Of a stretch of 64,000 nucleotides of DNA, positions 1 to 64,000 are shown one piece after another (the first letter of the stretch is position 1; every line of letters begins with the position of its first letter). Source of the stretch: Sphaerisporangium rubeum (GTDB lineage Bacteria > Actinomycetota > Actinomycetes > Streptosporangiales > Streptosporangiaceae); contig NZ_JACHIU010000001.1 in the NCBI RefSeq assembly GCF_014207705.1, positions 1,860,001-1,924,000 of the forward strand, read 5' to 3'. Made by a program: the position numbers and the translations under genes. Under the pieces are notes generated by a model. The model had not been told where the DNA came from. It was given only the letters and a program-made list of their open reading frames with translations, and did no database searches.

Positions 1-1
1 G

Positions 2-745
2 TCCACGATGCACACCTACCGCTTCGAGTGGGACCGCAGCGTGAGCCCCAACCAGTTGCGCTGGTACGTCGACGGCCAGCAGTTCCACAGCGTCAGCCAG
101 AGCCGGTTCGACGCCACCACGTGGAACAACATGACCGGCCACAGCGGCTACTTCCTGCTTCTCAACGTGGCCATGGGTGGCGCGTTCCCCAACGGCGTCG
201 CCGGCACCGGCACGCCGACCTCGTCCACCGTCTCCGGCCGCCCCATGCTCGTCGACTACGTGGCCGTCTGGCAGAGCGGCACCGGCACCACCCCCTCGCC
301 GTCACCCACGCCGACGCCGAGCAACCCCGGCGGCGGCCACAACGCGCGCTCCACCATCCAGGCCGAGAACTACCAGGCCCAGAACGGCGTCCAGGTGGAG
401 ACCACCACCGACAGCGGCGGCGGCCAGAACGTCTCCCACATCGCGAACGGCGACTGGCTCCGCTTCGACAACGTCAACTTCGGCTCCACCCCCGTGACGC
501 AGTTCGTGGCCCGCGTCGCCTCCGGCGCGGCAGGCGGCGTCAGCGGCCTCGTCCAGGTCCGGCTCGACAGCCTCTCCAACCCGCCGATCGGTGACTTCGC
601 CGTCGGCAACACCGGCGGCTGGCAGACCTGGCGCACCGTCCCCGCCAACATCGCGCAGACCACCGGCACCCACACCGTCTACATCACCTTCACCAGCGGC
701 CAGCCGGCCGACTTCGTCAACCTCAACTGGTTCACCTTCAGCTGA
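2..745 (+). CDS. GH16 beta-1,3-glucanase with C-terminal CBM6 (5' truncated)
   Basis: The reading frame is open from base 2, so the gene begins before the window. The first ~85 residues match the C-terminal strands of the GH16 laminarinase beta-sandwich (FEWDRS, LRWYVDGQQF, FLLLNVAMGG, VDYVAVWQ). A short Pro/Ser/Thr linker follows, and then a CBM6 module of about 130 residues that starts IQAENY and ends NLNWFTFS. By family this is a secreted endo-glucanase acting on beta-1,3- or mixed-linkage glucan. The catalytic Glu residues lie upstream of the window, so activity cannot be checked here. It fits the polysaccharide-degrading gene content further right. Confidence 0.85.
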   Translation, partial: STMHTYRFEWDRSVSPNQLRWYVDGQQFHSVSQSRFDATTWNNMTGHSGYFLLLNVAMGGAFPNGVAGTGTPTSSTVSGRPMLVDYVAVWQSGTGTTPSPSPTPTPSNPGGGHNARSTIQAENYQAQNGVQVETTTDSGGGQNVSHIANGDWLRFDNVNFGSTPVTQFVARVASGAAGGVSGLVQVRLDSLSNPPIGDFAVGNTGGWQTWRTVPANIAQTTGTHTVYITFTSGQPADFVNLNWFTFS

Positions 746-790
746 CCGTCCCCCGCCCGCGTCCCCGCACGTGGGACGCGGGCCGTCCGC

Positions 791-882
791 GGACCTGCTC
801 CGGCTGTCCGGACTGTTCCTGGACGGGGGGCCCTCAGCGGACTTGTCCCCGGACCGGGGACCGTGAGCACTTGTCCCCGGAC
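791..882 (+). repeat. Degenerate direct repeats upstream of the LAL regulator
   Basis: Two identical 14-mers, ACTTGTCCCCGGAC, lie at 841-854 and 869-882. Two weaker relatives begin near 791 and 810 (GGACCTGCTCCGG and GGACTGTTCCTGGAC). Start-to-start spacing is about 19, 29 and 28 nt. They sit just before or across the proposed start of the regulator gene and could be operator half-sites. The function is inferred from position only. Confidence 0.4.
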
Positions 883-3800
883 AGGTTGCCGTCCCCGCCG
901 CGCCGCGGACGTGTCGCAGGGCCGTGAAATACTCCCGGACGTGACGTGGCGGCAGGCGGACGGTGCGCTCATCGGGCGGGTGGACGAGCTCGCGCGGCTG
1001 ACCGGCGTGCTCGGCGGCGCCGCGGCGGGACGTCCAGGGGCGGCCGTCGTCGGCGGCGACGCCGGCATCGGCAAGACCCGCCTCGTGGGAGAGCTCGTGG
1101 CACGGGCCGGCGAGCTCGGGTTCGCCGTGCTGACCGGCCAGTGCGCCGAGCTCGGCGACACACTGCCGTACCTGCCGCTGGCCGACGCGCTGCGCGGCGC
1201 GGCGCGCGACGGCGAGATGGCGCCGCTGCTCGCGGACCGGCCCATGCTGGAGGCGCTGGTCGGCGGCACCTGGTCCGGCGCCGGCGACGACGCGGGCTCC
1301 GGGCTCACGCAGCAGCGGCTCTTCGGGTCGGCGCTGGCGTTCCTCGCGGAGCTTTCGGAGCGCCGGCCGGTGCTGTTCGTGCTGGAGGACCTGCACTGGG
1401 CCGACCGGTCCACCCGTGACCTGCTGGTCTTCCTCAGCCGCATGCTCCAGCGCGAGCGGGTCTGCCTCGTCGGCACCTACCGCACCGACGACCTGCACCG
1501 GCGCCACCCGCTACGTCCTCTGCTGGCCGAGCTGCGGCGACTGCCGTCGGTGAGCGTCGTGGAACTGAGCCCGCTCAGCGACGGCGACATGTCCGACTAT
1601 CTGGTGACTCTCGGCGCCACGGACGCCAAGCTGATCCATCAGATCGTCGAGCGAGCCGAAGGCAACCCCTTCTACGCCGAGGAGCTCCTCGCCGCCGACG
1701 GCCTGCCGTACGGCCTCGCCGGCCTGCTCCTCGCCAGGGTCGAGCGGCTCTCCGACCCGGCCCAGCGGGTGCTGCGCGCCGCGGCCGTCGCGGGCCGCCG
1801 CATCGACCACGGCCTGCTGCGCAGCGTGTCCGGCCTGGAGGACGCCGAGCTCGAAGAGGCCATGCGCGAGATCGTCTCCCGCGGCCTGCTGCTCCCCGAC
1901 GGCGACTACGGCTACGCCTTCCGCCACGCACTGCTGCGCGAAGCCGTCTACACCGACCTCCTCCCCGGCGAACGCACCCGCCTCCACGCCGAGTTCACCC
2001 GCCTGCTCGACGGCTCACCCGCCGAGCTGGCCCACCACTACCTCGCGAGCCACGACCTCCCCGGAGCCCTCGCCGCCTCCGTGGAAGCCGGCAGGCGCGC
2101 CGAGCACATCGGCGCACCCACCGAGGCCCACCGCCACTACGACCAGGCCCTGGCCCTGTGGCCCCGCGTGCAGGACGCGGAAGCCATCGCCGGCATCCCC
2201 CGCTCACGCCTGGCGCTGCTCTCGGCCGCCGCCGCCGACGAGAGCGGCGACCCCCACCGCGCCGTCACCCAGATCCGCGACCTCCTCACCACCGAAGGCC
2301 CCACCGCCGAAGCCTGGGAACGCCTCGCCTACTACTTGATCGACTCCGGCTCCGCCTCCGCCGCCATAGAGGCCGCGCGCACCGCCGTGACCCTCGCCAC
2401 CCCCGCAGCTCCCACCCCCTCTCCACTCCCCGGCGAAGTCGTCCCCTCGGCCACCATTTCCTCCTCCGCGGGGGAGGCCGTCCCCGGGGCCATCACCTCT
2501 CCATCCACCGGCGAAGCCGTCCCCACCGTCACCCCTCAGGCGGCATCGACGGCCGACCCCGCCGCCTGCGTACTCGCGCGCTCTCTCGCCACGTACGCAC
2601 GTGCCTTGCTGTGGTCCCCTCGGCACGACGACGTGAAGGACCTGGCCCGCCAGGCCCTGGCGGCCGCACGCGCCGCCGGGGTCCGTGACGCCGAGTCCAG
2701 CGCGCTGATCTCCCTGGCCATGGTGCACGAGATAGAAGGCGACGCGGCCTGCGCACAGGAACTGCTCGCCGAAGCCGGCGCCATCCGCTCAGGCAACCTG
2801 TCCATCGACCTGCGCGCGCTCTTCCACCACGCACGCATCCAGTACGAACGCGGCGACCTGATCCCCGCCGCCAGGACCGCCGACACCGGCGTCACCCTCG
2901 CACGCGAGACCGGCCTCAACTGGAGCACCTACGGCACCGACCTCCGCTTCCTCCGCCTCCTCATCCACTACGTCGCCGGCGAATGGCAGCAGGCCGCCAC
3001 CCTGGCCTCCGGCTTCCCGGTACGAGTCGGCCGCATCCCAGAAGCCCGCCTCTCCGGCTTCGCCCTCTTCGTGGAGGTGGCCCGCGGCGACCCCGTGGTG
3101 GAAGAACGCCTCGCCTGGCTGAAACCCTTCTGGCACGACGAACTCGTCACCTACATAGTCCGCGGCCTCTCCGCCGAACACGCACTCTGGCAAGGCGACC
3201 CCCACACAGCCCTCGACCACATCAAAGCCATCCTCGACGTGGTGGAACCCTTCGACCCGGTGGTGATCCGCATCTGCGCCACCGGCCTGTGGGCCCTCTC
3301 CGACCTGACCACAACCCCTCCCGCACCCCCCCAAACCACCTCTGGCACCACCCCACCACCTCGCACGACCTCCACGAACCGCATACCCAAGGACCCCGGC
3401 ACCTCCACGAACCGCATCACCCCCAGGGACCCCGGCACCTCCACGAACCGCATCACCCCCAGGGATCCCGGCACCTCCGTGAACCGCACCATCCCCAGGG
3501 ATCCCGGCACCTCCGTGAACCGCACCACCCCCACGGAAGATCCGGCAACCGACCCATGGTCCTGGGCCGACGACCTACTGGCCCGAGCCCGCGCCGCCGC
3601 GACCGTCGGCCCCGGCTCAGGCAAGCGAGGCGACCTCGGCCTGGAAGGCCAGGCGTGGCTCGCCAGAGCCGAAGCCGAATGGCACCGCGTCCACGGCACC
3701 GCCACCCCCGCAACCTGGCGTCCCGCTCTCCAGGCCTTCCAGTTCGGCTTCACCTACGAGGTGGCCCGCTCCCGCTGGCGCCTCACCGAAGCCCTCCTCA

Positions 3801-4165
3801 CCGCCGGCGAACGCGAAGAAGCCCTCACCGAATGGCGCACCGCCATGGCGGAGAGCCGATCCCTAGGCGCACACCCACTGACCCGTGCCCTCGAATCCCT
3901 CGGCCGCCGCGCACGCCTCACCCCCGCACCCCCCACCCAGCCACCACCCTCCACGCAGCAATCCCCCCTGACCACCCGCGAACAAGAGGTCCTGGCCCTG
4001 GTGGCCGAAGGCCTCTCCAACCGCGACATAGCCGAACGCCTCTTCATCGCCCCCAAGACGGTAAGCGTCCACGTCAGCAACATCCTGTCCAAACTAGGCG
4101 TCTCCTCCAGAACCCAGGCCGCGGCCCACCACCACCGCCAAGACCCCCCTCCCCCCCACCCCTGA
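863..4165 (+). CDS. LAL-type (AAA ATPase + LuxR HTH) transcriptional regulator
   Basis: A 1100-residue regulator of the large ATP-binding LuxR class. An N-terminal AAA_16-like ATPase starts [11 protein letters not shown] and has a Walker A ([10 protein letters not shown]) and a Walker B-like stretch ([11 protein letters not shown]). A long helical, TPR-like middle follows. The LuxR HTH is at the C-terminus ([25 protein letters not shown]). The GTG at 863 gives the longest reading, but an in-frame GTG at 941 starts right before the conserved ATPase and would leave the repeats at 791-882 entirely upstream; neither has a clear ribosome binding site. Odd features are two low-complexity insertions in the middle: GEAVP-type repeats near residues 520-560 and a five-copy 12-residue repeat near residues 836-895. 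The target is not evident. The next gene converges on it. Confidence 0.85.
3369..3545 (+). repeat. In-frame minisatellite, 33-36 bp x 5
   Basis: Five tandem units begin at 3369, 3402, 3438, 3474 and 3510, each starting CCTCC(A/G)(C/T)GAACCGCA. Unit lengths are 33, 36, 36, 36 and about 36 bp, so all preserve frame. They encode repeats of the type TS(T/V)NR(I/T)xPRDPG inside the LAL regulator. Units 2 and 3 are nearly identical, which implies recent expansion. The encoded segment is probably a flexible spacer. Confidence 0.85.
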
Positions 4166-4267
4166 CCCGGCACTACTCACTCTCCGACCACTTAGACGAC
4201 ACCACCAGCCACCCCAGCCGACTCACCGGCACACCACTCCACCAGACCCCGTGACCCTGGGGCCTTC

Positions 4268-4405
4268 CCGGCCGAACCCCAAGATTCCGGCCGAACCCTA
4301 TGACCCCCCCGACCGGCCGTCCCGGCCGAACCCCGTGCCTCCCGGCCGAACCCCGTGCCTCCCGGCCGAACCCCGTAACCCCGGCCGTCCTTCCCGGCCG
4401 AACCC
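4268..4405 (+). repeat. CCGGCCGAACCC repeats between convergent genes
   Basis: The 12-mer CCGGCCGAACCC occurs at 4268, 4287, 4322, 4342, 4362 and 4394. The three copies in 4321-4380 form an almost perfect 20-bp tandem array. The array fills most of the 244-bp gap between the LAL regulator and the convergent receiver gene. No hairpin terminator with a U tract is visible. Its role is unknown. Confidence 0.75.
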
Positions 4406-4409
4406 CCGG

Positions 4410-4805
4410 TCAGCCGTCGGCCGTACGGGACGCCGACGCCAGATCCCGCACCATCTGGATCAGCTCCGCGGGGTCGAACGGCTTGGTGAGATAGGCGTCC
4501 ACCCCGATCCCCAGCCCCCGCTTCTTGTCGTCCTCCTGCGCACGCGCGGTGATCATCATGATCTTGATGTGCCGCGTGTCCTCCCCACCCCGCAGCCGCG
4601 TGGCCGTCATCCACCCGTCCAGCCGAGGCATCATCACGTCCAACGTGATCACATCCGGCCGCACCTCACCCACCCGATCAAGACAGTCCTGCCCATCGCT
4701 CGCGGTCTCCACATGAAACCCCTCAAGCGTCAGATTGACCGCGATGAGCTGCCGGATGACCTCGTCGTCATCCACCACCAGCACCCGCCCCAGAACGTCT
4801 TCCAC
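4410..4805 (-). CDS. Stand-alone response-regulator receiver (CheY-like)
   Basis: A 131-residue single receiver domain. The acidic triplet DDD is at residues 12-14, the phosphoacceptor is Asp56 (ITLDVMMP), the conserved Thr lies in MMITA and Lys108 is in LTKPF. No output domain follows, so it should act by protein contact like CheY/DivK-type receivers or as a phosphorelay intermediate. The start is GTG; the ribosome binding site is weak. No histidine kinase gene is nearby, so its partner must be encoded elsewhere. Confidence 0.85.
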   Translation of the reverse strand: MEDVLGRVLVVDDDEVIRQLIAVNLTLEGFHVETASDGQDCLDRVGEVRPDVITLDVMMPRLDGWMTATRLRGGEDTRHIKIMMITARAQEDDKKRGLGIGVDAYLTKPFDPAELIQMVRDLASASRTADG

Positions 4806-5036
4806 GGCCGCGAGGCTAACCCGTCAACAACCCCCCATGCGCGCCTTTCCCACAACTCCTCACCTCGAAGTTATCCACACCCCTACCGGAGCCCGCACCG
4901 TTCCCGCAGCTCACCCCACGAATACCGGCCCCACTCACGACCTCGTCATCCACAGAACCCCGTTCCACCGCCAACCCACCCCCGACCCCCACAGATCCTG
5001 ACCTCGACCTGACCCCCGAGCCTCAGGAGCCCACCC

Positions 5037-5636
5037 ATGTTCCCCGCACTCCTCACCGCGACCCTTCTCACCCTGCTCACTCTCCCCGTACCCCCACCCA
5101 CCACGCCATCAGGACCAGCAGCCCACCCCAGGAACGCGACCCCCACCCGCCTCCCGGAACCCGTCACCACCACCCCAAGACCCGCCACCGTCACCCACCT
5201 CCCCGCACCCCCCACCCTCCTGCGAGCCGTCCGCAAGCTGCGCCGCACGCCAGGCGCCGTCGCCGCCGGAGCCGCGCTCCGCCAGCTCGGCACCCCGTAC
5301 ATCTGGGGCGGCGGCTCCCGCTCCGGCCCCACAAGAGGCGGCTTCGACTGCTCCGGCCTGGCCCTCTACGCCTGGTCCAGAGCCGGCGTGACCCTCCCGC
5401 ACTACACCGGCACCCAGTTCAGACGCGGCCACCGCATCCCCTTCCCCCACCTCCGCCAAGGCGACCTCGTCTTCTTCGGCGGCGGCACCACCGACCCCAC
5501 CCACGTAGGCATCTACTTGAACCACGGCACCATGATCCACGCCCCAAGATCCGGCGACGTCGTCCGCAGAACCCCCTTCGCCACCTCCCCCTACTACCGC
5601 CTCCGCTACCGAGGCGCCACCCGCCCCCACCCGTAG
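5037..5636 (+). CDS. NlpC/P60 family secreted peptidoglycan peptidase
   Basis: A 199-residue C40-type peptidase. A hydrophobic N-terminus (TATLLTLLTLP) suggests a signal peptide, followed by a Pro/Thr-rich segment of about 40 residues and the NlpC/P60 core. The catalytic set is visible: Cys105 in FDCSG, His156 in THVGIY and His168 in MIHAP. The family cleaves D-Glu-diamino acid bonds in the peptidoglycan stem peptide. CAGGAG lies about 8 nt before the ATG. The domain is short and single, without SH3 or coiled-coil modules, so it may be a small secreted hydrolase active in growth or spore germination. Confidence 0.85.
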   Translation: MFPALLTATLLTLLTLPVPPPTTPSGPAAHPRNATPTRLPEPVTTTPRPATVTHLPAPPTLLRAVRKLRRTPGAVAAGAALRQLGTPYIWGGGSRSGPTRGGFDCSGLALYAWSRAGVTLPHYTGTQFRRGHRIPFPHLRQGDLVFFGGGTTDPTHVGIYLNHGTMIHAPRSGDVVRRTPFATSPYYRLRYRGATRPHP

Positions 5637-5722
5637 ACAACCCCAAGCCGCACGAACGATCATCACCCCCCATATCCGTGACCGACCGCCCCCCGATGCT
5701 GGTAGCCTTATCCCGCGTCGAA

Positions 5723-5797
5723 GCCCCCTTAGCTCAGGGGATAGAGCACCGGCCTCCGGAGCCGGGTGCGCAGGTTCGAATCCTGCAGGGGGCACCA
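5723..5797 (+). tRNA. tRNA-Arg (anticodon CCG)
   Basis: A 75-nt cloverleaf with an encoded CCA end. The acceptor stem GCCCCCT (5723-5729) pairs with AGGGGGC (5787-5793). The anticodon stem CCGGC/GCCGG flanks the loop CTCCGGA, giving anticodon CCG (reads CGG). The T arm GGTTCGAATCC is canonical. It is transcribed toward the RiPP-like operon but separated from it by a terminator. Confidence 0.95.
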
Positions 5798-5846
5798 GAC
5801 CTTGATCAGCTGATCACGTCGCTGACCAAGGCAGGCGACGCAGGAA

Positions 5847-5887
5847 CGGGCGGGTCTCCAGTCTCATGGAGCCTCGCCCGTTTTTAT
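5847..5887 (+). terminator. Intrinsic terminator after tRNA-Arg
   Basis: The arms CGGGCGGGTCTCCA (5847-5860) and TGGAGCCTCGCCCG (5867-5880) form a 14-bp stem with two mismatches around a 6-nt loop, followed by TTTTTATT. This is a rare U-rich terminator for such GC-rich DNA. Confidence 0.9.
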
Positions 5888-6123
5888 TGCCCCTTGGGAC
5901 GACCCGGTCGAGTAACCGATGTCGTCGTTCATGAGCCTGGGTGCTGAGCGGACGGCCGAAGAAGAGGCCGTGATCGGTTTCCGGGAGGACACGGATCGGC
6001 TCGTGATCTGACCGCTCACCTCCCGCGACGCGGGGCCGGCGCGGTGCGGCACTCTGCGAGATGCGGCGGACCATTTACGGCCGTCAGGATTCCTCCCAAT
6101 ACGGAGAGGAGGTGAGCACATCA
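5888..6123 (+). promoter_or_regulatory. Leader region of the RiPP-like operon
   Basis: This stretch between the tRNA terminator and the putative precursor gene holds no convincing protein gene. It should contain the operon promoter, but I could not identify clear -35/-10 boxes. A strong ribosome binding site, GGAGAGGAGG, lies at 6103-6112, 11 nt before the precursor ATG. An in-frame GTG at 6112 overlaps that site and is therefore an unlikely start. Confidence 0.5.
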
Positions 6124-6201
6124 ATGGAGATCAGCTGGGACCTGGGTCAGGTCGATGAGGAGGCCGCGGAGTTCGACGTCCTCGCCAACAAGTCTTACTG
6201 A
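6124..6201 (+). CDS. Putative RiPP precursor peptide (25 aa)
   Basis: A 25-codon gene with a strong upstream GGAGAGGAGG. The peptide starts MEISWDLG and ends EFDVLANKSY. It has seven acidic residues and a single Lys, concentrated so that residues 1-18 look like a leader (acidic, with Trp5 and a FDVL motif) and only about five residues (ANKSY) remain as a candidate core. There is no Cys or Thr; the only hydroxylated side chains are Ser4, Ser24 and Tyr25. It is followed after 131 nt by a YcaO gene and then by oxygenase, exporter and peptidase genes, which is the context of ribosomally made, modified peptides. The assignment is inference from size, composition, ribosome binding site and neighbours; I do not recognise the peptide family. 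Confidence 0.6.
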   Translation: MEISWDLGQVDEEAAEFDVLANKSY

Positions 6202-6332
6202 CGCGTGAGTCGTCCGCATGCCTGTGACCGGGGAGCGGCCGATCGGAAGGACGTGGTGGGGTGGGTCTCCTGCGCAGGCACCCCGCCGCGTCCGGGCCTG
6301 GTGTCCGGGGTGGGGTTCGCGGAGGAGTGAGG

Positions 6333-7373
6333 ATGAGCGACCGGGGAGAGGTACGGGCCGCCGGGCCTGTGGTGCGGCCTCTGGTCGGTGGGGCCGTTCA
6401 TGTCGCGTGGATGAGTGACGCGTCGGGGATCAGTGGCGGGGCTTGTGACGACGATCCGCGGCGTGCGGCGCGGCGTGCGGTGGGGGAGTATCTGCAGCAT
6501 GTGAGTCATGTGGCGGCGGCGGGGGTGCTGCCGTTGGTGGGGGATCCGGGTGGGCTTCCCAGGGTGGAGCCCGCGGCGTGGCTCGCGGCCGGGTCTCCGG
6601 TCTGTCACTGGGTGACCGGACAGGGGATGCGCGACGGGGCCGAGATGGTGGTGCCGGCTCAGGCGGTTCTGCTCGGGTGGGACCCGCCGGCGCCGGAGGT
6701 GCGGTGGTGTGTGCAGACGTCGGCCGGTACGGGTGCCGGGACGGATCGGTGGTCGGCACGGACGGCGGCGCTGCTGGAGGTGATGGAGCGGCACGTCCTG
6801 GTCCGCGGCTGGCGCACGGGGGACATCGGCTTCGAGGAACTGGACCACCTGCACGAGTCCGTGCTGCCGGAGAAGCTGCTCGCGGGGCTGCGTGAGCACG
6901 AGGTCCGGTTGCGCACCGTCCGTGTGGCGCGGCACTTTCCCGACATCGTGCTCGCTTTGCTGTACCGGGCCGGGGGTGCGGCCCTGACCTGTGGCGCCGC
7001 GGCGAGAGGTGACACCGGTGACGCCGTACGGCACGCGGTCTACGAGGCGGTGGCGGCACGGCTCGCGCTCGGTGCGCGGCCGTCGAGCGGTCTGCAGAGC
7101 CGGGAGCGGGAACGGGGTCACGCCGTGGCGGCGGCCGGGCCGGCGTACCTGGACTTCGTCGAGAGCCGGATCGTGGGACGCGGCGCGTCCCGGCGGGGAC
7201 GGGTCGACGCGGCGGCGCTGCTGGACGCGGCGGACTCGCTGTTCGCACGCCAGCCGGTCGAGGTCCGGCTGCCTTCCGTCGACGGCCACGTGGTGCGCCG
7301 CGTCGTGTGCCACGGCTCTGAGGTCCTCGAACCGCTGACCCCGTCGTCCCCCCTGCCCTGTCCAGTGGTTTAG
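6333..7373 (+). CDS. YcaO-domain protein, probable RiPP backbone-modifying enzyme
   Basis: 346 residues. Three YcaO blocks are visible: SGISGGACDDDPRRAARRAVGEYLQ near residue 30 (the usual SGGKG...ARxSAxGEAxER), TSAGTGAGTDRWSARTAALL followed by EVMERH near residue 130 (the ATP/Mg EVxER motif) and the ARALTEAAQSR-like block HAVYEAVAARL near residue 240. The C-terminus ends PLPCPVV, a PxPxP motif of the kind found in azoline-forming YcaO cyclodehydratases. YcaO enzymes activate a peptide amide with ATP to make azolines, thioamides or amidines. The ATG at 6333 is chosen because GGAGG lies 7 nt upstream; a longer GTG start at 6261 lacks such a site. No TfuA or E1-like partner is seen, which makes the chemistry uncertain. 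Confidence 0.8.
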   Translation: MSDRGEVRAAGPVVRPLVGGAVHVAWMSDASGISGGACDDDPRRAARRAVGEYLQHVSHVAAAGVLPLVGDPGGLPRVEPAAWLAAGSPVCHWVTGQGMRDGAEMVVPAQAVLLGWDPPAPEVRWCVQTSAGTGAGTDRWSARTAALLEVMERHVLVRGWRTGDIGFEELDHLHESVLPEKLLAGLREHEVRLRTVRVARHFPDIVLALLYRAGGAALTCGAAARGDTGDAVRHAVYEAVAARLALGARPSSGLQSRERERGHAVAAAGPAYLDFVESRIVGRGASRRGRVDAAALLDAADSLFARQPVEVRLPSVDGHVVRRVVCHGSEVLEPLTPSSPLPCPVV

Positions 7374-7382
7374 GAGCGCAAC

Positions 7383-8618
7383 GTGTCTTCCTTCGCCTAC
7401 CAGCGCGACGAGTCCCGGTCGTTCGGCGAGCTGAGGTTCCCGCCGGCGGACGTGCTCGACACGACGGAGCTGGCCCGCCGCTGGGCCGGGTGGCTCGATC
7501 TGCGGGACACCGATGGTCTCGTCCCGCTGCGTTCTCTGCACGCCGTGCACCTCGCACGGATGCTCACCGGCGAACAGGACGAGGACGTGCCGAACTGGTT
7601 CAGCACGGTGTCGGTCACCAGTTCCCGCTACCAGGTCGTCGTGCAGGCCAGAAGCGACAGGCATCGGTGCGAACAGCCCGGTGCGCTCCCCGCGGAGGTG
7701 CGCTCACCACGCTGGCAGGCCCTCGTCGAGGCGCTGGAGGGCTGGGCCGGTCTGCCGGCGGCACGCCGGGTCGTCGTCGTCGCGTTGCTGACGCAGCTCG
7801 GTTTCCACCGCCTTGCTGTACGCCTGGTCGGCACGTTCGCCGTGGACGCCGACCCGGTGCGCCAGCAACTGGTCTACGAGGTGGCGCGTGCGGCGTACCA
7901 GCTCAACAGGAAGTCCCCCATCCCGTACGAGATCTTCGCCTGGCTGGCCCGCGACGCCGTCCGTCCCGCGCTGCGCACCCTCGCGGCGCTGCAACTGGTC
8001 TCCACCCGTGTCCGAGGCAGCGATCGGGAGGAGGCGGGCCGATGGCTCGCCGCGGCGGAGCGGTCCCTCGCCGGTCTCGGCGACGAGCCGGACTGGCTGG
8101 CGCACCTGGTGACGAGCCGCTACCACCGTGCCGCCGCGCTGCACGAGCTCTCCGGCCGCGACCGGGAACCGGTGGTGACGCACATGCGCGCCGCGCTGGA
8201 GCACGACGACGCCTTGGCGCGGTCGGCCGGTAACCCGTCGCAGGTCCACTACCAGCGGGAGAACCGGGGACTGGTGCTGGAGGCGCACCTCAAGCTGGAC
8301 ACCCTGACCGGTACGGCGAGCGCGCCTGCCGACGCCGTCGAGCAGCTGCTCTCCCTCGATCCTGTCGACCCCGAGCCGCTGTACGCGGTCGGCGCCTACC
8401 TCGCCGGGTTCGGTGACCGGGAGGCCGCGCTCGCGACGTTCCTGCGGGCCGCGGGCTCAGGCACGCTGCGCGGAGCGTCGGCGGCGAACGCGGCGGCCGT
8501 CTGCGCGGAACGGCTGGGACGTCCGGACGTGGCCGAGCACGCACGCCGTCTTCTGCTCGACCTGGATCCGGCCGCACGTCTGGCGGTCCACCAGGCGGAC
8601 ACCCGGACCCGGAGGTGA
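7383..8618 (+). CDS. Unrecognised alpha-helical repeat protein of the RiPP-like operon
   Basis: 411 residues, not recognised as a named family. It starts at GTG, 6 nt after AGGAG and 9 nt after the YcaO stop. The sequence is Ala/Leu/Arg-rich, without signal peptide or membrane segments. Its second half is a run of helix pairs in TPR style (AALHELSGRDREPVVTHM; DPEPLYAVGAYLAGFGDREA; AANAAAVCAERLGRPDVAEH). Its place between the YcaO and oxygenase genes, with a 3-nt gap or overlap to the latter, argues for a role in the same pathway, possibly scaffolding or precursor binding for the YcaO enzyme. That role is inference; no catalytic motif is seen. Confidence 0.7.
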   Translation: MSSFAYQRDESRSFGELRFPPADVLDTTELARRWAGWLDLRDTDGLVPLRSLHAVHLARMLTGEQDEDVPNWFSTVSVTSSRYQVVVQARSDRHRCEQPGALPAEVRSPRWQALVEALEGWAGLPAARRVVVVALLTQLGFHRLAVRLVGTFAVDADPVRQQLVYEVARAAYQLNRKSPIPYEIFAWLARDAVRPALRTLAALQLVSTRVRGSDREEAGRWLAAAERSLAGLGDEPDWLAHLVTSRYHRAAALHELSGRDREPVVTHMRAALEHDDALARSAGNPSQVHYQRENRGLVLEAHLKLDTLTGTASAPADAVEQLLSLDPVDPEPLYAVGAYLAGFGDREAALATFLRAAGSGTLRGASAANAAAVCAERLGRPDVAEHARRLLLDLDPAARLAVHQADTRTRR

Positions 8619-8620
8619 TC

Positions 8621-9940
8621 ATGATGGAGACACGCAGGCTGCTCGCGGTCACGGAGCTGGACCACCTGGCCGACCTGCCGGGACCGCATCCCGGTGGCAC
8701 AGGAGCGCAGGGCCACGCGCTCGACCGCGTTCTCGCCACCCTGAGCGGTGAACGGTTCCTCGACCGGTACTGGGGGCGGGACTGTTACCAGGACACCGGC
8801 GAGCCGGACCGCTTCCACCACCTGCTGCCGTGGGACGAACTCAACCGGCTGCTCGACGGCCACCGGGCCTGGCCGCTCCGCATGCAGGTGGCCAAGGCGG
8901 GCAGGTCGTTGCCTCCGTCGTCCTACGTCGAGCCGATCCCTGGCCGCGGCACCGGCAGGGAACCCGTGCTCCGGGTCGGCGGCGTGAAACTGCACGCACG
9001 GCTGCGCGAAGGCGCGACGCTGGTCTTCGGTTCGGTGGACGAGGCCGTCCCGGCGGTCCGCGACCTCGCCGAGGCCCTCGAACACGATCTGAGCGCGGAG
9101 GTGTTCGTCAACCTTTACGCGTCATGGGGGGAGGTCGGCGCCTTCGACCCGCACTGGGACGACCACGACGGCCTCATCCTGCAAATCTACGGCCGCAAGG
9201 AGTGGCAGCTGTTCGGCGTCGGCCGTCCCGTGCCGCTCCCCGGCGACGAGCCGCTCAACGAATGCCCCCCGGTCCCCTCGCGGCAGTTCGAGCTGCGCGA
9301 AGGCGAGGCGCTGTACGTGCCGCGCGGCCACTGGCACGCCGTACGGCCGGTCGGCGGCACCACCGTCCACCTCACCTTCGGTTTCCGGCGGCCGGTGGTC
9401 GAGGACTTCCTGAAGTGGGTGGCGGAACGGCAGCGCCGCCACCCGGAGGCGCGTTTCGACCTGCCGCTCACCGGCTGGGACGACGAGACGGCGGTCCGGC
9501 TGTCGACGTTGCGCGACCGGATCGGCGCGCTGCTCACCGAGGACGGGCTGCGCCGGTACGTCGCGGAACGGGACGCGCACGCGCAGGCCAGGCCCCGGCA
9601 CGCGTTGCCGTACGCGGCGTCCGGCGACTTCCCGCCGGACGCCGTCGTGGTGCTCGCCGCACCCCGGCCGGTGGCACTCCATGAGGACGGCAGCCGGTGC
9701 GTCATCGTGTCCGCGGGCAAGCGGTACGACTTCGACGCGGTCTGCGCGCCTCTGCTGCGGCGTCTGCTCGAACGTACCCCGTGGCGGCTGGACGAGCTGG
9801 TCCGCGACGACGACGGCGGCGGGCCGTCGTCGGAAGAGAGCCGCGAACTGGTGGCCGAGTTGCTCCGGCACGGCCTGCTGCGGCTCGGCCCCACGTCACA
9901 GCCTCTCCCAGCCGGCGCATCCGACAGAAAGGGCCGATGA
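8621..9940 (+). CDS. JmjC/cupin_4 Fe(II)/2-oxoglutarate oxygenase
   Basis: About 439 residues, similar in layout to the bacterial ribosomal-oxygenase (YcfD/ROX) family: a cupin core followed by a dimerisation/winged-helix-like tail. The iron triad is visible as His178-x-Asp180 (DPHWDDHD) and His239 (PRGHWHAV). The upstream text ERFLDRYWGRDCYQ matches the usual start of cupin_4 proteins. Such enzymes hydroxylate side chains such as Arg, His or Asn beta-carbons on proteins. Within this operon the likely substrate is the precursor peptide, which is inference. GGAGG at 8611-8615 serves ATG 8621 or 8624; a GTG at 8615 is inside that site. The stop overlaps the MFS start by 4 nt. Confidence 0.8.
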   Translation: MMETRRLLAVTELDHLADLPGPHPGGTGAQGHALDRVLATLSGERFLDRYWGRDCYQDTGEPDRFHHLLPWDELNRLLDGHRAWPLRMQVAKAGRSLPPSSYVEPIPGRGTGREPVLRVGGVKLHARLREGATLVFGSVDEAVPAVRDLAEALEHDLSAEVFVNLYASWGEVGAFDPHWDDHDGLILQIYGRKEWQLFGVGRPVPLPGDEPLNECPPVPSRQFELREGEALYVPRGHWHAVRPVGGTTVHLTFGFRRPVVEDFLKWVAERQRRHPEARFDLPLTGWDDETAVRLSTLRDRIGALLTEDGLRRYVAERDAHAQARPRHALPYAASGDFPPDAVVVLAAPRPVALHEDGSRCVIVSAGKRYDFDAVCAPLLRRLLERTPWRLDELVRDDDGGGPSSEESRELVAELLRHGLLRLGPTSQPLPAGASDRKGR

Positions 9941-11232
9941 TGGCGGACAGCCCGCGCGACACGAGGCCACCTCTCCGGCCGGTCCGGTCCGGCATGTCCG
10001 CGCTGGCGCCGGACTTCCCCATGTTCTGGGGGGCGACGACGGTGTCGCTCCTCGGCAACGGCATCTCGTCCGCGGCGCTGCCCCTGCTGGCGGCCACGCT
10101 GTCCAGCGATCCGATCGTGGTGTCGTCGGTGGTCGTCGTCGGCAGGCTTCCCTGGCTGCTGTTCGCGTTGCCGGCCGGTGTCATGGCCGACCGATGGGAC
10201 CGCAAACGCGCCATGTGGATCAGCGACCTGGTGCGCGCCGGCCTGACCGCGGCGCTCGCGGCGGCCGTGGCGACGGGGTACGCCGGCATCGCGCTGCTGA
10301 TGGTGGTGGGGTTCCTGATCGCGATCGCCGACACCGTGTTCGACAGCGCCGGCACCGCCGTGCTGCCGAAGGTGGTGGGAGGCGACCCCGAGCGGATCCA
10401 GCGGGCCAACTCGTGGCTGGTCGGATCACGCAACACGGTGGAGTCCTTCGTCGGGCCGCCGCTCGGCGGACTGCTGTTCACCATGTCGCGGTCGCTCCCC
10501 TTCCTCGGGGACGCGCTGTCGTTCCTGGTCAGCGCCGTCCTGCTGCGCAGGATGCGCGGCGACTACCACGTGGCGCGCAACGCTCTCGGCGACGGCGGCC
10601 TGCGCAAGGCCATCGGGGAGGGCTTCACCTGGTTGTGGCGGCAGCCGGTGCTGAGGTCGATCACCGGCATCGCCGGCTTCTTCAACGTGGCGTCCCTCGC
10701 GCAGACGGCGATCTTCGTGCTGTTCGCGCAGCAGGTGTTCGGTCTCGGCGCCCTGGGCTTCAGCCTGCTGATCGCCGCGGGTTCCCTCGGCGCCTTGTTC
10801 GGCGCGGCACAGGCCCGGCGGCTCAACCGATGGGTCGGCGCGGCGGTGAGCCTGCGCGTGGCACTGGCCGTGGCGGGAGTCGCCTGCCTGGTCCTCGCCG
10901 CGGCGCCGAATCCGTGGGTCGCGGCGGCCGGGGAGATCCTCGGCGGGTTCGGCGCCGCTATCTGGAACGTCAACCAGATGTCCCTGCGGCAGTCCGGCAC
11001 GCCGGACCACCTGCTCGGCAGGGTCACCGGCGTGCACCGGCTGGTCACCTACGGGGCCATGCCGTTCGGTGCGCTGCTCGGCGGTGTGCTCGCCTCGCTG
11101 TCGGGGTTGCGCACGTCGTTCGTGGCCGCCGGTGTGATCATGTTCGCGCTCGCCGTGTTCGCCACGGTCGCGATCACACGTTCCCGGGTCGCGGAGCTGA
11201 CGCGGCCCCCGGCCGACAGCCCGTCCGTATAG
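9937..11232 (+). CDS. MFS exporter
   Basis: 431 residues with the hydrophobic pattern of a 12-helix major facilitator. The motif A-like loop AGVMADRWDRKRAMW lies between helices 2 and 3. It belongs to the MFS_3 type (EntS/macrolide-efflux-like; FWGATTVSLLGNGISSAALP at the N-terminus). The ATG at 9937 overlaps the oxygenase stop (ATGA); an in-frame ATG at 9940 is also possible; GAAAGGG lies upstream. As the only transporter in the operon it is the likely exporter or self-resistance pump for the peptide product. Confidence 0.85.
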   Translation: MMADSPRDTRPPLRPVRSGMSALAPDFPMFWGATTVSLLGNGISSAALPLLAATLSSDPIVVSSVVVVGRLPWLLFALPAGVMADRWDRKRAMWISDLVRAGLTAALAAAVATGYAGIALLMVVGFLIAIADTVFDSAGTAVLPKVVGGDPERIQRANSWLVGSRNTVESFVGPPLGGLLFTMSRSLPFLGDALSFLVSAVLLRRMRGDYHVARNALGDGGLRKAIGEGFTWLWRQPVLRSITGIAGFFNVASLAQTAIFVLFAQQVFGLGALGFSLLIAAGSLGALFGAAQARRLNRWVGAAVSLRVALAVAGVACLVLAAAPNPWVAAAGEILGGFGAAIWNVNQMSLRQSGTPDHLLGRVTGVHRLVTYGAMPFGALLGGVLASLSGLRTSFVAAGVIMFALAVFATVAITRSRVAELTRPPADSPSV

Positions 11233-11246
11233 GTAAGGAGAACACG

Positions 11247-11966
11247 ATGGTGAGCAACAGCCTGGAACGCCTGCTCCGGCACCCGAGGGAGCTGGTCTGG
11301 CGGACCATGTTCGACCCGGCGGCGGCCGAGCACTGGCTCGGCACGGTGGCCAGTGTCATGCCTGAGCGCGAAGGGGCCGCGCTGTGCTGGCTGTACGACC
11401 CCGGCGCGCGCATGCCGACCGCCTACAGCGGACGGATCGAGGTCCTGGACCGGTTCCGCCGCCTGGAGCTGGTGGTCGGCCTCATCGCCTGCGACGCCGA
11501 GATCCGGATGACGTTCGAGCTGACGGACGTGCCGGCGGACACGGGGGAGACCCACACCCGCCTGAGCCTCCGGCAGGAGGGTTTCCCCGCGGACGGCAAC
11601 GGCAGGTTCGAGCGCGACGGCTTCCTGCACCACTGGGACCATTTCCTGGAGCTGCTCGGCGACTACCTGGACGGAACGCCGAAGAACTACCACACCATGC
11701 ACAGGACCGAGCTCGGCGTGATCCCCGTCGGGGCCGTACGCGGAGAGGGAATGCTGGTGCAGGACGTGGCCGTCGGCGCACCCGCCGACCTCGCCGGGGT
11801 ACGCGCGGGGGACGTCATCCGTTCCTGCGGCGACTTCCTGTTCGGCAGCCTGGACGACCTGGACGCGTGGGTCGAGAGCCACCGGCCGGGTGAACGGGTG
11901 GAACTTCTGGTCGGCGACCGCCTGGTGCCGGTGGTGCTGCGGGAGAAACGGTACGCCCCCTCCTGA
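11247..11966 (+). CDS. SRPBCC (START-like) - PDZ fusion protein
   Basis: 239 residues. The N-terminal ~145 residues resemble the AHSA1/SRPBCC ligand-binding fold (RELVWRTMFDPAAAEHWLG at the start, HWDHFLELLGDYL as the closing helix). The C-terminal ~85 residues are a PDZ domain (GMLVQDVAVGAPADLAGVRA, GDVIRSCGDFLFGSLDDLDAW). GGTAAGGAG lies 7-8 nt before the ATG, 14 nt after the MFS stop. SRPBCC folds hold hydrophobic ligands and some catalyse cyclisation or hydrolysis; PDZ domains bind C-terminal peptides. A precursor or product chaperone that grips the free C-terminus of the peptide is an attractive inference. I do not know of a named family with this fusion. Confidence 0.7.
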   Translation: MVSNSLERLLRHPRELVWRTMFDPAAAEHWLGTVASVMPEREGAALCWLYDPGARMPTAYSGRIEVLDRFRRLELVVGLIACDAEIRMTFELTDVPADTGETHTRLSLRQEGFPADGNGRFERDGFLHHWDHFLELLGDYLDGTPKNYHTMHRTELGVIPVGAVRGEGMLVQDVAVGAPADLAGVRAGDVIRSCGDFLFGSLDDLDAWVESHRPGERVELLVGDRLVPVVLREKRYAPS

Positions 11967-11983
11967 GCGCCGGGAGCAAGGCG

Positions 11984-13492
11984 ATGACACCGTACGTCGC
12001 ACCGCTGCCGGACCGTTCGCCGCGGAGCGTCGGACCGCTGCCGGCCCCGTTCCTGCGCGCGCAGCTCGACGGCGCACGGCCGGCGTTCGCACTCACCCCC
12101 GCCGGTCCGGTGGTCAGCACCGACGCCTGGTCGGGTCGCCACCTCGCGCTGCTCGCGGACGGCCGCTGGACCAGGCTCACCGGCGGCTCCCTGTGGCACA
12201 GCCGTCCGGAGTGGACCGACGGCGGCCTGGTCGCCGACGTGTTCCACGACCTCGCGGCCGAGCGGTCGAGCAGTGCGCCGGTGCCGCTGGCCGGTGCGGC
12301 ATCGGAACACGCCGGGCCCCGTGCGGTCCTCACCCCCGACGGCCGGGCCGTCGCGCATCCCGTCATGGGGGAGGTGCGGCTGCCGCGGGGAGCGACGGCC
12401 GAGTGTGTGGTGCCGTCGCTCGACGGACACGACCGGATCGCTGTGCTGCTGCGCCACGGCAGGGCTCGCCGGGTCGTGTGCGTGGACCGCGACGGCGTCT
12501 GTCACCGGGACGGCCCGGTGACCGCGGCCGGCCCGTGGCTGTCGGAGCACGAGCTCGTCGTGGTCCTGGAAGCGTGGCCCGGTCGTGTCCCGTACGCCTG
12601 GGACGTGCGGTCCGGAGCGCTGCGCCGCCTGGTGGAGCCGGCCGCGATCGTGGTGGACGACGTGCGGGCCGGCGGCGGCCTCGTCGGCCTGAGCTGGACC
12701 GCGGCCGGCCGGCCACGCCGGCTGGAACTGGCCGAGACGGCGCGCCTGGCACGCGGGGAACAGATCCCGCTGACCCCGGACCCGCCGCGCGCCGACGGCC
12801 TGCCGTCCGCCGCCGCCACCGTCGTCCAGGGCTCGCGCTGCCCCCTGCCGACCCTGCTGCGCGACCCTCCCGGCCAGGCACGCGGCACCGTCCTGCTGCT
12901 GCACGGCGGCCCGAACGGCTCGAACCTGGCGACCTGGTCGCCGTTCGCCGAGTCGCTGGCCCTGGCCGGCTGGCGTGTCGTCCAGCCGAACCTGCGTGGC
13001 AGCGGCCTCGTCGATCCCGCCGTCCGCGCTCCGCTTCCCGGCCGCTACGGGGTGGACGACGCCGACGACGCGCTGACCGTGCTGCGCCGCACCGCGATCG
13101 GCCCCGTCGTGGCCGGCGGCATGAGCTACGGCGGCTACCTGGCGACCCACGTCGCCAGGATGGCCCCCGATGTACGCGGCGTGTTCCTGCTCGGCGGCTT
13201 CCTGCGGCCCTCCGACCTCGACGACTCCGGCCACCCACAGGTCGAGGCCTTCCTGCGCACAGCGTCCGGCCGCTTCGCGCCACATGCTCGCTTCGCCGCC
13301 GTGCCACACTTCGTCGCGCACGGCGAACGAGACCCCCGCATCCCCGTCGAGGCGGTCCGCACCCACCTGAACGACCTGCCGTCCGGTTCGGAATGGGTCA
13401 CCATCGAAGGCGAGGGCCACGGCATGCTCTCCGACCACGCGGCCAGGCTGGTCTTTCCTCGCTTGTTCTCGTGGCTGGACCGTCTCGGCTGA
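11984..13492 (+). CDS. S9 (prolyl oligopeptidase)-type serine hydrolase
   Basis: 502 residues: an N-terminal, propeller-like half that is shorter than usual for the family, and a C-terminal alpha/beta-hydrolase. Visible motifs are LLLHGGPNG (oxyanion loop), GGMSYGGY with Ser381, HGERDPRIPV with Asp450 and EGEGHGM with His479. No signal peptide is seen, so it should act in the cytoplasm. S9 enzymes cleave short peptides, often after Pro or by removing N-terminal residues. As the last gene of the RiPP-like operon (17 nt after the previous stop) it is the best candidate for leader trimming; an amide- or ester-forming role like other alpha/beta-hydrolases in RiPP pathways is an alternative. Confidence 0.8.
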   Translation: MTPYVAPLPDRSPRSVGPLPAPFLRAQLDGARPAFALTPAGPVVSTDAWSGRHLALLADGRWTRLTGGSLWHSRPEWTDGGLVADVFHDLAAERSSSAPVPLAGAASEHAGPRAVLTPDGRAVAHPVMGEVRLPRGATAECVVPSLDGHDRIAVLLRHGRARRVVCVDRDGVCHRDGPVTAAGPWLSEHELVVVLEAWPGRVPYAWDVRSGALRRLVEPAAIVVDDVRAGGGLVGLSWTAAGRPRRLELAETARLARGEQIPLTPDPPRADGLPSAAATVVQGSRCPLPTLLRDPPGQARGTVLLLHGGPNGSNLATWSPFAESLALAGWRVVQPNLRGSGLVDPAVRAPLPGRYGVDDADDALTVLRRTAIGPVVAGGMSYGGYLATHVARMAPDVRGVFLLGGFLRPSDLDDSGHPQVEAFLRTASGRFAPHARFAAVPHFVAHGERDPRIPVEAVRTHLNDLPSGSEWVTIEGEGHGMLSDHAARLVFPRLFSWLDRLG

Positions 13493-13580
13493 GCCCGGCT
13501 TCCCGATCATGGGGCTGGTCGCCTCTCTGTAGGGACGCCGGTGTTCGCCGGGGTCTCGGCGAGGAGAGGGAATCGGTCTG

Positions 13581-13802
13581 ATGAAGCCGGTCGTGGGTGT
13601 CGTCACGGCGGGGGTGGTCGCGGTCGCGTTGTGGGGGGCCGGAGCGCGGCTGCGAGGCGTGCGTGGCCGGATGGGGGAGCTACGGGTGGGGTGGACGTAT
13701 CGGGTGCCGGCCGGGGGGCGGGTGCGGTACGCCGGACGGCGGTGGGTCTCGGTGGAGGGGGAGCCGTGGCGGTGCGGTGGTCGGTGCGATGACGTTCGAT
13801 GA
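13581..13802 (+). CDS. Small putative membrane protein upstream of a sigma factor
   Basis: 73 residues: a hydrophobic N-terminus (VVGVVTAGVVAVALWGAGA) that could be one membrane helix or a signal anchor, then a basic tail with a pair of Cys (RCGGRCDD). Its end overlaps the sigma factor start by 14 nt. The ribosome binding site is distant (GAGAGGGAAT). No family is recognised and the coding status is moderate; the overlap arrangement favours a real gene. Confidence 0.4.
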   Translation: MKPVVGVVTAGVVAVALWGAGARLRGVRGRMGELRVGWTYRVPAGGRVRYAGRRWVSVEGEPWRCGGRCDDVR

Positions 13803-14418
13803 GCCGGTGGTCCAGGCGCCGGCCCGGACGGTGGACGCCGAGGTGCTGGAACGGCAGCGACAAGGATTCCTCGCGCTCCTCGAGAAGGAGCAGCACCAGG
13901 TGGCACGGTTCGTGATGTTCAACGGGGCGAGCAAGGAGGACGCGATGGACGCCGCACAGGCGGCGTTCACGCAGGCCTGGGCTCTGATCTGCCGGCGGCC
14001 TGAGTGGTGGGACACGGTGCGCGACCCGCGGGCCTGGGTGCGCACGGTCGCGTTGCGGTGCTACCGGCGTCCGCCGGACCGGCGGCGGGAGCCGCCGACG
14101 GTGCTCGGGGACGTGCCGGGGGAGCGGGTGTGGGAGGGGCAGGACCCCGGCGAGTTCACGGCCGGCACCTTGCTCGTGCTCGACGCCTTGCGGCGCCTGC
14201 CGGAGGACGTCCGGATGGCCATGGCGTTCCGCGTGGACGGGTTCCGGCCGGTCGACGTCGCCGCCGAGCTCGGGATCACCGACCAGCAGGCGCGTGACCT
14301 GCTCAAGAAAGGACGCAGGATCCTCAGGCGGGAACTGGGGCTCCGCGTGGACGGCAGGCCGGGCCCCGCACAGGCGTCCGCCGCGGACGGGGACATGGAT
14401 GGAAGGAGGGAGTCTTGA
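13789..14418 (+). CDS. Sigma-70 family (ECF-like) RNA polymerase sigma factor
   Basis: 209 residues. Region 2 is seen in FNGASKEDAMDAAQAAFTQA followed by AWALI and a WVRTVALRCY segment. Region 4 follows as LDALRRLPEDVRMAMAFRVD and VAAELGITDQQARDLLKKGR. The central linker is rich in Pro/Arg. The ATG at 13789 is where homology begins; the ribosome binding site is only GGTGG. The gene overlaps the next one by 4 nt, so the two products are made together. No classical anti-sigma factor (ZAS) is adjacent. Confidence 0.75.
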   Translation: MTFDEPVVQAPARTVDAEVLERQRQGFLALLEKEQHQVARFVMFNGASKEDAMDAAQAAFTQAWALICRRPEWWDTVRDPRAWVRTVALRCYRRPPDRRREPPTVLGDVPGERVWEGQDPGEFTAGTLLVLDALRRLPEDVRMAMAFRVDGFRPVDVAAELGITDQQARDLLKKGRRILRRELGLRVDGRPGPAQASAADGDMDGRRES

Positions 14419-15482
14419 GCGCAGACCAGGAGTCGCCCTTTGACCACCTGGACGCACTACTGGGTGCCGCCGCTTGTGAGCTGGACACGAGCTTGCGAGC
14501 GGCGACCGACATGACGGCGATGCTGGCCGGACTCATGGCGGGGGACGACGCGGTGTCGAGCGCACGCCGGGACGCGGTGGAGGACGTCGCGGCGTCCGTC
14601 ATCGCGATGCGCGCCGACGTGCACGAGATGCGGCGCGATCTGCTCCTGTTGCGGATGCTGGACCGCAGACGGGAGGACGACCGGTTGCTCGACCGGCCAC
14701 CCGATGCCCTGCGGGACCAGGTGCAGGAACTGCGGGACTCGATGGTGCGGCGCGCACACGAGCTGGTGCGCGTGCTGCGCGGGACCGCCGTCCCGGCGCG
14801 GACCGTGGACCGCGGTGAGGATCTGCTCTCGGCGCTGACGCTGGACCACGAGGTGACCCTGGCGGTGGTGTCGGCGCGGACGCTGACGCGGACCGTGAGC
14901 ATCCTGGACGCGCTCGGGCTGGCGCCGGGGGAGTACGCGGAGATCTTCGAGCGGTTCGGCGTGCTGGACCGGATACGGGCCCTGGCGGCGACCCTGGACG
15001 GGGTCAAGGGCCTCAACAGCCCGCTGAACTGGGCCGTCGATCTCACCCGTGCCGTCAGGCTGGTGTGGAGGATCGCCACGGACGTCGCCGGGCTGCTGGG
15101 AGGCGCGGGGGACGTCGTCGGCGCGGCCTACCTGCTGCCTGCCTGGAAGCAGATCCTCAGCCTGGTCTACAGCCTTGAGCGTGAGCTGGCGCGGGCCTAT
15201 CCGTACGACCTGACGGAGGAGCTCATCGGGGACGTCGTCCGCGACCTCATCCAGGACGTGGCGGCGATCGAGGTGGACGCCTCGGGGCTGGACCTCCACC
15301 ATCTCGACCTGCACGAGGTGGAGGTGGTCGCGGGGGTGTTGTGGACGGCGGACACGGTGTGGCCGCCGGGGATCACCGACCAGGTACGGGAACGGTCGAG
15401 GGAGGTCGCGCCGGGGACGTTCCGGGTCTGCGGCCGGGGGACGGAACACCAGATCGAGGACCATCCGGCTCCGGCGCGCTGA
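14415..15482 (+). CDS. Unrecognised protein coupled to the sigma factor
   Basis: 355 residues, starting at TTG within the sigma factor stop and preceded by GGAAGGAGGGAG. No recognised domain. The N-terminal 110 residues are highly charged and helical (DAVEDVAASVIAMRADVHEM, RRREDDRLLDRPPDALRDQV), plausibly coiled coil. The middle is amphipathic, with a moderately hydrophobic stretch around residues 215-245 (VWRIATDVAGLLGGAGDVVG) that is too polar for a clear membrane helix. The translational coupling suggests it modulates the sigma factor or is its effector; this is inference. Confidence 0.65.
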   Translation: MSADQESPFDHLDALLGAAACELDTSLRAATDMTAMLAGLMAGDDAVSSARRDAVEDVAASVIAMRADVHEMRRDLLLLRMLDRRREDDRLLDRPPDALRDQVQELRDSMVRRAHELVRVLRGTAVPARTVDRGEDLLSALTLDHEVTLAVVSARTLTRTVSILDALGLAPGEYAEIFERFGVLDRIRALAATLDGVKGLNSPLNWAVDLTRAVRLVWRIATDVAGLLGGAGDVVGAAYLLPAWKQILSLVYSLERELARAYPYDLTEELIGDVVRDLIQDVAAIEVDASGLDLHHLDLHEVEVVAGVLWTADTVWPPGITDQVRERSREVAPGTFRVCGRGTEHQIEDHPAPAR

Positions 15483-15516
15483 ACGGCGTGACCGGAGGTG
15501 GTGCCGGAGACGGAGG

Positions 15517-15544
15517 AACCCCTCCACCGCGGGGTGGAGGGGTT
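15517..15544. terminator. Bidirectional hairpin between convergent genes
   Basis: A perfect 12-bp stem, AACCCCTCCACC (15517-15528) with GGTGGAGGGGTT (15533-15544), around a GCGG loop. It lies between the plus-strand sigma-partner gene and the minus-strand repeat-protein gene and can serve both. Confidence 0.85.
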
Positions 15545-15571
15545 CGGCGATGTCCGGGCCGGGCCGGTGGA

Positions 15572-16468
15572 TCAGGGGGGGAAGTTGCCGTTCTTGGCCA
15601 CCGGGAGGGCGAGCTGGGATGCGCCTTGGAGGATGGCTTCCTCGGCGGGGAGGCCGCCGAGTACGGGGTTGATGTGGCGCAGGCCCAAGGTGACCGTGGG
15701 GAGGGTCGAGGTGGTGATGTCGAACTTCTCCAGGTCGATCCATCTGACGATGTTGAAGATCTCGGAGGGGATCTGGTCACCGGCCTTCTGCACGGGGACG
15801 CACAGCTGGCGAGCGAAGGTGATCTGAGCGCCGTGTGTGGGGATGGGGCCGACGAGCACGGGGTTGAGCTGGCGCAGGGACACCCCCTGGCTGAGCGAGG
15901 TGTTCGGGGTGATGGAGTAGCACTTGAGGTCGATGTGGCTGACCAGGTTCAGGATCTCCGTGGGTGGCACGACGTTGTTCTTGATGACGGGGACGCACAG
16001 TTGCTGCGGCGTGTTCATGGAGATCTGCGTGCGCGGCAGGCCCTGGAACAGCGGGTTGAGGTGGCTGAGCACCAGTCCCGTGGTCACCGTCGTGCCGGAG
16101 ATCTTGTAGCAGGCCAGGTCGATGTACTTGATGAAGTCGATCGCGGGTGACGGCGGGTTCTGGTTGTTCTTGGCGACCGGCACGCACAGCTGCTCACGCT
16201 GGCCGAGGGTGACGGTCTCGATCGGCAGGCCGGTGAGGACGGGGTTGATGTGGCGGACGGTCAGTGTCGTGGTGGGTGGCTGGTAGGGGTTGGTCCTGAA
16301 GCATTCGAGATCGAGGTACGCGGTGAGTTCCTTCGGCGTCGGCAGCGCGAGAGCGGTGGCAGGCGGCACGCAGAGGAATGCGATGGCCAGCACCGCCACC
16401 GCGGCGGAGGACAGGCGCCGGAAAATCGATTTCCTGCCTCCTGGAAAACGCATTAACGGTCTGTTCAC
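15572..16468 (-). CDS. Secreted four-repeat protein (copy A)
   Basis: 298 residues: a basic N-terminus and hydrophobic signal segment (AAVAVLAIAFLCVPPATALA), then four repeats of about 60-65 residues with the pattern (Y/W)IDL.C(Y/F)...L..LNPV(L)...QLCVPV.KN..PP. Repeats 1-3 each contain two Cys, one in DLxC and one in QLCVPV. Repeat 4 has DLEKF and QLALPV, losing both. This covariation suggests one disulfide per repeat. The GTG at 16468 is chosen because it aligns with the ATG of the neighbouring paralogue; GGAGG lies 4 nt upstream. The pattern recalls secreted KCY...LCxPV repeat proteins (possibly DUF7450-like), but I am not sure of the family. Function unknown. Confidence 0.75.
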   Translation of the reverse strand: MNRPLMRFPGGRKSIFRRLSSAAVAVLAIAFLCVPPATALALPTPKELTAYLDLECFRTNPYQPPTTTLTVRHINPVLTGLPIETVTLGQREQLCVPVAKNNQNPPSPAIDFIKYIDLACYKISGTTVTTGLVLSHLNPLFQGLPRTQISMNTPQQLCVPVIKNNVVPPTEILNLVSHIDLKCYSITPNTSLSQGVSLRQLNPVLVGPIPTHGAQITFARQLCVPVQKAGDQIPSEIFNIVRWIDLEKFDITTSTLPTVTLGLRHINPVLGGLPAEEAILQGASQLALPVAKNGNFPP

Positions 16469-16619
16469 AGTGCCTCCGTGTGTGGGGTTAAGGCCTCCTG
16501 CCATGAGTGTGTGCCGTGCACAACGTTCTGACAATATTAATGACAGGTTTTTTGAATGTCCCGCCGTTCGGCTTGTCGTTTTGCCGGAAATGTCGTCTAT
16601 TCGAAAGAATGCATGGAAT

Positions 16620-16650
16620 GGAACCCCTCCGCGCACGGGGGAGGGGTTCC
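16620..16650 (-). terminator. Hairpin downstream of repeat protein B
   Basis: The arms GGAACCCCTCC (16620-16630) and GGAGGGGTTCC (16640-16650) lie 30 nt beyond the stop of the 16681-17580 gene on the minus strand. The same CCCCTCC stem core is used after copy A, suggesting the terminator was duplicated with the gene. Confidence 0.75.
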
Positions 16651-16680
16651 GCCTTCTGCGGTGCGGCCGTACGGCCCGGC

Positions 16681-17580
16681 TCAGCCCGGAGGGAACTGGC
16701 CGTTCTTGGCGACCGGTACGGCGAGTTGGCTCGGGACGCCGATGGTGGCCCGCTCGGCCGGCAGGCCGCGCAGCACCGGGTTGATGTGCTGAAGGGTCAA
16801 ATTCACGGTGGGGGTGACGGACGGGGAGATGACGTCGTACTTCTCCAGGTCGATCCATTGGACGACCTTCAGGACCTCGGCCGGGATCTCGTCTCCGCGC
16901 TTCTGCACGGGGACGCAGAGCTGCCGCGCGTCGGTCACGCGTACGTCCCGCGGCCGGATCGTGCCGGCCACGACCCGGTTGAGCTGCTCCAGCTTCAGCG
17001 CGCGGTTCATCGGCTGGCTCGTGACGCCGTAGCACCGCAGGTCGATGTGCGAGACGAACTTCCAGACCTCGTCGGGTGGCAGGACGTTGTTCTTCAGCAC
17101 CGGGACGCACAGCTGCTGCGACTGGCCGAGGGTGACCTGCTGCCGCGGCACGTCCTGGAGCACGGGGTTGAGCTGGCTGAGCACCAGGGCCGCGTTCGAC
17201 GCGGCGCCGCCGACGCGGTAGCAGGCGAGGTCGACGAACCTGATGAACTCCAGCACGGGGTCCGGTGGGATATTGCCGTTCTTGGCGACCGGTGTGCACA
17301 ACTGCTCACGCGGGCCGAGGGTGACGGTCTCGATCGGCAGGCCGCTCAGCACGGGGTTGAGGTGCCGCAGCGTGAGGGTGGTGGCCGGGGGCTGGTAGTA
17401 ATCGGTCTTGAAGCATTCCAGGTCGAGGAGCGACACGAATTCCTTCGGGCTCGGCACCGCCAGAGCGGCGGCGGAAGGCGCCGAGAGGAACGCGACGGCG
17501 AGCACGGCGGCGACGGCGGACGACAGGCGTCGGATCACCGTTTTACTGCGCTCGTGAATTCCGGTTACGGTTCTGTCCAT
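16681..17580 (-). CDS. Secreted four-repeat protein (copy B)
   Basis: 299 residues and clearly paralogous to copy A over its whole length: signal segment AAVLAVAFLSAPSAAALA, then four repeats beginning DLECF, DLACY, DLRCY and DLEKY and closing QLCTPV, QLCVPV, QLCVPV and QLAVPV. The fourth repeat again lacks both Cys. The ATG start has a distant GGAG. Copies A and B are separated by about 210 bp including a terminator, so they are probably transcribed separately. An extracellular or envelope structural role is likely; no catalytic motif is seen. Confidence 0.75.
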   Translation of the reverse strand: MDRTVTGIHERSKTVIRRLSSAVAAVLAVAFLSAPSAAALAVPSPKEFVSLLDLECFKTDYYQPPATTLTLRHLNPVLSGLPIETVTLGPREQLCTPVAKNGNIPPDPVLEFIRFVDLACYRVGGAASNAALVLSQLNPVLQDVPRQQVTLGQSQQLCVPVLKNNVLPPDEVWKFVSHIDLRCYGVTSQPMNRALKLEQLNRVVAGTIRPRDVRVTDARQLCVPVQKRGDEIPAEVLKVVQWIDLEKYDVISPSVTPTVNLTLQHINPVLRGLPAERATIGVPSQLAVPVAKNGQFPPG

Positions 17581-17853
17581 TGCGGCTCCAGCAGGTAGGG
17601 GTCAGGCCTCCTTTCCCCGAGTGTGGAGCGCGAGGTGTCGCGTGACAACATTTCTGGACATTGTTTGTGGATCGCGATATTCGGGCGGCTGGGACGGCGA
17701 GTTATCAACAGGCGGAAACGAGGTGTGATTTTCGCGGCGGCCGTGATTCCCCGTGCCGGACGTCTTCGCGGTCCTTCGTGGTCGATCGAGTTCCGCGTCT
17801 GTGGTGGAGCCGCCGGCCGCACGATGGACGATCGCCGGTGGACGGCCGTACGC

Positions 17854-17941
17854 CACGAGGACCCCGCCGCGAGCCGGCGGGGTCCTCGTGTGCCGTTCGA
17901 CCGGGTGGCAGGACGATCCCTCCAATCGTCCCGCCACCCGG
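17854..17941 (-). terminator. Double terminator after the CE4 deacetylase gene
   Basis: Hairpin 1: CACGAGGACCCCGCC (17854-17868) with its perfect complement at 17876-17890. Hairpin 2: CCGGGTGGCAGGACGAT (17901-17917) with 17925-17941, one mismatch. Both lie just past the stop at 17996. The remaining bases 17581-17853 hold the promoter region of copy B and no gene that I can support. Confidence 0.8.
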
Positions 17942-17995
17942 AGTTCCTAGGGGTGTGGCCGGCGGTGGCCCGCCGGCCGGGTCGTGCGGTGCGCG

Positions 17996-19162
17996 TCAGG
18001 CGCGGGTCCAGCGCTGGGTGGACTGGCCGTTGCAGGAGGCGATGGTGACGCCGGAGGTGTTGCCGGTGCCGGTGACGGCCAGGCACAGGTTGTTGGCGAC
18101 GCTGGTCACGGTGCCGTTGGAGTTGAGGTTCCACTGCTGGTTGTTGCCGCTGTGGCAGTCGTACAGCTGCACACGGGTGCCGGAGCCCGCGCCGGTGGGG
18201 GAGTCGAGGCACTTGCCGAGGAGCTGGAGCTGGCGGCCGGAGGTGTAGGTGAACCTCTGGTTGGGGTTGGTGTGGCAGTCGTAGATCTGCAGCTGGGTGC
18301 CGTTGCCGGAGGCGCTGTTGGGGGAGTCGACGCAGCGGCCCGCGGCCTCGTTGCGCAGGCGGAACGTGTCGCCGCCGGAGGTCGGGGTCACGGTCGGGGT
18401 CGCGGTCGGGGTCACGGTCGGCGTCGCGGTGGGCTCGCCGCCGGTGGGGGCCACGGCGCGGCCGGTGGAGGTGGAGATCATGCCGGGGCACAGGTTGCGG
18501 TTGCGCAGGTTGGCGGCGATCTGCGGGATGGCGGCGACGGTGTTCCCGATGTTGTCGTGCATCAGGATGACCTGACCGTTCTGCAGCCGTCCGGCGGCGG
18601 AGACGATCGAGGCGGTGCTGGCGCCGTTCCAGTCCTGCGAGTCGACGTCCCACAGCACTTCGGTGAGCCCGTTCTGCTGTTCCACCGAGCGCAGCGTGCC
18701 GTTGGTCTCGCCGTACGGCGGCCGGAACAGCCGCGGCGCGGTGCCGGTGGCCTGCTGGAGCACCTGCTGGGTGCGCTGGATCTCCGACTGCATCTGCGAG
18801 GTGTTCATCTGGGTCATGTGCGGGTGGGTGTAGCTGTGGTTGCCGACCCACATGCCGGCGTCCACCTGCGCTCTGACCAGCGCCTGGTTGTTCGCCGCGT
18901 TCTGCCCCATGTTGAACATGGTGGCGCGCAAGCCGTTCTGCTTCAGCGCGTTCAGCAGGTTGTTCGTGGCGTTGCCGAAGGGCCCGTCGTCGAAGGTGAG
19001 CCCGACGTATCCGGCACTGCAGTCGGCGGCGCCGGCCGGGGTCGAAAGGGTCACTGCGAGACCTCCCGCGCCTAGCACGGCGACGACTCCCGCGACGATC
19101 GCGCGGCGTACGGCCGACCGTAGAGTCCGGGGCCTGAGTGGGGGGGTGGCGTTGTCGGCCAT
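17996..19162 (-). CDS. Polysaccharide deacetylase (CE4/NodB) with ricin-type lectin domain
   Basis: 388 residues. Signal peptide (AIVAGVVAVLGAGGLAVTLS, cleavage near AGAADC), then the NodB domain with TFDDGP, the metal-binding HSYTHPH, RPPYG, DVDSQDW and ILMHD. A Thr/Pro linker is followed by a C-terminal ricin B-like beta-trefoil (CBM13) with QxW-type repeats (NPNQRFTY, NNQQWNL, STQRWTR). CE4 enzymes remove N- or O-acetyl groups from chitin, peptidoglycan or acetylxylan; with a CBM13, acetylxylan esterase is the likeliest. The start at 19162 has GGAGG 9-10 nt upstream; a longer start at 19219 lacks one. Confidence 0.85.
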   Translation of the reverse strand: MADNATPPLRPRTLRSAVRRAIVAGVVAVLGAGGLAVTLSTPAGAADCSAGYVGLTFDDGPFGNATNNLLNALKQNGLRATMFNMGQNAANNQALVRAQVDAGMWVGNHSYTHPHMTQMNTSQMQSEIQRTQQVLQQATGTAPRLFRPPYGETNGTLRSVEQQNGLTEVLWDVDSQDWNGASTASIVSAAGRLQNGQVILMHDNIGNTVAAIPQIAANLRNRNLCPGMISTSTGRAVAPTGGEPTATPTVTPTATPTVTPTSGGDTFRLRNEAAGRCVDSPNSASGNGTQLQIYDCHTNPNQRFTYTSGRQLQLLGKCLDSPTGAGSGTRVQLYDCHSGNNQQWNLNSNGTVTSVANNLCLAVTGTGNTSGVTIASCNGQSTQRWTRA

Positions 19163-19232
19163 GGTCGTGTTCCTCCGGGATCCGGTCGAGCGGGGGACGG
19201 TGGCTCTACCGGGGATCATTGTGGGAACCCGT

Positions 19233-19269
19233 CCTGAAACATGTCAATGACGAGACGAAATGTTTCAGG
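19233..19269. promoter_or_regulatory. Perfect 10-bp inverted repeat upstream of the CE4 gene
   Basis: CCTGAAACAT (19233-19242) and ATGTTTCAGG (19260-19269) are exact reverse complements 17 nt apart, 70 nt upstream of the deacetylase start. The AT-rich arms differ from the surrounding GC-rich DNA. It could be an operator with half-sites on successive helix faces, or a hairpin in the leader. Confidence 0.5.
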
Positions 19270-19541
19270 CTCCGGAGGGCTCATCTACGCCGCGAACTGC
19301 GGCGACACGAGGGAAGATCCGAGGAAAGTTTCGAGGCGGCTCCGGCTCGCAAGGAGCCCAAGGGCCCGCTGATGTCCTTGGCGCCGGCCGGGTCGCGAGG
19401 AGCCTGGGGCCACCGATGTCCTTCGGTGGGGGACCGGGTCGCGACCGGTCAAGCCGCGAGGAGTGTGGGTCCGCCGAGGCCCTGCGGCACCCGGCGAGGG
19501 TCGTGGCCCCGGGCACGAGAGGCCCGGGGCCGGGAGGCGGA
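19270..19541. other. Intergenic region with a minus-strand terminator
   Basis: No gene is supported here. The hairpin GGCCCCGGGC (19505-19514) with GCCCGGGGCC (19522-19531), 7-nt loop, lies 10 nt beyond the stop of the CU044_5270-type gene and should end that operon. Further left there are imperfect direct repeats around GATGTCCTT (about 19370 and 19417). Confidence 0.7.
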
Positions 19542-20708
19542 TCAGGACGACGGTCTGGTGTCGGTCCATCCTGCGTTGAGCACGGTGACCGAGTGCCAGA
19601 TCGTGCCGGGGTCGAGGTCCGCCTGGTATCCGCCGGGCCGCACCACGACGTTGTCGGTGCCGAGTGCCTGACCCGTCGACTCGTCGAAGATCAGCCTGGC
19701 CCGCAGCACCCCGTCCGGCGCGCTGCCGTCCCTGACGTGGCTCTTCTGCTCGATGCCGACCGCGGTGCCGGTCCGGCCCTCGGCGTCGGTGACGTCATGC
19801 TGGACCTCGATGCTCTTCAGCGCGGACAGCATCCGGAACGCCGCACCACGGGTCGCCGAGGTGACCGGCATGTCGGTGATCAGCCCCGACGCCACCGTGA
19901 ACAGCCACTCGTCCGACGACATGGGGGTGTCGGAGCTCTCGGTGCCGTGTCCCGCGTACGACCGCAGCAGCCACGCCTTGAGCTTGGCCGGGTCGGACGG
20001 CAGGCCGCGGATGTCCTTCATCGAGACGTTGCGGCCGAGCCAGAACACCTTGTCCCCGTCCGCCGGGGGATAGCTCTCGACGCGCTCCTTCCCGGGCCTG
20101 GTCGGCAGGATCAGCTCAGCCTTCTTGCCCGGCACCTTGACCCGCAGTTCCTCCGGCGCTCCGGCCGCGCGCCACGCCGCCTCGTCGTCCGGTGTCGCGG
20201 GCTTCGCGCCGAGGAACCGGGTGCGGCTCCACGTCCTGCCTCCAGCGGCGGACGGCGTCCAGCTCTCGCTGCGACCTTGATCCACGAACGTGTACCCGCC
20301 GTCGACGGTCATCAGCCCGCGGGTGACGGTCGCCGTGTGCCAGTACGCCTTCGTCGTGTCCGGCTGCCGGTCGGCCTGTTCGGCGGCGGCCAGCAGGACG
20401 GCGGACGCCGACAGCTCGATCGGGGTGGTCGCCGGCGCGCCGGAGGAGGACCCCGGCGCCGGGATGGCCAGGGCCGGCCCCTGTGCGGGGGCCGTGGCCC
20501 CCTGCGTGATGAGGGCCACCGCGGTCGCCGCGGCGGCGGCCCCGGTCAGGGCGAGGCCGAGGACCGGCCGCGTCCACCGGCGCCGCGCCGTGACCTCGCG
20601 GGGCCGCCCCATGGCGTACGCCAGCTCGGCGGCCCTCGTGCGCTCGTCGATCCCGGTGCCGCCGAGATGCGCGGGACGTGCGTCCCGCAGCCGGTCCATG
20701 GGGTTCAT
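19542..20708 (-). CDS. CU044_5270 family protein (sigma-factor partner)
   Basis: 388 residues. The cytosolic N-terminus contains PMDRLRDARPAHL, the usual start of this actinobacterial family. One membrane helix follows (VLGLALTGAAAAATAVALI) and then a large extracytoplasmic domain. The ATG at 20708 overlaps the sigma factor stop (ATGA) and uses GAGGAG inside the upstream gene, so the two are translationally coupled. By arrangement it is the likely membrane regulator of the adjacent ECF sigma factor. The sensory signal is unknown. Confidence 0.8.
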   Translation of the reverse strand: MNPMDRLRDARPAHLGGTGIDERTRAAELAYAMGRPREVTARRRWTRPVLGLALTGAAAAATAVALITQGATAPAQGPALAIPAPGSSSGAPATTPIELSASAVLLAAAEQADRQPDTTKAYWHTATVTRGLMTVDGGYTFVDQGRSESWTPSAAGGRTWSRTRFLGAKPATPDDEAAWRAAGAPEELRVKVPGKKAELILPTRPGKERVESYPPADGDKVFWLGRNVSMKDIRGLPSDPAKLKAWLLRSYAGHGTESSDTPMSSDEWLFTVASGLITDMPVTSATRGAAFRMLSALKSIEVQHDVTDAEGRTGTAVGIEQKSHVRDGSAPDGVLRARLIFDESTGQALGTDNVVVRPGGYQADLDPGTIWHSVTVLNAGWTDTRPSS

Positions 20709-21226
20709 GACCACTCCTCACTGAGGTCGCGCACCCGGGGAGGGGTGGGGACGGCGGTGTCCATGTGCCGCGCGAGCCGCCTGCGGGCCCGGTGCAGCCG
20801 GACGCGGAAGGTCGCGGGGGAGCATCCGACGACATGTGCGGCGTCGCGCGGCGACAGTCCCTGCCAGGCGACGAGGATCAGGATCTCCCTGTCGTCCTCG
20901 TGCAGCTCCGCCAGCGCGGTCAGCACGCCGAGCCGTTCTGTCACCTGGTCGGCGACGTCTCCTTCGGTCCAGGACCGCAGCTCGGCCGAGACCGCCTCAC
21001 GCCGCGCCTCGGCCCTGATGGTGTCGCGCAGCACGTTGCGAGCGGTGCCGAGCAGCCATGGCAACGCCGGTTCCGGCACGTCGTCCAGCCGCCGCCAGGC
21101 GATGGCGAACGTCTCGCTCACCACCTCGTCCGCGATCTGCCGTCCCGCCTTGCTCACCACGTAGGCCCAGACCCGCCGGCGGCACTCGTCGTAGATACCG
21201 GTGAACCGATGCGCGTCGTCCGTCAC
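20705..21226 (-). CDS. ECF RNA polymerase sigma factor
   Basis: 173 residues with region 2 (YDECRRRVWAYVVSKAGRQI, ETFAIAWRRLDDVP, WLLGTARNVLRDTIRAEARR) and region 4 (ALAELHEDDREILILVAWQG, LSPRDAAHVVGCSPATFRVR, LHRARRRLARHM). The start is GTG with GGAGGAGG about 6-9 nt upstream. It forms a two-gene unit with the CU044_5270-type gene. In this class the sigma factor often activates its own operon; no autoregulatory promoter could be read with confidence. Confidence 0.88.
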   Translation of the reverse strand: MTDDAHRFTGIYDECRRRVWAYVVSKAGRQIADEVVSETFAIAWRRLDDVPEPALPWLLGTARNVLRDTIRAEARREAVSAELRSWTEGDVADQVTERLGVLTALAELHEDDREILILVAWQGLSPRDAAHVVGCSPATFRVRLHRARRRLARHMDTAVPTPPRVRDLSEEWS

Positions 21227-21311
21227 CGCTCACCTCCTCCATCCCGGGTGTGTTGTTATGACACCGGGAAGTGGTCCGAGGTTCCCGGATGTTACCGGCG
21301 GCCCGGAAAAA

Positions 21312-21956
21312 TCATCCGGTCGCCGTGCGGTACGCGACCACGGCGGACCGGGTCCGGGGCAGGTGCCAGGCGGTCAGCACGGCGCCTAGGGCGAACAGAG
21401 CGCCGTGGGCCATGCGCACCGGAGCGGGGCCGTAGAACTGGGGGAGGAGCAGGACGCACGCGGCGGCCAGTACGGCGAGGGGCCAGGCCGGCATGGCGCC
21501 GGAACGCTGTGCGGCGACGGCGGCGAGCACGGCGCCGGCGCCGAGGAGCAGCAGGCCGACGCCGAACATGGTGAGGGCCACCGGGTCGTAGCGGAAGTCG
21601 TCGACGAGGGTCATCAGGCCGATGTCGCCGGTGCGCAGCGCGCGGGCCGCGATGGCGTGGAGGCCGAAGGTCTCGCCGCCGTAGTACGGCAGCACCAGGC
21701 CCGCTCCGACGCCGGTCAGCACCGCCGCGGTCGCCGAGGTCCGGGTGCGCAGCACAGTGTGCGCGGCGGCCAGTCCGAGCGTGACCAGGACGAACGCCGC
21801 CATCGCCATCGTGTGCGCGGCCACCCACGCCGTGGAGGCCATGGTGGCGGCCCCCTGCGCGCCGGTCTCGCCGGTGTAGGGGCGGACCGTCTGGTAGAGC
21901 AGGAACAGGACGCCGCCTGCGGCCAGTGCGGCGGCGCCGGAACGGGTGACGGACAT
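21312..21956 (-). CDS. Small multi-pass membrane protein, function unknown
   Basis: 214 residues with about six hydrophobic helices (AALAAGGVLFLLYQT, AAHTMAMAAFVLVTLGLAAA, AAVLTGVGAGLVLPYY, TMFGVGLLLLGAGAVLAAVA, WPLAVLAAACVLLLP, ALFALGAVLTAWHLP). GAGGAG lies about 7 nt before the ATG. No recognised family. The duplicated palindromic element at 21975-22041 lies directly upstream, so expression is probably controlled by a TetR- or MarR-type repressor encoded elsewhere. Confidence 0.7.
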   Translation of the reverse strand: MSVTRSGAAALAAGGVLFLLYQTVRPYTGETGAQGAATMASTAWVAAHTMAMAAFVLVTLGLAAAHTVLRTRTSATAAVLTGVGAGLVLPYYGGETFGLHAIAARALRTGDIGLMTLVDDFRYDPVALTMFGVGLLLLGAGAVLAAVAAQRSGAMPAWPLAVLAAACVLLLPQFYGPAPVRMAHGALFALGAVLTAWHLPRTRSAVVAYRTATG

Positions 21957-21974
21957 GACGGTCTCCTCTTGCGT

Positions 21975-22041
21975 GAGCAGTGCTCTCTAGTGAGAGCAGC
22001 TAACACCAGAGCGGCGCGCTGCGTCAAGAGCAGTGCTCTCG
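21975..22041 (-). promoter_or_regulatory. Duplicated TetR-like operator
   Basis: GAGCAGTGCTCTC occurs at 21975-21987 and again at 22028-22040, 53 bp apart. Each contains the near-palindrome GAGCAGTGCTC, and the first extends into GTGAGAGCA. The pair lies 19-85 nt upstream of the membrane-protein start. The motif resembles the GAGCA-N-TGCTC operators of actinobacterial TetR repressors. No such regulator is encoded in the window. Confidence 0.6.
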
Positions 22042-22565
22042 ATTGAGATGTCTTCCTTGAACCGCCTGAATGTCGTCGTGCGGGCATGCCGGTAAGTGGA
22101 AGCCGTCATGTCAGACGGCGGGGGGTGTCCGGTGCGCCACCAGGGCCGGCAACAGAAGTCGGGGAGGCGTCTGGCGCGCCGGACGGAGGGGGAGGTGCGA
22201 GGAGGCCGGTCGGCGGTATCAGGTGAGGGACGTCATGTGGTGCGCGGCGGAGCGAGAGTGGTCATCGCCTGGGGCCGGCTCGGTGTGTGGCGTGTGCGTC
22301 GGCGGTCCGCACCACCGCCGAGCGCACACGCCTGTCTTCGGCCCGGGCCTCCCGCTCGCGGCGGAGGGCCGTGAGGACCGAAGAGCTTCAGGAAACCTAC
22401 GTTTTGACCGGCGGCTGATTGTTCTGAGGAAAAGCATATACGGGTCGTGGAGTGTTTTGGAGTTGCCGGCCGTCTGAGTGCCAAGATTGCGATTGCTTCG
22501 GCATGCAATGTCCAGTATTGTCCGCTTTACTTGACTAATATTCTGGAGAAAAGTCGAGAGACAGG
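22042..22565. other. Long intergenic region, no supported gene
   Basis: About 520 bp lie between the operators and the end of the ABC operon. Open frames here have poor composition and no ribosome binding sites. Base composition drops to clearly AT-richer DNA in 22380-22560, which could be promoter or transcript-end sequence. I see no strong hairpin. Confidence 0.5.
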
Positions 22566-23459
22566 TCAGCCGCGGTGACCGGTGGTCGCGATCCCCTGCA
22601 CGAAATGCCGCTGACCGAGGAAGAAGACCAGGATCAGCGGCAGGGTCGTGACGACGGAGGCGGCCAGCACGATCTCCCATTTCGGGTCACCGCCCTGGTA
22701 GAACTGGTCGACGATGGCCTTCAGGCCGCGCGGCAAGGTGAACAGCGCGGGGTCGCGCAGGTAGATGAGAGGTTTCATCAAATCGAACCAGCTCGCCTTC
22801 AGCTCGAAGATGAAGGCGATGATCAACGCGGGACGCGAGAGGGGGAGCGCGATGCGCCAGAACAGGTCAAGGTACGACGCGCCGTCCACCCGTGCGGCTT
22901 CGAAGACATAGCGGGGCACACCGAGCAGGAACTGCCGGAGCAGGAAGATGTAGAAGGCCGAGCCGAACAGATTTCCGGCCCACAATGGCACCTGTGTGCC
23001 GGTCAGCCCGGCCGCGTTCCAGATGAGGTACGTCGGCACCAAGGTGACGGCGGCGGGAAGCATCATGGTGGCCAGCACGCTGCCGAAAAGCACCCCCCGG
23101 CCGGGGAATCGGAAATAGGCGAAGCCGAAGGCCACGAACGCGCTCGACAGTGTCACGGCGAGCGCGGCGGCAACCCCGACCACCAGTGAGTTGACCAGCC
23201 ATGTCAGCACCGGCGCCGCGTCCCAGACCGCCACGTGATTTCCCGGCGCGAACGGCGAAGGCCACGGCAGGAACGGGTCGGCGAACGTCCGGTCGCGCGG
23301 TTTGAGCGACGCCACGAGCAGCCACACGAAGGGGTACAGGAAGACCACCGAGGCGGCGGCGAGCAGGGTCAGGAAGAACACCCGGCTGGTGCCACGGCCG
23401 GCGGTGTCGGCGGGAGGCAGGGTCTCGGTGACGGCGCGGGGACGGTCGAGCGTGGTCAT
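22566..23459 (-). CDS. Carbohydrate ABC transporter permease (MalG type)
   Basis: 297 residues with six membrane helices. The EAA loop EAARVDGASYLDLFWRIALP is characteristic of the inner-membrane subunit that contacts the ATPase. The C-terminus (VFFLGQRHFVQGIATTGHRG) is typical of MalG-type permeases (FVxGxxxGAVKG). The ATG at 23459 or an in-frame GTG at 23468 may be used; both have weak ribosome binding sites. It is the last gene of the minus-strand operon and no ATPase gene follows, as in actinobacteria where a shared MsiK-type ATPase serves many sugar importers. Confidence 0.88.
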   Translation of the reverse strand: MTTLDRPRAVTETLPPADTAGRGTSRVFFLTLLAAASVVFLYPFVWLLVASLKPRDRTFADPFLPWPSPFAPGNHVAVWDAAPVLTWLVNSLVVGVAAALAVTLSSAFVAFGFAYFRFPGRGVLFGSVLATMMLPAAVTLVPTYLIWNAAGLTGTQVPLWAGNLFGSAFYIFLLRQFLLGVPRYVFEAARVDGASYLDLFWRIALPLSRPALIIAFIFELKASWFDLMKPLIYLRDPALFTLPRGLKAIVDQFYQGGDPKWEIVLAASVVTTLPLILVFFLGQRHFVQGIATTGHRG

Positions 23460-23490
23460 CGCGCGCACCCGGCCGCGGAGTGAAGGCTGG

Positions 23491-24444
23491 TCATCCGGTG
23501 CGCTCCTCGGCCTCGTAGTACACGAACCGGCGTCCCACCCGCACCTGGATCACGGTGATCACGGCGATGACCAGGAAGAGCACCCAGGCCAGCGCCGAGG
23601 CGTATCCCATGTGGAGGTACTGGAACGCCTGCTGGAACAGGTAGACGACGTAGAACAGCGCGGCGTCGCCGGAGGTCTGCTGCGCGGACAGGCTGCCGAA
23701 GAACATCGTGTAGACCTGGTCGAACATCTGCAGAGCGGCGATGGTGTTCACGATCACCACGAAGAACACCGCCGAGCTGATCATGGGAAGGGTGACCGAG
23801 CGGAACCGCTGCCACGGCCCCGCGCCGTCGATGAGCGCCGCCTCGGTCAGCTCGCGCGGCACGTTGCGCAGCGCGGCGAACAGGATGACCGTCGTCGACC
23901 CGAGGTTCCACAGGGACATCAGGACGATGCCTGCCATGATCCAGTCGGGGTCGGTCGTCCACTGCGGCCCCGAGACGCCGAACAGCGCGAGGAACCGGTT
24001 GACCACCCCGGCCTGGCCGTTCAGCAGGAACAGGAACAGCACGCCTACCGCGACGTACGGCGTCATCGACGGCAGGTAGAAGATCGTGCGGAACGCTCCG
24101 GCGGCCGGCCCGGTGATCCGGTTGAGCAGCAGCGCCAGCCCGAGCGCCAGCACCGCGGCCAGCGGCACGTGCAGCACGGTGTACAGGACGGTGTTGCCGA
24201 TGGCGCGCGCGACCTTGGGGTCCTCCAGCATCCGCTGGTAGTTGCCGAGTCCTTCGAACCGGGCCCCGCCGATCAGGTCGTAGCTCGTGAACGACAGCAC
24301 CAGGCTCGCGATCATGGGGCCGAGCTGGAACACGAGCAGCCCGATCAGCCACGGCGCGAGGAAGATGTAGGCCCACCGCGTCTCCCCGCGCCACACCGGC
24401 CGCCGCGAGCCGGTGCCGCGGCGGGCCGCCTCGGCGGCGCTCAT
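23491..24444 (-). CDS. Carbohydrate ABC transporter permease (MalF type)
   Basis: 317 residues with six membrane helices. The N-terminus (GETRWAYIFLAPWLIGLLVF, QLGPMIASLVLSFTSYD) is typical of MalF/UgpA-type permeases, with EAA loop EAALIDGAGPWQRFRSVTLP. The ATG at 24444 overlaps the binding-protein stop by one base (TGATG), so the two are coupled. The substrate cannot be assigned from sequence. Confidence 0.88.
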   Translation of the reverse strand: MSAAEAARRGTGSRRPVWRGETRWAYIFLAPWLIGLLVFQLGPMIASLVLSFTSYDLIGGARFEGLGNYQRMLEDPKVARAIGNTVLYTVLHVPLAAVLALGLALLLNRITGPAAGAFRTIFYLPSMTPYVAVGVLFLFLLNGQAGVVNRFLALFGVSGPQWTTDPDWIMAGIVLMSLWNLGSTTVILFAALRNVPRELTEAALIDGAGPWQRFRSVTLPMISSAVFFVVIVNTIAALQMFDQVYTMFFGSLSAQQTSGDAALFYVVYLFQQAFQYLHMGYASALAWVLFLVIAVITVIQVRVGRRFVYYEAEERTG

Positions 24445-25805
24445 CAGTTCCCCGCGTCGTCGAGCGCGCGCTTGGCCTCGGCCTGGGCCTGCCGCAACGC
24501 GTCGGCCGGCTTCTGCGCACCCTGGAGCACCCGGGTCGCGGCGTCCTGCCAGACGCGGGTGAACTCGGCCGCCGCACCGGACTGCGGCACCACGAAACCG
24601 GCCTCCTGCACCGAGCGGATCGTGGCGACGGCGTCGTCGAACGGCTTGTGGCCGCTCGGCTTGACGATCTCGCTGAAGATCACCTGGTCGGCGCGCGCGT
24701 TGCCGGTGAAGGTGCCGATGTTGACCTTGCCTTCGGCGGCCCGCTTGTCCTGCCGTGCGCGCGCCGCGGCGATCCAGGCGTCCGCCTCGGTCATCGTCTT
24801 GATCCATCGACAGGCCGCACCGGGGTTCTTCGCGCCGGCGGGGACGACCCACGCGTTCCCGCCGATCATGTTCACCGGCCGGCCCTGCCGGTCCTTGAAC
24901 GGCAGCACGGTGATCTTCGCGTCAGGCGTCGTGCCGGCCATCGCGCTGACCAGGAACTGCTCGGTCAGCATCATGCCGATCTGGTCCTTGACGAACGGGT
25001 TCTCGGCCCCGAAGTAGTCGAAGGTGTCGGTGAACGCCTTCAACCGGCTCCATCCCCCCTGCCTGTCGACCAGCCCCGCGGCGTACCCGAGCGCCTCGGC
25101 CACCTTGGGGTCGTCGAGGTGCGGGGTACGGCCGTCCTGGCTGAGGATGTCCGCACCGTTGGCCTTGGCCCACAGCGGCAGGAACTCCGGCAGCTTGGGG
25201 AAGAAGCCGAACCGCTCGACCTTCCCGCCGGAGACCTTGTTCATCTTCTCCCCGAGCGCGGCGAGCCCGTCCCAGTCGGAGGTGTCGATCGACGTGGGGC
25301 CGACACCGGCGTCCTCGGCCGCCTTGTCGTTGACCAGCAGGATGATGGAGTTGTAGAACTCCGGCACCCCGTACCACTTGCCGTCGTAGGTCACCTGCTG
25401 CCGCGCCGCCGGGTAGAAGTCCCCGGTGGCGATCTTCTCGGCGGCCACGCACCGGTCGAGCGGCTGGATCGCGCCGCGTGCCGCGTACCCGCCGAGCCGT
25501 TCCCTCGGCAGGTACACCACGTCCGGCGGTTCGCCGGCCGCCACGGCCGACAGGAACGCCTGCTCGTCGAACTGCCCCTGGTTGATCGTGAGCTTGACGT
25601 CCGGATGGGCCTTCTTGAACCGGTCCACCCGGACGCTCGCGATCTCGTCGGGAAGCCCGAACCCCATCGTGGTGAGCGCCGAGGACCCCGCGGTCCCGCC
25701 GCCTCCGCCGGCCGAGCCGACGCCGCCGCAGGCCGTGACCACCGCCACGAGCAGCGACGCCGCCGCGACCCGGCCCGCACGCCTCGGTAAGCCCTCTGCG
25801 TTCAC
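24444..25805 (-). CDS. Sugar ABC transporter substrate-binding lipoprotein
   Basis: 453 residues. Signal peptide with lipobox (AASLLVAVVTACGG), then a family 1 extracellular solute-binding protein (GEPPDVVYLPRERLGGYAAR, YGVPEFYNSIILLVNDKAAE, NMIGGNAWVVPAGAKNPGAA). The GTG at 25805 is preferred over the ATG at 25832 because AGGAG lies about 7 nt upstream and the signal peptide then has a normal short basic N-region. It is the first gene of the import operon. A GAAGCGCTTC palindrome lies 38 nt upstream. Confidence 0.88.
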   Translation of the reverse strand: MNAEGLPRRAGRVAAASLLVAVVTACGGVGSAGGGGGTAGSSALTTMGFGLPDEIASVRVDRFKKAHPDVKLTINQGQFDEQAFLSAVAAGEPPDVVYLPRERLGGYAARGAIQPLDRCVAAEKIATGDFYPAARQQVTYDGKWYGVPEFYNSIILLVNDKAAEDAGVGPTSIDTSDWDGLAALGEKMNKVSGGKVERFGFFPKLPEFLPLWAKANGADILSQDGRTPHLDDPKVAEALGYAAGLVDRQGGWSRLKAFTDTFDYFGAENPFVKDQIGMMLTEQFLVSAMAGTTPDAKITVLPFKDRQGRPVNMIGGNAWVVPAGAKNPGAACRWIKTMTEADAWIAAARARQDKRAAEGKVNIGTFTGNARADQVIFSEIVKPSGHKPFDDAVATIRSVQEAGFVVPQSGAAAEFTRVWQDAATRVLQGAQKPADALRQAQAEAKRALDDAGN

Positions 25806-25842
25806 CTCGGTCTCCTGACTTCGAACACGCATGTGCCTGAAC

Positions 25843-25852
25843 GAAGCGCTTC
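25843..25852. promoter_or_regulatory. LacI-type palindrome upstream of the sugar ABC operon
   Basis: GAAGCGCTTC is a perfect 10-bp palindrome with the central CG step typical of LacI-family operators. It is 38 nt from the binding-protein start and 32 nt from the neighbouring stop. It differs from the cellulase-type operator found later in the window, so a different LacI regulator would be expected. Confidence 0.5.
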
Positions 25853-25883
25853 CCGTACGGAACGTCCTGAACCGGCCCAGCCG

Positions 25884-26837
25884 TCACCGCAGTCTCGGCA
25901 GCACCGTAGAGGAGTAGAACTCGAAGAACGCGTCCTGGTCCTGGCCGATCTGGCTGATGTAGACCTCGTCGAACCCCGCGTCGATGTACGGCTTGATCGC
26001 CTCGACGTGGACGTCCGGATCGGGGCCGCACGGAGTGGAGGCGGTCGCCTCCTCCTCGGTGACCATCTCGGCGAGCTGCTCGAAGTGACGCGGCAGCGGC
26101 AGCAGCTGCGACGCCTCTCCCTTGATGCCCTGCGTGGGCCACAGCCGGTGCACGGTCTTGCGTGCCTGCGCGGCGTCGTCGGCGTAACAGACCTTGAGTC
26201 CACCCTGTACCGGTTTTCCCTGGCCGCCGGAGGAGTGGAACAGCTCGACCAGCTCGGCGGACGGCCCGGTGGTGATGTACCCGTCGGCGATGCGGCCGGC
26301 GAGCTTCACCGAGTTCTCCCCGAAGCCCGACATGTACACCGGCGGCGGCTCGTCGGGAAGGGTGTAGAGCCGCGCGGTGTCCACCTGGTAGTGCGTGCCG
26401 CGGTGCGTCACCAGCTTGCCGGACCACAGCTCGCGCATCAGCTCGACGGCCTCCTCCAGCATCTCCAGACGCTCGGCGGTGGGGGGCCAGCGCGACTCGA
26501 TGACGTGCTCGTTGAGCGCCTCGCCGGTGCCGACCCCGAGACGGAACCGGCCGCCGGTCAGCACGGCGCTGGTCGCGGCGGCCTGCGCGACGACCGCCGG
26601 GTGCACGCGGACCAGGGGACACGTCACGGCGGTGGTGATCGGCAGTGAGGTGGCCTCGGCGATCGCGCCGATCACGGACCAGACGAACGGGCTCTGTCCC
26701 TGTTCGTCCAGCCACGGATGGTAGTGGTCGGAGATCCACAGGGCCTCGAACCCGGCGCGCTCGGCCATCTTGGCCTGACGCACCAGTTCCTTGGGCCCGT
26801 GCTCCTCACAGGAGAGGAAGTATCCGAAGGTCGTCAC
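25884..26837 (-). CDS. LLM-class F420-dependent oxidoreductase
   Basis: 317 residues, luciferase-like TIM barrel of the F420-dependent group (TIGR03557-like: FGYFLSCEEHGPKELVRQAK, GFEALWISDHYHPW, GGRFRLGVGTGEALNEH). The GTG at 26837 follows GAGGAGG by about 5 nt; longer readings run through unrelated sequence. Such enzymes transfer hydride between F420 and substrates; the substrate is unknown. It is divergent from the D-aminoacylase gene with 175 bp between, and ends 31 nt upstream of the palindrome before the ABC operon, on the same strand. Confidence 0.85.
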   Translation of the reverse strand: MTTFGYFLSCEEHGPKELVRQAKMAERAGFEALWISDHYHPWLDEQGQSPFVWSVIGAIAEATSLPITTAVTCPLVRVHPAVVAQAAATSAVLTGGRFRLGVGTGEALNEHVIESRWPPTAERLEMLEEAVELMRELWSGKLVTHRGTHYQVDTARLYTLPDEPPPVYMSGFGENSVKLAGRIADGYITTGPSAELVELFHSSGGQGKPVQGGLKVCYADDAAQARKTVHRLWPTQGIKGEASQLLPLPRHFEQLAEMVTEEEATASTPCGPDPDVHVEAIKPYIDAGFDEVYISQIGQDQDAFFEFYSSTVLPRLR

Positions 26838-27012
26838 ATCGTCCTCCTCGGCGTTCTCGCTGTTCTCTGGGCCCCATACCCCGCTGCGTACCGGCAAACG
26901 GGACGTACCTCCCCGCCGCGCCGTCGCCGTGTTTTCATGCGAGGAAGGGTTCGCGCGGCGAAGGAGTGATGAGCGTGACAGGTGAGGTCGTCGAGACAGG
27001 GACAGGTGGCGA

Positions 27013-28623
27013 GTGAGCGCCGGGCTGGTGGTGCGCGGCGCCACCGTCGTGGACGGCACCGGCGCGCCGGCGTACCGCGCGGACGTCACCGTGGCGGACG
27101 GCCGGATCGCCGCGATCACCCGGGAACCGGGACACGCGGCCGGGAACCGTTCCGTCGACGCCACGGGGCTGGTGCTCGCGCCGGGCTTCATCGACATGCA
27201 CGCGCACTCCGACCTCGCGCTGATCACCGAGCCCGACCATCTCGCCAAGGTCGCGCAGGGGGTGACGTGCGAGGTGCTCGGCCAGGACGGGTTGTCGTAC
27301 GCGCCGGTGGACGACACCACGCTCGACCAGCTCCGGCGGCACCTCGCTGGCTGGAACGGCGACCCCGAGGGCTTCGACTGGGACTGGCGGTCGGTCGCGG
27401 AGTACCTCGACCGGCTGGACCGCGGCGGCATGGCGGTCAACGCCTGCTACCTGGTGCCGCAGGGCTCGGTCCGCATGCTCGCCATGGGCTGGGACGCGCG
27501 CGAGCCGACGGCCGCCGAGCTCGACGCGATGCGCGCGCTGGTGGCGCGCGGCATGGAGGAAGGCGCGCTCGGCATGTCGAGCGGCCTCACCTACACCCCC
27601 GGCATGTACGCGGGGACCGCCGAGCTGGTGGAGCTGTGCCGGGTGGTCGCCGGGTACGGGGGCTACTACTCGCCGCACCACCGGTCCTACGGCAGGGGAG
27701 CGCTTGCGGCGTACGCCGAGATGGTCCAGGTCGCCACCACCGCCGGCTGTCCCCTGCACCTGGCGCACGCCACGCTGAACTTCCCCGAGAACGCCGGCCG
27801 GGCCGGTGAGCTGCTGGCCCTGCTGGACGCCGCCATGGACGACGGCGCCGACATCACCCTCGACACCTACCCCTACCTGCCGGCCGCGACCATGCTGTCC
27901 GCGCTGCTGCCGAGCAAGGCCTGCGAAGGCGGCCCCGAGCGCATCATGGAACGCCTGCGCGACCCCGAGGAGGCCGAGCGGATCCGCCGCGTGATCGAGG
28001 AGGACGGCTCGGACGGCTGCCACGGCGTGCCGGTGCCGTGGGACGCCATCAGGATCTCCGGGGTCCGCGAGCCCGCGCTCGCGCACCGCGTGGGCCGCAC
28101 CGTCGCCGAGCTGGCCGCCGCCGAGGGCCGTCCCCCGTTCGAGGTGTTCCGCGAGCAACTCGTCGAGGACGGCCTCGGCACGGCCAGCGTGTGGTTCATC
28201 GGCAACGAGGAGAACGTCCGCGCGATCATGCGGCACCGCGCGCACACCGGTGGCAGCGACGGCCTGCTCGCCGCCGCCAAGCCGCATCCCCGCTCGTGGG
28301 GGACCTTCCCCCGCTATCTCGGTCATTACGTGCGCGAGGAAGGGGTGCTCGGCCTGGAGGAGTGCGTCGCGCACCTGACCGGCCGCGCGGCGAGGCGGCT
28401 CAAGCTGGCCGACCGCGGCCTGATCCGCACCGGATACCACGCCGACCTGGTGCTCTTCGACCCCGCCGGCGTCGGTGACACCGCGACGTACGACGACCCG
28501 CGCCGCACCCCCGACGGCATCCCGTACGTGATCGTCGGCGGTGTGCGGGTCATCGACGAGGGCCGCCACACCGGCGCGCTGCCGGGCCGCGCGCTGCGCC
28601 GCACCGCGGAGGGGACGCGCTAG
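27013..28623 (+). CDS. N-acyl-D-amino-acid deacylase (amidohydrolase)
   Basis: 536 residues. Amidohydrolase superfamily with the N-terminal beta-strands (LVVRGATVVDGTGAPAYRAD), the metal motif GFIDMHAHSD, the D-aminoacylase-type Cys ligand (GVTCEVLGQDG), SPHHRSYG and the late GGSDGLLAA and HPRSWGTF segments. The family hydrolyses N-acyl-D-amino acids or dipeptides with a D-residue. The GTG start has AGGTGG 4 nt upstream. Its stop overlaps that of the convergent kinase gene through a shared CTAG. Confidence 0.85.
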   Translation: MSAGLVVRGATVVDGTGAPAYRADVTVADGRIAAITREPGHAAGNRSVDATGLVLAPGFIDMHAHSDLALITEPDHLAKVAQGVTCEVLGQDGLSYAPVDDTTLDQLRRHLAGWNGDPEGFDWDWRSVAEYLDRLDRGGMAVNACYLVPQGSVRMLAMGWDAREPTAAELDAMRALVARGMEEGALGMSSGLTYTPGMYAGTAELVELCRVVAGYGGYYSPHHRSYGRGALAAYAEMVQVATTAGCPLHLAHATLNFPENAGRAGELLALLDAAMDDGADITLDTYPYLPAATMLSALLPSKACEGGPERIMERLRDPEEAERIRRVIEEDGSDGCHGVPVPWDAIRISGVREPALAHRVGRTVAELAAAEGRPPFEVFREQLVEDGLGTASVWFIGNEENVRAIMRHRAHTGGSDGLLAAAKPHPRSWGTFPRYLGHYVREEGVLGLEECVAHLTGRAARRLKLADRGLIRTGYHADLVLFDPAGVGDTATYDDPRRTPDGIPYVIVGGVRVIDEGRHTGALPGRALRRTAEGTR

Positions 28624-29513
28624 GGGAGCACGCGTCCCACGATGCGCGCGTACATGCGGCCGGGACTCGGTGTCGACGGCGGGGTGAGGAACCCCGGCAG
28701 CATCGGCAGGTCCACCGCGAACGGCTGCAGGCGGTCGTACAGCGCGGCGGCGTCGGCGGGACGATCGTCCGGGTCCTTCTCCAGCAGGCCGGACAGCAGC
28801 GCGTTCAGCCCGTCAGGCAGGCCGGGGACCGGCTCGGGCCGCTCCTTGACCTGCTTCTCGAAGACGGCGTACTCGGTGGGCCCGGAGAACAGCCGCCGTC
28901 CGGTGAGCATCTCGTGCAGGACGCAGCCGAGCGCGTACAGGTCGCTGCGCGGCTCGGCCAGGCCGCGCTGGATCTGCTCCGGCGACATGTAGGCGGGGGT
29001 GCCGATGATCTGACCGGCCCGGGTGAACTGCGCCACGTCGGCCTCACGCAGCATCGCGAGGCCGAAGTCGAGCACCTTGACGCTGCCGTCGGGACAGAGC
29101 ATCAGGTTGGTCGGCTTGAGGTCGCGGTGGCAGATGGACAGCGTGTGCGCCGCCGACAGCACCGCGCACGCCTGCGCGACGATCGCCGCGGCCCATGGCA
29201 CAGGCAGCGGCCCGTGCTCGCTCACCAGGTCGGCCACAGTGACACCCTCGATGAACTGCATCACCTGGAAGAGCCGCTGCTCGTGGGTGCCGAAGTCGTA
29301 CAGCACCGGGGCCCCGGCGTGCTCCAGGCGCGCGAGGATGCGGGCCTCACGCATGAAGCGCTTGGACAGCTCCTCGTCGTGGCCGCCGGGGAAGCGCAGG
29401 AACTTGACCGCGACCCGGCGGTCGAGGTGGGTGTCGTGGCCCGCGTAGACCGCACCCATGCCGCCTTGGCCGAGAGGCAGGTCGTCGAGCACGTAGCGGT
29501 CGCCGATGACCAT
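28620..29513 (-). CDS. Soluble Ser/Thr protein kinase
   Basis: 297 residues, little more than a Hanks-type kinase domain: glycine loop LGQGGMGAVYAG, VAVKFL, catalytic HRDLKPTN, DFGLAML, activation segment GTPAYMSPEQI and DLYALGCVLHEMLTG. There is no membrane helix or sensor domain, so it acts in the cytosol. The ATG at 29513 has GGGAGGGGG 4-5 nt upstream. It follows the DNA methylase gene by 38 nt on the same strand and a PP2C phosphatase lies just beyond that gene, suggesting an opposing pair. Confidence 0.88.
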   Translation of the reverse strand: MVIGDRYVLDDLPLGQGGMGAVYAGHDTHLDRRVAVKFLRFPGGHDEELSKRFMREARILARLEHAGAPVLYDFGTHEQRLFQVMQFIEGVTVADLVSEHGPLPVPWAAAIVAQACAVLSAAHTLSICHRDLKPTNLMLCPDGSVKVLDFGLAMLREADVAQFTRAGQIIGTPAYMSPEQIQRGLAEPRSDLYALGCVLHEMLTGRRLFSGPTEYAVFEKQVKERPEPVPGLPDGLNALLSGLLEKDPDDRPADAAALYDRLQPFAVDLPMLPGFLTPPSTPSPGRMYARIVGRVLP

Positions 29514-29551
29514 TGGCCCCCTCCCTGCCGGTTCACGGGAAAAATACACCG

Positions 29552-31492
29552 TCAGGCGAGGGGCCGCAGACGGCCACCGGCCAGGCCGTCAAAGCCTAGC
29601 CGCACGAGGCTCTCGCCGAGCGCGGCCGTCTCACGCAGCCGGTCCTCGAGCTCCAGCAGCTCGCGGAACGCCTTGCCGTACTCGCGTTGCTCCGGCAGCG
29701 GCAGGCGGGGGACGCGCAGCCGCCGCGCGTCCATGCGGCTCGCGCCGGCCGGCGACGGACGCGCCGCGCCGGCGAAGCGCAGGCAACCGGCGAGGAAGTC
29801 GGCGTCCATGCGCTCGTGGTCCACCCGGTACAGGTGGAGCTGCGGGCCGAGCACGGCGCCGCCTTCGCCGACGGCGCGCGCGGTGGCGTCCACGAGGGAG
29901 GCGACCACGTCACCGGGCTCCAGCACGATCAGGTTCGGGTCGTGCGGGGTGCGGCCGGTCGGCGTGCCGCCGCGCGCGAGGTCGGCGGCGGTGAGCACCG
30001 GCACGTCACCGCCGTCGGTGGCGAGCCGCGGCGGCCCCTGGTGCACGCTGACCAGGCCCGCTCTGACCAGTTCCGCGACGGTGGCTCCCGGCAGGTCCCC
30101 GGCCGGCGTGTGCGCGGCGAGGTCGGGTACGGCGCCGGGCAGCGCGGCGGCGGCCTCGCGGAACCGCTCGCGCGCCGCGGCGAACCCCAGGGCCGGGTCG
30201 TCGTAGGGACGCGGCAGGTGACGGGCCGGGGTGAGGTCCACCTCGTCGTCGAGCAGGTCGATGATGCGCACGGCGCGCGCGCCGTCCGGCAGGGCCGCGT
30301 CGGGATCGGCGCGGAACGCCGGCCACGCCTGCTCGACGGCCGCCAGGTCGCCTGACGCGTCCATCATGAGCACGGCGGACGGCGGACGTTCCCCCGGCGC
30401 GGGCCGGCGCAGCAGCCACAGGTCGGGGCCGCCGGTCGCCAGGGTGACGACGGCGCGCAGAGCACCGGCGCGCAGCAGGTTGCCGCGGATCCGCCTGCCG
30501 GGACGCCGTCCCGCCGCGGCGGCCGGCATGAGGATCGCCACCAGCCCGCCGGGCCGCGCGTGCGCCAGGCAGTGCTGGGCCCAGGCGAGCTCCGGCTCAC
30601 CGCGCGGCGGCAGCCCGTACTCCCAGCGGGGGTCGCCGGTCAGCTCCTCGTATCCCCAGGCCCGCTCGTTGAACGGCGGGTCGCACACGACCGCGCCGGC
30701 ACGCAGGCCGGGGAAGGCGTCCTGCCGCAGCGAGTCCCCCGCGACGACCCGGGCCTCGGCCCCGGTGAGCAGCAGCCGTACGGCGGTGAGCAGCGCCGGT
30801 GTCCCGCCGATCTCCTGACCCACGACCGGGAAACCGTTGTCCGCGGCCGGTAGCAGCAGGGCCCCGGCGCCGCAGGCGGGGTCGAACACCGTACCCGCCT
30901 TGAGGCCTTCCTCAGGCGCCGCGAGGCGGACCAGCAGCGCCGCCACGTCGGGCCGGGTCACCGGCACGCGACGGGAGTGGGCCTCGGTGTACCGCTCGCA
31001 GAGCAGCTCGAACGCGGCCCTCGGCCCCTGCTCGGCGGCGAGGTCGGCGAGCAGGCGGTACAGCCTGGCGTCGACCAGGTCCCACGCGATCGGCGCCGGC
31101 AGGTCGGCGGTGGCGGACGCGGCGCGCCGGGCCGGCGGCTCGGGGCCGCGCACCGCGCCGGCCGGGTCGCGGTGCAGGTACAGCAGGTAGGCGCCTGCGC
31201 AGGCGACGATCTCGCCGAGCCGCAGGTCGTCGGCGGCGGCGCGCAGCCGCTGCCACACGCGGTCGCCGAGCGACAGTTCGTACGACTTGCCGTTGCGGCG
31301 CAGCCACTCCTCGATCTCAGGCAGGGAGAACAGCGGGCTGGCGGCGGTGCCGCCGACCGGCTGGGGGAAGTCGTCGTGGCGGCGGCGCCAGTTGCTCACC
31401 GCGGCCCGGCCGACGTCGGCCAGCCGCGCGATGTCACCGGCGTTCAGCGTGGCGTCGTGTCCCATCGGCGTCGTGTCTCCCTGCTGTCCCAT
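29552..31492 (-). CDS. Orphan N6-adenine DNA methylase with HTH and specificity-like tail
   Basis: 646 residues in three parts. Residues ~10-65 are a MerR/excisionase-like HTH (DIARLADVGRAAVSNWRRRH, SLPEIEEWLRRNGK). The middle is an HsdM-like methyltransferase with SAM motif VFDPACGAGALLLP and the catalytic motif as DPPFN in place of NPPF. The C-terminal ~250 residues resemble half a type I specificity subunit, ending in a coiled-coil-like LPEQREYGKAFRELLELEDR. It therefore fuses M and S functions. No HsdR or other nuclease gene is adjacent. GAGGAG lies just upstream of ATG 31492. Co-directional with the kinase gene. Confidence 0.8.
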   Translation of the reverse strand: MGQQGDTTPMGHDATLNAGDIARLADVGRAAVSNWRRRHDDFPQPVGGTAASPLFSLPEIEEWLRRNGKSYELSLGDRVWQRLRAAADDLRLGEIVACAGAYLLYLHRDPAGAVRGPEPPARRAASATADLPAPIAWDLVDARLYRLLADLAAEQGPRAAFELLCERYTEAHSRRVPVTRPDVAALLVRLAAPEEGLKAGTVFDPACGAGALLLPAADNGFPVVGQEIGGTPALLTAVRLLLTGAEARVVAGDSLRQDAFPGLRAGAVVCDPPFNERAWGYEELTGDPRWEYGLPPRGEPELAWAQHCLAHARPGGLVAILMPAAAAGRRPGRRIRGNLLRAGALRAVVTLATGGPDLWLLRRPAPGERPPSAVLMMDASGDLAAVEQAWPAFRADPDAALPDGARAVRIIDLLDDEVDLTPARHLPRPYDDPALGFAAARERFREAAAALPGAVPDLAAHTPAGDLPGATVAELVRAGLVSVHQGPPRLATDGGDVPVLTAADLARGGTPTGRTPHDPNLIVLEPGDVVASLVDATARAVGEGGAVLGPQLHLYRVDHERMDADFLAGCLRFAGAARPSPAGASRMDARRLRVPRLPLPEQREYGKAFRELLELEDRLRETAALGESLVRLGFDGLAGGRLRPLA

Positions 31493-31589
31493 GGCACTCC
31501 TCGCCTGCCGGTCAGCGTAGTCGACGTCGCCGAAAGAATCCACAAGTCATGTGCTTGTGAAGTGATTCAACCAATGATTTACTGGGGGT

Positions 31590-32327
31590 ATGTCAAACAA
31601 CGTGTCGCTGACGCTGCGGTACGCCTCCCGCACCGACATCGGCCTGCGCCGCCAGCGGAACGAGGACGCGGTGTACGCCGGCCCTCGACTGCTGGCGGTC
31701 GCCGACGGCATGGGGGGCCACAGCCACGGCGAGGTGGCGAGCGCCACCGTCATCGCCGCGCTGTCCTCACTCGACAGCGATCCACCTGGTGACGACCCGC
31801 TCGGATCGCTCGAGTCGGCGATCACCGCCGCGGGTCATCGCCTGAAGGATATGGCCGCGCGCGACCCGAAGCTGGCAGGAATGGGTACGACGCTCACGGC
31901 GATGTTGTGGGACGCCGGCCGCATCGCGCTCGCGCACATCGGGGACTCGCGCGCGTACATGCTGCGCGGCGGCTATCTGTACCAGATCACCCGCGACCAC
32001 ACCCTGGTGCAGTCGCTGGTCGACGACGGTCAGATGACCCCCGAGCAGGCCGCGGCGCACCCGCGCCGCTCGCTGCTGATGCGCGCGCTCGGCGGCAGCG
32101 GCTCGGTGGAGCCCGACCTGTCGCTGCGCGAGGCCGAGGCCGGCGACCGCTACCTGATCTGCTCCGACGGCCTCAGCGGAGTCGTCGGCCCGAAGGAACT
32201 GCACGAGATCCTCACCGCCGCCGGCGACCTCGGTGAGGCCGCGGAACGCCTCGTCGAGCTGGCCCGCCAGGGCGGCGGCCCCGACAACATCACCTGCGTG
32301 GTGGCCGAGGTGCTCGCCGAAGGCTGA
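31590..32327 (+). CDS. PP2C-family protein phosphatase (PstP-like)
   Basis: 245 residues, only the phosphatase domain: RRQRNEDAVY, VADGMGGHSHGEVAS, ALAHIGDSRAYMLR, LICSDGLSGVV and GGPDNITCVV supply the metal-binding Asp residues. There is no membrane anchor, unlike the PstP of the cell-division locus, so this is a cytosolic paralogue. It reverses Ser/Thr phosphorylation and is divergent from the methylase-kinase pair, with which it probably acts. GGGGG lies close before the ATG. Confidence 0.88.
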   Translation: MSNNVSLTLRYASRTDIGLRRQRNEDAVYAGPRLLAVADGMGGHSHGEVASATVIAALSSLDSDPPGDDPLGSLESAITAAGHRLKDMAARDPKLAGMGTTLTAMLWDAGRIALAHIGDSRAYMLRGGYLYQITRDHTLVQSLVDDGQMTPEQAAAHPRRSLLMRALGGSGSVEPDLSLREAEAGDRYLICSDGLSGVVGPKELHEILTAAGDLGEAAERLVELARQGGGPDNITCVVAEVLAEG

Positions 32328-32412
32328 GGCGCCTTGAACGCCAGGTGAAGCATCACTGACGCGGGTCCGGCGTCCCCCGTTCGAAGAGCGCCGAAAGGGG
32401 TAGCGCCCCCTC

Positions 32413-33183
32413 ATGTCCAGTTCCGCGCCACCGTCGGCGACGGCGAACCAGGCCCGCGCGCGGCTCGGGCCCCGGCTCGCGCTGGCGTCCGCCGCGGCCT
32501 TCCTCGTCGCCGTCCCGTTCACCCTGCTGCTGATCCTCGTGCAGACGTCGTTCCCGCCGCTCCACCGGCTGGACCAGGGAGTGGCCGAGACGCTGCACGC
32601 CTGGGCACTGGAGCACCCCGGCTGGGTCACGGTGCTCGACCTGTGGACCGACGTTTTCTCCCCGGAGGCGTGGCGGGTGGCCGTCGTGCTCGCCGTGGCG
32701 TGGCTGGCGTACCGCAGGAGATGGCGGCTGGCGGCGTGGGCCGTCACCACGATCACCGTCGGCGGACTGCTCGGGCTCGGACTGAAGTGGGCCGTCGACC
32801 GCGCACGGCCGCACCTGCCGGACCCCGTCGCGGTGGCACCCGGCGCGTCGTTCCCCTCGGGACACGCGCTGAACGCCGCACTCGGCGCGGGGGTGCTGAT
32901 CCTGCTGGTCCTGCCGTACGTCAGCAAGCGCGCGGGGGCCCTGCTGTGGTGCGCGGGTGCGGTGATCGTGGCAGGAGTGGCGTACACACGTGTGGCGCTC
33001 GCCGTGCACTGGGTCAGTGACGTCGTGGCCGGCGTGATCTTCGGCGCCGCGGTGGTCATCGCGACCACCGCCGCCTTCGAGACCTGGCGAAGAGATATCG
33101 GGCTCAGGCCGGCCGAACCCCACATCGAGGGTGTCGAGCCGGAGACAGGCCCGGCGGATCGACCGGAAGGAAACCCCCAATGA
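32413..33183 (+). CDS. PAP2-family membrane phosphatase (first of tandem)
   Basis: 256 residues with five to six membrane helices. The three PAP2 signature blocks are KWAVDRARP, FPSGHALN and RVALAVHWVSDVVAG. The family hydrolyses lipid phosphates such as undecaprenyl pyrophosphate or phosphatidic acid on the outer face of the membrane. AAAGGGG lies some distance before the ATG. The stop overlaps the next start (ATGA), so the two PAP2 genes are coupled. They diverge in sequence and are old paralogues. Confidence 0.88.
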   Translation: MSSSAPPSATANQARARLGPRLALASAAAFLVAVPFTLLLILVQTSFPPLHRLDQGVAETLHAWALEHPGWVTVLDLWTDVFSPEAWRVAVVLAVAWLAYRRRWRLAAWAVTTITVGGLLGLGLKWAVDRARPHLPDPVAVAPGASFPSGHALNAALGAGVLILLVLPYVSKRAGALLWCAGAVIVAGVAYTRVALAVHWVSDVVAGVIFGAAVVIATTAAFETWRRDIGLRPAEPHIEGVEPETGPADRPEGNPQ

Positions 33184-33923
33184 AGGCAGAGAGTGACGAG
33201 CGGCGATGGCCCGCGGTCGCGGCGTGGGCGGCGCGTCTGCTGCTTTTACCGCTGGTGGTGCTGTCGGCGGTCACCCTCGGGGTCGGCTGGCTGATCACCC
33301 GGCCGTTGCACGCGGCCATCGCCGGTGAGATGGACGTCAGCAGGGACCTCGCGGAGGACCGCACGCCGCTGTTCAACACCATCACCCACATCGGCTCCAC
33401 ACTGGCCGACACCCCGGTGATCGTCGCGTTGACCGCCGTCACGGCCATCGTGTTCCGTCTGGTCTTCCACCGCTGGCGTGAGTCGATCTTCCTGGTGGTG
33501 GCGGTCTGGTCGCAGAACCTCGTCTTCCTGCTCGCCACGGTGTTCGTGGAACGCCAGCGTCCGGAGGTGCGTCACCTGGACCCGGCCCCGCCGACGTCGA
33601 GCTTCCCCTCAGGACACACCAGTGCGGCCGTCGGCTTCTACTGCGGTGTGGCCCTGGTGCTCGTGCTGCACACCCACCGCCACACGATACTCAAGGTCCT
33701 GTGGTGGGCCCTCGGCCTCGGTGTGCCGCTGTTCGTCGCCGCCTCGCGCCTGTACCGAGGCATGCACCACCTCACCGACGTGAGCTGGGGGCTGGTGCTC
33801 GGCCTCGTCTGTGTGGCCGTCGCCGGTCACGCGCTGCTCGGGGTGCCGGCACTCATGTCACGTTCGGCACGCGAGGCCCGATTGTCTTCCGGGACGCCTC
33901 CACGCTGGAGCACCTCACCCTGA
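33180..33923 (+). CDS. PAP2-family membrane phosphatase (second of tandem)
   Basis: 247 residues with six predicted helices. Signature blocks are VERQRPEV, SFPSGHTSAAVGFYCG and ASRLYRGMHHLTDVSWG. The first block lacks the leading Lys of the usual KxxxxxxRP. Translation is coupled to the previous gene by ATGA; GGAAGG lies upstream. Substrate unknown; the Lys loss might alter specificity. Confidence 0.85.
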   Translation: MKAESDERRWPAVAAWAARLLLLPLVVLSAVTLGVGWLITRPLHAAIAGEMDVSRDLAEDRTPLFNTITHIGSTLADTPVIVALTAVTAIVFRLVFHRWRESIFLVVAVWSQNLVFLLATVFVERQRPEVRHLDPAPPTSSFPSGHTSAAVGFYCGVALVLVLHTHRHTILKVLWWALGLGVPLFVAASRLYRGMHHLTDVSWGLVLGLVCVAVAGHALLGVPALMSRSAREARLSSGTPPRWSTSP

Positions 33924-34000
33924 GTATCGTGGGTGCGGACTGCGGGGAGTCGGCTTGACCATGATCGTTCATCGGCCGATTGCCTTCAGATGGGGCGGGC

Positions 34001-34666
34001 ATGACCAAGATCCTCGTCGTGGACGACGAGCCGCGGCTCCTGCGCGAGCTCCGCGTGAACCTTGTCGCACGGCGCTACGACGTCGAAGTGACCCGGGACG
34101 GCGGCACGGCCCTGCGCCAGGCCGCCGCCTGGCACCCCGACGTCGTGGTGCTGGACCTCGGATTACCTGACATCGACGGTGTCGAGGTGATCCACGGCCT
34201 GCGCGGCTGGACCAAGATCCCGATCATCGTGCTGTCCGGCCGCGGCGGGGCCGACGTGGTGGACGCGCTCGACGCCGGGGCCGACGACTACGTCACCAAG
34301 CCGTTCGGCATCGACGAGCTGCTGGCCCGCATCCGTGCCGCGACCCGCGGGGACGTGGTCCACGAGTCCGAGCTGACCGAGATACCGGTGGGTGACCACT
34401 TGGTGGACCTGGTGCACCTGACCGTCTCCGACGGCATCAGGCTGACCCCCACCGAGTGGCACCTGCTGGCGATACTGCTGCGCAACCCCGGCAGGCTGAT
34501 CAGCCAGCGGCGGCTGCTCACCGAGGTCTGGGGCCCCGGCCACGTCAAGGAGACCAACTACCTGCGTCAGTACATGGCGCAGCTCCGCCGCAAGCTGGAG
34601 ACCGACCCGGCCAGGCCGCGGCACCTGCTCACCGAGGCCGGCATCGGGTACCGCTTCCAGCCGTGA
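34001..34666 (+). CDS. OmpR/KdpE-type response regulator
   Basis: 221 residues: receiver domain (DDE at 8-10, phosphoacceptor Asp52 in VVLDLGLPD, Lys in YVTKPF) and a winged-helix DNA-binding domain (IRLTPTEWHLLAILLRNPGR, TNYLRQYMAQLRRKLE, TEAGIGYRFQP). The wording is closest to KdpE-like regulators, but no kdpD or kdpFABC genes are nearby and no histidine kinase is adjacent. The ATG at 34001 has only GGGGCGGG upstream. Confidence 0.85.
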   Translation: MTKILVVDDEPRLLRELRVNLVARRYDVEVTRDGGTALRQAAAWHPDVVVLDLGLPDIDGVEVIHGLRGWTKIPIIVLSGRGGADVVDALDAGADDYVTKPFGIDELLARIRAATRGDVVHESELTEIPVGDHLVDLVHLTVSDGIRLTPTEWHLLAILLRNPGRLISQRRLLTEVWGPGHVKETNYLRQYMAQLRRKLETDPARPRHLLTEAGIGYRFQP

Positions 34667-34674
34667 TCCCACGC

Positions 34675-34749
34675 GGGACGGCGGCCACGGGCCGACCGCC
34701 GGGACGGGGTGCGGAAGGGTCCGTCCCGGCGGCGGCCCGTGGCCGTCCC
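34675..34749. terminator. Long bidirectional hairpin between convergent genes
   Basis: Two imperfect ~30-nt arms: 34675-34707 begins GGGACGGCGGCCACGGGCCG, and 34721-34749 is its near complement, closing GGCCCGTGGCCGTCCC. It separates the response regulator from the convergent GH3 gene. Confidence 0.8.
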
Positions 34750-34759
34750 GCTCCCGGCG

Positions 34760-37087
34760 TCACCCGATGGCGCAGGTCACGCCGTTGAGGGTATAGGCGG
34801 CCGGTGGAGCGCTCGTCCCCGTGACCGTGAATCCGAAGGTCGACGAGCCGCCTGCGCCGATGGCGGCGTTCCAGCCGCCGTCGAGCGCGGTGACCTGGGC
34901 TCCTGACTGGGTGACGCGCGCGTTCCAGGCGTTGCTGACGCGCTGCGAGCCGGGCCAGGTGAAGTTCAGCGTCCAGTTGCTCACCGAACCGGCGGTCAGG
35001 CCGATGATCACGTCGGCGTTGAAGCCGCCTTGCCACTGGCTCGTCACCCGGTACGTCACCCGGCAGGCGAGCGTCCCGGCGGATGGCGTCGGCGTCGGTG
35101 TGGGGGTGATCGTCGGCGTCGGGGTCGGGGTCGGGGTAGGTGTCGGGGTGGGAGTCGGCGTCGGCGTCGGCGTGGGGGTCGGGGTGGGGGTAGGGGTAGG
35201 GCTGGCCGTGCCGTACGTGAGGCCGAAGCCGTAGTCGAACAGCGCCGGCTTGCCGTCCCCGCTGTTGATCGGCTGCTGGCCGATGTTCTGCATCCACGTC
35301 ATCGGCAGCTTCCCGGTCGGCGCGTAGTCGCCGAACAGCACGTCGGCGACACCACCGCCTTCCGTCCCCGGCAGCCACGAGGCGAGCAGCGCGTTCCAGT
35401 CGCCGAGCTGCGCCGAGATGTCCATCGGCCGTCCCGACACCAGCACCACGATGACCGGCACACCGGAGGCCCGCAGCCGCGAGAGCGTGGTGAGGTCGGT
35501 GCTGTCCAGGGTCAGCGACGTGCGGTCACCCTGCCCCTCGGCGTACGGCGTCTCGCCGACGACCGCGATCGCGGCCCGGTAGGACGAGTCGATGCCGGAG
35601 CCGTCCCTGTTGTAGGTGACGGTGGTGCCGGACCCGGCCTTCTGCCTGATGCCCTGCAGGATCGTCGTCCCGGAGGTGATGTTCCCCGACGAGCCCTGCC
35701 AGGAGATGGTCCAGCCGCCGCTCTGGTTGCCGATGTCGTCGGCGTTCTTGCCGGCCACGAAGATCTTGCCACCGTTCTTGGCCAGCGGCAGCACGTCACC
35801 GCTGTTCTTCAGCAGCACCTGCGACTTGCGCACCGCCTCCCTGGCGACGTCACGGTGCGCCGTGCTGCCGATGGTCGCGGCGTACGTCCGGTCGGCCATC
35901 GGCCGCTCGAACAGGCCGAGCTGGAACTTCTTGGTGAGGATGCGCCGGTTGGCGTCGTCCACCCGGGCCGCGCTGATCCGGCCGGCCTGCACCTCCTGCT
36001 TCAGCAGTGAGATGAACTGCCGGTGGTCGACCGGGACCATCGCCATGTCGATGCCGGCGTTGAACGCCGTCCTGATCTCGTCGGCCGTGAAGCCGGTCCG
36101 GCCGTCGAGCTGGTCGATGGCGGCCCAGTCGGTCACCACGAAGCCGCCGAAGCCGAGCTCGTTCTTCAGCACGTCGGTGATGAGGTAGCGCTGGCCGTGC
36201 ATGCGCTGGCCGTTCCAGCTGCTGAAGGAGATCATCACCGAGCCCACGCCGCGTTCGACGGCGGCCCGGAACGGCGGCAGGTGGATGGCACGCAGGTCGG
36301 CCTCGCTGATCTGCGCGTCACCCTGGTCCCGGCCGCCGGTGGTCCCGCCGTCGGCGACGTAGTGCTTGGCGGTGGCGAGCACCGAGGCCGCGCCACCGAG
36401 CGAGGAGCCCTGGAAGCCGGTGACGATGCTCGCCATCTGGCTCACGAGCTGCGGGTTCTCGCCGAACGACTCGTAGGTGCGGCCCCACCGGTCGTCGCGC
36501 GCCACACAGAGACACGGTGCGAACGTCCAGTCCAGGCCGCTGCCGGCGACCTCCTCGGCGGTGGCGCGGCCGACGCGCTGCACGAGGTCGGGGTCACGCG
36601 TCGCGCCGAGCCCGATGTTGTGCGGGAACATCGTGGCGCCTTGCAGGTTGTTGTGACCGTGCACCGCGTCGATCCCGTAGATCATCGGGATTCCCAGCGG
36701 CGTCGACAGCGCCTGCCGCTGGTAGTTGTCGTACAGATCGGCCCACCCGGTGGCGTTGTTCGGCGACGGCGCCGAGCCGCCTCCCGACAGCACCGAGCCG
36801 ATGCGGTACGTCGCGATGTCGGAGACCGACGTCAGCGCCGCACGCTCGGCCTGCACCATCTGTCCCACCTTGTCGTCCACGGTCATCCGGGACAACAGGT
36901 CGTTCACCCGCGTCTGCACCGGCAGGCTCGGGTCCTGATAGGGGAGCGCGGCGGCACCGGCCGCGCTCCGCGCGGCCCCGTCGGCACGAGGCTGCTCCGC
37001 GACGCCGAGCAGGCCGAGAGCCAGCACGGCCACGAGAGGGATGCGCAGCCTGTCGAGCAGGGGACGTGGTGACCGGTCGGCGTTCAT
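34760..37087 (-). CDS. Secreted GH3 beta-glucosidase/exo-glucanase with CBM2
   Basis: 775 residues: signal peptide ([21 protein letters not shown]), GH3 N-terminal barrel with [21 protein letters not shown] and the nucleophile Asp in [10 protein letters not shown], then the GH3 C-terminal sandwich. A (TP)n linker (from bases 35086-35207) leads to a C-terminal CBM2 ([20 protein letters not shown] ... NGVTCAIG). The layout matches secreted cellodextrin-cleaving GH3 enzymes. GAGGAGG lies 7 nt before ATG 37087. It probably releases glucose or cellobiose from oligomers made by the GH9, GH48 and GH5 enzymes upstream. No CebR-type box was found upstream of it. Confidence 0.92.
35086..35207 (-). repeat. 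Low-complexity (Thr-Pro)n linker DNA in the GH3 gene
   Basis: Runs of GGGGTCGGCGTC-type hexamers encode about 20 Thr-Pro pairs. Closely similar tracts occur in the GH9 and GH5 genes on the same strand. Confidence 0.85.
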
Positions 37088-37176
37088 CGAAAAACCTCCT
37101 CGGATGGCGCCGCGACGGTGGAGGAGCACGTCGCCGCACGCTCGGCCGGGGCCGCGCGGGCCCCGTACCTGGGGGC

Positions 37177-37242
37177 GCCCGGCCGGGTCTTTCGACCCGG
37201 CCGGGCTGTTTGTGGTCTCGCGCTCCCAGGGCATGAGACCAC
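37177..37242 (-). terminator. Two hairpins downstream of the GH9 gene
   Basis: GCCCGGCCGGGTC (37177-37189) pairs perfectly with 37194-37206 across a TTTC loop. GTGGTCTC (37212-37219) pairs with GAGACCAC (37235-37242). Both lie between the GH9 stop and the GH3 start, so the two genes are probably separate transcripts. Confidence 0.8.
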
Positions 37243-37254
37243 GTCTTTGGGGGA

Positions 37255-39765
<2,511 letters not shown>

Positions 39766-39837
39766 TCAGGCGCCGGCGCGGCCACCTTGCAGGTGGTGCG
39801 ACGGCGTGTCAGGCGCCGCCGCACCGTGGCCTGCGGA

Positions 39838-42789
39838 TCAGGGGAACAGGCGTCCGTACTCGGCCAGAGCGACGGCGACGTCGACCTGGGCCCAGAAGCG
39901 GTGGTAGTTGAACGTCGGGGCCGGGCCCGTGCCGTTCAGGTACGCCGAGACCTGCGGCCAAGCCGGGTCGTTGCGGTAGAACGACCGGATGGAGATGAAG
40001 GTCGAGCTGGAGTTGATCGTGTCGCCGTTCGGCATCCTGCCGGTCCAGCCGGACGGGACGTAGATCGGGTCGTCGATCCGGTTGTAGTCGGCCTTGGTCT
40101 CCGGCACCGAGACACCCTTGGTGTCGGAGTTGGCCCACACGCCGTCCAGGATCGCCTTGGCCATGTCCCGCGCCGCCGTGTTGTTCGCACGAGCCGCGTA
40201 GTACATGAGGACCTTGGCGTACGAGCCCGCCACGCCGACGTCCGTGGTGTGGTCGACGACGGTGACGTGCAGGTTGTTGTTGGCACCCGGGCTGGAGGCG
40301 TTCCAGGTGTCCGGCTGGCCGGTCCACCGCAGCGTCGACGGCAGCTGGTAGGTGGTGCCGCTGACCGTGGTGTTCGCCATGGCCCACGGGACCCACTTGT
40401 CCAGCAGCGCCTTGGCCTGCGCGTTGCCGGTCGAGTTGTACAGGGCCGCGATGCGCTCCATCGTCCAGACCTGGAAGCCGAACCACTGGTTCGACGGCGG
40501 GTCGTGGTAGACGGGCTGCCAGTCGTACGCCAGGCCGTAGAAGGTCGGCGTGCCGGACGGACGGGCCGCGTAGTGACCGTCCCAGCTGTTGGTCGCGCCA
40601 CCGGCGATGCCGCCCTCGGAGGACTGCAGCCAGCGGTAGAACTCGAGCTGCCGGGTGAAGCTGGTGCTCCAGTCCTGGACCGCGGTCGCACCCTTCGGCT
40701 TCAGCGCCGCGACGTTGGCCAGCGCGTAGGCCGCGAGCGGGTTCTGGTAACCGGAGTGGTTGTGGCTCGAACCGATGCGCCAGGCCCAGCCCGCGGAGGT
40801 GTCGTACGCGCCACCCCAGGCGTAGTACCAGGACAGCAGGTAGTTCGAGGAGTTCTTCCCGGTGCCGGCGGCGCAAGAGGTGCTGGCGCAACCCGGCTGC
40901 TTGAAGTACTTGTCGTACATCGCGTAGCGCAGGTAGTCACCCATCTTGGCGGCCTTGTCCAAGGTGGTAGTGATCTGGGACTGCTTGCCCTGAGCGGTGG
41001 CCCAGATGTTGGCCCAGTACGCCACCTGCACGGCGCGAGCGTCGGCGTCGGGAGCGTTGGTGTACTTCCACTGCTTGGCGTAGGACGCGTCGCCGGTGAA
41101 CAGGTCCAGGTAGCCGTTCCGGCCGCCGAACGCGAAGGTGTCGCAGGACGGCTGCGGGATCGTCTCGAAGACCGACTCCTCCGGGCCACGCTGGTAGGTG
41201 TTGATGTACGCCGGACGGGTGGTGCCGTCACCACAGCGGCCGAAGCCGTAGGTGTTGTCGACGTCCAGCAGCCAGTGCATGCCGTAGATGTCCTTGGTGC
41301 CGTACGCCTGCGACAGCTCGTTGCCGATCGGGTCGACACCGACCGACACGTTCTTGTCGAGCTGCGACGGGTACGACGAGATGTCGTTCCACTCACCGGC
41401 GTAGGTGGCCGGGGAGCTCGGGTTGTAGCTGGAGTTGGTGGGTTGGTCGCGCTGCGCGGGGATGATGTACTTCTCCATCGTCGCCCACGCCTCGTTGAAC
41501 CTGGTCCACGTGCCGGTGACCTGGCCGTACACCGCTTCGAGCCACAGGTAGTAGCTGAACGCCTCGGAGGTGGTCTCGTGACCGTGGTCCGGGGCCTCCA
41601 CCATGAAGGTCTCCACCGAGTGGTAGGGGATGCCTTCCGGCGAGAAGTACCCGTTGGCCGGGTCCTTGATCTTGTTGTACAGCGTGGTGAAGCGCTGGAT
41701 GTACTCGTTGGTGCCGCTCGGGGTGTCGTTGTCGGCCTCGGTGGCCTCGACGGAGGCGCTGGTCCAGCCGCTGGCCGTGGAGGTGAACGTCGCGGAGCCC
41801 GCGGTGGTGTCACTGTCCTCGGCCGCCGCGATGGTGACCGTCTGCGGCGTGTTCCAGTTGGAGGTGGTGAAGGTCCGGGTGGCACCCGCGCTGATGGTCA
41901 GGTCGGCGTCGCCGCCGGAGGCCTTCGCGGTGGTCACCGTGACGCTGCTGGACGGCTGGCGCGACAGGCGGATCGTGTAGCTGGCGCTGCTGCCCTCGGG
42001 GACGAGGAGGGTGGAGGCGCTGGCCACGATCGTCGAGGCCTGGGTGCCGCTCACCGTGATGCCGACCGGCGAGGAGTTGCCGGTCAGCGCCGGCGACCCG
42101 TTGTCGTACGCTCGCGCGGTCAGCGAGTAGCTACCCGCGGGGACGTTGGTCCACGAGTAGGTGTACGGCGCGGTGGTGTCGCTGCCGAGCAGCGTTGTGC
42201 CGTTGTAGAACTCGACCCGGGTGACCGAACCGTCGGAGTCGGCGGCGGTCGCGGCGAGGTTCACCGTGGCCGGCGCGGTGAAGGTCTGGCCCGCGGTCGG
42301 TGAGGTGAGGGTCGCGGTCGGCGCCTGGTTCGTCGGGTTCTGGCCGCCGTTGCACGTCACACCGTTGACCGAGAACGAGGTCGGGTCGGGGTTGGTGCCG
42401 CTGTGCGTGCCCTGGAAGCCGATGTTGGTCGTCTGGCCGGTGCCGAGGTTGCCGTTCCACGCCGCGTTCGTCGCGGTGACGGTCTGGCCGCTCTGCGTCC
42501 AGTTGGCGCTCCAGCCGTTGGAGACGCGCTGGCTGGAGTTGGGGAACGTGAACCGCAGGGTCCAGCTCGTCCAGGGGTCGCCGGTGTTCTTGACGTCGAT
42601 ACTGGCGGTGAAGCCGTTGTTCCAGCTCTGCGCCGTGTAGGTCACGTTGCAGGCGACAGCGGCCGAGGCCGGTACGGAGGTCAGCACGGTGAAGAGGCCG
42701 GCCGCCAGGCTGACCAACGCCACCCACACCCCGCGCCGCTTGGCGCGCGATCGTGGGAGCGCTCCCGCTCCTAACGATGTTGAAGACAT
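39838..42789 (-). CDS. GH48 cellobiohydrolase with N-terminal CBM2
   Basis: 983 residues. A long basic signal peptide (residues 1-43) is followed by CBM2 (CNVTYTAQSWNNGFTASIDV ... FSVNGVTCNG), an Ig-like domain (PTATLTSPTAGQTFTAPATV), a Calx-beta-like domain (LLVPEGSSASYTIRLSRQPS) and then the GH48 catalytic domain to the C-terminus (YIQRFTTLYNKIKDPANGYF, YHSVETFMVEAPDHGHETTS). The Glu in FMVEAPDHGHETTSEA belongs to the conserved acid-residue region. GH48 enzymes are processive exocellulases, usually the main component of bacterial cellulase sets. A perfect CebR-type operator lies just downstream of a TTGACA promoter upstream of ATG 42789, and a one-mismatch copy lies within the signal-peptide codons. 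Confidence 0.94.
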   Translation of the reverse strand: MSSTSLGAGALPRSRAKRRGVWVALVSLAAGLFTVLTSVPASAAVACNVTYTAQSWNNGFTASIDVKNTGDPWTSWTLRFTFPNSSQRVSNGWSANWTQSGQTVTATNAAWNGNLGTGQTTNIGFQGTHSGTNPDPTSFSVNGVTCNGGQNPTNQAPTATLTSPTAGQTFTAPATVNLAATAADSDGSVTRVEFYNGTTLLGSDTTAPYTYSWTNVPAGSYSLTARAYDNGSPALTGNSSPVGITVSGTQASTIVASASTLLVPEGSSASYTIRLSRQPSSSVTVTTAKASGGDADLTISAGATRTFTTSNWNTPQTVTIAAAEDSDTTAGSATFTSTASGWTSASVEATEADNDTPSGTNEYIQRFTTLYNKIKDPANGYFSPEGIPYHSVETFMVEAPDHGHETTSEAFSYYLWLEAVYGQVTGTWTRFNEAWATMEKYIIPAQRDQPTNSSYNPSSPATYAGEWNDISSYPSQLDKNVSVGVDPIGNELSQAYGTKDIYGMHWLLDVDNTYGFGRCGDGTTRPAYINTYQRGPEESVFETIPQPSCDTFAFGGRNGYLDLFTGDASYAKQWKYTNAPDADARAVQVAYWANIWATAQGKQSQITTTLDKAAKMGDYLRYAMYDKYFKQPGCASTSCAAGTGKNSSNYLLSWYYAWGGAYDTSAGWAWRIGSSHNHSGYQNPLAAYALANVAALKPKGATAVQDWSTSFTRQLEFYRWLQSSEGGIAGGATNSWDGHYAARPSGTPTFYGLAYDWQPVYHDPPSNQWFGFQVWTMERIAALYNSTGNAQAKALLDKWVPWAMANTTVSGTTYQLPSTLRWTGQPDTWNASSPGANNNLHVTVVDHTTDVGVAGSYAKVLMYYAARANNTAARDMAKAILDGVWANSDTKGVSVPETKADYNRIDDPIYVPSGWTGRMPNGDTINSSSTFISIRSFYRNDPAWPQVSAYLNGTGPAPTFNYHRFWAQVDVAVALAEYGRLFP
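42754..42767. promoter_or_regulatory. Intragenic CebR-like operator in the GH48 signal-peptide region
   Basis: TGGGAGCGCTCCCG is one mismatch from the palindromic CebR/CelR box. It lies 22-35 nt inside the coding region and 129 nt from the upstream box, so two repressor dimers could cooperate or loop. Confidence 0.7.
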
Positions 42790-42882
42790 CCTGAAGGTAC
42801 TCCAAAGGGATAAATGACGACGGATGGTGCAGATGATGTGCGAAGCGTCGGTCTCGTACCGGGCGGAGTGAATGAAGGTGAA

Positions 42883-42931
42883 TGGGAGCGCTCCCACCTG
42901 GAAATTCTGCTGGGAGCCACAAAGATGTCAA
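42883..42931 (-). promoter_or_regulatory. GH48 promoter with CebR/CelR operator
   Basis: On the minus strand TTGACA (42931-42926) is followed after 16 nt by CAGAAT (42909-42904), and 7 nt further by the perfect palindrome TGGGAGCGCTCCCA (42896-42883). The operator would cover the transcription start. This 14-mer is the established binding site of Streptomyces CebR and Thermobifida CelR, which release it on binding cellobiose. The rest of 42790-43132 holds no gene. Confidence 0.85.
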
Positions 42932-43092
42932 TGACATGTCAGGCAGATTTCGTGCGGTACAAGCGTCTACGCTCGCCAGCCTGCCGGTTCTTACACCAGG
43001 CTTACACGCTGGCGTGATACCTAGCTGAAACTTTCAGCTATCGGACATTCCATGCGATCGGTCCGCGGACTTTCCGGCCCGCGTACCGATCA

Positions 43093-43124
43093 CCGGCGCG
43101 GGACGGTGTGCCGTCCCGCGCCGG
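43093..43124 (-). terminator. Terminator downstream of the GH5 gene
   Basis: A perfect 14-bp stem CCGGCGCGGGACGG (43093-43106) with CCGTCCCGCGCCGG (43111-43124) and a TGTG loop, 9 nt after the GH5 stop. Confidence 0.9.
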
Positions 43125-43132
43125 AGGCCGTT

Positions 43133-45495
<2,363 letters not shown>

Positions 45496-47091
45496 CTACG
45501 CGGCCTTGAGGGCCGCTCCGATGAGGGTGAGCCGCTGGTCGAGGTCCTGCCTTACCTGCGATGTGAGGCCGCCCTCACGCTCCCGCTCCACGAGCTTCAC
45601 GCGGATCCGCGCGAGGCCGTCGGAGGGGTCGCCTTCGGAGCGGATGAGGTTGTGCACCACGTTGCGCAGGTCGAGGGCGACGTCGGGACGGATGTCCCCC
45701 GCCGCCTCGCCGGCGGAGACCGCGGTGTCGAAACCGGCGACCGCCTGGGTCAGTGTCGGCGCGCTCGCGCTGACGCCGTCACCGGCCGGTGGTTTCTGCT
45801 GGTCCTGCGGCTTCTGGTCGTCTCGCGGCGCCGGGTCGCTCTGCGGCTTCTGCTGGTCCTGCGGCGGCGGCGCCTGCGCCTCCGGCACCGTCTTTTGGGG
45901 TTCGTCCGGTTCCGGCTGCCGTGAAGCCGCAGGCCGGGTCGGTGCGGGGGAGACCCGGGCCGCGCCGGTGGGTGACGCGGTGGGTGACTCCCGCAGGACG
46001 GTGCCGGAGTCGGCGTCCGCGTCGGAGTCGGAGATCGGCTCGGTGAGCGCGCCTCCGTGCCGTTCGCCCTCGGCCACCGGGGACGCGGCCGGCAGGGACG
46101 GCCCGATCGTGAAGGCCGTCGCGGACGGCGGCGTCACCTCCGGCTGCACCCACAGCAGGACCGCCGTCCAGGTGGTCAGCACCGCGGCCGCGATGGTGAC
46201 CACCCTGGCGCGCCGCACCCACACGGGGGTGGACCCGCTGGTCGCGGCGGGTGCCGTGAGACAGGACCCGAGCACGTCGGCGACGAACTGAGCGCTCGGC
46301 CGCTCACCTGGGTCCTGCGACAGGCAGCGCCTGCACAGTTCCGCGACCTCGGCGGGAAGCCCGGGGACGCACGGCGCGGGCGGCGGCCCCGTCCTGTTCG
46401 CGTTCTCCAGGGCCTCCCAGGTCAGTTCGGGGTAGGGGAGCCTGCCGGTGAGCATCTCGAACAGCAGGACGCCGAGCGCGTACACGTCGACGGACGGGTG
46501 CACGGTCGTGCTGGTCAGCCGCTCGGGAGCCACGTACGGCGGCGTGCCGAAGTCGGCGAGCCGCTGGTCCACCTGCTCCCCGACGTACGCCGCGATGCCG
46601 AAGTCCAGCAGCTTGGCGCCTTCGGGGGACAGCAGGACGTTCTCCGCCGTGACGTCGCGGTGCACGATGCCGCGCTGGTGGGCCGCGGCGAGGACCAGGG
46701 CCACCCTGGTCGCGATCACCACGGCCTCCCGCCACGGCAGCGGGCCCTCGTCGATGCGCTCGGACAGCGGCCGTCCGTCCAGCAGCCGCATCACGACGTA
46801 CGAGGCGAGCCGGCCACGTGTCGTGACCGTCTCGCCGTAGTCGTACACCTCGATGGCGTCCGGGTGGATCAGGCGTGCCGTCGCCCGCGCCTCACGCATG
46901 ATGAGGTCACGGCCTTCGCTGTCGCCTCCCACGCTGCCGTCCAGCAACTTGATCGCGACGGTACGGTGCAGCGACTGGTCGAAAGCGCGCCAGATCGCCG
47001 ACATGCCCCCCGAGGCGATGCGCTCCACGAGCCGGTAACGGCGCGTGAGCACATCGCCTTCCTGCACGCCCCCCGCATCAAGTTGATTCAC
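45496..47091 (-). CDS. Membrane Ser/Thr protein kinase coupled to the LacI-type repressor
   Basis: 531 residues: kinase domain (IASGGMSAIWRAF, VAIKLLDG, HRDVTAEN, DFGIAAYVG, FGTPPYVAPERL), juxtamembrane region, one membrane helix (VVTIAAAVLTTWTAVLLWV), a Pro/Gln/Asp-rich extracellular stretch with repeated QKPQ/DQQKP and a C-terminal helical domain (GFDTAVSAGEAAGDIRPDVA to LTLIGAALKAA). The catalytic loop is HRDVTAEN rather than HRDLKPxN: the Lys after the catalytic Asp is replaced by Ala. GTG 47091 overlaps the repressor gene by 14 nt; GTG 47067 is an alternative. A role in sensing at the surface during cellulose use is inferred from position. Confidence 0.82.
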   Translation of the reverse strand: MNQLDAGGVQEGDVLTRRYRLVERIASGGMSAIWRAFDQSLHRTVAIKLLDGSVGGDSEGRDLIMREARATARLIHPDAIEVYDYGETVTTRGRLASYVVMRLLDGRPLSERIDEGPLPWREAVVIATRVALVLAAAHQRGIVHRDVTAENVLLSPEGAKLLDFGIAAYVGEQVDQRLADFGTPPYVAPERLTSTTVHPSVDVYALGVLLFEMLTGRLPYPELTWEALENANRTGPPPAPCVPGLPAEVAELCRRCLSQDPGERPSAQFVADVLGSCLTAPAATSGSTPVWVRRARVVTIAAAVLTTWTAVLLWVQPEVTPPSATAFTIGPSLPAASPVAEGERHGGALTEPISDSDADADSGTVLRESPTASPTGAARVSPAPTRPAASRQPEPDEPQKTVPEAQAPPPQDQQKPQSDPAPRDDQKPQDQQKPPAGDGVSASAPTLTQAVAGFDTAVSAGEAAGDIRPDVALDLRNVVHNLIRSEGDPSDGLARIRVKLVEREREGGLTSQVRQDLDQRLTLIGAALKAA

Positions 47092-48085
47092 GAACCACCA
47101 GCTCCGTGGGCAGTATCGGGTTGCCGTGCTGGACGTCCTCCTCGGAGGTGATCGACATGAGCAGCATCCTGGCCGTGAGCACAGCCATCTCCTCCACCGG
47201 CTGACGCACGGTGGTCAGGGTGGGGGAGGTGTGCCTGGCTAGCGGTGCGTCGTCGAAGCCGATCACGGCCACGTCGTCGGGGATCCGGCGACCGGCGCGC
47301 CGCAGCGCCTGCATGGCGCCTGCGGCCATCGGGTCCGAGGCGGCGAACACCGCGTCGAGGTGCGGTGACCGCTGTAGGAGCCACTGCATGGCGTGCGCGC
47401 CTGAGGCGTGCGTGAAGTCGCCGTACGCGACGGGGACCTCGTTGATGCCCGCCGCGTTGAGGGTGCGCAGGAAGCCGTCGAGACGGTCCCTGGCCCCCGG
47501 CAGCGTCGGCGGTCCGGCGATGACGGTGATCGCCCGCCTGTTGGTCAGCAGGAGGTGCTCGGCGGCCTGCCGGGCCCCGTCCCTGTTGTCCATGTCGACG
47601 AACGGCAGATCGATGCCGTCCGGCGGCCGGCCCGCGCTGCGGACCGCGATCCCCGACGCGGCGAGTGTGACCGCGAGGGGGTGCCTCTCCCTGGCGCCTG
47701 CGAGCAGGACACCGTCGAACGAGCCTGTGACCAGCGGTGGCGCGGCGATCGTGGAGGTGGCCGGGGTGGCGGTCATCACCACGAAGGGCACACCGTAACC
47801 GGTGAACACCTCGTCGGCTGCGGACAGGAGTCTCGCGTAGAAGGGTTCGGCGAACATGCGTTGCGTGTGTTCGCATACCACCGCCGCGACGAGCGCGTCC
47901 GAGCGCCGGGCGGAAGTGCCCCGTGGCGCGCGGTGCCGTACGTAACCCAGACGTGACATGGCGTCATGGACCTGGCGGCGGGTCGATGTGCTCACTCGGA
48001 CAGACCCGGTGAGTACTCGTGATGCCGTGGCGGGGGAGACCCCTGCTTCGGCTGCTACCTGGGCAAGCGTGGGCTGGTCAGCCAT
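47078..48085 (-). CDS. LacI-family repressor, CebR/CelR-like
   Basis: 335 residues: LacI HTH (TLAQVAAEAGVSPATASRVL) with hinge helix, and a periplasmic-binding-type effector domain (AVVCEHTQRMFAEPFYARLL, DGVLLAGARERHPLA, AVFAASDPMAAGAMQALRRA, VAVIGFDDAPLARHTSPTLT). GGAGG lies about 7 nt before ATG 48085. A perfect TGGGAGCGCTCCCA operator lies 38 nt upstream of its own start, and the same box controls the GH48 and GH5 genes. It is therefore the likely cellobiose-responsive repressor of the local cellulase genes, with autoregulation. Its identity as the CebR orthologue is inference from operator and context. Confidence 0.85.
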   Translation of the reverse strand: MADQPTLAQVAAEAGVSPATASRVLTGSVRVSTSTRRQVHDAMSRLGYVRHRAPRGTSARRSDALVAAVVCEHTQRMFAEPFYARLLSAADEVFTGYGVPFVVMTATPATSTIAAPPLVTGSFDGVLLAGARERHPLAVTLAASGIAVRSAGRPPDGIDLPFVDMDNRDGARQAAEHLLLTNRRAITVIAGPPTLPGARDRLDGFLRTLNAAGINEVPVAYGDFTHASGAHAMQWLLQRSPHLDAVFAASDPMAAGAMQALRRAGRRIPDDVAVIGFDDAPLARHTSPTLTTVRQPVEEMAVLTARMLLMSITSEEDVQHGNPILPTELVVREST

Positions 48086-48122
48086 CCGGCTTCCTCCGCT
48101 TTCAGAATAAATCGCGAAGGTG

Positions 48123-48165
48123 TGGGAGCGCTCCCACCACAATAACAGTGTTTCTTGCGTGTCAA
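48123..48165 (-). promoter_or_regulatory. Promoter of the repressor gene with CebR/CelR operator
   Basis: On the minus strand TTGACA (48165-48160), a TATTGT element (48144-48139, 15 nt spacer) and directly after it the perfect palindrome TGGGAGCGCTCCCA (48136-48123). The layout matches the GH48 promoter, with the operator at the start point. Confidence 0.8.
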
Positions 48166-48339
48166 CAGATGTTTCCGGTAAATGTTCCACGCCGATCTGG
48201 AGGCGATGTTACGGACATATTCCATGCGAAGAAAGGTCCCTGTCAGACTTCGTGAACCGGAGACCTCTCCGCACCACACCTGCGTGGGACCGGTCCGCGG
48301 CATCGGCCCGACCGGCCTCCCTGCTCAGCCCTGTCCTTC

Positions 48340-48355
48340 ACTCAACCGGTTGAGT
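48340..48355. promoter_or_regulatory. Perfect 16-bp palindrome ACTCAACCGGTTGAGT
   Basis: A perfect palindrome 30 nt beyond the stop of the luciferase-like gene and about 255 nt upstream of the repressor start. Its size and symmetry fit an operator for a MarR-, HxlR- or TetR-type dimer; no cognate gene is adjacent. No gene can be supported between 48166 and 48384. Confidence 0.55.
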
Positions 48356-48384
48356 ACAATCCGGCCGGGGGCGTTGCAGATTCG

Positions 48385-49470
48385 TTACGCGATCGCGCGC
48401 TCGGGGCCCCGCTCCCGGAGCATCCCGAAGGCCTCGGCGATCAGTTCGTAGGACCGCAGGCGCGCCGGCCCGCCGTGCACCGAGGTCGTGATCATGAGTT
48501 CGTCGGCGCCGGTCCGCTCACGCAACGCCTCCAGGCCGGCGCGCACCGTGGCGGGATCGCCGTGCACGACATTGGAGAGCCAGTCCTCCACGAAGCCGCG
48601 CTCCACCTCGGAGTAGGGGTGGGCCTCGGCCTCCTCGGGGGTCGGCAGGGGTGCCGGCTGACCGCGCCGCAGCCGCAGCATGCCGAGCGCTCCGGTGAGA
48701 GCTCGCCGCCGCGCCTCGTGCGCGGTGTCCGCGGCCACCGCACCGACCCCGATCATGGCGTACGGCCGGTCGAGGACCGCCGACGGCCGGAACGACGAGC
48801 GGTACAGATCGAGCGCCGGGACGGTGTTGGCCGCGCTGAAGTGGTGAGCGAACGCGAACGGCAGGCCGAGGAGCCCGGACAGGCGCGCGCTGAAGCCGCT
48901 GGAGCCGAGCAGCCAGATCGGCGGACGGCCCGAGCCGGGGGCCGAGGCCTCACCGGGGACGGCCCTGATGCGCTCGTACGGGCTGCCGGCCGGGTGCGCG
49001 TCGTCGAGGAAGCCGATGAGATCGGTCAGCTGGCGCGGGAAGTCGTCGGCGTCCGGGGTCGCCTCACGGCGCAGCGCGCGTGCGGTCGCCTGGTCGGTGC
49101 CGGGAGCGCGGCCGAGACCGAGGTCGATGCGGCCCGGGTGCAGCGCGTGCAGCGTGCCGAACTGCTCGGCGACGACCAGCGGCGCGTGGTTCGGCAGCAT
49201 CACCCCGCCGGAGCCGAGCCGGATCGTGGAGGTGTTCGCGCCGAGATGAGCGATGATGACGGCCGGTGAGGAGCTGGCGACACTCGGCATGCCGTGGTGC
49301 TCGGCCACCCAGAACCGGTGGTAGCCCCACTGCTCGGCCCGCCTGGCGAGCTCGGTGGAGGTCCGCAGCGCGTCGGCCGGCGTGTCGCCGGCCCCCACGG
49401 TGGCGAGGTCGAGCACGGACAGGGGTACGGTCGCCTCGCCTCGCGGGACACCACGGATCTCATCGGTCAC
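48385..49470 (-). CDS. Luciferase-like flavin-dependent oxidoreductase (MsnO8-type)
   Basis: 361 residues, LLM-class TIM barrel: LSVLDLATVGAGDTPADALR at the start, FWVAEHHGMPSVASSSP, GSGGVMLPNHAPLVVAEQFG, RIDLGLGRAPGTDQ. The wording matches the alkanal-monooxygenase-like group (YhbW/MsnO8), which uses FMN; the true substrate is unknown. The start is taken as GTG 49470 because longer readings are unrelated sequence; the ribosome binding site is weak. Confidence 0.82.
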   Translation of the reverse strand: MTDEIRGVPRGEATVPLSVLDLATVGAGDTPADALRTSTELARRAEQWGYHRFWVAEHHGMPSVASSSPAVIIAHLGANTSTIRLGSGGVMLPNHAPLVVAEQFGTLHALHPGRIDLGLGRAPGTDQATARALRREATPDADDFPRQLTDLIGFLDDAHPAGSPYERIRAVPGEASAPGSGRPPIWLLGSSGFSARLSGLLGLPFAFAHHFSAANTVPALDLYRSSFRPSAVLDRPYAMIGVGAVAADTAHEARRRALTGALGMLRLRRGQPAPLPTPEEAEAHPYSEVERGFVEDWLSNVVHGDPATVRAGLEALRERTGADELMITTSVHGGPARLRSYELIAEAFGMLRERGPERAIA

Positions 49471-49523
49471 CTTCGCGGCAACCGGGACCGGCCGGTCTCT
49501 ATTCCGGCATACGCATCCGGCCG

Positions 49524-49955
49524 TCAGACGGCGGGCCGGTCGTCGGCCGGCGGGACGGTGGACAGCTCCACGGTGCAGAACGCGCAGCGGCGGGCCTCCA
49601 CCGGGATGTCGCTCAGGCACTCGGGGCAGGTCTTCTCGGTGGTCTTCTTGTCGCGGTCGAAGAAGCCGATCACGCGCGTCATCGGCAGGATCACCAGCCA
49701 GTAGACGACCGCGGCGATGATGAGGAAGGTCAGCAGGTGGTTGACGAAGTCGCCGTACTTGAACACCGCGCCGTTGACGCTGAACGTGTACCGCGAGAAG
49801 TCCGGCTGCTTGCCCCCGGTCACCGCCGCGATCAACGGCGTGATCAGGTCCGCGACCAGCGCCTGGATCAGCCCGCTGAACGTCGCGCCGATCACGACGG
49901 CGACGGCGAGCTCCACGAGGTTGCCGCGCATCAGGAACTGCTTGAATCCGCTCAA
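49524..49955 (-). CDS. mscL: Large-conductance mechanosensitive channel MscL with Zn-ribbon tail
   Basis: 143 residues. Two membrane helices with the MscL signature (FKQFLMRGNLVELAVAVVIG, LTFLIIAAVVYWLVILPMT). The C-terminal tail carries two CxxC knuckles (CPECLSDIPVEARRCAFC), a zinc-ribbon-like end common in actinobacterial MscL. The channel opens under membrane tension to release solutes in osmotic downshock. TTG start with AGGAG about 8 nt upstream. Confidence 0.92.
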   Translation of the reverse strand: MSGFKQFLMRGNLVELAVAVVIGATFSGLIQALVADLITPLIAAVTGGKQPDFSRYTFSVNGAVFKYGDFVNHLLTFLIIAAVVYWLVILPMTRVIGFFDRDKKTTEKTCPECLSDIPVEARRCAFCTVELSTVPPADDRPAV

Positions 49956-50591
49956 CGTCGTCTCCTAGGGGGGTGCGCGCGCCGTCGGCGCGACGGCGAG
50001 GGGGGTTTCGCGGGACCACCCGCGAAGTACCAGGCAAACATACCGATCCCCGGACCTCGCACGGACGTCTCCCGCCGCACACGGAGCCGAGCGAGGACGA
50101 GGTCGCCGGCGTTCCCGGCGCGGTGTCCTCTCCCGCGCCACACCGAGCCGAGCGCGGGCCATCTCCGCTGACACCCTTTACCTGGGTCCCTTACTCGGCT
50201 AAAGGCGCGGACCGCGACGGCCGTTGGCCTGCGACCACCCCCGCCGGGAAACCGCGTCCCGGTCCGGCGCTGTGACGCCGCGCGGTATTCCCTGCGCGCA
50301 CCGGGAGAGGTATATACGGAAGACAGTGTCTTGTGTGGCTATCGTCATCGGCGGTGACGCACAGGGACGAACAAGGAAACAGAAGGTCAGCCCCTGACGG
50401 AAGCACACCCCGGACCCGTGCGTCGCGCCACACGGGCAGGGAGGCCGTACGGGACGGGGAGGGCGCGCGCGGGTAGGACGCGCGACCGCGCGGCATCGTG
50501 GGGATGATGCCGCGGTCACACCGGGCCGGTGGTGGGGACGCCGCGCTCCTGGCGACGGTCACGCGAAGGACCCAGAGAGGAAACGGTCCTC
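49956..50591. other. Intergenic region with hairpin and 16-nt repeats
   Basis: No gene is supported in these ~635 bp. Upstream of mscL the hairpin CGCCGTCG (49980-49987) / CGACGGCG (49991-49998) lies in its leader. CACACGGAGCCGAGCG at 50078-50093 recurs with one mismatch at 50139-50154. A slightly AT-richer stretch at 50300-50345 may contain a promoter for the small zinc-finger gene. Confidence 0.5.
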
Positions 50592-50891
50592 ATGAACGTC
50601 GGCATCGCCGGCCTCGGAACGGGGTTGTGGCACGCGCTGCGCGAACGCGCGGTCACCCGGCACTGGGAGCTCAGCGACGCGCTGTTCGCCGAGATCGACG
50701 GATTCGCCTGGGTGCAGGGCTGGGCCATCGGCCGCCGGCGCACCCGCCACACCTACCGCGACCCGCGTTTCGACCGTGTGCTGGCCTGCCGTTCCTGCGC
50801 CGGAGACGGCGCCGTGGACGGCCGTGCGTGCCGGGTGTGCGAAGGCGCGGGCCTGATCAACTTCGTCGAGCCGCCACGTCGGCGCCGGTGA
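50592..50891 (+). CDS. Small protein with DnaJ-like CxxCxGxG zinc finger
   Basis: 99 residues. The C-terminal half contains CRSCAGDG and CRVCEGAG, two CxxCxGxG units with 9 residues between them, the element that builds the DnaJ zinc-binding domain; here only one pair is present. The N-terminal half is unremarkable, basic and Trp-containing (ALRERAVTRHWELSDALFAE). GAGAGGAAAC lies somewhat far (about 13 nt) before the ATG. Possibly a redox or protein-binding factor; no family assigned. Confidence 0.6.
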   Translation: MNVGIAGLGTGLWHALRERAVTRHWELSDALFAEIDGFAWVQGWAIGRRRTRHTYRDPRFDRVLACRSCAGDGAVDGRACRVCEGAGLINFVEPPRRRR

Positions 50892-51085
50892 GAGCGAGGC
50901 GCGTCAGGCGCTGGTCCCCGGTGCGGGTACCGTAACGGATCAGGGGGCCGGCCGGGTGGACGGCGAGTTCCTCGTGGACGAGAGGAACCGCACGATGCCG
51001 GTGACGGGGCTGTGAAACTCGCACTCGGCTGCGCTCCGCCGCATGGTCGGGAGACCATGGGGCAAATCCCTATCCGGGTGGTGAC

Positions 51086-53191
<2,106 letters not shown>

Positions 53192-53275
53192 CCCCGCGAC
53201 GGCGCCGGGACACCCGTCCCGGCGCCGTCCTGTAGATCCCTCGACTTTCCGGACCGACCTCAGGAAGGACCTCCG

Positions 53276-55477
53276 GTGACCGTCCCCACCCCGCCGGCCG
53301 CGACGTACCGGCTGCAGCTCACCCCCGCCTTCGGGTTCGCCGACGCGGCGGGCCTGGTGGGCTATCTCACCGAGCTCGGGGTGAGCCACATCTACCTGTC
53401 GCCGATCCTGCAGGCCGACCCGGGTTCGCTGCACGGCTACGACGTCACCGACCACTCACGGATCCGCGCGGAGTTCGGCGGTGAGGCGGGGCTGCGCGCG
53501 CTGGCGGCGGCCGGGTTGCCGTTGATCGCCGACATCGTGCCGAACCACATGACGGTGCCGGTGCCGGAGTCGGGCAACCGGCGGCTGTGGGAGATGCTGC
53601 GCGACGGTCCCGGCTCGGCTGCGGCCCGCTGGTTCGACGTCGACTGGGAGGCGGGGCCGGTCGCGCTGCCGGTCCTCGGCGAGGGGACCGATGTCGCGGC
53701 CGAGGTGGTCGCCGACGGGGACGGCCTGCGGTACCACGACCACCGCTTCCCGCTGCGGCCCGGCTCGTCGCAGCTCGCGGAGCAGCACTACCGGCTCGTC
53801 CCGTGGCGGCAGGGCCCGGGGTACCGGCGGTTCTTCGACGTCAACTCGCTCATCGGGCTGCGGGTGGAGGACCCGGAGATCTTCGACGCCACCCACGAGG
53901 TGATCCTCGGCCTGATCGCCGACGGCGTGATCGACGGCCTTCGGGTGGACCATCCCGACGGGCTGGCCGACCCGCGTGGCTACCTGGCGCGGCTGCGGGA
54001 ACGCGCGCCGGTGTGGACGGTCGCGGAGAAGATCCTCATCGACGGCGAGCGGCTGCCGTCCGGCTGGGCCTGCGACGGCACCACCGGCTACGACGCGCTC
54101 AACATGGTGACCAGGCTGTTCGTGGACCCCGCAGGGTCGCAGAGCCTCATCGACACGTTCGTCAAGCACACCGGTGTCACGCAGGACTACGACGTCGTCG
54201 TGTACGAGGCCAAGAAGCAGGTGCTCGCGCAGTTCTTCGGCGTCGAGCTGGACCGGCTGTCCCGCGGTGAGCCGTCGCTGCGCGAGGCCATGGCGGAACT
54301 GCTCGCCGCGATGCCGGTCTACCGCGCCTACCTCGTGCCGGGGGAGGAGCCGCCGGCCGAGAGCCTCCGCCTGATCGGCTCGGCCGCCGAGCTCGCCGCC
54401 ACGCGCACCGACCCCGACGCCGTGCGGCGGGCCGCCGAGCTGGTGGTCGGCGGGCCGCCGGAGACCGTCGTGGGGTTCCAGCAGGCCTGCGGCCCGGTCA
54501 TGGCCAAGGGGGTCGAGGACACCGCGTTGTACCGGTGGTACCCGCTGTCGTGCCTGAACGAGGTCGGCGGCGAACCGGACCGGTTCTCCGTCACCGCCGA
54601 GGAGTTCCACGCGTTCTGCCTGCGCATGTCGCCGAACACCATGACCACCCTGTCCACCCACGACACCAAGCGCTCCGAGGACGTGCGCGCCAGGCTGGCC
54701 GTGCTGTCGGAGATCCCCGGCGAGTGGGCCGAAGCGGTGGCCGAGTGGTCGGCACGCGTGTCGTTCGACCCGCGCCTGGACTATCTGGCCTGGCAGAACC
54801 TCATGGCGGCCTGGCCGATCAGCGTGGAACGGTTCGGCGACTACCTGTTCAAGGCCGCTCGTGAGGCCAAGACGTCCATCTCATGGATCGCTCCCGATCC
54901 GGCGTACGAGGCGGGGATCCGCGACTTCGCGGCGCGTGCCATCGAGGAGTGCGGCCCGTCGGTGGCGGCCTTCACCGAGCGCGTGGACCGCTACGCGCGG
55001 GTCAACTCGCTCGGCCAGAAGCTCGTGCAGATCATGATGCCGGGGGTCCCCGACGTCTACCAAGGCACCGAGACCACCGACTTCTCGCTGGTGGACCCCG
55101 ACAACCGCAGGCCCGTCGACTTCGCCTACCGCCGTTCCCTGCTCGCCGACCCGGCCGGCGACAGCTGGGACGCCGCCAAGCTGCACGTCACCCGCACCGC
55201 GCTCGCCGTACGGTCCCGCCTCGCGCCAGGCGCGCCGTACGTGCCGCTGACCACCACCGGTGAGCACGTCATCGCGTTCAGCCGCGGCGGTCGCGCGGTG
55301 GCCGTGGCGACCCGCCACCCCGCGGGCCTCGCGCGCCGCGGCGGCTTCGGCGCCGAGACCCTGGCCCTGCCGTCCGGCCGGTGGACGTGCCGCCTCACCG
55401 GCGAGCGGTACACCGGACGCATTCCACTCGCTCACCTGCTGGGACGTTATCCGGTCGCTCTGCTGGAAAGGGATTAG
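53276..55477 (+). CDS. treY: Malto-oligosyltrehalose synthase TreY
   Basis: 733 residues, GH13 with the TreY start TYRLQLTPAFGFADAAGLVG and GVSHIYLSPILQADPGSLHG, catalytic GLRVDHPDGLADP and HDTKRSEDVRARL near the C-terminus. It turns the terminal alpha-1,4 bond of maltodextrins into an alpha,alpha-1,1 bond. The GTG at 53276 follows AGGAAGGACC by about 6 nt. Confidence 0.94.
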   Translation: MTVPTPPAATYRLQLTPAFGFADAAGLVGYLTELGVSHIYLSPILQADPGSLHGYDVTDHSRIRAEFGGEAGLRALAAAGLPLIADIVPNHMTVPVPESGNRRLWEMLRDGPGSAAARWFDVDWEAGPVALPVLGEGTDVAAEVVADGDGLRYHDHRFPLRPGSSQLAEQHYRLVPWRQGPGYRRFFDVNSLIGLRVEDPEIFDATHEVILGLIADGVIDGLRVDHPDGLADPRGYLARLRERAPVWTVAEKILIDGERLPSGWACDGTTGYDALNMVTRLFVDPAGSQSLIDTFVKHTGVTQDYDVVVYEAKKQVLAQFFGVELDRLSRGEPSLREAMAELLAAMPVYRAYLVPGEEPPAESLRLIGSAAELAATRTDPDAVRRAAELVVGGPPETVVGFQQACGPVMAKGVEDTALYRWYPLSCLNEVGGEPDRFSVTAEEFHAFCLRMSPNTMTTLSTHDTKRSEDVRARLAVLSEIPGEWAEAVAEWSARVSFDPRLDYLAWQNLMAAWPISVERFGDYLFKAAREAKTSISWIAPDPAYEAGIRDFAARAIEECGPSVAAFTERVDRYARVNSLGQKLVQIMMPGVPDVYQGTETTDFSLVDPDNRRPVDFAYRRSLLADPAGDSWDAAKLHVTRTALAVRSRLAPGAPYVPLTTTGEHVIAFSRGGRAVAVATRHPAGLARRGGFGAETLALPSGRWTCRLTGERYTGRIPLAHLLGRYPVALLERD

Positions 55478-55517
55478 TCCCACCGGTCCGCGCACCGTTC
55501 AGCGATTTTGGAGACAC

Positions 55518-57245
55518 ATGTTCGAGGTCTGGGCACCGTTCGCCACCCGCGTCGACGTCGAGATCGACGGCGCGCACCGCCACGAGATGACCCGTGGCGA
55601 CGGCGGCTGGTGGACGGCGGAGGTCCCCGGCGCCGGCCACGGCACCGACTACACCTTCCGTGTCGACGACGGCGACCCCCTCCCCGACCCGCGGACCCTG
55701 TGGCAGCCGTCCGGGGTGTTCGGCCCGAGCCGCGTCTACGAGCACGAGCGCTTCCCGTGGACCGACCAGTCGTGGCACGGCCGAGTCCTCCCCGGGTCGG
55801 TCATCTATGAGATGCACGTCGGCACCTTCACCACCGACGGCACCTTCGACTCCGCGATCGAGCGCCTGGACCACCTGGTGGACCTCGGGGTGGACTTCGT
55901 CGAGCTGCTGCCGGTCCCGCCGGTCCCCGGCCGCCACAACTGGGGGTACGACGGTGTGGACCTGTACGCGGTGCACGAGCAGTACGGCGGCCCCGACGGA
56001 CTGAAGCGTTTCGTCAACGCCTGTCATCTGGCCGGCCTCGGCGTGATCATGGACGTGGTCCACAACCATCTCGGCCCGTCCGGCAACTTCCTCGCGCCGT
56101 TCGGCCCCTATTTCCACGACTCCGCGTCGTCGTTCTGGGGTCAGGCCGTCAACCTCGACGGCAAGCACTCCGACGAGGTCCGCCGCTACTTCATCGGCAA
56201 CGCGCTGCACTGGCTGCGCGACTACCGCGTGGACGGTCTGCGTCTCGACGCCGTCCACGCGTTCCACGACAAGCGCGCCATCCACTTCCTGGAGGAACTG
56301 GCCGTCGAGGTCGAGTCCCTGTCCGCCGCCGTGGGACGTCCCCTCACTCTCATCGCCGAATCCGACCTCAACGACCCCCGGCTCGTCACCCCCAGAGAGT
56401 CCGGCGGCTACGGCCTGCACGCCGTGTGGGACGACGACGTCCACCACGCGCTGCACTCGGCGCTCACCGGCGAACGCCACGGCTACTACTGCGACTTCGG
56501 CTCCATGGAGGTTCTCGCCAAGGTCCTCACCTCGGCCTACCTGCACGACGGCACCTACTCCACCTTCCGCGTGCGGACCCACGGCCGTCCCGTGGACCGC
56601 CGCACCACCCCCGGCCACCGTTTCGTCGTCGCGCTGCAGAACCACGACCAGATCGGCAACCGCGCCAGAGGCGACCGCCTGCCGATGGAGGCCCTGCGGA
56701 TCGGCGCCGCACTCCTGCTGACCTCCCCGTACACCCCCATGCTCTTCATGGGTGAGGAATGGGGGGCCACCACCCCGTTCCTCTTCTTCACCGACCACAC
56801 CGAGCCCGATCTCGCGACCGGCGAGGCCGAACGCCGCGAACGCGAGTTCGTCGGCTTCGGCTACGACGACTGGCTCGGCACCGCCCCCGACCCCCAGTCC
56901 GAGCAGACCTTCCACATGTCCAAGCTCAACTGGCCCGAACTCACCACCCCCGACCACGCCGACCTCCTGGCCTGGTACCGCGACCTCATAACCCTCCGCA
57001 AGACCCACCCCGCCCTGACCGACCCCCACCTCGACCGCGTCCACGCGACCTACGACAACGACGCCACCTGGCTCACCGTCACCCGCGCGAACCTCCGGAT
57101 CACCGCCAACTTCGCCGCCACCCCCGTGACCCTGGAAACCCCACCGGGAACCATCCTCCTCACCTCCGACCCCAAGACCCACCTGGCGGACACCTCCCTC
57201 ACCCTCCCTCCCAGGTCGGTGACCATCCTCCAGACCACACGGTGA
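55518..57245 (+). CDS. treZ: Malto-oligosyltrehalose trehalohydrolase TreZ
   Basis: 575 residues, GH13: N-terminal CBM48-like sandwich starting MFEVWAPFATRVDVEIDGA, SVIYEMHVGTFTTDGTFDSA, DVVHNHLGPSGNFL, nucleophile in DGLRLDAVHA, acid in LIAESDLND, VALQNHDQIGNRARGDRL and MLFMGEEWGATTPFLFFTDH. It releases trehalose from the TreY product. TTGGAG lies 4-5 nt before ATG 55518; longer in-frame readings enter treY. Confidence 0.94.
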   Translation: MFEVWAPFATRVDVEIDGAHRHEMTRGDGGWWTAEVPGAGHGTDYTFRVDDGDPLPDPRTLWQPSGVFGPSRVYEHERFPWTDQSWHGRVLPGSVIYEMHVGTFTTDGTFDSAIERLDHLVDLGVDFVELLPVPPVPGRHNWGYDGVDLYAVHEQYGGPDGLKRFVNACHLAGLGVIMDVVHNHLGPSGNFLAPFGPYFHDSASSFWGQAVNLDGKHSDEVRRYFIGNALHWLRDYRVDGLRLDAVHAFHDKRAIHFLEELAVEVESLSAAVGRPLTLIAESDLNDPRLVTPRESGGYGLHAVWDDDVHHALHSALTGERHGYYCDFGSMEVLAKVLTSAYLHDGTYSTFRVRTHGRPVDRRTTPGHRFVVALQNHDQIGNRARGDRLPMEALRIGAALLLTSPYTPMLFMGEEWGATTPFLFFTDHTEPDLATGEAERREREFVGFGYDDWLGTAPDPQSEQTFHMSKLNWPELTTPDHADLLAWYRDLITLRKTHPALTDPHLDRVHATYDNDATWLTVTRANLRITANFAATPVTLETPPGTILLTSDPKTHLADTSLTLPPRSVTILQTTR

Positions 57246-57555
57246 CCCCCGTAGCCGCGCCGTAAGAGCACCGGTCATGCCACATGGACCTGACGCGTAC
57301 CGCGTTCCGTAGATCCACCTGATCGGACATCTCTCTCTTTTCCTGCCAGATGTACCGCGTGTGACGTTCACTGAATTCTTGACTTCTGGTCTGCATTCTC
57401 CGGCAGGAATTTCGCTTCCCGGCATCGCATGATCCATTGCGCCGAAAAATCGGCATATATGCCATCTATGGGATCAATTGGGAAAGCAACCATTTGTGCT
57501 ACTCGCGCGTCTTGTTGGCATGGTTCGCTGTTCTCGTTTCCCGGAGGAGGGGGCG
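57246..57555 (+). promoter_or_regulatory. Upstream region of the dynamin-like operon
   Basis: About 310 bp of clearly AT-richer DNA without a supported gene. It contains the perfect palindrome GGCATATATGCC at 57452-57463, 92 nt upstream of the first GTPase start, and TTGACT near 57382. It probably holds the operon promoter and an operator. Confidence 0.5.
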
Positions 57556-59583
57556 ATGAGAGGCAATGACAATGCCGGCGCCAAGGCGGCTGATCATTTG
57601 GATTTCGCCGAGGGCCTGCTCGACTTGTTCGACGCGAGTGACCGGCGCAGGGGCGATTACCTGGAGCGTATCGCCAGGGTCAGGGCCCGGCTCGGCGACG
57701 ACCGGTTCTACCTGGCGGTGATCGGGGAGTTCAGCAGCGGAAAGAGCACGTTCATCAATGCGCTTCTCGACGCGGAAATCTTCGCGGCGAGCGCCTTGGT
57801 GACGACGAGCGCGTCGGTGCGGGTGCGTTACGGGCCGGCTTTCGGTGTGCGCGCGGTGTTCGGAGACGGTTCGGTGTGGGAGAGAACCGCGGGGGCCGGT
57901 GAACACCTGGACGGTGCGCGGGGGCCGGTCAAGCCGGCGGACGGTGGCTTCGACGGGGAGCCGACCACGCGGCAGGTGCGCGAGCATCTGGAGCGGACCG
58001 GCGTGCTCGAGGCGCTGACGATCCTCACCACCGATCCGGGGGTGGCGCCTCAGGTGGAGCGCGTCGACGTGACGTACCCGTCGGCGCTGCTGGAGACCGG
58101 CTTGGTCGTCATCGACACGCCGGGGACGAACTCCGGCGACGGGGAGCACGGTCACGCGCACGCCGCCATCGCGAGGCAGGTGGTCACCGAGGCCGACCTC
58201 GCCGTCGTCGTCAGCGCCGAGAGCAAGATCATGACGCTCTCCCTGCAGGACTTCCTGACCGGCGCGCTGGACGAGGGACTGCTGGCGAGGTGCTGCTTCG
58301 TCATCACCTACGCCGACCAGATCGAGCCCGACGAGTTCGACGACCGGCGCCGTGACGCGGCCCGGCGCATCGCGGGACCGCTCTCGCTGACCGACCCCCC
58401 GATCATCTTCGCTTCGCCGAAGCAGGTGGTCGCCGCGCGGCGCGGCACCCTGCCGGAGGACGGCGCGGTGTGGGTGGAGCGGTTCGGGGCCACCCGGCGC
58501 TGGCTGCACCGGATCGCCGCGCTGCGGCGGCCCGCCGCGGTGGCCGACACCGCGCTGCGGCTGTTGCAGGAACTGCTGGACCAGCTCGACCGCGAGCTGG
58601 AAGGCGAGATGCGCACGCTGGAGAAGCGGCAGCACGAACTGGACGCCGTCGCCCCGGCCGACATGGAGGACTTTCTCGCCGACCGGCTCACGGCAGGGGT
58701 GCGGTCCATCAGGCGAGCCGAGAAGCGGGCCCTCACCCGCGTCGGCGACCTGACGGACTCCGCGACCGACGGCACCGAGAGCGCGATCCGTGCCGCGATC
58801 GCCCCCTGCGGCAACGGCAAAGCGATCGAGAACGTCGTGAGGAACGAGGTGCCGAGCCTGGTCAGGGACAGGTTGAACACGCTGGCGGAGGGCTCGGCGA
58901 CCGCCGTCACCGAGATCCTGCGGCGCGAGCTCACGACCCAGGCCGAGGCGCTGCGCGCCGCCTTCACCGCCGAGTACTCCAAGCTGGAGCGGATCGACGC
59001 GGCACCGCTCACCGGTGACACCGCTCATGTGGGCCTCGCCGGGATCGTGGTCGGCGCGGACACGTTCTCCGCGGCCGCCGCGATCGGCGCCGACGACAGC
59101 ACGCGGGACGCGCTCTCGTTCGGCGGCGGGGTCGGGGCCGGCGCGCTGCTCGGCACCATGATCCTCCCCGGGATCGGCACCGTCGTCGGCGGTGCCCTGG
59201 GGTTCGTGGTGGGTGCCCTGTTCGCGGCGGACATCACCAAGGTGCGTGCGCGCGCCACGGAGAAGGCGACGGCGCCGGTCCGGCCCGTCTTCCTGGAGGC
59301 CGGCCGGCAGCTGAAGGACGCCGTCGCGGGGTCCGCCGACGGATGCGAGAAGGAGCTCCGGCGCCAGGCGGCGTGGTACCGGCGCACGTACAGCAAGACG
59401 ATCGACGCGCTCCACCAGGAGCATCACCGGCGGCAGAAGTCCCTGAACAGCCGCCGCGACCGCGTCAGGGCCGCGCAGAAGGAGAGCGCCGCGCGCGGAA
59501 GGTCGGTGACCGCCGAGCGGGTCCGGCTGCGAACGGTGGACCGCCTGAACACCACCGACCCCTTCGGAGGGTGGAATGACTGA
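57556..59583 (+). CDS. Dynamin-like GTPase (first of three)
   Basis: 675 residues. G domain with P-loop GEFSSGKST (Gly57, Lys63, Ser64), switch II DTPGTNSGDG and a TYADQ segment at the G4 position. A helical stalk follows, then a glycine-rich hydrophobic stretch (GGVGAGALLGTMILPGIGTV, VGGALGFVVGALFAADI) that can insert in or span the membrane, then more helix. Bacterial dynamin-like proteins of this layout work as interacting pairs in membrane remodelling, for example at actinomycete sporulation septa. The start at 57556 has GGAGGAGG upstream. Overlaps the next gene by 8 nt. Confidence 0.82.
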   Translation: MRGNDNAGAKAADHLDFAEGLLDLFDASDRRRGDYLERIARVRARLGDDRFYLAVIGEFSSGKSTFINALLDAEIFAASALVTTSASVRVRYGPAFGVRAVFGDGSVWERTAGAGEHLDGARGPVKPADGGFDGEPTTRQVREHLERTGVLEALTILTTDPGVAPQVERVDVTYPSALLETGLVVIDTPGTNSGDGEHGHAHAAIARQVVTEADLAVVVSAESKIMTLSLQDFLTGALDEGLLARCCFVITYADQIEPDEFDDRRRDAARRIAGPLSLTDPPIIFASPKQVVAARRGTLPEDGAVWVERFGATRRWLHRIAALRRPAAVADTALRLLQELLDQLDRELEGEMRTLEKRQHELDAVAPADMEDFLADRLTAGVRSIRRAEKRALTRVGDLTDSATDGTESAIRAAIAPCGNGKAIENVVRNEVPSLVRDRLNTLAEGSATAVTEILRRELTTQAEALRAAFTAEYSKLERIDAAPLTGDTAHVGLAGIVVGADTFSAAAAIGADDSTRDALSFGGGVGAGALLGTMILPGIGTVVGGALGFVVGALFAADITKVRARATEKATAPVRPVFLEAGRQLKDAVAGSADGCEKELRRQAAWYRRTYSKTIDALHQEHHRRQKSLNSRRDRVRAAQKESAARGRSVTAERVRLRTVDRLNTTDPFGGWND

Positions 59584-61321
59584 CGACAGCGGTACCTGGC
59601 CCGGCGTCACCGTCGGCGACCAGGTCAAGGAGTGGCTGGACGGCGCGCGCGCCGTCGCGCGGACAGCGGGGATGGACGCCGCCTCGGACGAGGTCGACGC
59701 GATCGTCTCGCACGCGCTGCGCATGAGGGCACGTGTGGTGGTGACGTCCACGTCGTCACGGCTCAGGTCCTGGCTGGTCAACGAGCTGCTGGGCCGTACG
59801 GTACTGCCGGCCGACCCCGGGGCCGACGTGCCGATCGTGATCACGCCGGGCCGGATCGACCACCTGGAGGCCGAGACCGCCGGCGGGCCGAGCGCTCGCA
59901 GGCTGACCGCGGACGACCACTGGCACCGTGACGGCGACCCGGAGGTCGCGGCTTTCCGGCTCCAGCTCCACGACGACACCCTGGAGCAGGGAGGGCTGGA
60001 TCTGGCCACGGTGTCCGCGTCGGCGGAGTCGTGCCGGAACACGAGGTCACCGGCGCGGTCCGTCCTCGCCTCCGCCGACGCGGTCGTCATGCCGGTCACC
60101 GCCACCTCGGCGATGACGATGACCGACATGACGTTCCTGGAGGAACTGTTCCGCCTCGGGGTCTCGCCTGCACGTGTCCTGGTCGTGCTGAGCAGGCTGG
60201 AACTCGTCGAGGAGGACGACCGCGCCGAGGTGCTGAACTACGTGACCAGGCGGGCCGCGAAACTCTCCCCGCTGCTGACCGTGGTCCCGGCGGAGGTCGC
60301 GGCCGAACAGGAGATCGCCGCCGGCGTACGCGCCTGGATCACCGACACCATCCTCCCCACCGCTCGCACGGCCCGTATCGAGCACATCGGCCGCAGGATC
60401 ACCCAGTGCCTCGCGAGCGTGCGTGCGACGGCCGAGCAGGCGATGCGGGACGCGGCGGCCGAGCGGGAACGTCTCGCCGGCGAGACCGCCGGACACCGGT
60501 CGCGCGTCGCCGACCGTCTGCGGATCTTCGACGAGCTCGCCGTGGACGTGCAGAGCAAGCAGAACCAGGTGCTCGACGACCTGCGCCGCGAGCGGGACCG
60601 GTTCCGTGAGGAGCTGACCGCGTCCGTCCTCCACCAGGTGGACCGGGCCGGGGACCCCAAGGAGTGGATGGAGGCCGAACTGCCGTACCAGCTGGAGACC
60701 CGGCTGGCGGCCTGGGACGGCAACGTGCGCAAGGTGCTGCACGCCACCACCGGACGCCATCTCGACGAGGTGACCGGCGCGCTCGCCACGTCGTTCGGCC
60801 TGCGCCTCGATCTGCGGGCCGAACCCCTCGGCACCGGCCCGGCCATCCCCGTCATGGGAGACATACGCCTCGACGACCTGCGTCAGCGCAAGCTCCTGTA
60901 CCGCATGGGGCCGACAGGTGTGGCGCTGCTGGCGGCGTTGCTCGTCCCCGGCTTCGGCCCCCCGGCCGCGTTGATCGCGTCACTGGTCGGCACCGGGCTG
61001 GCCGAGGTCCGGCTGCGCACCCTGGTGAACGAGCAACGGGCCCTGCTGAGGAAACGGCTGCCCGGCGTGGTCGACGCCGCGCTCGATCCCCACACCGACA
61101 CGATCACCGACCACCTGTCGCGGGTGTACCGGCACGTCCACGACGAGGTGCTCCGGCTGCGGAACCAGTGGCGCGCCACCATGGCGGAACCCGCCGTCAC
61201 GCCGCTTCCCGCCGCGCCGGACTGGCCGGCCGTCGTGGCCGGCGCCGAGGAGCTCACGGCGACGATCCGCGCCGGCGCGGACGTCGTCGTCTTCACCGAC
61301 GGGAGAGGGGTACGCCGATGA
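59576..61321 (+). CDS. Degenerate dynamin-like protein (pseudo-GTPase)
   Basis: 581 residues. It aligns with its neighbours through RVVVTSTSSRLRSWLVNELL then GRTVLPADPGADVPIVIT, which corresponds to VLVAGEFNAGKSTTINAMLG then QKVLPASGNPTTAVLS in the third protein. The whole P-loop GxxxxGKS is thus replaced by TSTSSRLRS, and no DxxG switch II is present. The rest is conserved in style: helical stalk with long charged helices and a hydrophobic stretch (GVALLAALLVPGFGPPAALI) near residue 450. It should not hydrolyse GTP and may be a structural or regulatory partner in a hetero-oligomer. ATG with GGAGG upstream; the stop overlaps the next start (ATGA). Confidence 0.78.
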   Translation: MTDDSGTWPGVTVGDQVKEWLDGARAVARTAGMDAASDEVDAIVSHALRMRARVVVTSTSSRLRSWLVNELLGRTVLPADPGADVPIVITPGRIDHLEAETAGGPSARRLTADDHWHRDGDPEVAAFRLQLHDDTLEQGGLDLATVSASAESCRNTRSPARSVLASADAVVMPVTATSAMTMTDMTFLEELFRLGVSPARVLVVLSRLELVEEDDRAEVLNYVTRRAAKLSPLLTVVPAEVAAEQEIAAGVRAWITDTILPTARTARIEHIGRRITQCLASVRATAEQAMRDAAAERERLAGETAGHRSRVADRLRIFDELAVDVQSKQNQVLDDLRRERDRFREELTASVLHQVDRAGDPKEWMEAELPYQLETRLAAWDGNVRKVLHATTGRHLDEVTGALATSFGLRLDLRAEPLGTGPAIPVMGDIRLDDLRQRKLLYRMGPTGVALLAALLVPGFGPPAALIASLVGTGLAEVRLRTLVNEQRALLRKRLPGVVDAALDPHTDTITDHLSRVYRHVHDEVLRLRNQWRATMAEPAVTPLPAAPDWPAVVAGAEELTATIRAGADVVVFTDGRGVRR

Positions 61322-63282
61322 CGGCGATACAGGACGGCTCGGGTTTCGACCAGTTCCAGGGACTGCGCAAGGAACTGATCGAACTCATCGAGCGGCTTGA
61401 GGGGGTCGTACGCGGGGCCGGCCAGCCGACGCTGGCCGAGACCGTCGCGGAACTGCGCGGCAGGGTGGCCAACGACACGTTCACCGTGCTGGTGGCCGGG
61501 GAGTTCAACGCGGGGAAGAGCACCACCATCAACGCGATGCTCGGCCAGAAGGTACTGCCGGCCAGCGGCAACCCCACGACCGCGGTACTCAGCGTCGTGC
61601 GCTGGGGTGAGACGGAACAGGGATTCCTCTACCGGGTGGACACCACCAAGATCGACGGATTGGACGAGGCCGCGGTTCCGGTCGCCGTACAGGACCTGAC
61701 CCGGCATATCACCATCGACTCACAGTCCGACGGGCCGAACACCTGGGGGATGGCGGAGATCCGCTGGCCCCTGGAGCTCTGCCGCCGCGGTGTGGACCTC
61801 GTGGACTCCCCAGGTCTCAACGAGAACATCGAGCGGGCGAGGATCACGCTGGAGTTCGTCAACAAGGCCGACGCCGTCGTGTTCGTCTTCAGCGCGCTCC
61901 AGGCGTTCTCCGAGAGCGAGCAGAAGATCATGGAGGAGCATCTGCAGATGTTCTGCCACGACAACATCTTCTTCCTCGTCAACCGCGTCAACCAGGTCGA
62001 CGAGGACGACGTGGAGAACGTGAAGGCCGGCGTCCGCGCACGTATCAGGGAGCGCTGGGACGTCGGCGACGATCGGCTGATCTTCGTCAACGCGCAGGGA
62101 GCGCTCAAGGGCCGGCAGAACGGCGACCCGGCGCAGGTGGAGGCGTCGGGGCTGCCGGTCTTCGAACGCAGCCTGGAGCACTTCCTGACCACGCAGCGCG
62201 CTCGGTTGAAGATCGTGCCACCCGCGGCCCAGGTGCAGACGGTCGTCGCGACCACCCGGGACGCCATCGAGGACGTGCTCGGCCTCCTCGACCGGAACAG
62301 GAAGGAACTCGCCGACAAGTACGAACAGGCCCGCGGGCCGCTGGAGCGGCTGCGCCAGGACCGCGCGCTCATCGGCCGCAGCATGGACAACCACCTCGCG
62401 GCCACCCGCGCGCAGATACAGGAACAGGCGAGGCGGCGGCTGATCCAGGCCGCGGACCTGTGCCTGAGCTGGGGTCACGAGGTGGAACGCTCCAACAAGG
62501 TGACGCTCAACGTGTTCAAGGCCAAGGAGAACATGAACCTCCTCGCCGAGGAGATGACCGAGGCCCTCGGGAACCGGGTCCGTCAGTACCTCGACGACTG
62601 GCGCAAGGGGGAGCTGACGGACCTGATCCGCGCCAGGGTCGAGGACCTGGAGGCGCAGGTCGGCGAGAAGCTGGACATGTTCGACCGGGACCTTGAGGAC
62701 ATCCGTGTCTCGATCTTCGAGCCGGCCGGGATCGCGGAGCAGCGGTCGCCGTCGGCGCTCAACCGCGGGCTCTCGACGGCGCTCGGGTTGTTCGTCGATC
62801 CGGGGTCGGCGCTGGTCGGCGCGCAGTTCGGGTTCAAGGACATGCTCAAGGGAGTCCTGCCGCAACTGGCGCTCGCCTTCGGCATCGGTCTGCTCGGATT
62901 CGGCCCCGGTGTGCTGTTCGCCGCTCTGGCCGGGGCCGGTCTGATCCGCACGTTGTGGAAGCTGGACAAGCTGAACAAGTCCATCGTGGACACCGTGGCC
63001 GACGCGGTCGCCAAGAAGCTTCGCGACGAGGCGCCGGAGATGGCGCGGCTGATCAGCGACAAGATCTACGCCGAGTTCGCCAAGCAGCAGCGCAGGGTCG
63101 ACGAAGGGCTGGCGTCGGCCGTCGCGGAGGTCGACGAGAAGGTCCGGTTCGCGCTCGGGGAACTGGAGCGGCACGAGGAGTCCAGCGAGCAGACCAAGAG
63201 CGAGCTCAAGGCCCACCGCAGAACCCTCGTGGAGATCGACCAGCGAGCCGCGTCCGTGATCAAGCAGTGGGCCCTCAGCTGA
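61318..63282 (+). CDS. Dynamin-like GTPase (third of three)
   Basis: 654 residues. Intact G domain: P-loop GEFNAGKST (Gly61, Lys67, Ser68), Thr in NPTTAV as switch I, DSPGLNEN as G3 and LVNRVNQVD as G4 (NxxxxVD). Long helical stalk, a membrane-interacting paddle-like segment (LPQLALAFGIGLLGFGPGVL, FAALAGAGLI) and a C-terminal coiled coil. It is the most canonical of the three. GGGAGAGGGG lies upstream of ATG 61318. The tight overlaps mean equal production of all three proteins. Confidence 0.85.
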   Translation: MTAIQDGSGFDQFQGLRKELIELIERLEGVVRGAGQPTLAETVAELRGRVANDTFTVLVAGEFNAGKSTTINAMLGQKVLPASGNPTTAVLSVVRWGETEQGFLYRVDTTKIDGLDEAAVPVAVQDLTRHITIDSQSDGPNTWGMAEIRWPLELCRRGVDLVDSPGLNENIERARITLEFVNKADAVVFVFSALQAFSESEQKIMEEHLQMFCHDNIFFLVNRVNQVDEDDVENVKAGVRARIRERWDVGDDRLIFVNAQGALKGRQNGDPAQVEASGLPVFERSLEHFLTTQRARLKIVPPAAQVQTVVATTRDAIEDVLGLLDRNRKELADKYEQARGPLERLRQDRALIGRSMDNHLAATRAQIQEQARRRLIQAADLCLSWGHEVERSNKVTLNVFKAKENMNLLAEEMTEALGNRVRQYLDDWRKGELTDLIRARVEDLEAQVGEKLDMFDRDLEDIRVSIFEPAGIAEQRSPSALNRGLSTALGLFVDPGSALVGAQFGFKDMLKGVLPQLALAFGIGLLGFGPGVLFAALAGAGLIRTLWKLDKLNKSIVDTVADAVAKKLRDEAPEMARLISDKIYAEFAKQQRRVDEGLASAVAEVDEKVRFALGELERHEESSEQTKSELKAHRRTLVEIDQRAASVIKQWALS

Positions 63283-63295
63283 TGTCCGCGTGTCC

Positions 63296-63323
63296 CGTGG
63301 ACCGCCGGAGCCGGCGGTCCACG
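63296..63323. terminator. Hairpin after the dynamin-like operon
   Basis: CGTGGACCGCCGG (63296-63308) pairs perfectly with CCGGCGGTCCACG (63311-63323). It lies between convergent genes and can serve both. AGGTCCGGGCC occurs twice just to its right. Confidence 0.8.
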
Positions 63324-63385
63324 AGGACGCCTGCCGCCGGCCCGGACCGTGTCCGGCCAGGTCCGGGCCAGGTCCGGGCCGGCGG

Positions 63386-64000
63386 TCAGCCGTCCGCGTC
63401 CGCCATGTCCGTGGCGTGGCCGTCGTCCAGGCCGTGGCCGGTGTCGGCCCCCTCGGTGCTCCCGTCGTACGGCGATCCGGCGGTGTCGTACCCGGAAGTG
63501 TGGTCGGCCGCGTCGAGGGCCGCGGTGAAGATGCTCGTGAGACCCGTGGAGATGGCGACGACGGCCGCACCCATGGCCACGTCCCTGGCCAGATGGCCGC
63601 GTGACGTCTCCCGTGGGCCGGTCGCCGCCATCCCCGCGTGGTCGAGGCGGGGAAGATGCGTCCACGCGTCCGCCGTGAACCCCTTGGCGGGGATCTCGAT
63701 GTGGACCTTGGTGAACGCGGCGGGGTCGAGACCGGGATAGCCGTGCGCGATCACGTCGTGATACAGGTCGTCCGCGACGATCAGCGCGATGTCGTGACCG
63801 GGGTTGGCGCTCAACGTGTCACGCAGGACCACCGAGTCGAGCAGCCGGGAAACGCCGATCACCGCGTCGCCGACGTATCCGGCGGCGGCGCGATGGACGA
63901 TGCCGACCGACAGCGCCACCCGCAACCTCAGGCGGCGGCTGCTCAGCACGTGCGAGTTGGCCCGGCCGACGGCCCAGCACAACCCGTTGACCAGGCCGGG
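63386..64000 (-). CDS. Cyclase-like regulatory domain protein, C-terminal part (5' end beyond window)
   Basis: The frame is open to the right edge, so the start is outside. The visible ~205 residues begin with a domain (RLRLRVALSVGIVHRAAAGY, VGDAVIGVSRLLDS, IALIVADDLYHDVIAHGYPG, FTKVHIEIPAKGFTADAWTH) that resembles the class III nucleotidyl-cyclase-like domain found in many actinobacterial regulatory and conflict proteins. A possible membrane helix follows (DVAMGAAVVAISTGLTSIFT) and then an acidic Gly/His/Asp-rich tail (GHGLDDGHATDMADADG). Catalytic metal sites cannot be judged from this part. It converges on the dynamin-like operon. Confidence 0.6.
   Translation of the reverse strand, partial: PGLVNGLCWAVGRANSHVLSSRRLRLRVALSVGIVHRAAAGYVGDAVIGVSRLLDSVVLRDTLSANPGHDIALIVADDLYHDVIAHGYPGLDPAAFTKVHIEIPAKGFTADAWTHLPRLDHAGMAATGPRETSRGHLARDVAMGAAVVAISTGLTSIFTAALDAADHTSGYDTAGSPYDGSTEGADTGHGLDDGHATDMADADG

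Follow-up and report, generated by a model that had tools for sequence, protein, structure and literature searches.

Among RiPPs, the thioamide class has a TfuA partner for its YcaO protein and bottromycins have two YcaO proteins. Azol(in)e RiPPs use an E1-like or ocin-ThiF partner, and streptamidine contains a 6-membered amidine (both from the part of PMC8442711 available to us). YcaO also works outside RiPPs, since in the ribosomal protein uL16 of E. coli RoxA hydroxylates Arg81 and YcaO thioamidates Met82 (PMC13063428, consulted as excerpts).

The operon described here lies in a window of 64,000 nucleotides, the whole stretch of Sphaerisporangium rubeum DNA analyzed, and comprises seven genes on the forward (+) strand coding for a 25-aa peptide, a YcaO protein, a TPR protein, a JmjC oxygenase, an MFS protein, an SRPBCC-PDZ fusion, and an S9-like hydrolase. 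Gene coordinates and Pfam domain matches bear out this composition, as the initial annotation had claimed, and its spacing of under 20 nt for the last six genes agrees with the measured gaps of 9, 2, −1, 14, and 17 nt, which follow an interval of 131 nt between peptide and YcaO. The last three genes code for a predicted MFS exporter (9940 to 11232; MFS_3, 2.5e-31), the SRPBCC-PDZ fusion (11247 to 11966; AHSA1, 9.7e-8, and PDZ_2, 2.7e-7), and an S9-like alpha/beta hydrolase that is a candidate leader peptidase (11984 to 13492; Abhydrolase_1, 4.6e-18, and Peptidase_S9, 7.9e-9), with GMSYGG as nucleophile motif. Defense or phage proteins were rejected: PADLOC had no match for five of the operon proteins, and in PHROGs, searched with four of them, YcaO and TPR had no match and JmjC and SRPBCC-PDZ matched only families of unknown function. 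The 3' end of the tRNA-Arg at 5723 to 5797 has no second copy in the window, and integration at this tRNA gene was rejected.

To delimit the clade, we used YcaO matches at E ≤2.6e-113, found in 9 of 342 genomes of the order, all nine loci coming from one bacterial family. Five other genomes (G006, G007, G009, G015, and G334) have the seven genes in identical order, a recurrence that, together with that of the peptide gene before YcaO, goes beyond chance. YcaO, TPR, and S9-like genes stand beside the peptide at all nine loci, and the SRPBCC-PDZ gene at eight, being missing from the distant locus L051. A class-wide draw of 394 genomes gave strong YcaO matches only in the genome of the window (G000) and in G015. 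Two other families had none at E 1e-20 (0/35 and 0/140 genomes), an empty search that shows little there, and a plasmid search had no match. The literature searched (excluding subscription papers, bioRxiv preprints, and supplements) held no description of the operon.

The precursor gene, from its ATG start codon at 6124 to the last base of the stop codon at 6201, codes for MEISWDLGQVDEEAAEFDVLANKSY, with GGAGAGGAGG directly upstream of the ATG. The peptide has an acidic leader (WDLG..DE....EFD) followed by a C-terminal core around VLANKSY. A conserved short ORF upstream of homologous YcaO operons, on which the initial annotation had made its RiPP reading depend in advance, is present as a peptide gene of the same type in 9/9 clade loci. 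Identity to the peptide of the window is 72 to 96% in the eight close loci, which hold only five distinct precursor sequences, and is each time higher than the conservation of YcaO; the one further locus is the distant L051. In a distant relative, whose YcaO has diverged, a WDLG-type peptide stands at the same place. Membership in a known precursor family was ruled out by the lack of NCBIfam matches for the five precursors tested. Between precursor and YcaO there is a weak candidate hairpin (6249 to 6293), a possible attenuator or processing site, whose 15-bp stem is found in the window and in L009 with z-scores of −1.85 and −1.96 (0.23 to −1.34 at three other loci); with values this weak it was rejected as a structured RNA.

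The standalone YcaO protein (6333 to 7373; 346 aa) matches the Pfam YcaO domain at 6.9e-24 and scores 85.2 bits against a curated cutoff of 25.7. Its E52, E149, E152, and R153 align with E75, E199, E202, and R203 of E. coli YcaO, residue numbers that, except for E202, we take to be those of the ATP site. The position of E. coli E78 is Gln here (in 7/9 sequences), and S184, N187, and E191 were unmatched in an alignment that excludes N-terminal residues; these differences count against the pathway proposed below. The best NCBIfam model, SagD-type, reaches 56 bits, far under its cutoff of 219, and a PDB search with the YcaO profile returned nothing at E 0.01. At 346 aa versus 586 aa, and with no counterpart of the E. 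coli C-terminal extension, the protein does not resemble the E. coli YcaO that modifies the ribosome, by comparison and not by phylogenetic placement, so the second outcome that the initial annotation had set against a RiPP was avoided. Its observation that none of the YcaO partner types it named was visible holds as well: the genome of the window has a single YcaO and no TfuA anywhere, by which TfuA-type thioamidation was rejected, and Pfam found no ThiF/E1 domain among the six large operon genes. In G341 and G222, TfuA occurs only at a distance from the operon.

The 411-aa product of the next gene (7383 to 8618), a helical protein as initially annotated, is no longer to be called unknown, since it models as a TPR-like superhelix (AlphaFold2 pLDDT, 88.6; top Foldseek matches, designed TPR proteins) and is a candidate peptide-binding partner. 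It was rejected as an arginase like BipC/PbsE, as the Mn-site motifs (EEHxE, DxHxD, and DIDLD) are missing. Relatives were found in 29 of 345 genomes of the order at E 0.001, and the loci read were the stronger matches, leaving aside G222:C98 (6.4e-17, in a 116-aa open frame), G338 (5.4e-9), and the lower-ranking matches. Of the 11 loci read beyond the YcaO clade, 10 have distant TPR relatives adjoining RiPP enzymes, and at the remaining one, L059, no RiPP-type enzyme was recognized. Class-wide, 9 of 394 genomes had matches at E 1e-10. BLAST against the query set, not Pfam, recognized no RiPP enzyme in six of these regions (L136 to L141). Four of the six are from the order itself, among them L137 from the genome of the window, and two (L136 and L140) from beyond it; the set omits G015:C12, G239, and G013. 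The family points to more uncharacterized RiPP-like clusters in Streptosporangiaceae.

The JmjC gene (about 8621 to 9940; JmjC_2, 5.8e-20) codes for a 2-oxoglutarate/Fe oxygenase of the ribosomal-oxygenase type with a C-terminal winged helix. H177, D179, K192, and H238 are invariant across nine aligned relatives; we take H177, D179, and H238 to be the HxD...H iron site and K192 the 2-oxoglutarate lysine. The model matches NO66, MINA, and YcfD, and the closest structures by both sequence and fold are protein hydroxylases. RiPP recognition elements, which bind leaders, consist of three strands followed by three helices. The C terminus was modeled with moderate confidence as strands (341 to 371) and helices (372 to 381, 389 to 392, and 403 to 415), but in alignment it corresponds to the ribosomal-oxygenase winged helix too; a PDB search with this region gave no credible match.

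The co-occurrence check proposed initially came out complete for the TPR protein, found with the YcaO clade in 9/9 loci, and partial for JmjC, which is in the operon in only 6/9. This distribution follows residue 22 of the precursor. All six loci with JmjC have Asn at this position (EFDVL[A/G]NKSY), and none of the three operons without it does: two have Thr (GTKSY), and L051 has Cys by an alignment with 11/24 identical residues. The precursor genes of G334 and G341 are identical over 51 nt, ending one base before codon 22, and beyond this they differ in Asn versus Thr at codon 22, together with the presence of JmjC. A single JmjC clade was rejected (AU test, P = 0.023), and two coordinated switches of JmjC and residue 22 are favored by the sequences, single-gene trees being weaker. 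L047 groups with L012 and L046 with a support of 78 for five proteins and 62 for YcaO, and the TPR tree puts it outside, so that tree support is modest. The genomes with JmjC-lacking operons G341, G222, and G176 each have one other, distant JmjC gene, matched at E 4.2e-9, 3.9e-26, and 1.6e-50, respectively, and located on a contig different from that of the operon; because of these genes, a JmjC acting in trans is possible.

Very probably, the product of this operon of a soil actinobacterium is a RiPP derived from the C-terminal end of the 25-aa peptide. Action of JmjC on Asn22 is probable, and the two together, as read from the sequences, are somewhat favored. An azoline at residue 22 is a tentative proposal. 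We infer with good reason that residue 22 is modified; the type of heterocycle is a guess, with amidine and thioamide as alternatives. The initial suggestion of backbone modification plus hydroxylation is plausible, and the comparative data now provide it with a probable target residue. In the pathway we propose, the TPR protein, and perhaps the JmjC winged helix likewise, would hold the acidic leader while JmjC beta-hydroxylates Asn22, giving a Thr-like side-chain hydroxyl that is already native in the Thr relatives without JmjC. YcaO with ATP would activate the amide preceding residue 22, and an azoline would close, most likely by cyclodehydration, as a carboxamide-bearing oxazoline from hydroxy-Asn, a methyloxazoline from Thr, or a thiazoline from Cys. 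The S9-type hydrolase would remove the leader, and the MFS protein would export the product. As a whole, this hydroxylation followed by TPR-guided cyclization to a carboxamide-bearing oxazoline, by a YcaO with neither E1 nor TfuA, is rather unlikely. If true, RiPP heterocycles would reach beyond Ser, Thr, and Cys, with a single unremarkable core Asn as the cyclization site, and the TPR protein would be an undescribed partner family common to YcaO, radical SAM, SagB, and ThiF clusters. Operons with Asn and JmjC and those with Thr and no JmjC form a natural pair that makes the idea directly testable.

The shapes of hydroxy-Asn and Thr are alike, and the hydroxyl might serve only the finished molecule, for instance in target binding, with YcaO acting elsewhere, such as in an oxazoline at Lys23-Ser24. 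A shared requirement for the hydroxyl in the final molecule, with no ring formed, would fit too. Ser24 is found in 8/9 precursors, but L051, with a YcaO of the same clade, has Asp at this position, and we consider this doubtful. It is unlikely that YcaO forms an amidine in the manner of bottromycin or streptamidine, in which the Lys23 amine or the post-cleavage N terminus attacks an activated backbone amide and Asn22 hydroxylation is a separate decoration. Amidine formation does occur among the standalone YcaO proteins of actinobacteria (in the portion of PMC8442711 used), and 8/9 precursors carry Lys23; however, the L051 core lacks Lys, the alternation of Asn, Thr, and Cys is left unexplained, and the Fec transporter, ABC transporter, and flavin dehydrogenase genes of the ami cluster, as listed in that portion, are all missing from the operon by Pfam. 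Quite improbable is a backbone thioamide beside the hydroxylated residue, a RiPP counterpart of uL16. The JmjC protein resembles RoxA/YcfD, and E. coli YcaO thioamidates uL16 adjacent to the RoxA-hydroxylated residue, but thioamidation there is independent of hydroxylation (both from excerpts of PMC13063428), and an Asn/Thr exchange would therefore be unexpected; moreover, the genome has no TfuA and its YcaO has no E. coli C-terminal extension. A role of the peptide in regulating the operon, as leader peptide or attenuator instead of precursor, might be suggested by its shortness and the hairpin 3' of it, but is highly improbable given a strongly conserved C terminus that covaries with JmjC and the WDLG-type peptide retained in place beside a divergent YcaO.

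Compared with described systems, the operon shares with streptamidine-type RiPPs a short precursor whose core is not rich in Ser, Thr, or Cys, a standalone YcaO, a hydrolase, and the lack of TfuA and E1, but it has JmjC, TPR, and SRPBCC-PDZ genes (Pfam) where those have FecBCDE-like, ABC transporter, and flavin dehydrogenase genes (PMC8442711, as far as its text was at hand). SagD as the top YcaO model (56 bits; cutoff, 219) and a heterocyclizable key residue in the JmjC-lacking relatives recall LAP/TOMM peptides, which differ by a ThiF/ocin-ThiF partner and a SagB-type dehydrogenase, neither of them encoded by the six large genes. Bottromycins differ by two YcaO proteins versus one in G000. 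The E. coli uL16 system also pairs a ribosomal-oxygenase-type JmjC enzyme with YcaO on adjacent residues, although its substrate is a ribosomal protein instead of a short peptide and its YcaO has 586 aa (excerpts of PMC13063428). Biphenomycin clusters are likewise RiPP operons in which a JmjC hydroxylase occurs together with a TPR-containing protein, in their case an arginase that carries the EEHxE, DxHxD, and DIDLD motifs missing from ours; their MNIO and B12 radical SAM protein have no equivalent in the operon by Pfam (PMC12707348 and PMC12257519, both in the sections available). Clusters of this type without the core Arg are also without arginase and hydroxylase (same sections of PMC12257519), and because they drop enzymes along with the target residue, the covariation of residue 22 and JmjC as enzyme and target gains weight.

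The operon opened with a 25-aa peptide (MEISWDLGQVDEEAAEFDVLANKSY), whose gene starts at position 6124 behind a strong ribosome-binding site. It was followed on the same strand by genes for the YcaO protein, a 411-aa TPR protein, a JmjC-type oxygenase, an MFS transporter, an SRPBCC-PDZ fusion, and an S9-like hydrolase, with intergenic gaps of 131, 9, 2, -1, 14, and 17 nt in that order. Both the seven genes in one direction and the tight spacing (<20 nt) of the last six, as described in the initial annotation, were thus confirmed. The window lies at 1.86 to 1.92 Mb of a 7.5-Mb single-contig genome. A tRNA-Arg (CCG) was located at 5723-5797, ~330 nt upstream of the precursor, and no second copy of its 3' end was found within the window. 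At 57598-63282 there were three adjoining genes, two of them with dynamin-like GTPase starts (FSSGKSTFINAL, FNAGKSTT) as judged by eye.

When 342 genomes of the Streptosporangiales were searched with a YcaO profile, nine clade members (the source genome G000, G006, G007, G009, G015, G334, G341, G222, and the distant G176) matched with E values of at most 2.6e-113, the next match being at 3.3e-16; a single named relative, Sphaerisporangium album, was found to carry this YcaO. The short upstream peptide gene, whose conservation the initial annotation had singled out for tracing, preceded ycaO in all nine. The precursors of G006, G007, and G009 equaled that of the window except for Gly21; the others were MEISWDLGQVDEEAQEFDVLGNKSY (G015 and G334), MDSNIWDLGQVDEEAQEFDVLGTKSY (G341), MEVTWDLGEVDESAEEFDVLGTKSY (G222), and MQETVESTMEFDWDLGVQEDDQDYPVLLCTDYMA (G176, chosen by likeness among five candidate short frames). 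Peptide identity to the window peptide was 24, 24, 24, 23, 23, 19, and 18 of 25 for G006, G007, G009, G015, G334, G341, and G222 (at least 72%), with 11 identical among 24 aligned residues for G176, while YcaO identities, in the same order and ending with G176, were 82, 82, 83, 65, 65, 60, 67, and 35%. At the DNA level, the peptide gene was more alike than ycaO in the six pairs compared. Flanking genes beyond the block varied by locus, except for the common neighbors of G015 and G334. A small gene (107 to 138 aa, MLRVSVSKV...) came after the S9 gene in four loci (L009:16215-16526, L012:3057-3473, L046:14795-15211, and L047:4501-4809) and was not found in the first 20 kb of the window nor in L010, L011, L050, or L051.

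The JmjC gene and precursor residue 22 changed together. The co-occurrence of YcaO, 411-aa protein, and JmjC that the initial annotation had proposed to look for held in six of the nine loci, where the JmjC gene sits between the TPR and MFS genes, and failed in G341, G222, and G176, whose operons have no JmjC gene. The TPR gene runs into the following transporter gene in G222 and G176 and stands less than 300 nt from it in G341; across these three operon regions, tblastn gave no residual JmjC match with an E value below 0.05. Residue 22 was Asn in every locus with JmjC (6/6) and Thr, Thr, and Cys (the latter according to the MAFFT alignment) in the three without it. The precursor DNAs of G334 and G341 share 51 identical nt, ending one base before codon 22, past which they differ by Asn/Thr and by JmjC. 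In a five-protein tree G341 joined G015/G334 with a support of 78 (62 with YcaO only). A topology uniting all JmjC loci in a single clade was rejected (AU p = 0.023), which, with modest tree support, implies at least two coordinated switches; the TPR-only tree placed G341 outside and would permit one. The Thr-type operon of G222 is flanked by direct repeats (L050:4744-5043 and 13492-13791, 300 nt, reported 98% identity) inside a 454-aa gene repeated on both sides, which suggests either mobility or an assembly artifact.

Of the ATP-site residues of E. coli YcaO, the window YcaO, the only one in its genome, matched E75, E199, E202, and R203 and left S184, N187, and E191 unmatched, while the E78 counterpart was Gln in seven of the nine clade YcaOs. 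The SRPBCC-PDZ gene was present in all clade loci but G176. The JmjC residues H177, D179, H238, and K192, which we take to be the iron and 2-oxoglutarate site, were kept in nine aligned relatives. Its structure model, of moderate confidence (pLDDT 68), matched NO66, MINA, and YcfD across the JmjC part and a C-terminal winged helix. This domain may hold the leader, because fusions of RRE-like domains to JmjC proteins of family PF08007, with bacterial homologues in RiPP-like contexts, are mentioned in PMC12710340.

We propose that the leader would be captured by the TPR protein, and perhaps also by the JmjC winged helix, that JmjC would beta-hydroxylate Asn22, and that YcaO with ATP would act at the 21-22 amide, most likely giving an azoline; the S9-type hydrolase would remove the leader and the product would be exported last. 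The alternation of Asn plus JmjC, Thr, and probably Cys would be expected if residue 22 supplied a nucleophile, but it is also compatible with a hydroxyl needed merely in the product. As a rival to azoline formation, YcaO could form an amidine via Lys23 or the N terminus. The second rival, a thioamide, would have its analogy in E. coli YcaO, which thioamidates next to an Arg hydroxylated by RoxA (PMC13063428), but no TfuA was found in the whole source genome, in agreement with the initial annotation, which had seen no such partner.

The 411-aa protein, annotated initially as unknown and helical, was modeled as a TPR-like superhelix (pLDDT 88.6). Ten of 11 loci with TPR relatives beyond the YcaO clade (L013/14, L048, L049, and L052 to L059) had a RiPP-type enzyme. 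L013/14 combined rSAM_ocin_1 with a pair of SagB-like proteins, L048 had SagB-like proteins judged by similarity, ThiF occurred in L049 and L052 to L057, and L058 had a radical SAM protein; none was seen in L059. Short candidate precursors appeared in several, e.g., L014 and L048. L053, L055, and L056 are closely related (ThiF 82 to 85% alike). A cupin/JmjC protein occurred in both loci tested for it (L053 and L055), as did a B12 radical SAM protein in the two tested with Pfam (L053 and L056). Six regions from a class-wide TPR search, two outside the order, gave no recognized RiPP enzyme by BLAST. The TPR protein may belong to a wider partner family adjoining RiPP-type enzymes. Among these loci, a separate RiPP-like cluster in G034:C79 (L013:8656-19918 plus L014:1-2344) encodes three TPR relatives alongside its rSAM_ocin_1 and pair of SagB-like proteins, together with an S9 peptidase, a methyltransferase, and a MATE-like transporter; its candidate precursor has 40 aa and a C-terminal GRIY. 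The related ThiF and TPR clusters (L053:7500-15851, L055:3419-11900, and L056:3930-11900) have candidate precursors of 51 to 55 aa with C-terminal IL[S/T]YE[Y/E]. In the JmjC-minus genome G222, a candidate radical SAM (by reading) adjoins a JmjC protein 30% identical to that of the window (L121:7046-9474, G222:C309), a possible separate RiPP locus.

Judged from its genes, the operon represents a putative RiPP class whose combination of enzymes is undescribed: no published description was found in the open-access literature, and it differs from five known systems, lacking the defining ThiF partner of azol(in)e systems, the defining feature tested for thioamide and for bottromycin systems, and those tested for streptamidine and biphenomycin systems. 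The undescribed peptide class suggested initially is supported as far as the enzyme set goes, the product chemistry being a proposal. There is also a published likeness: in biphenomycin-type clusters without the core Arg, the arginase and hydroxylase are absent as well (PMC12257519), so that there too core residue and modifying enzymes vanish together.
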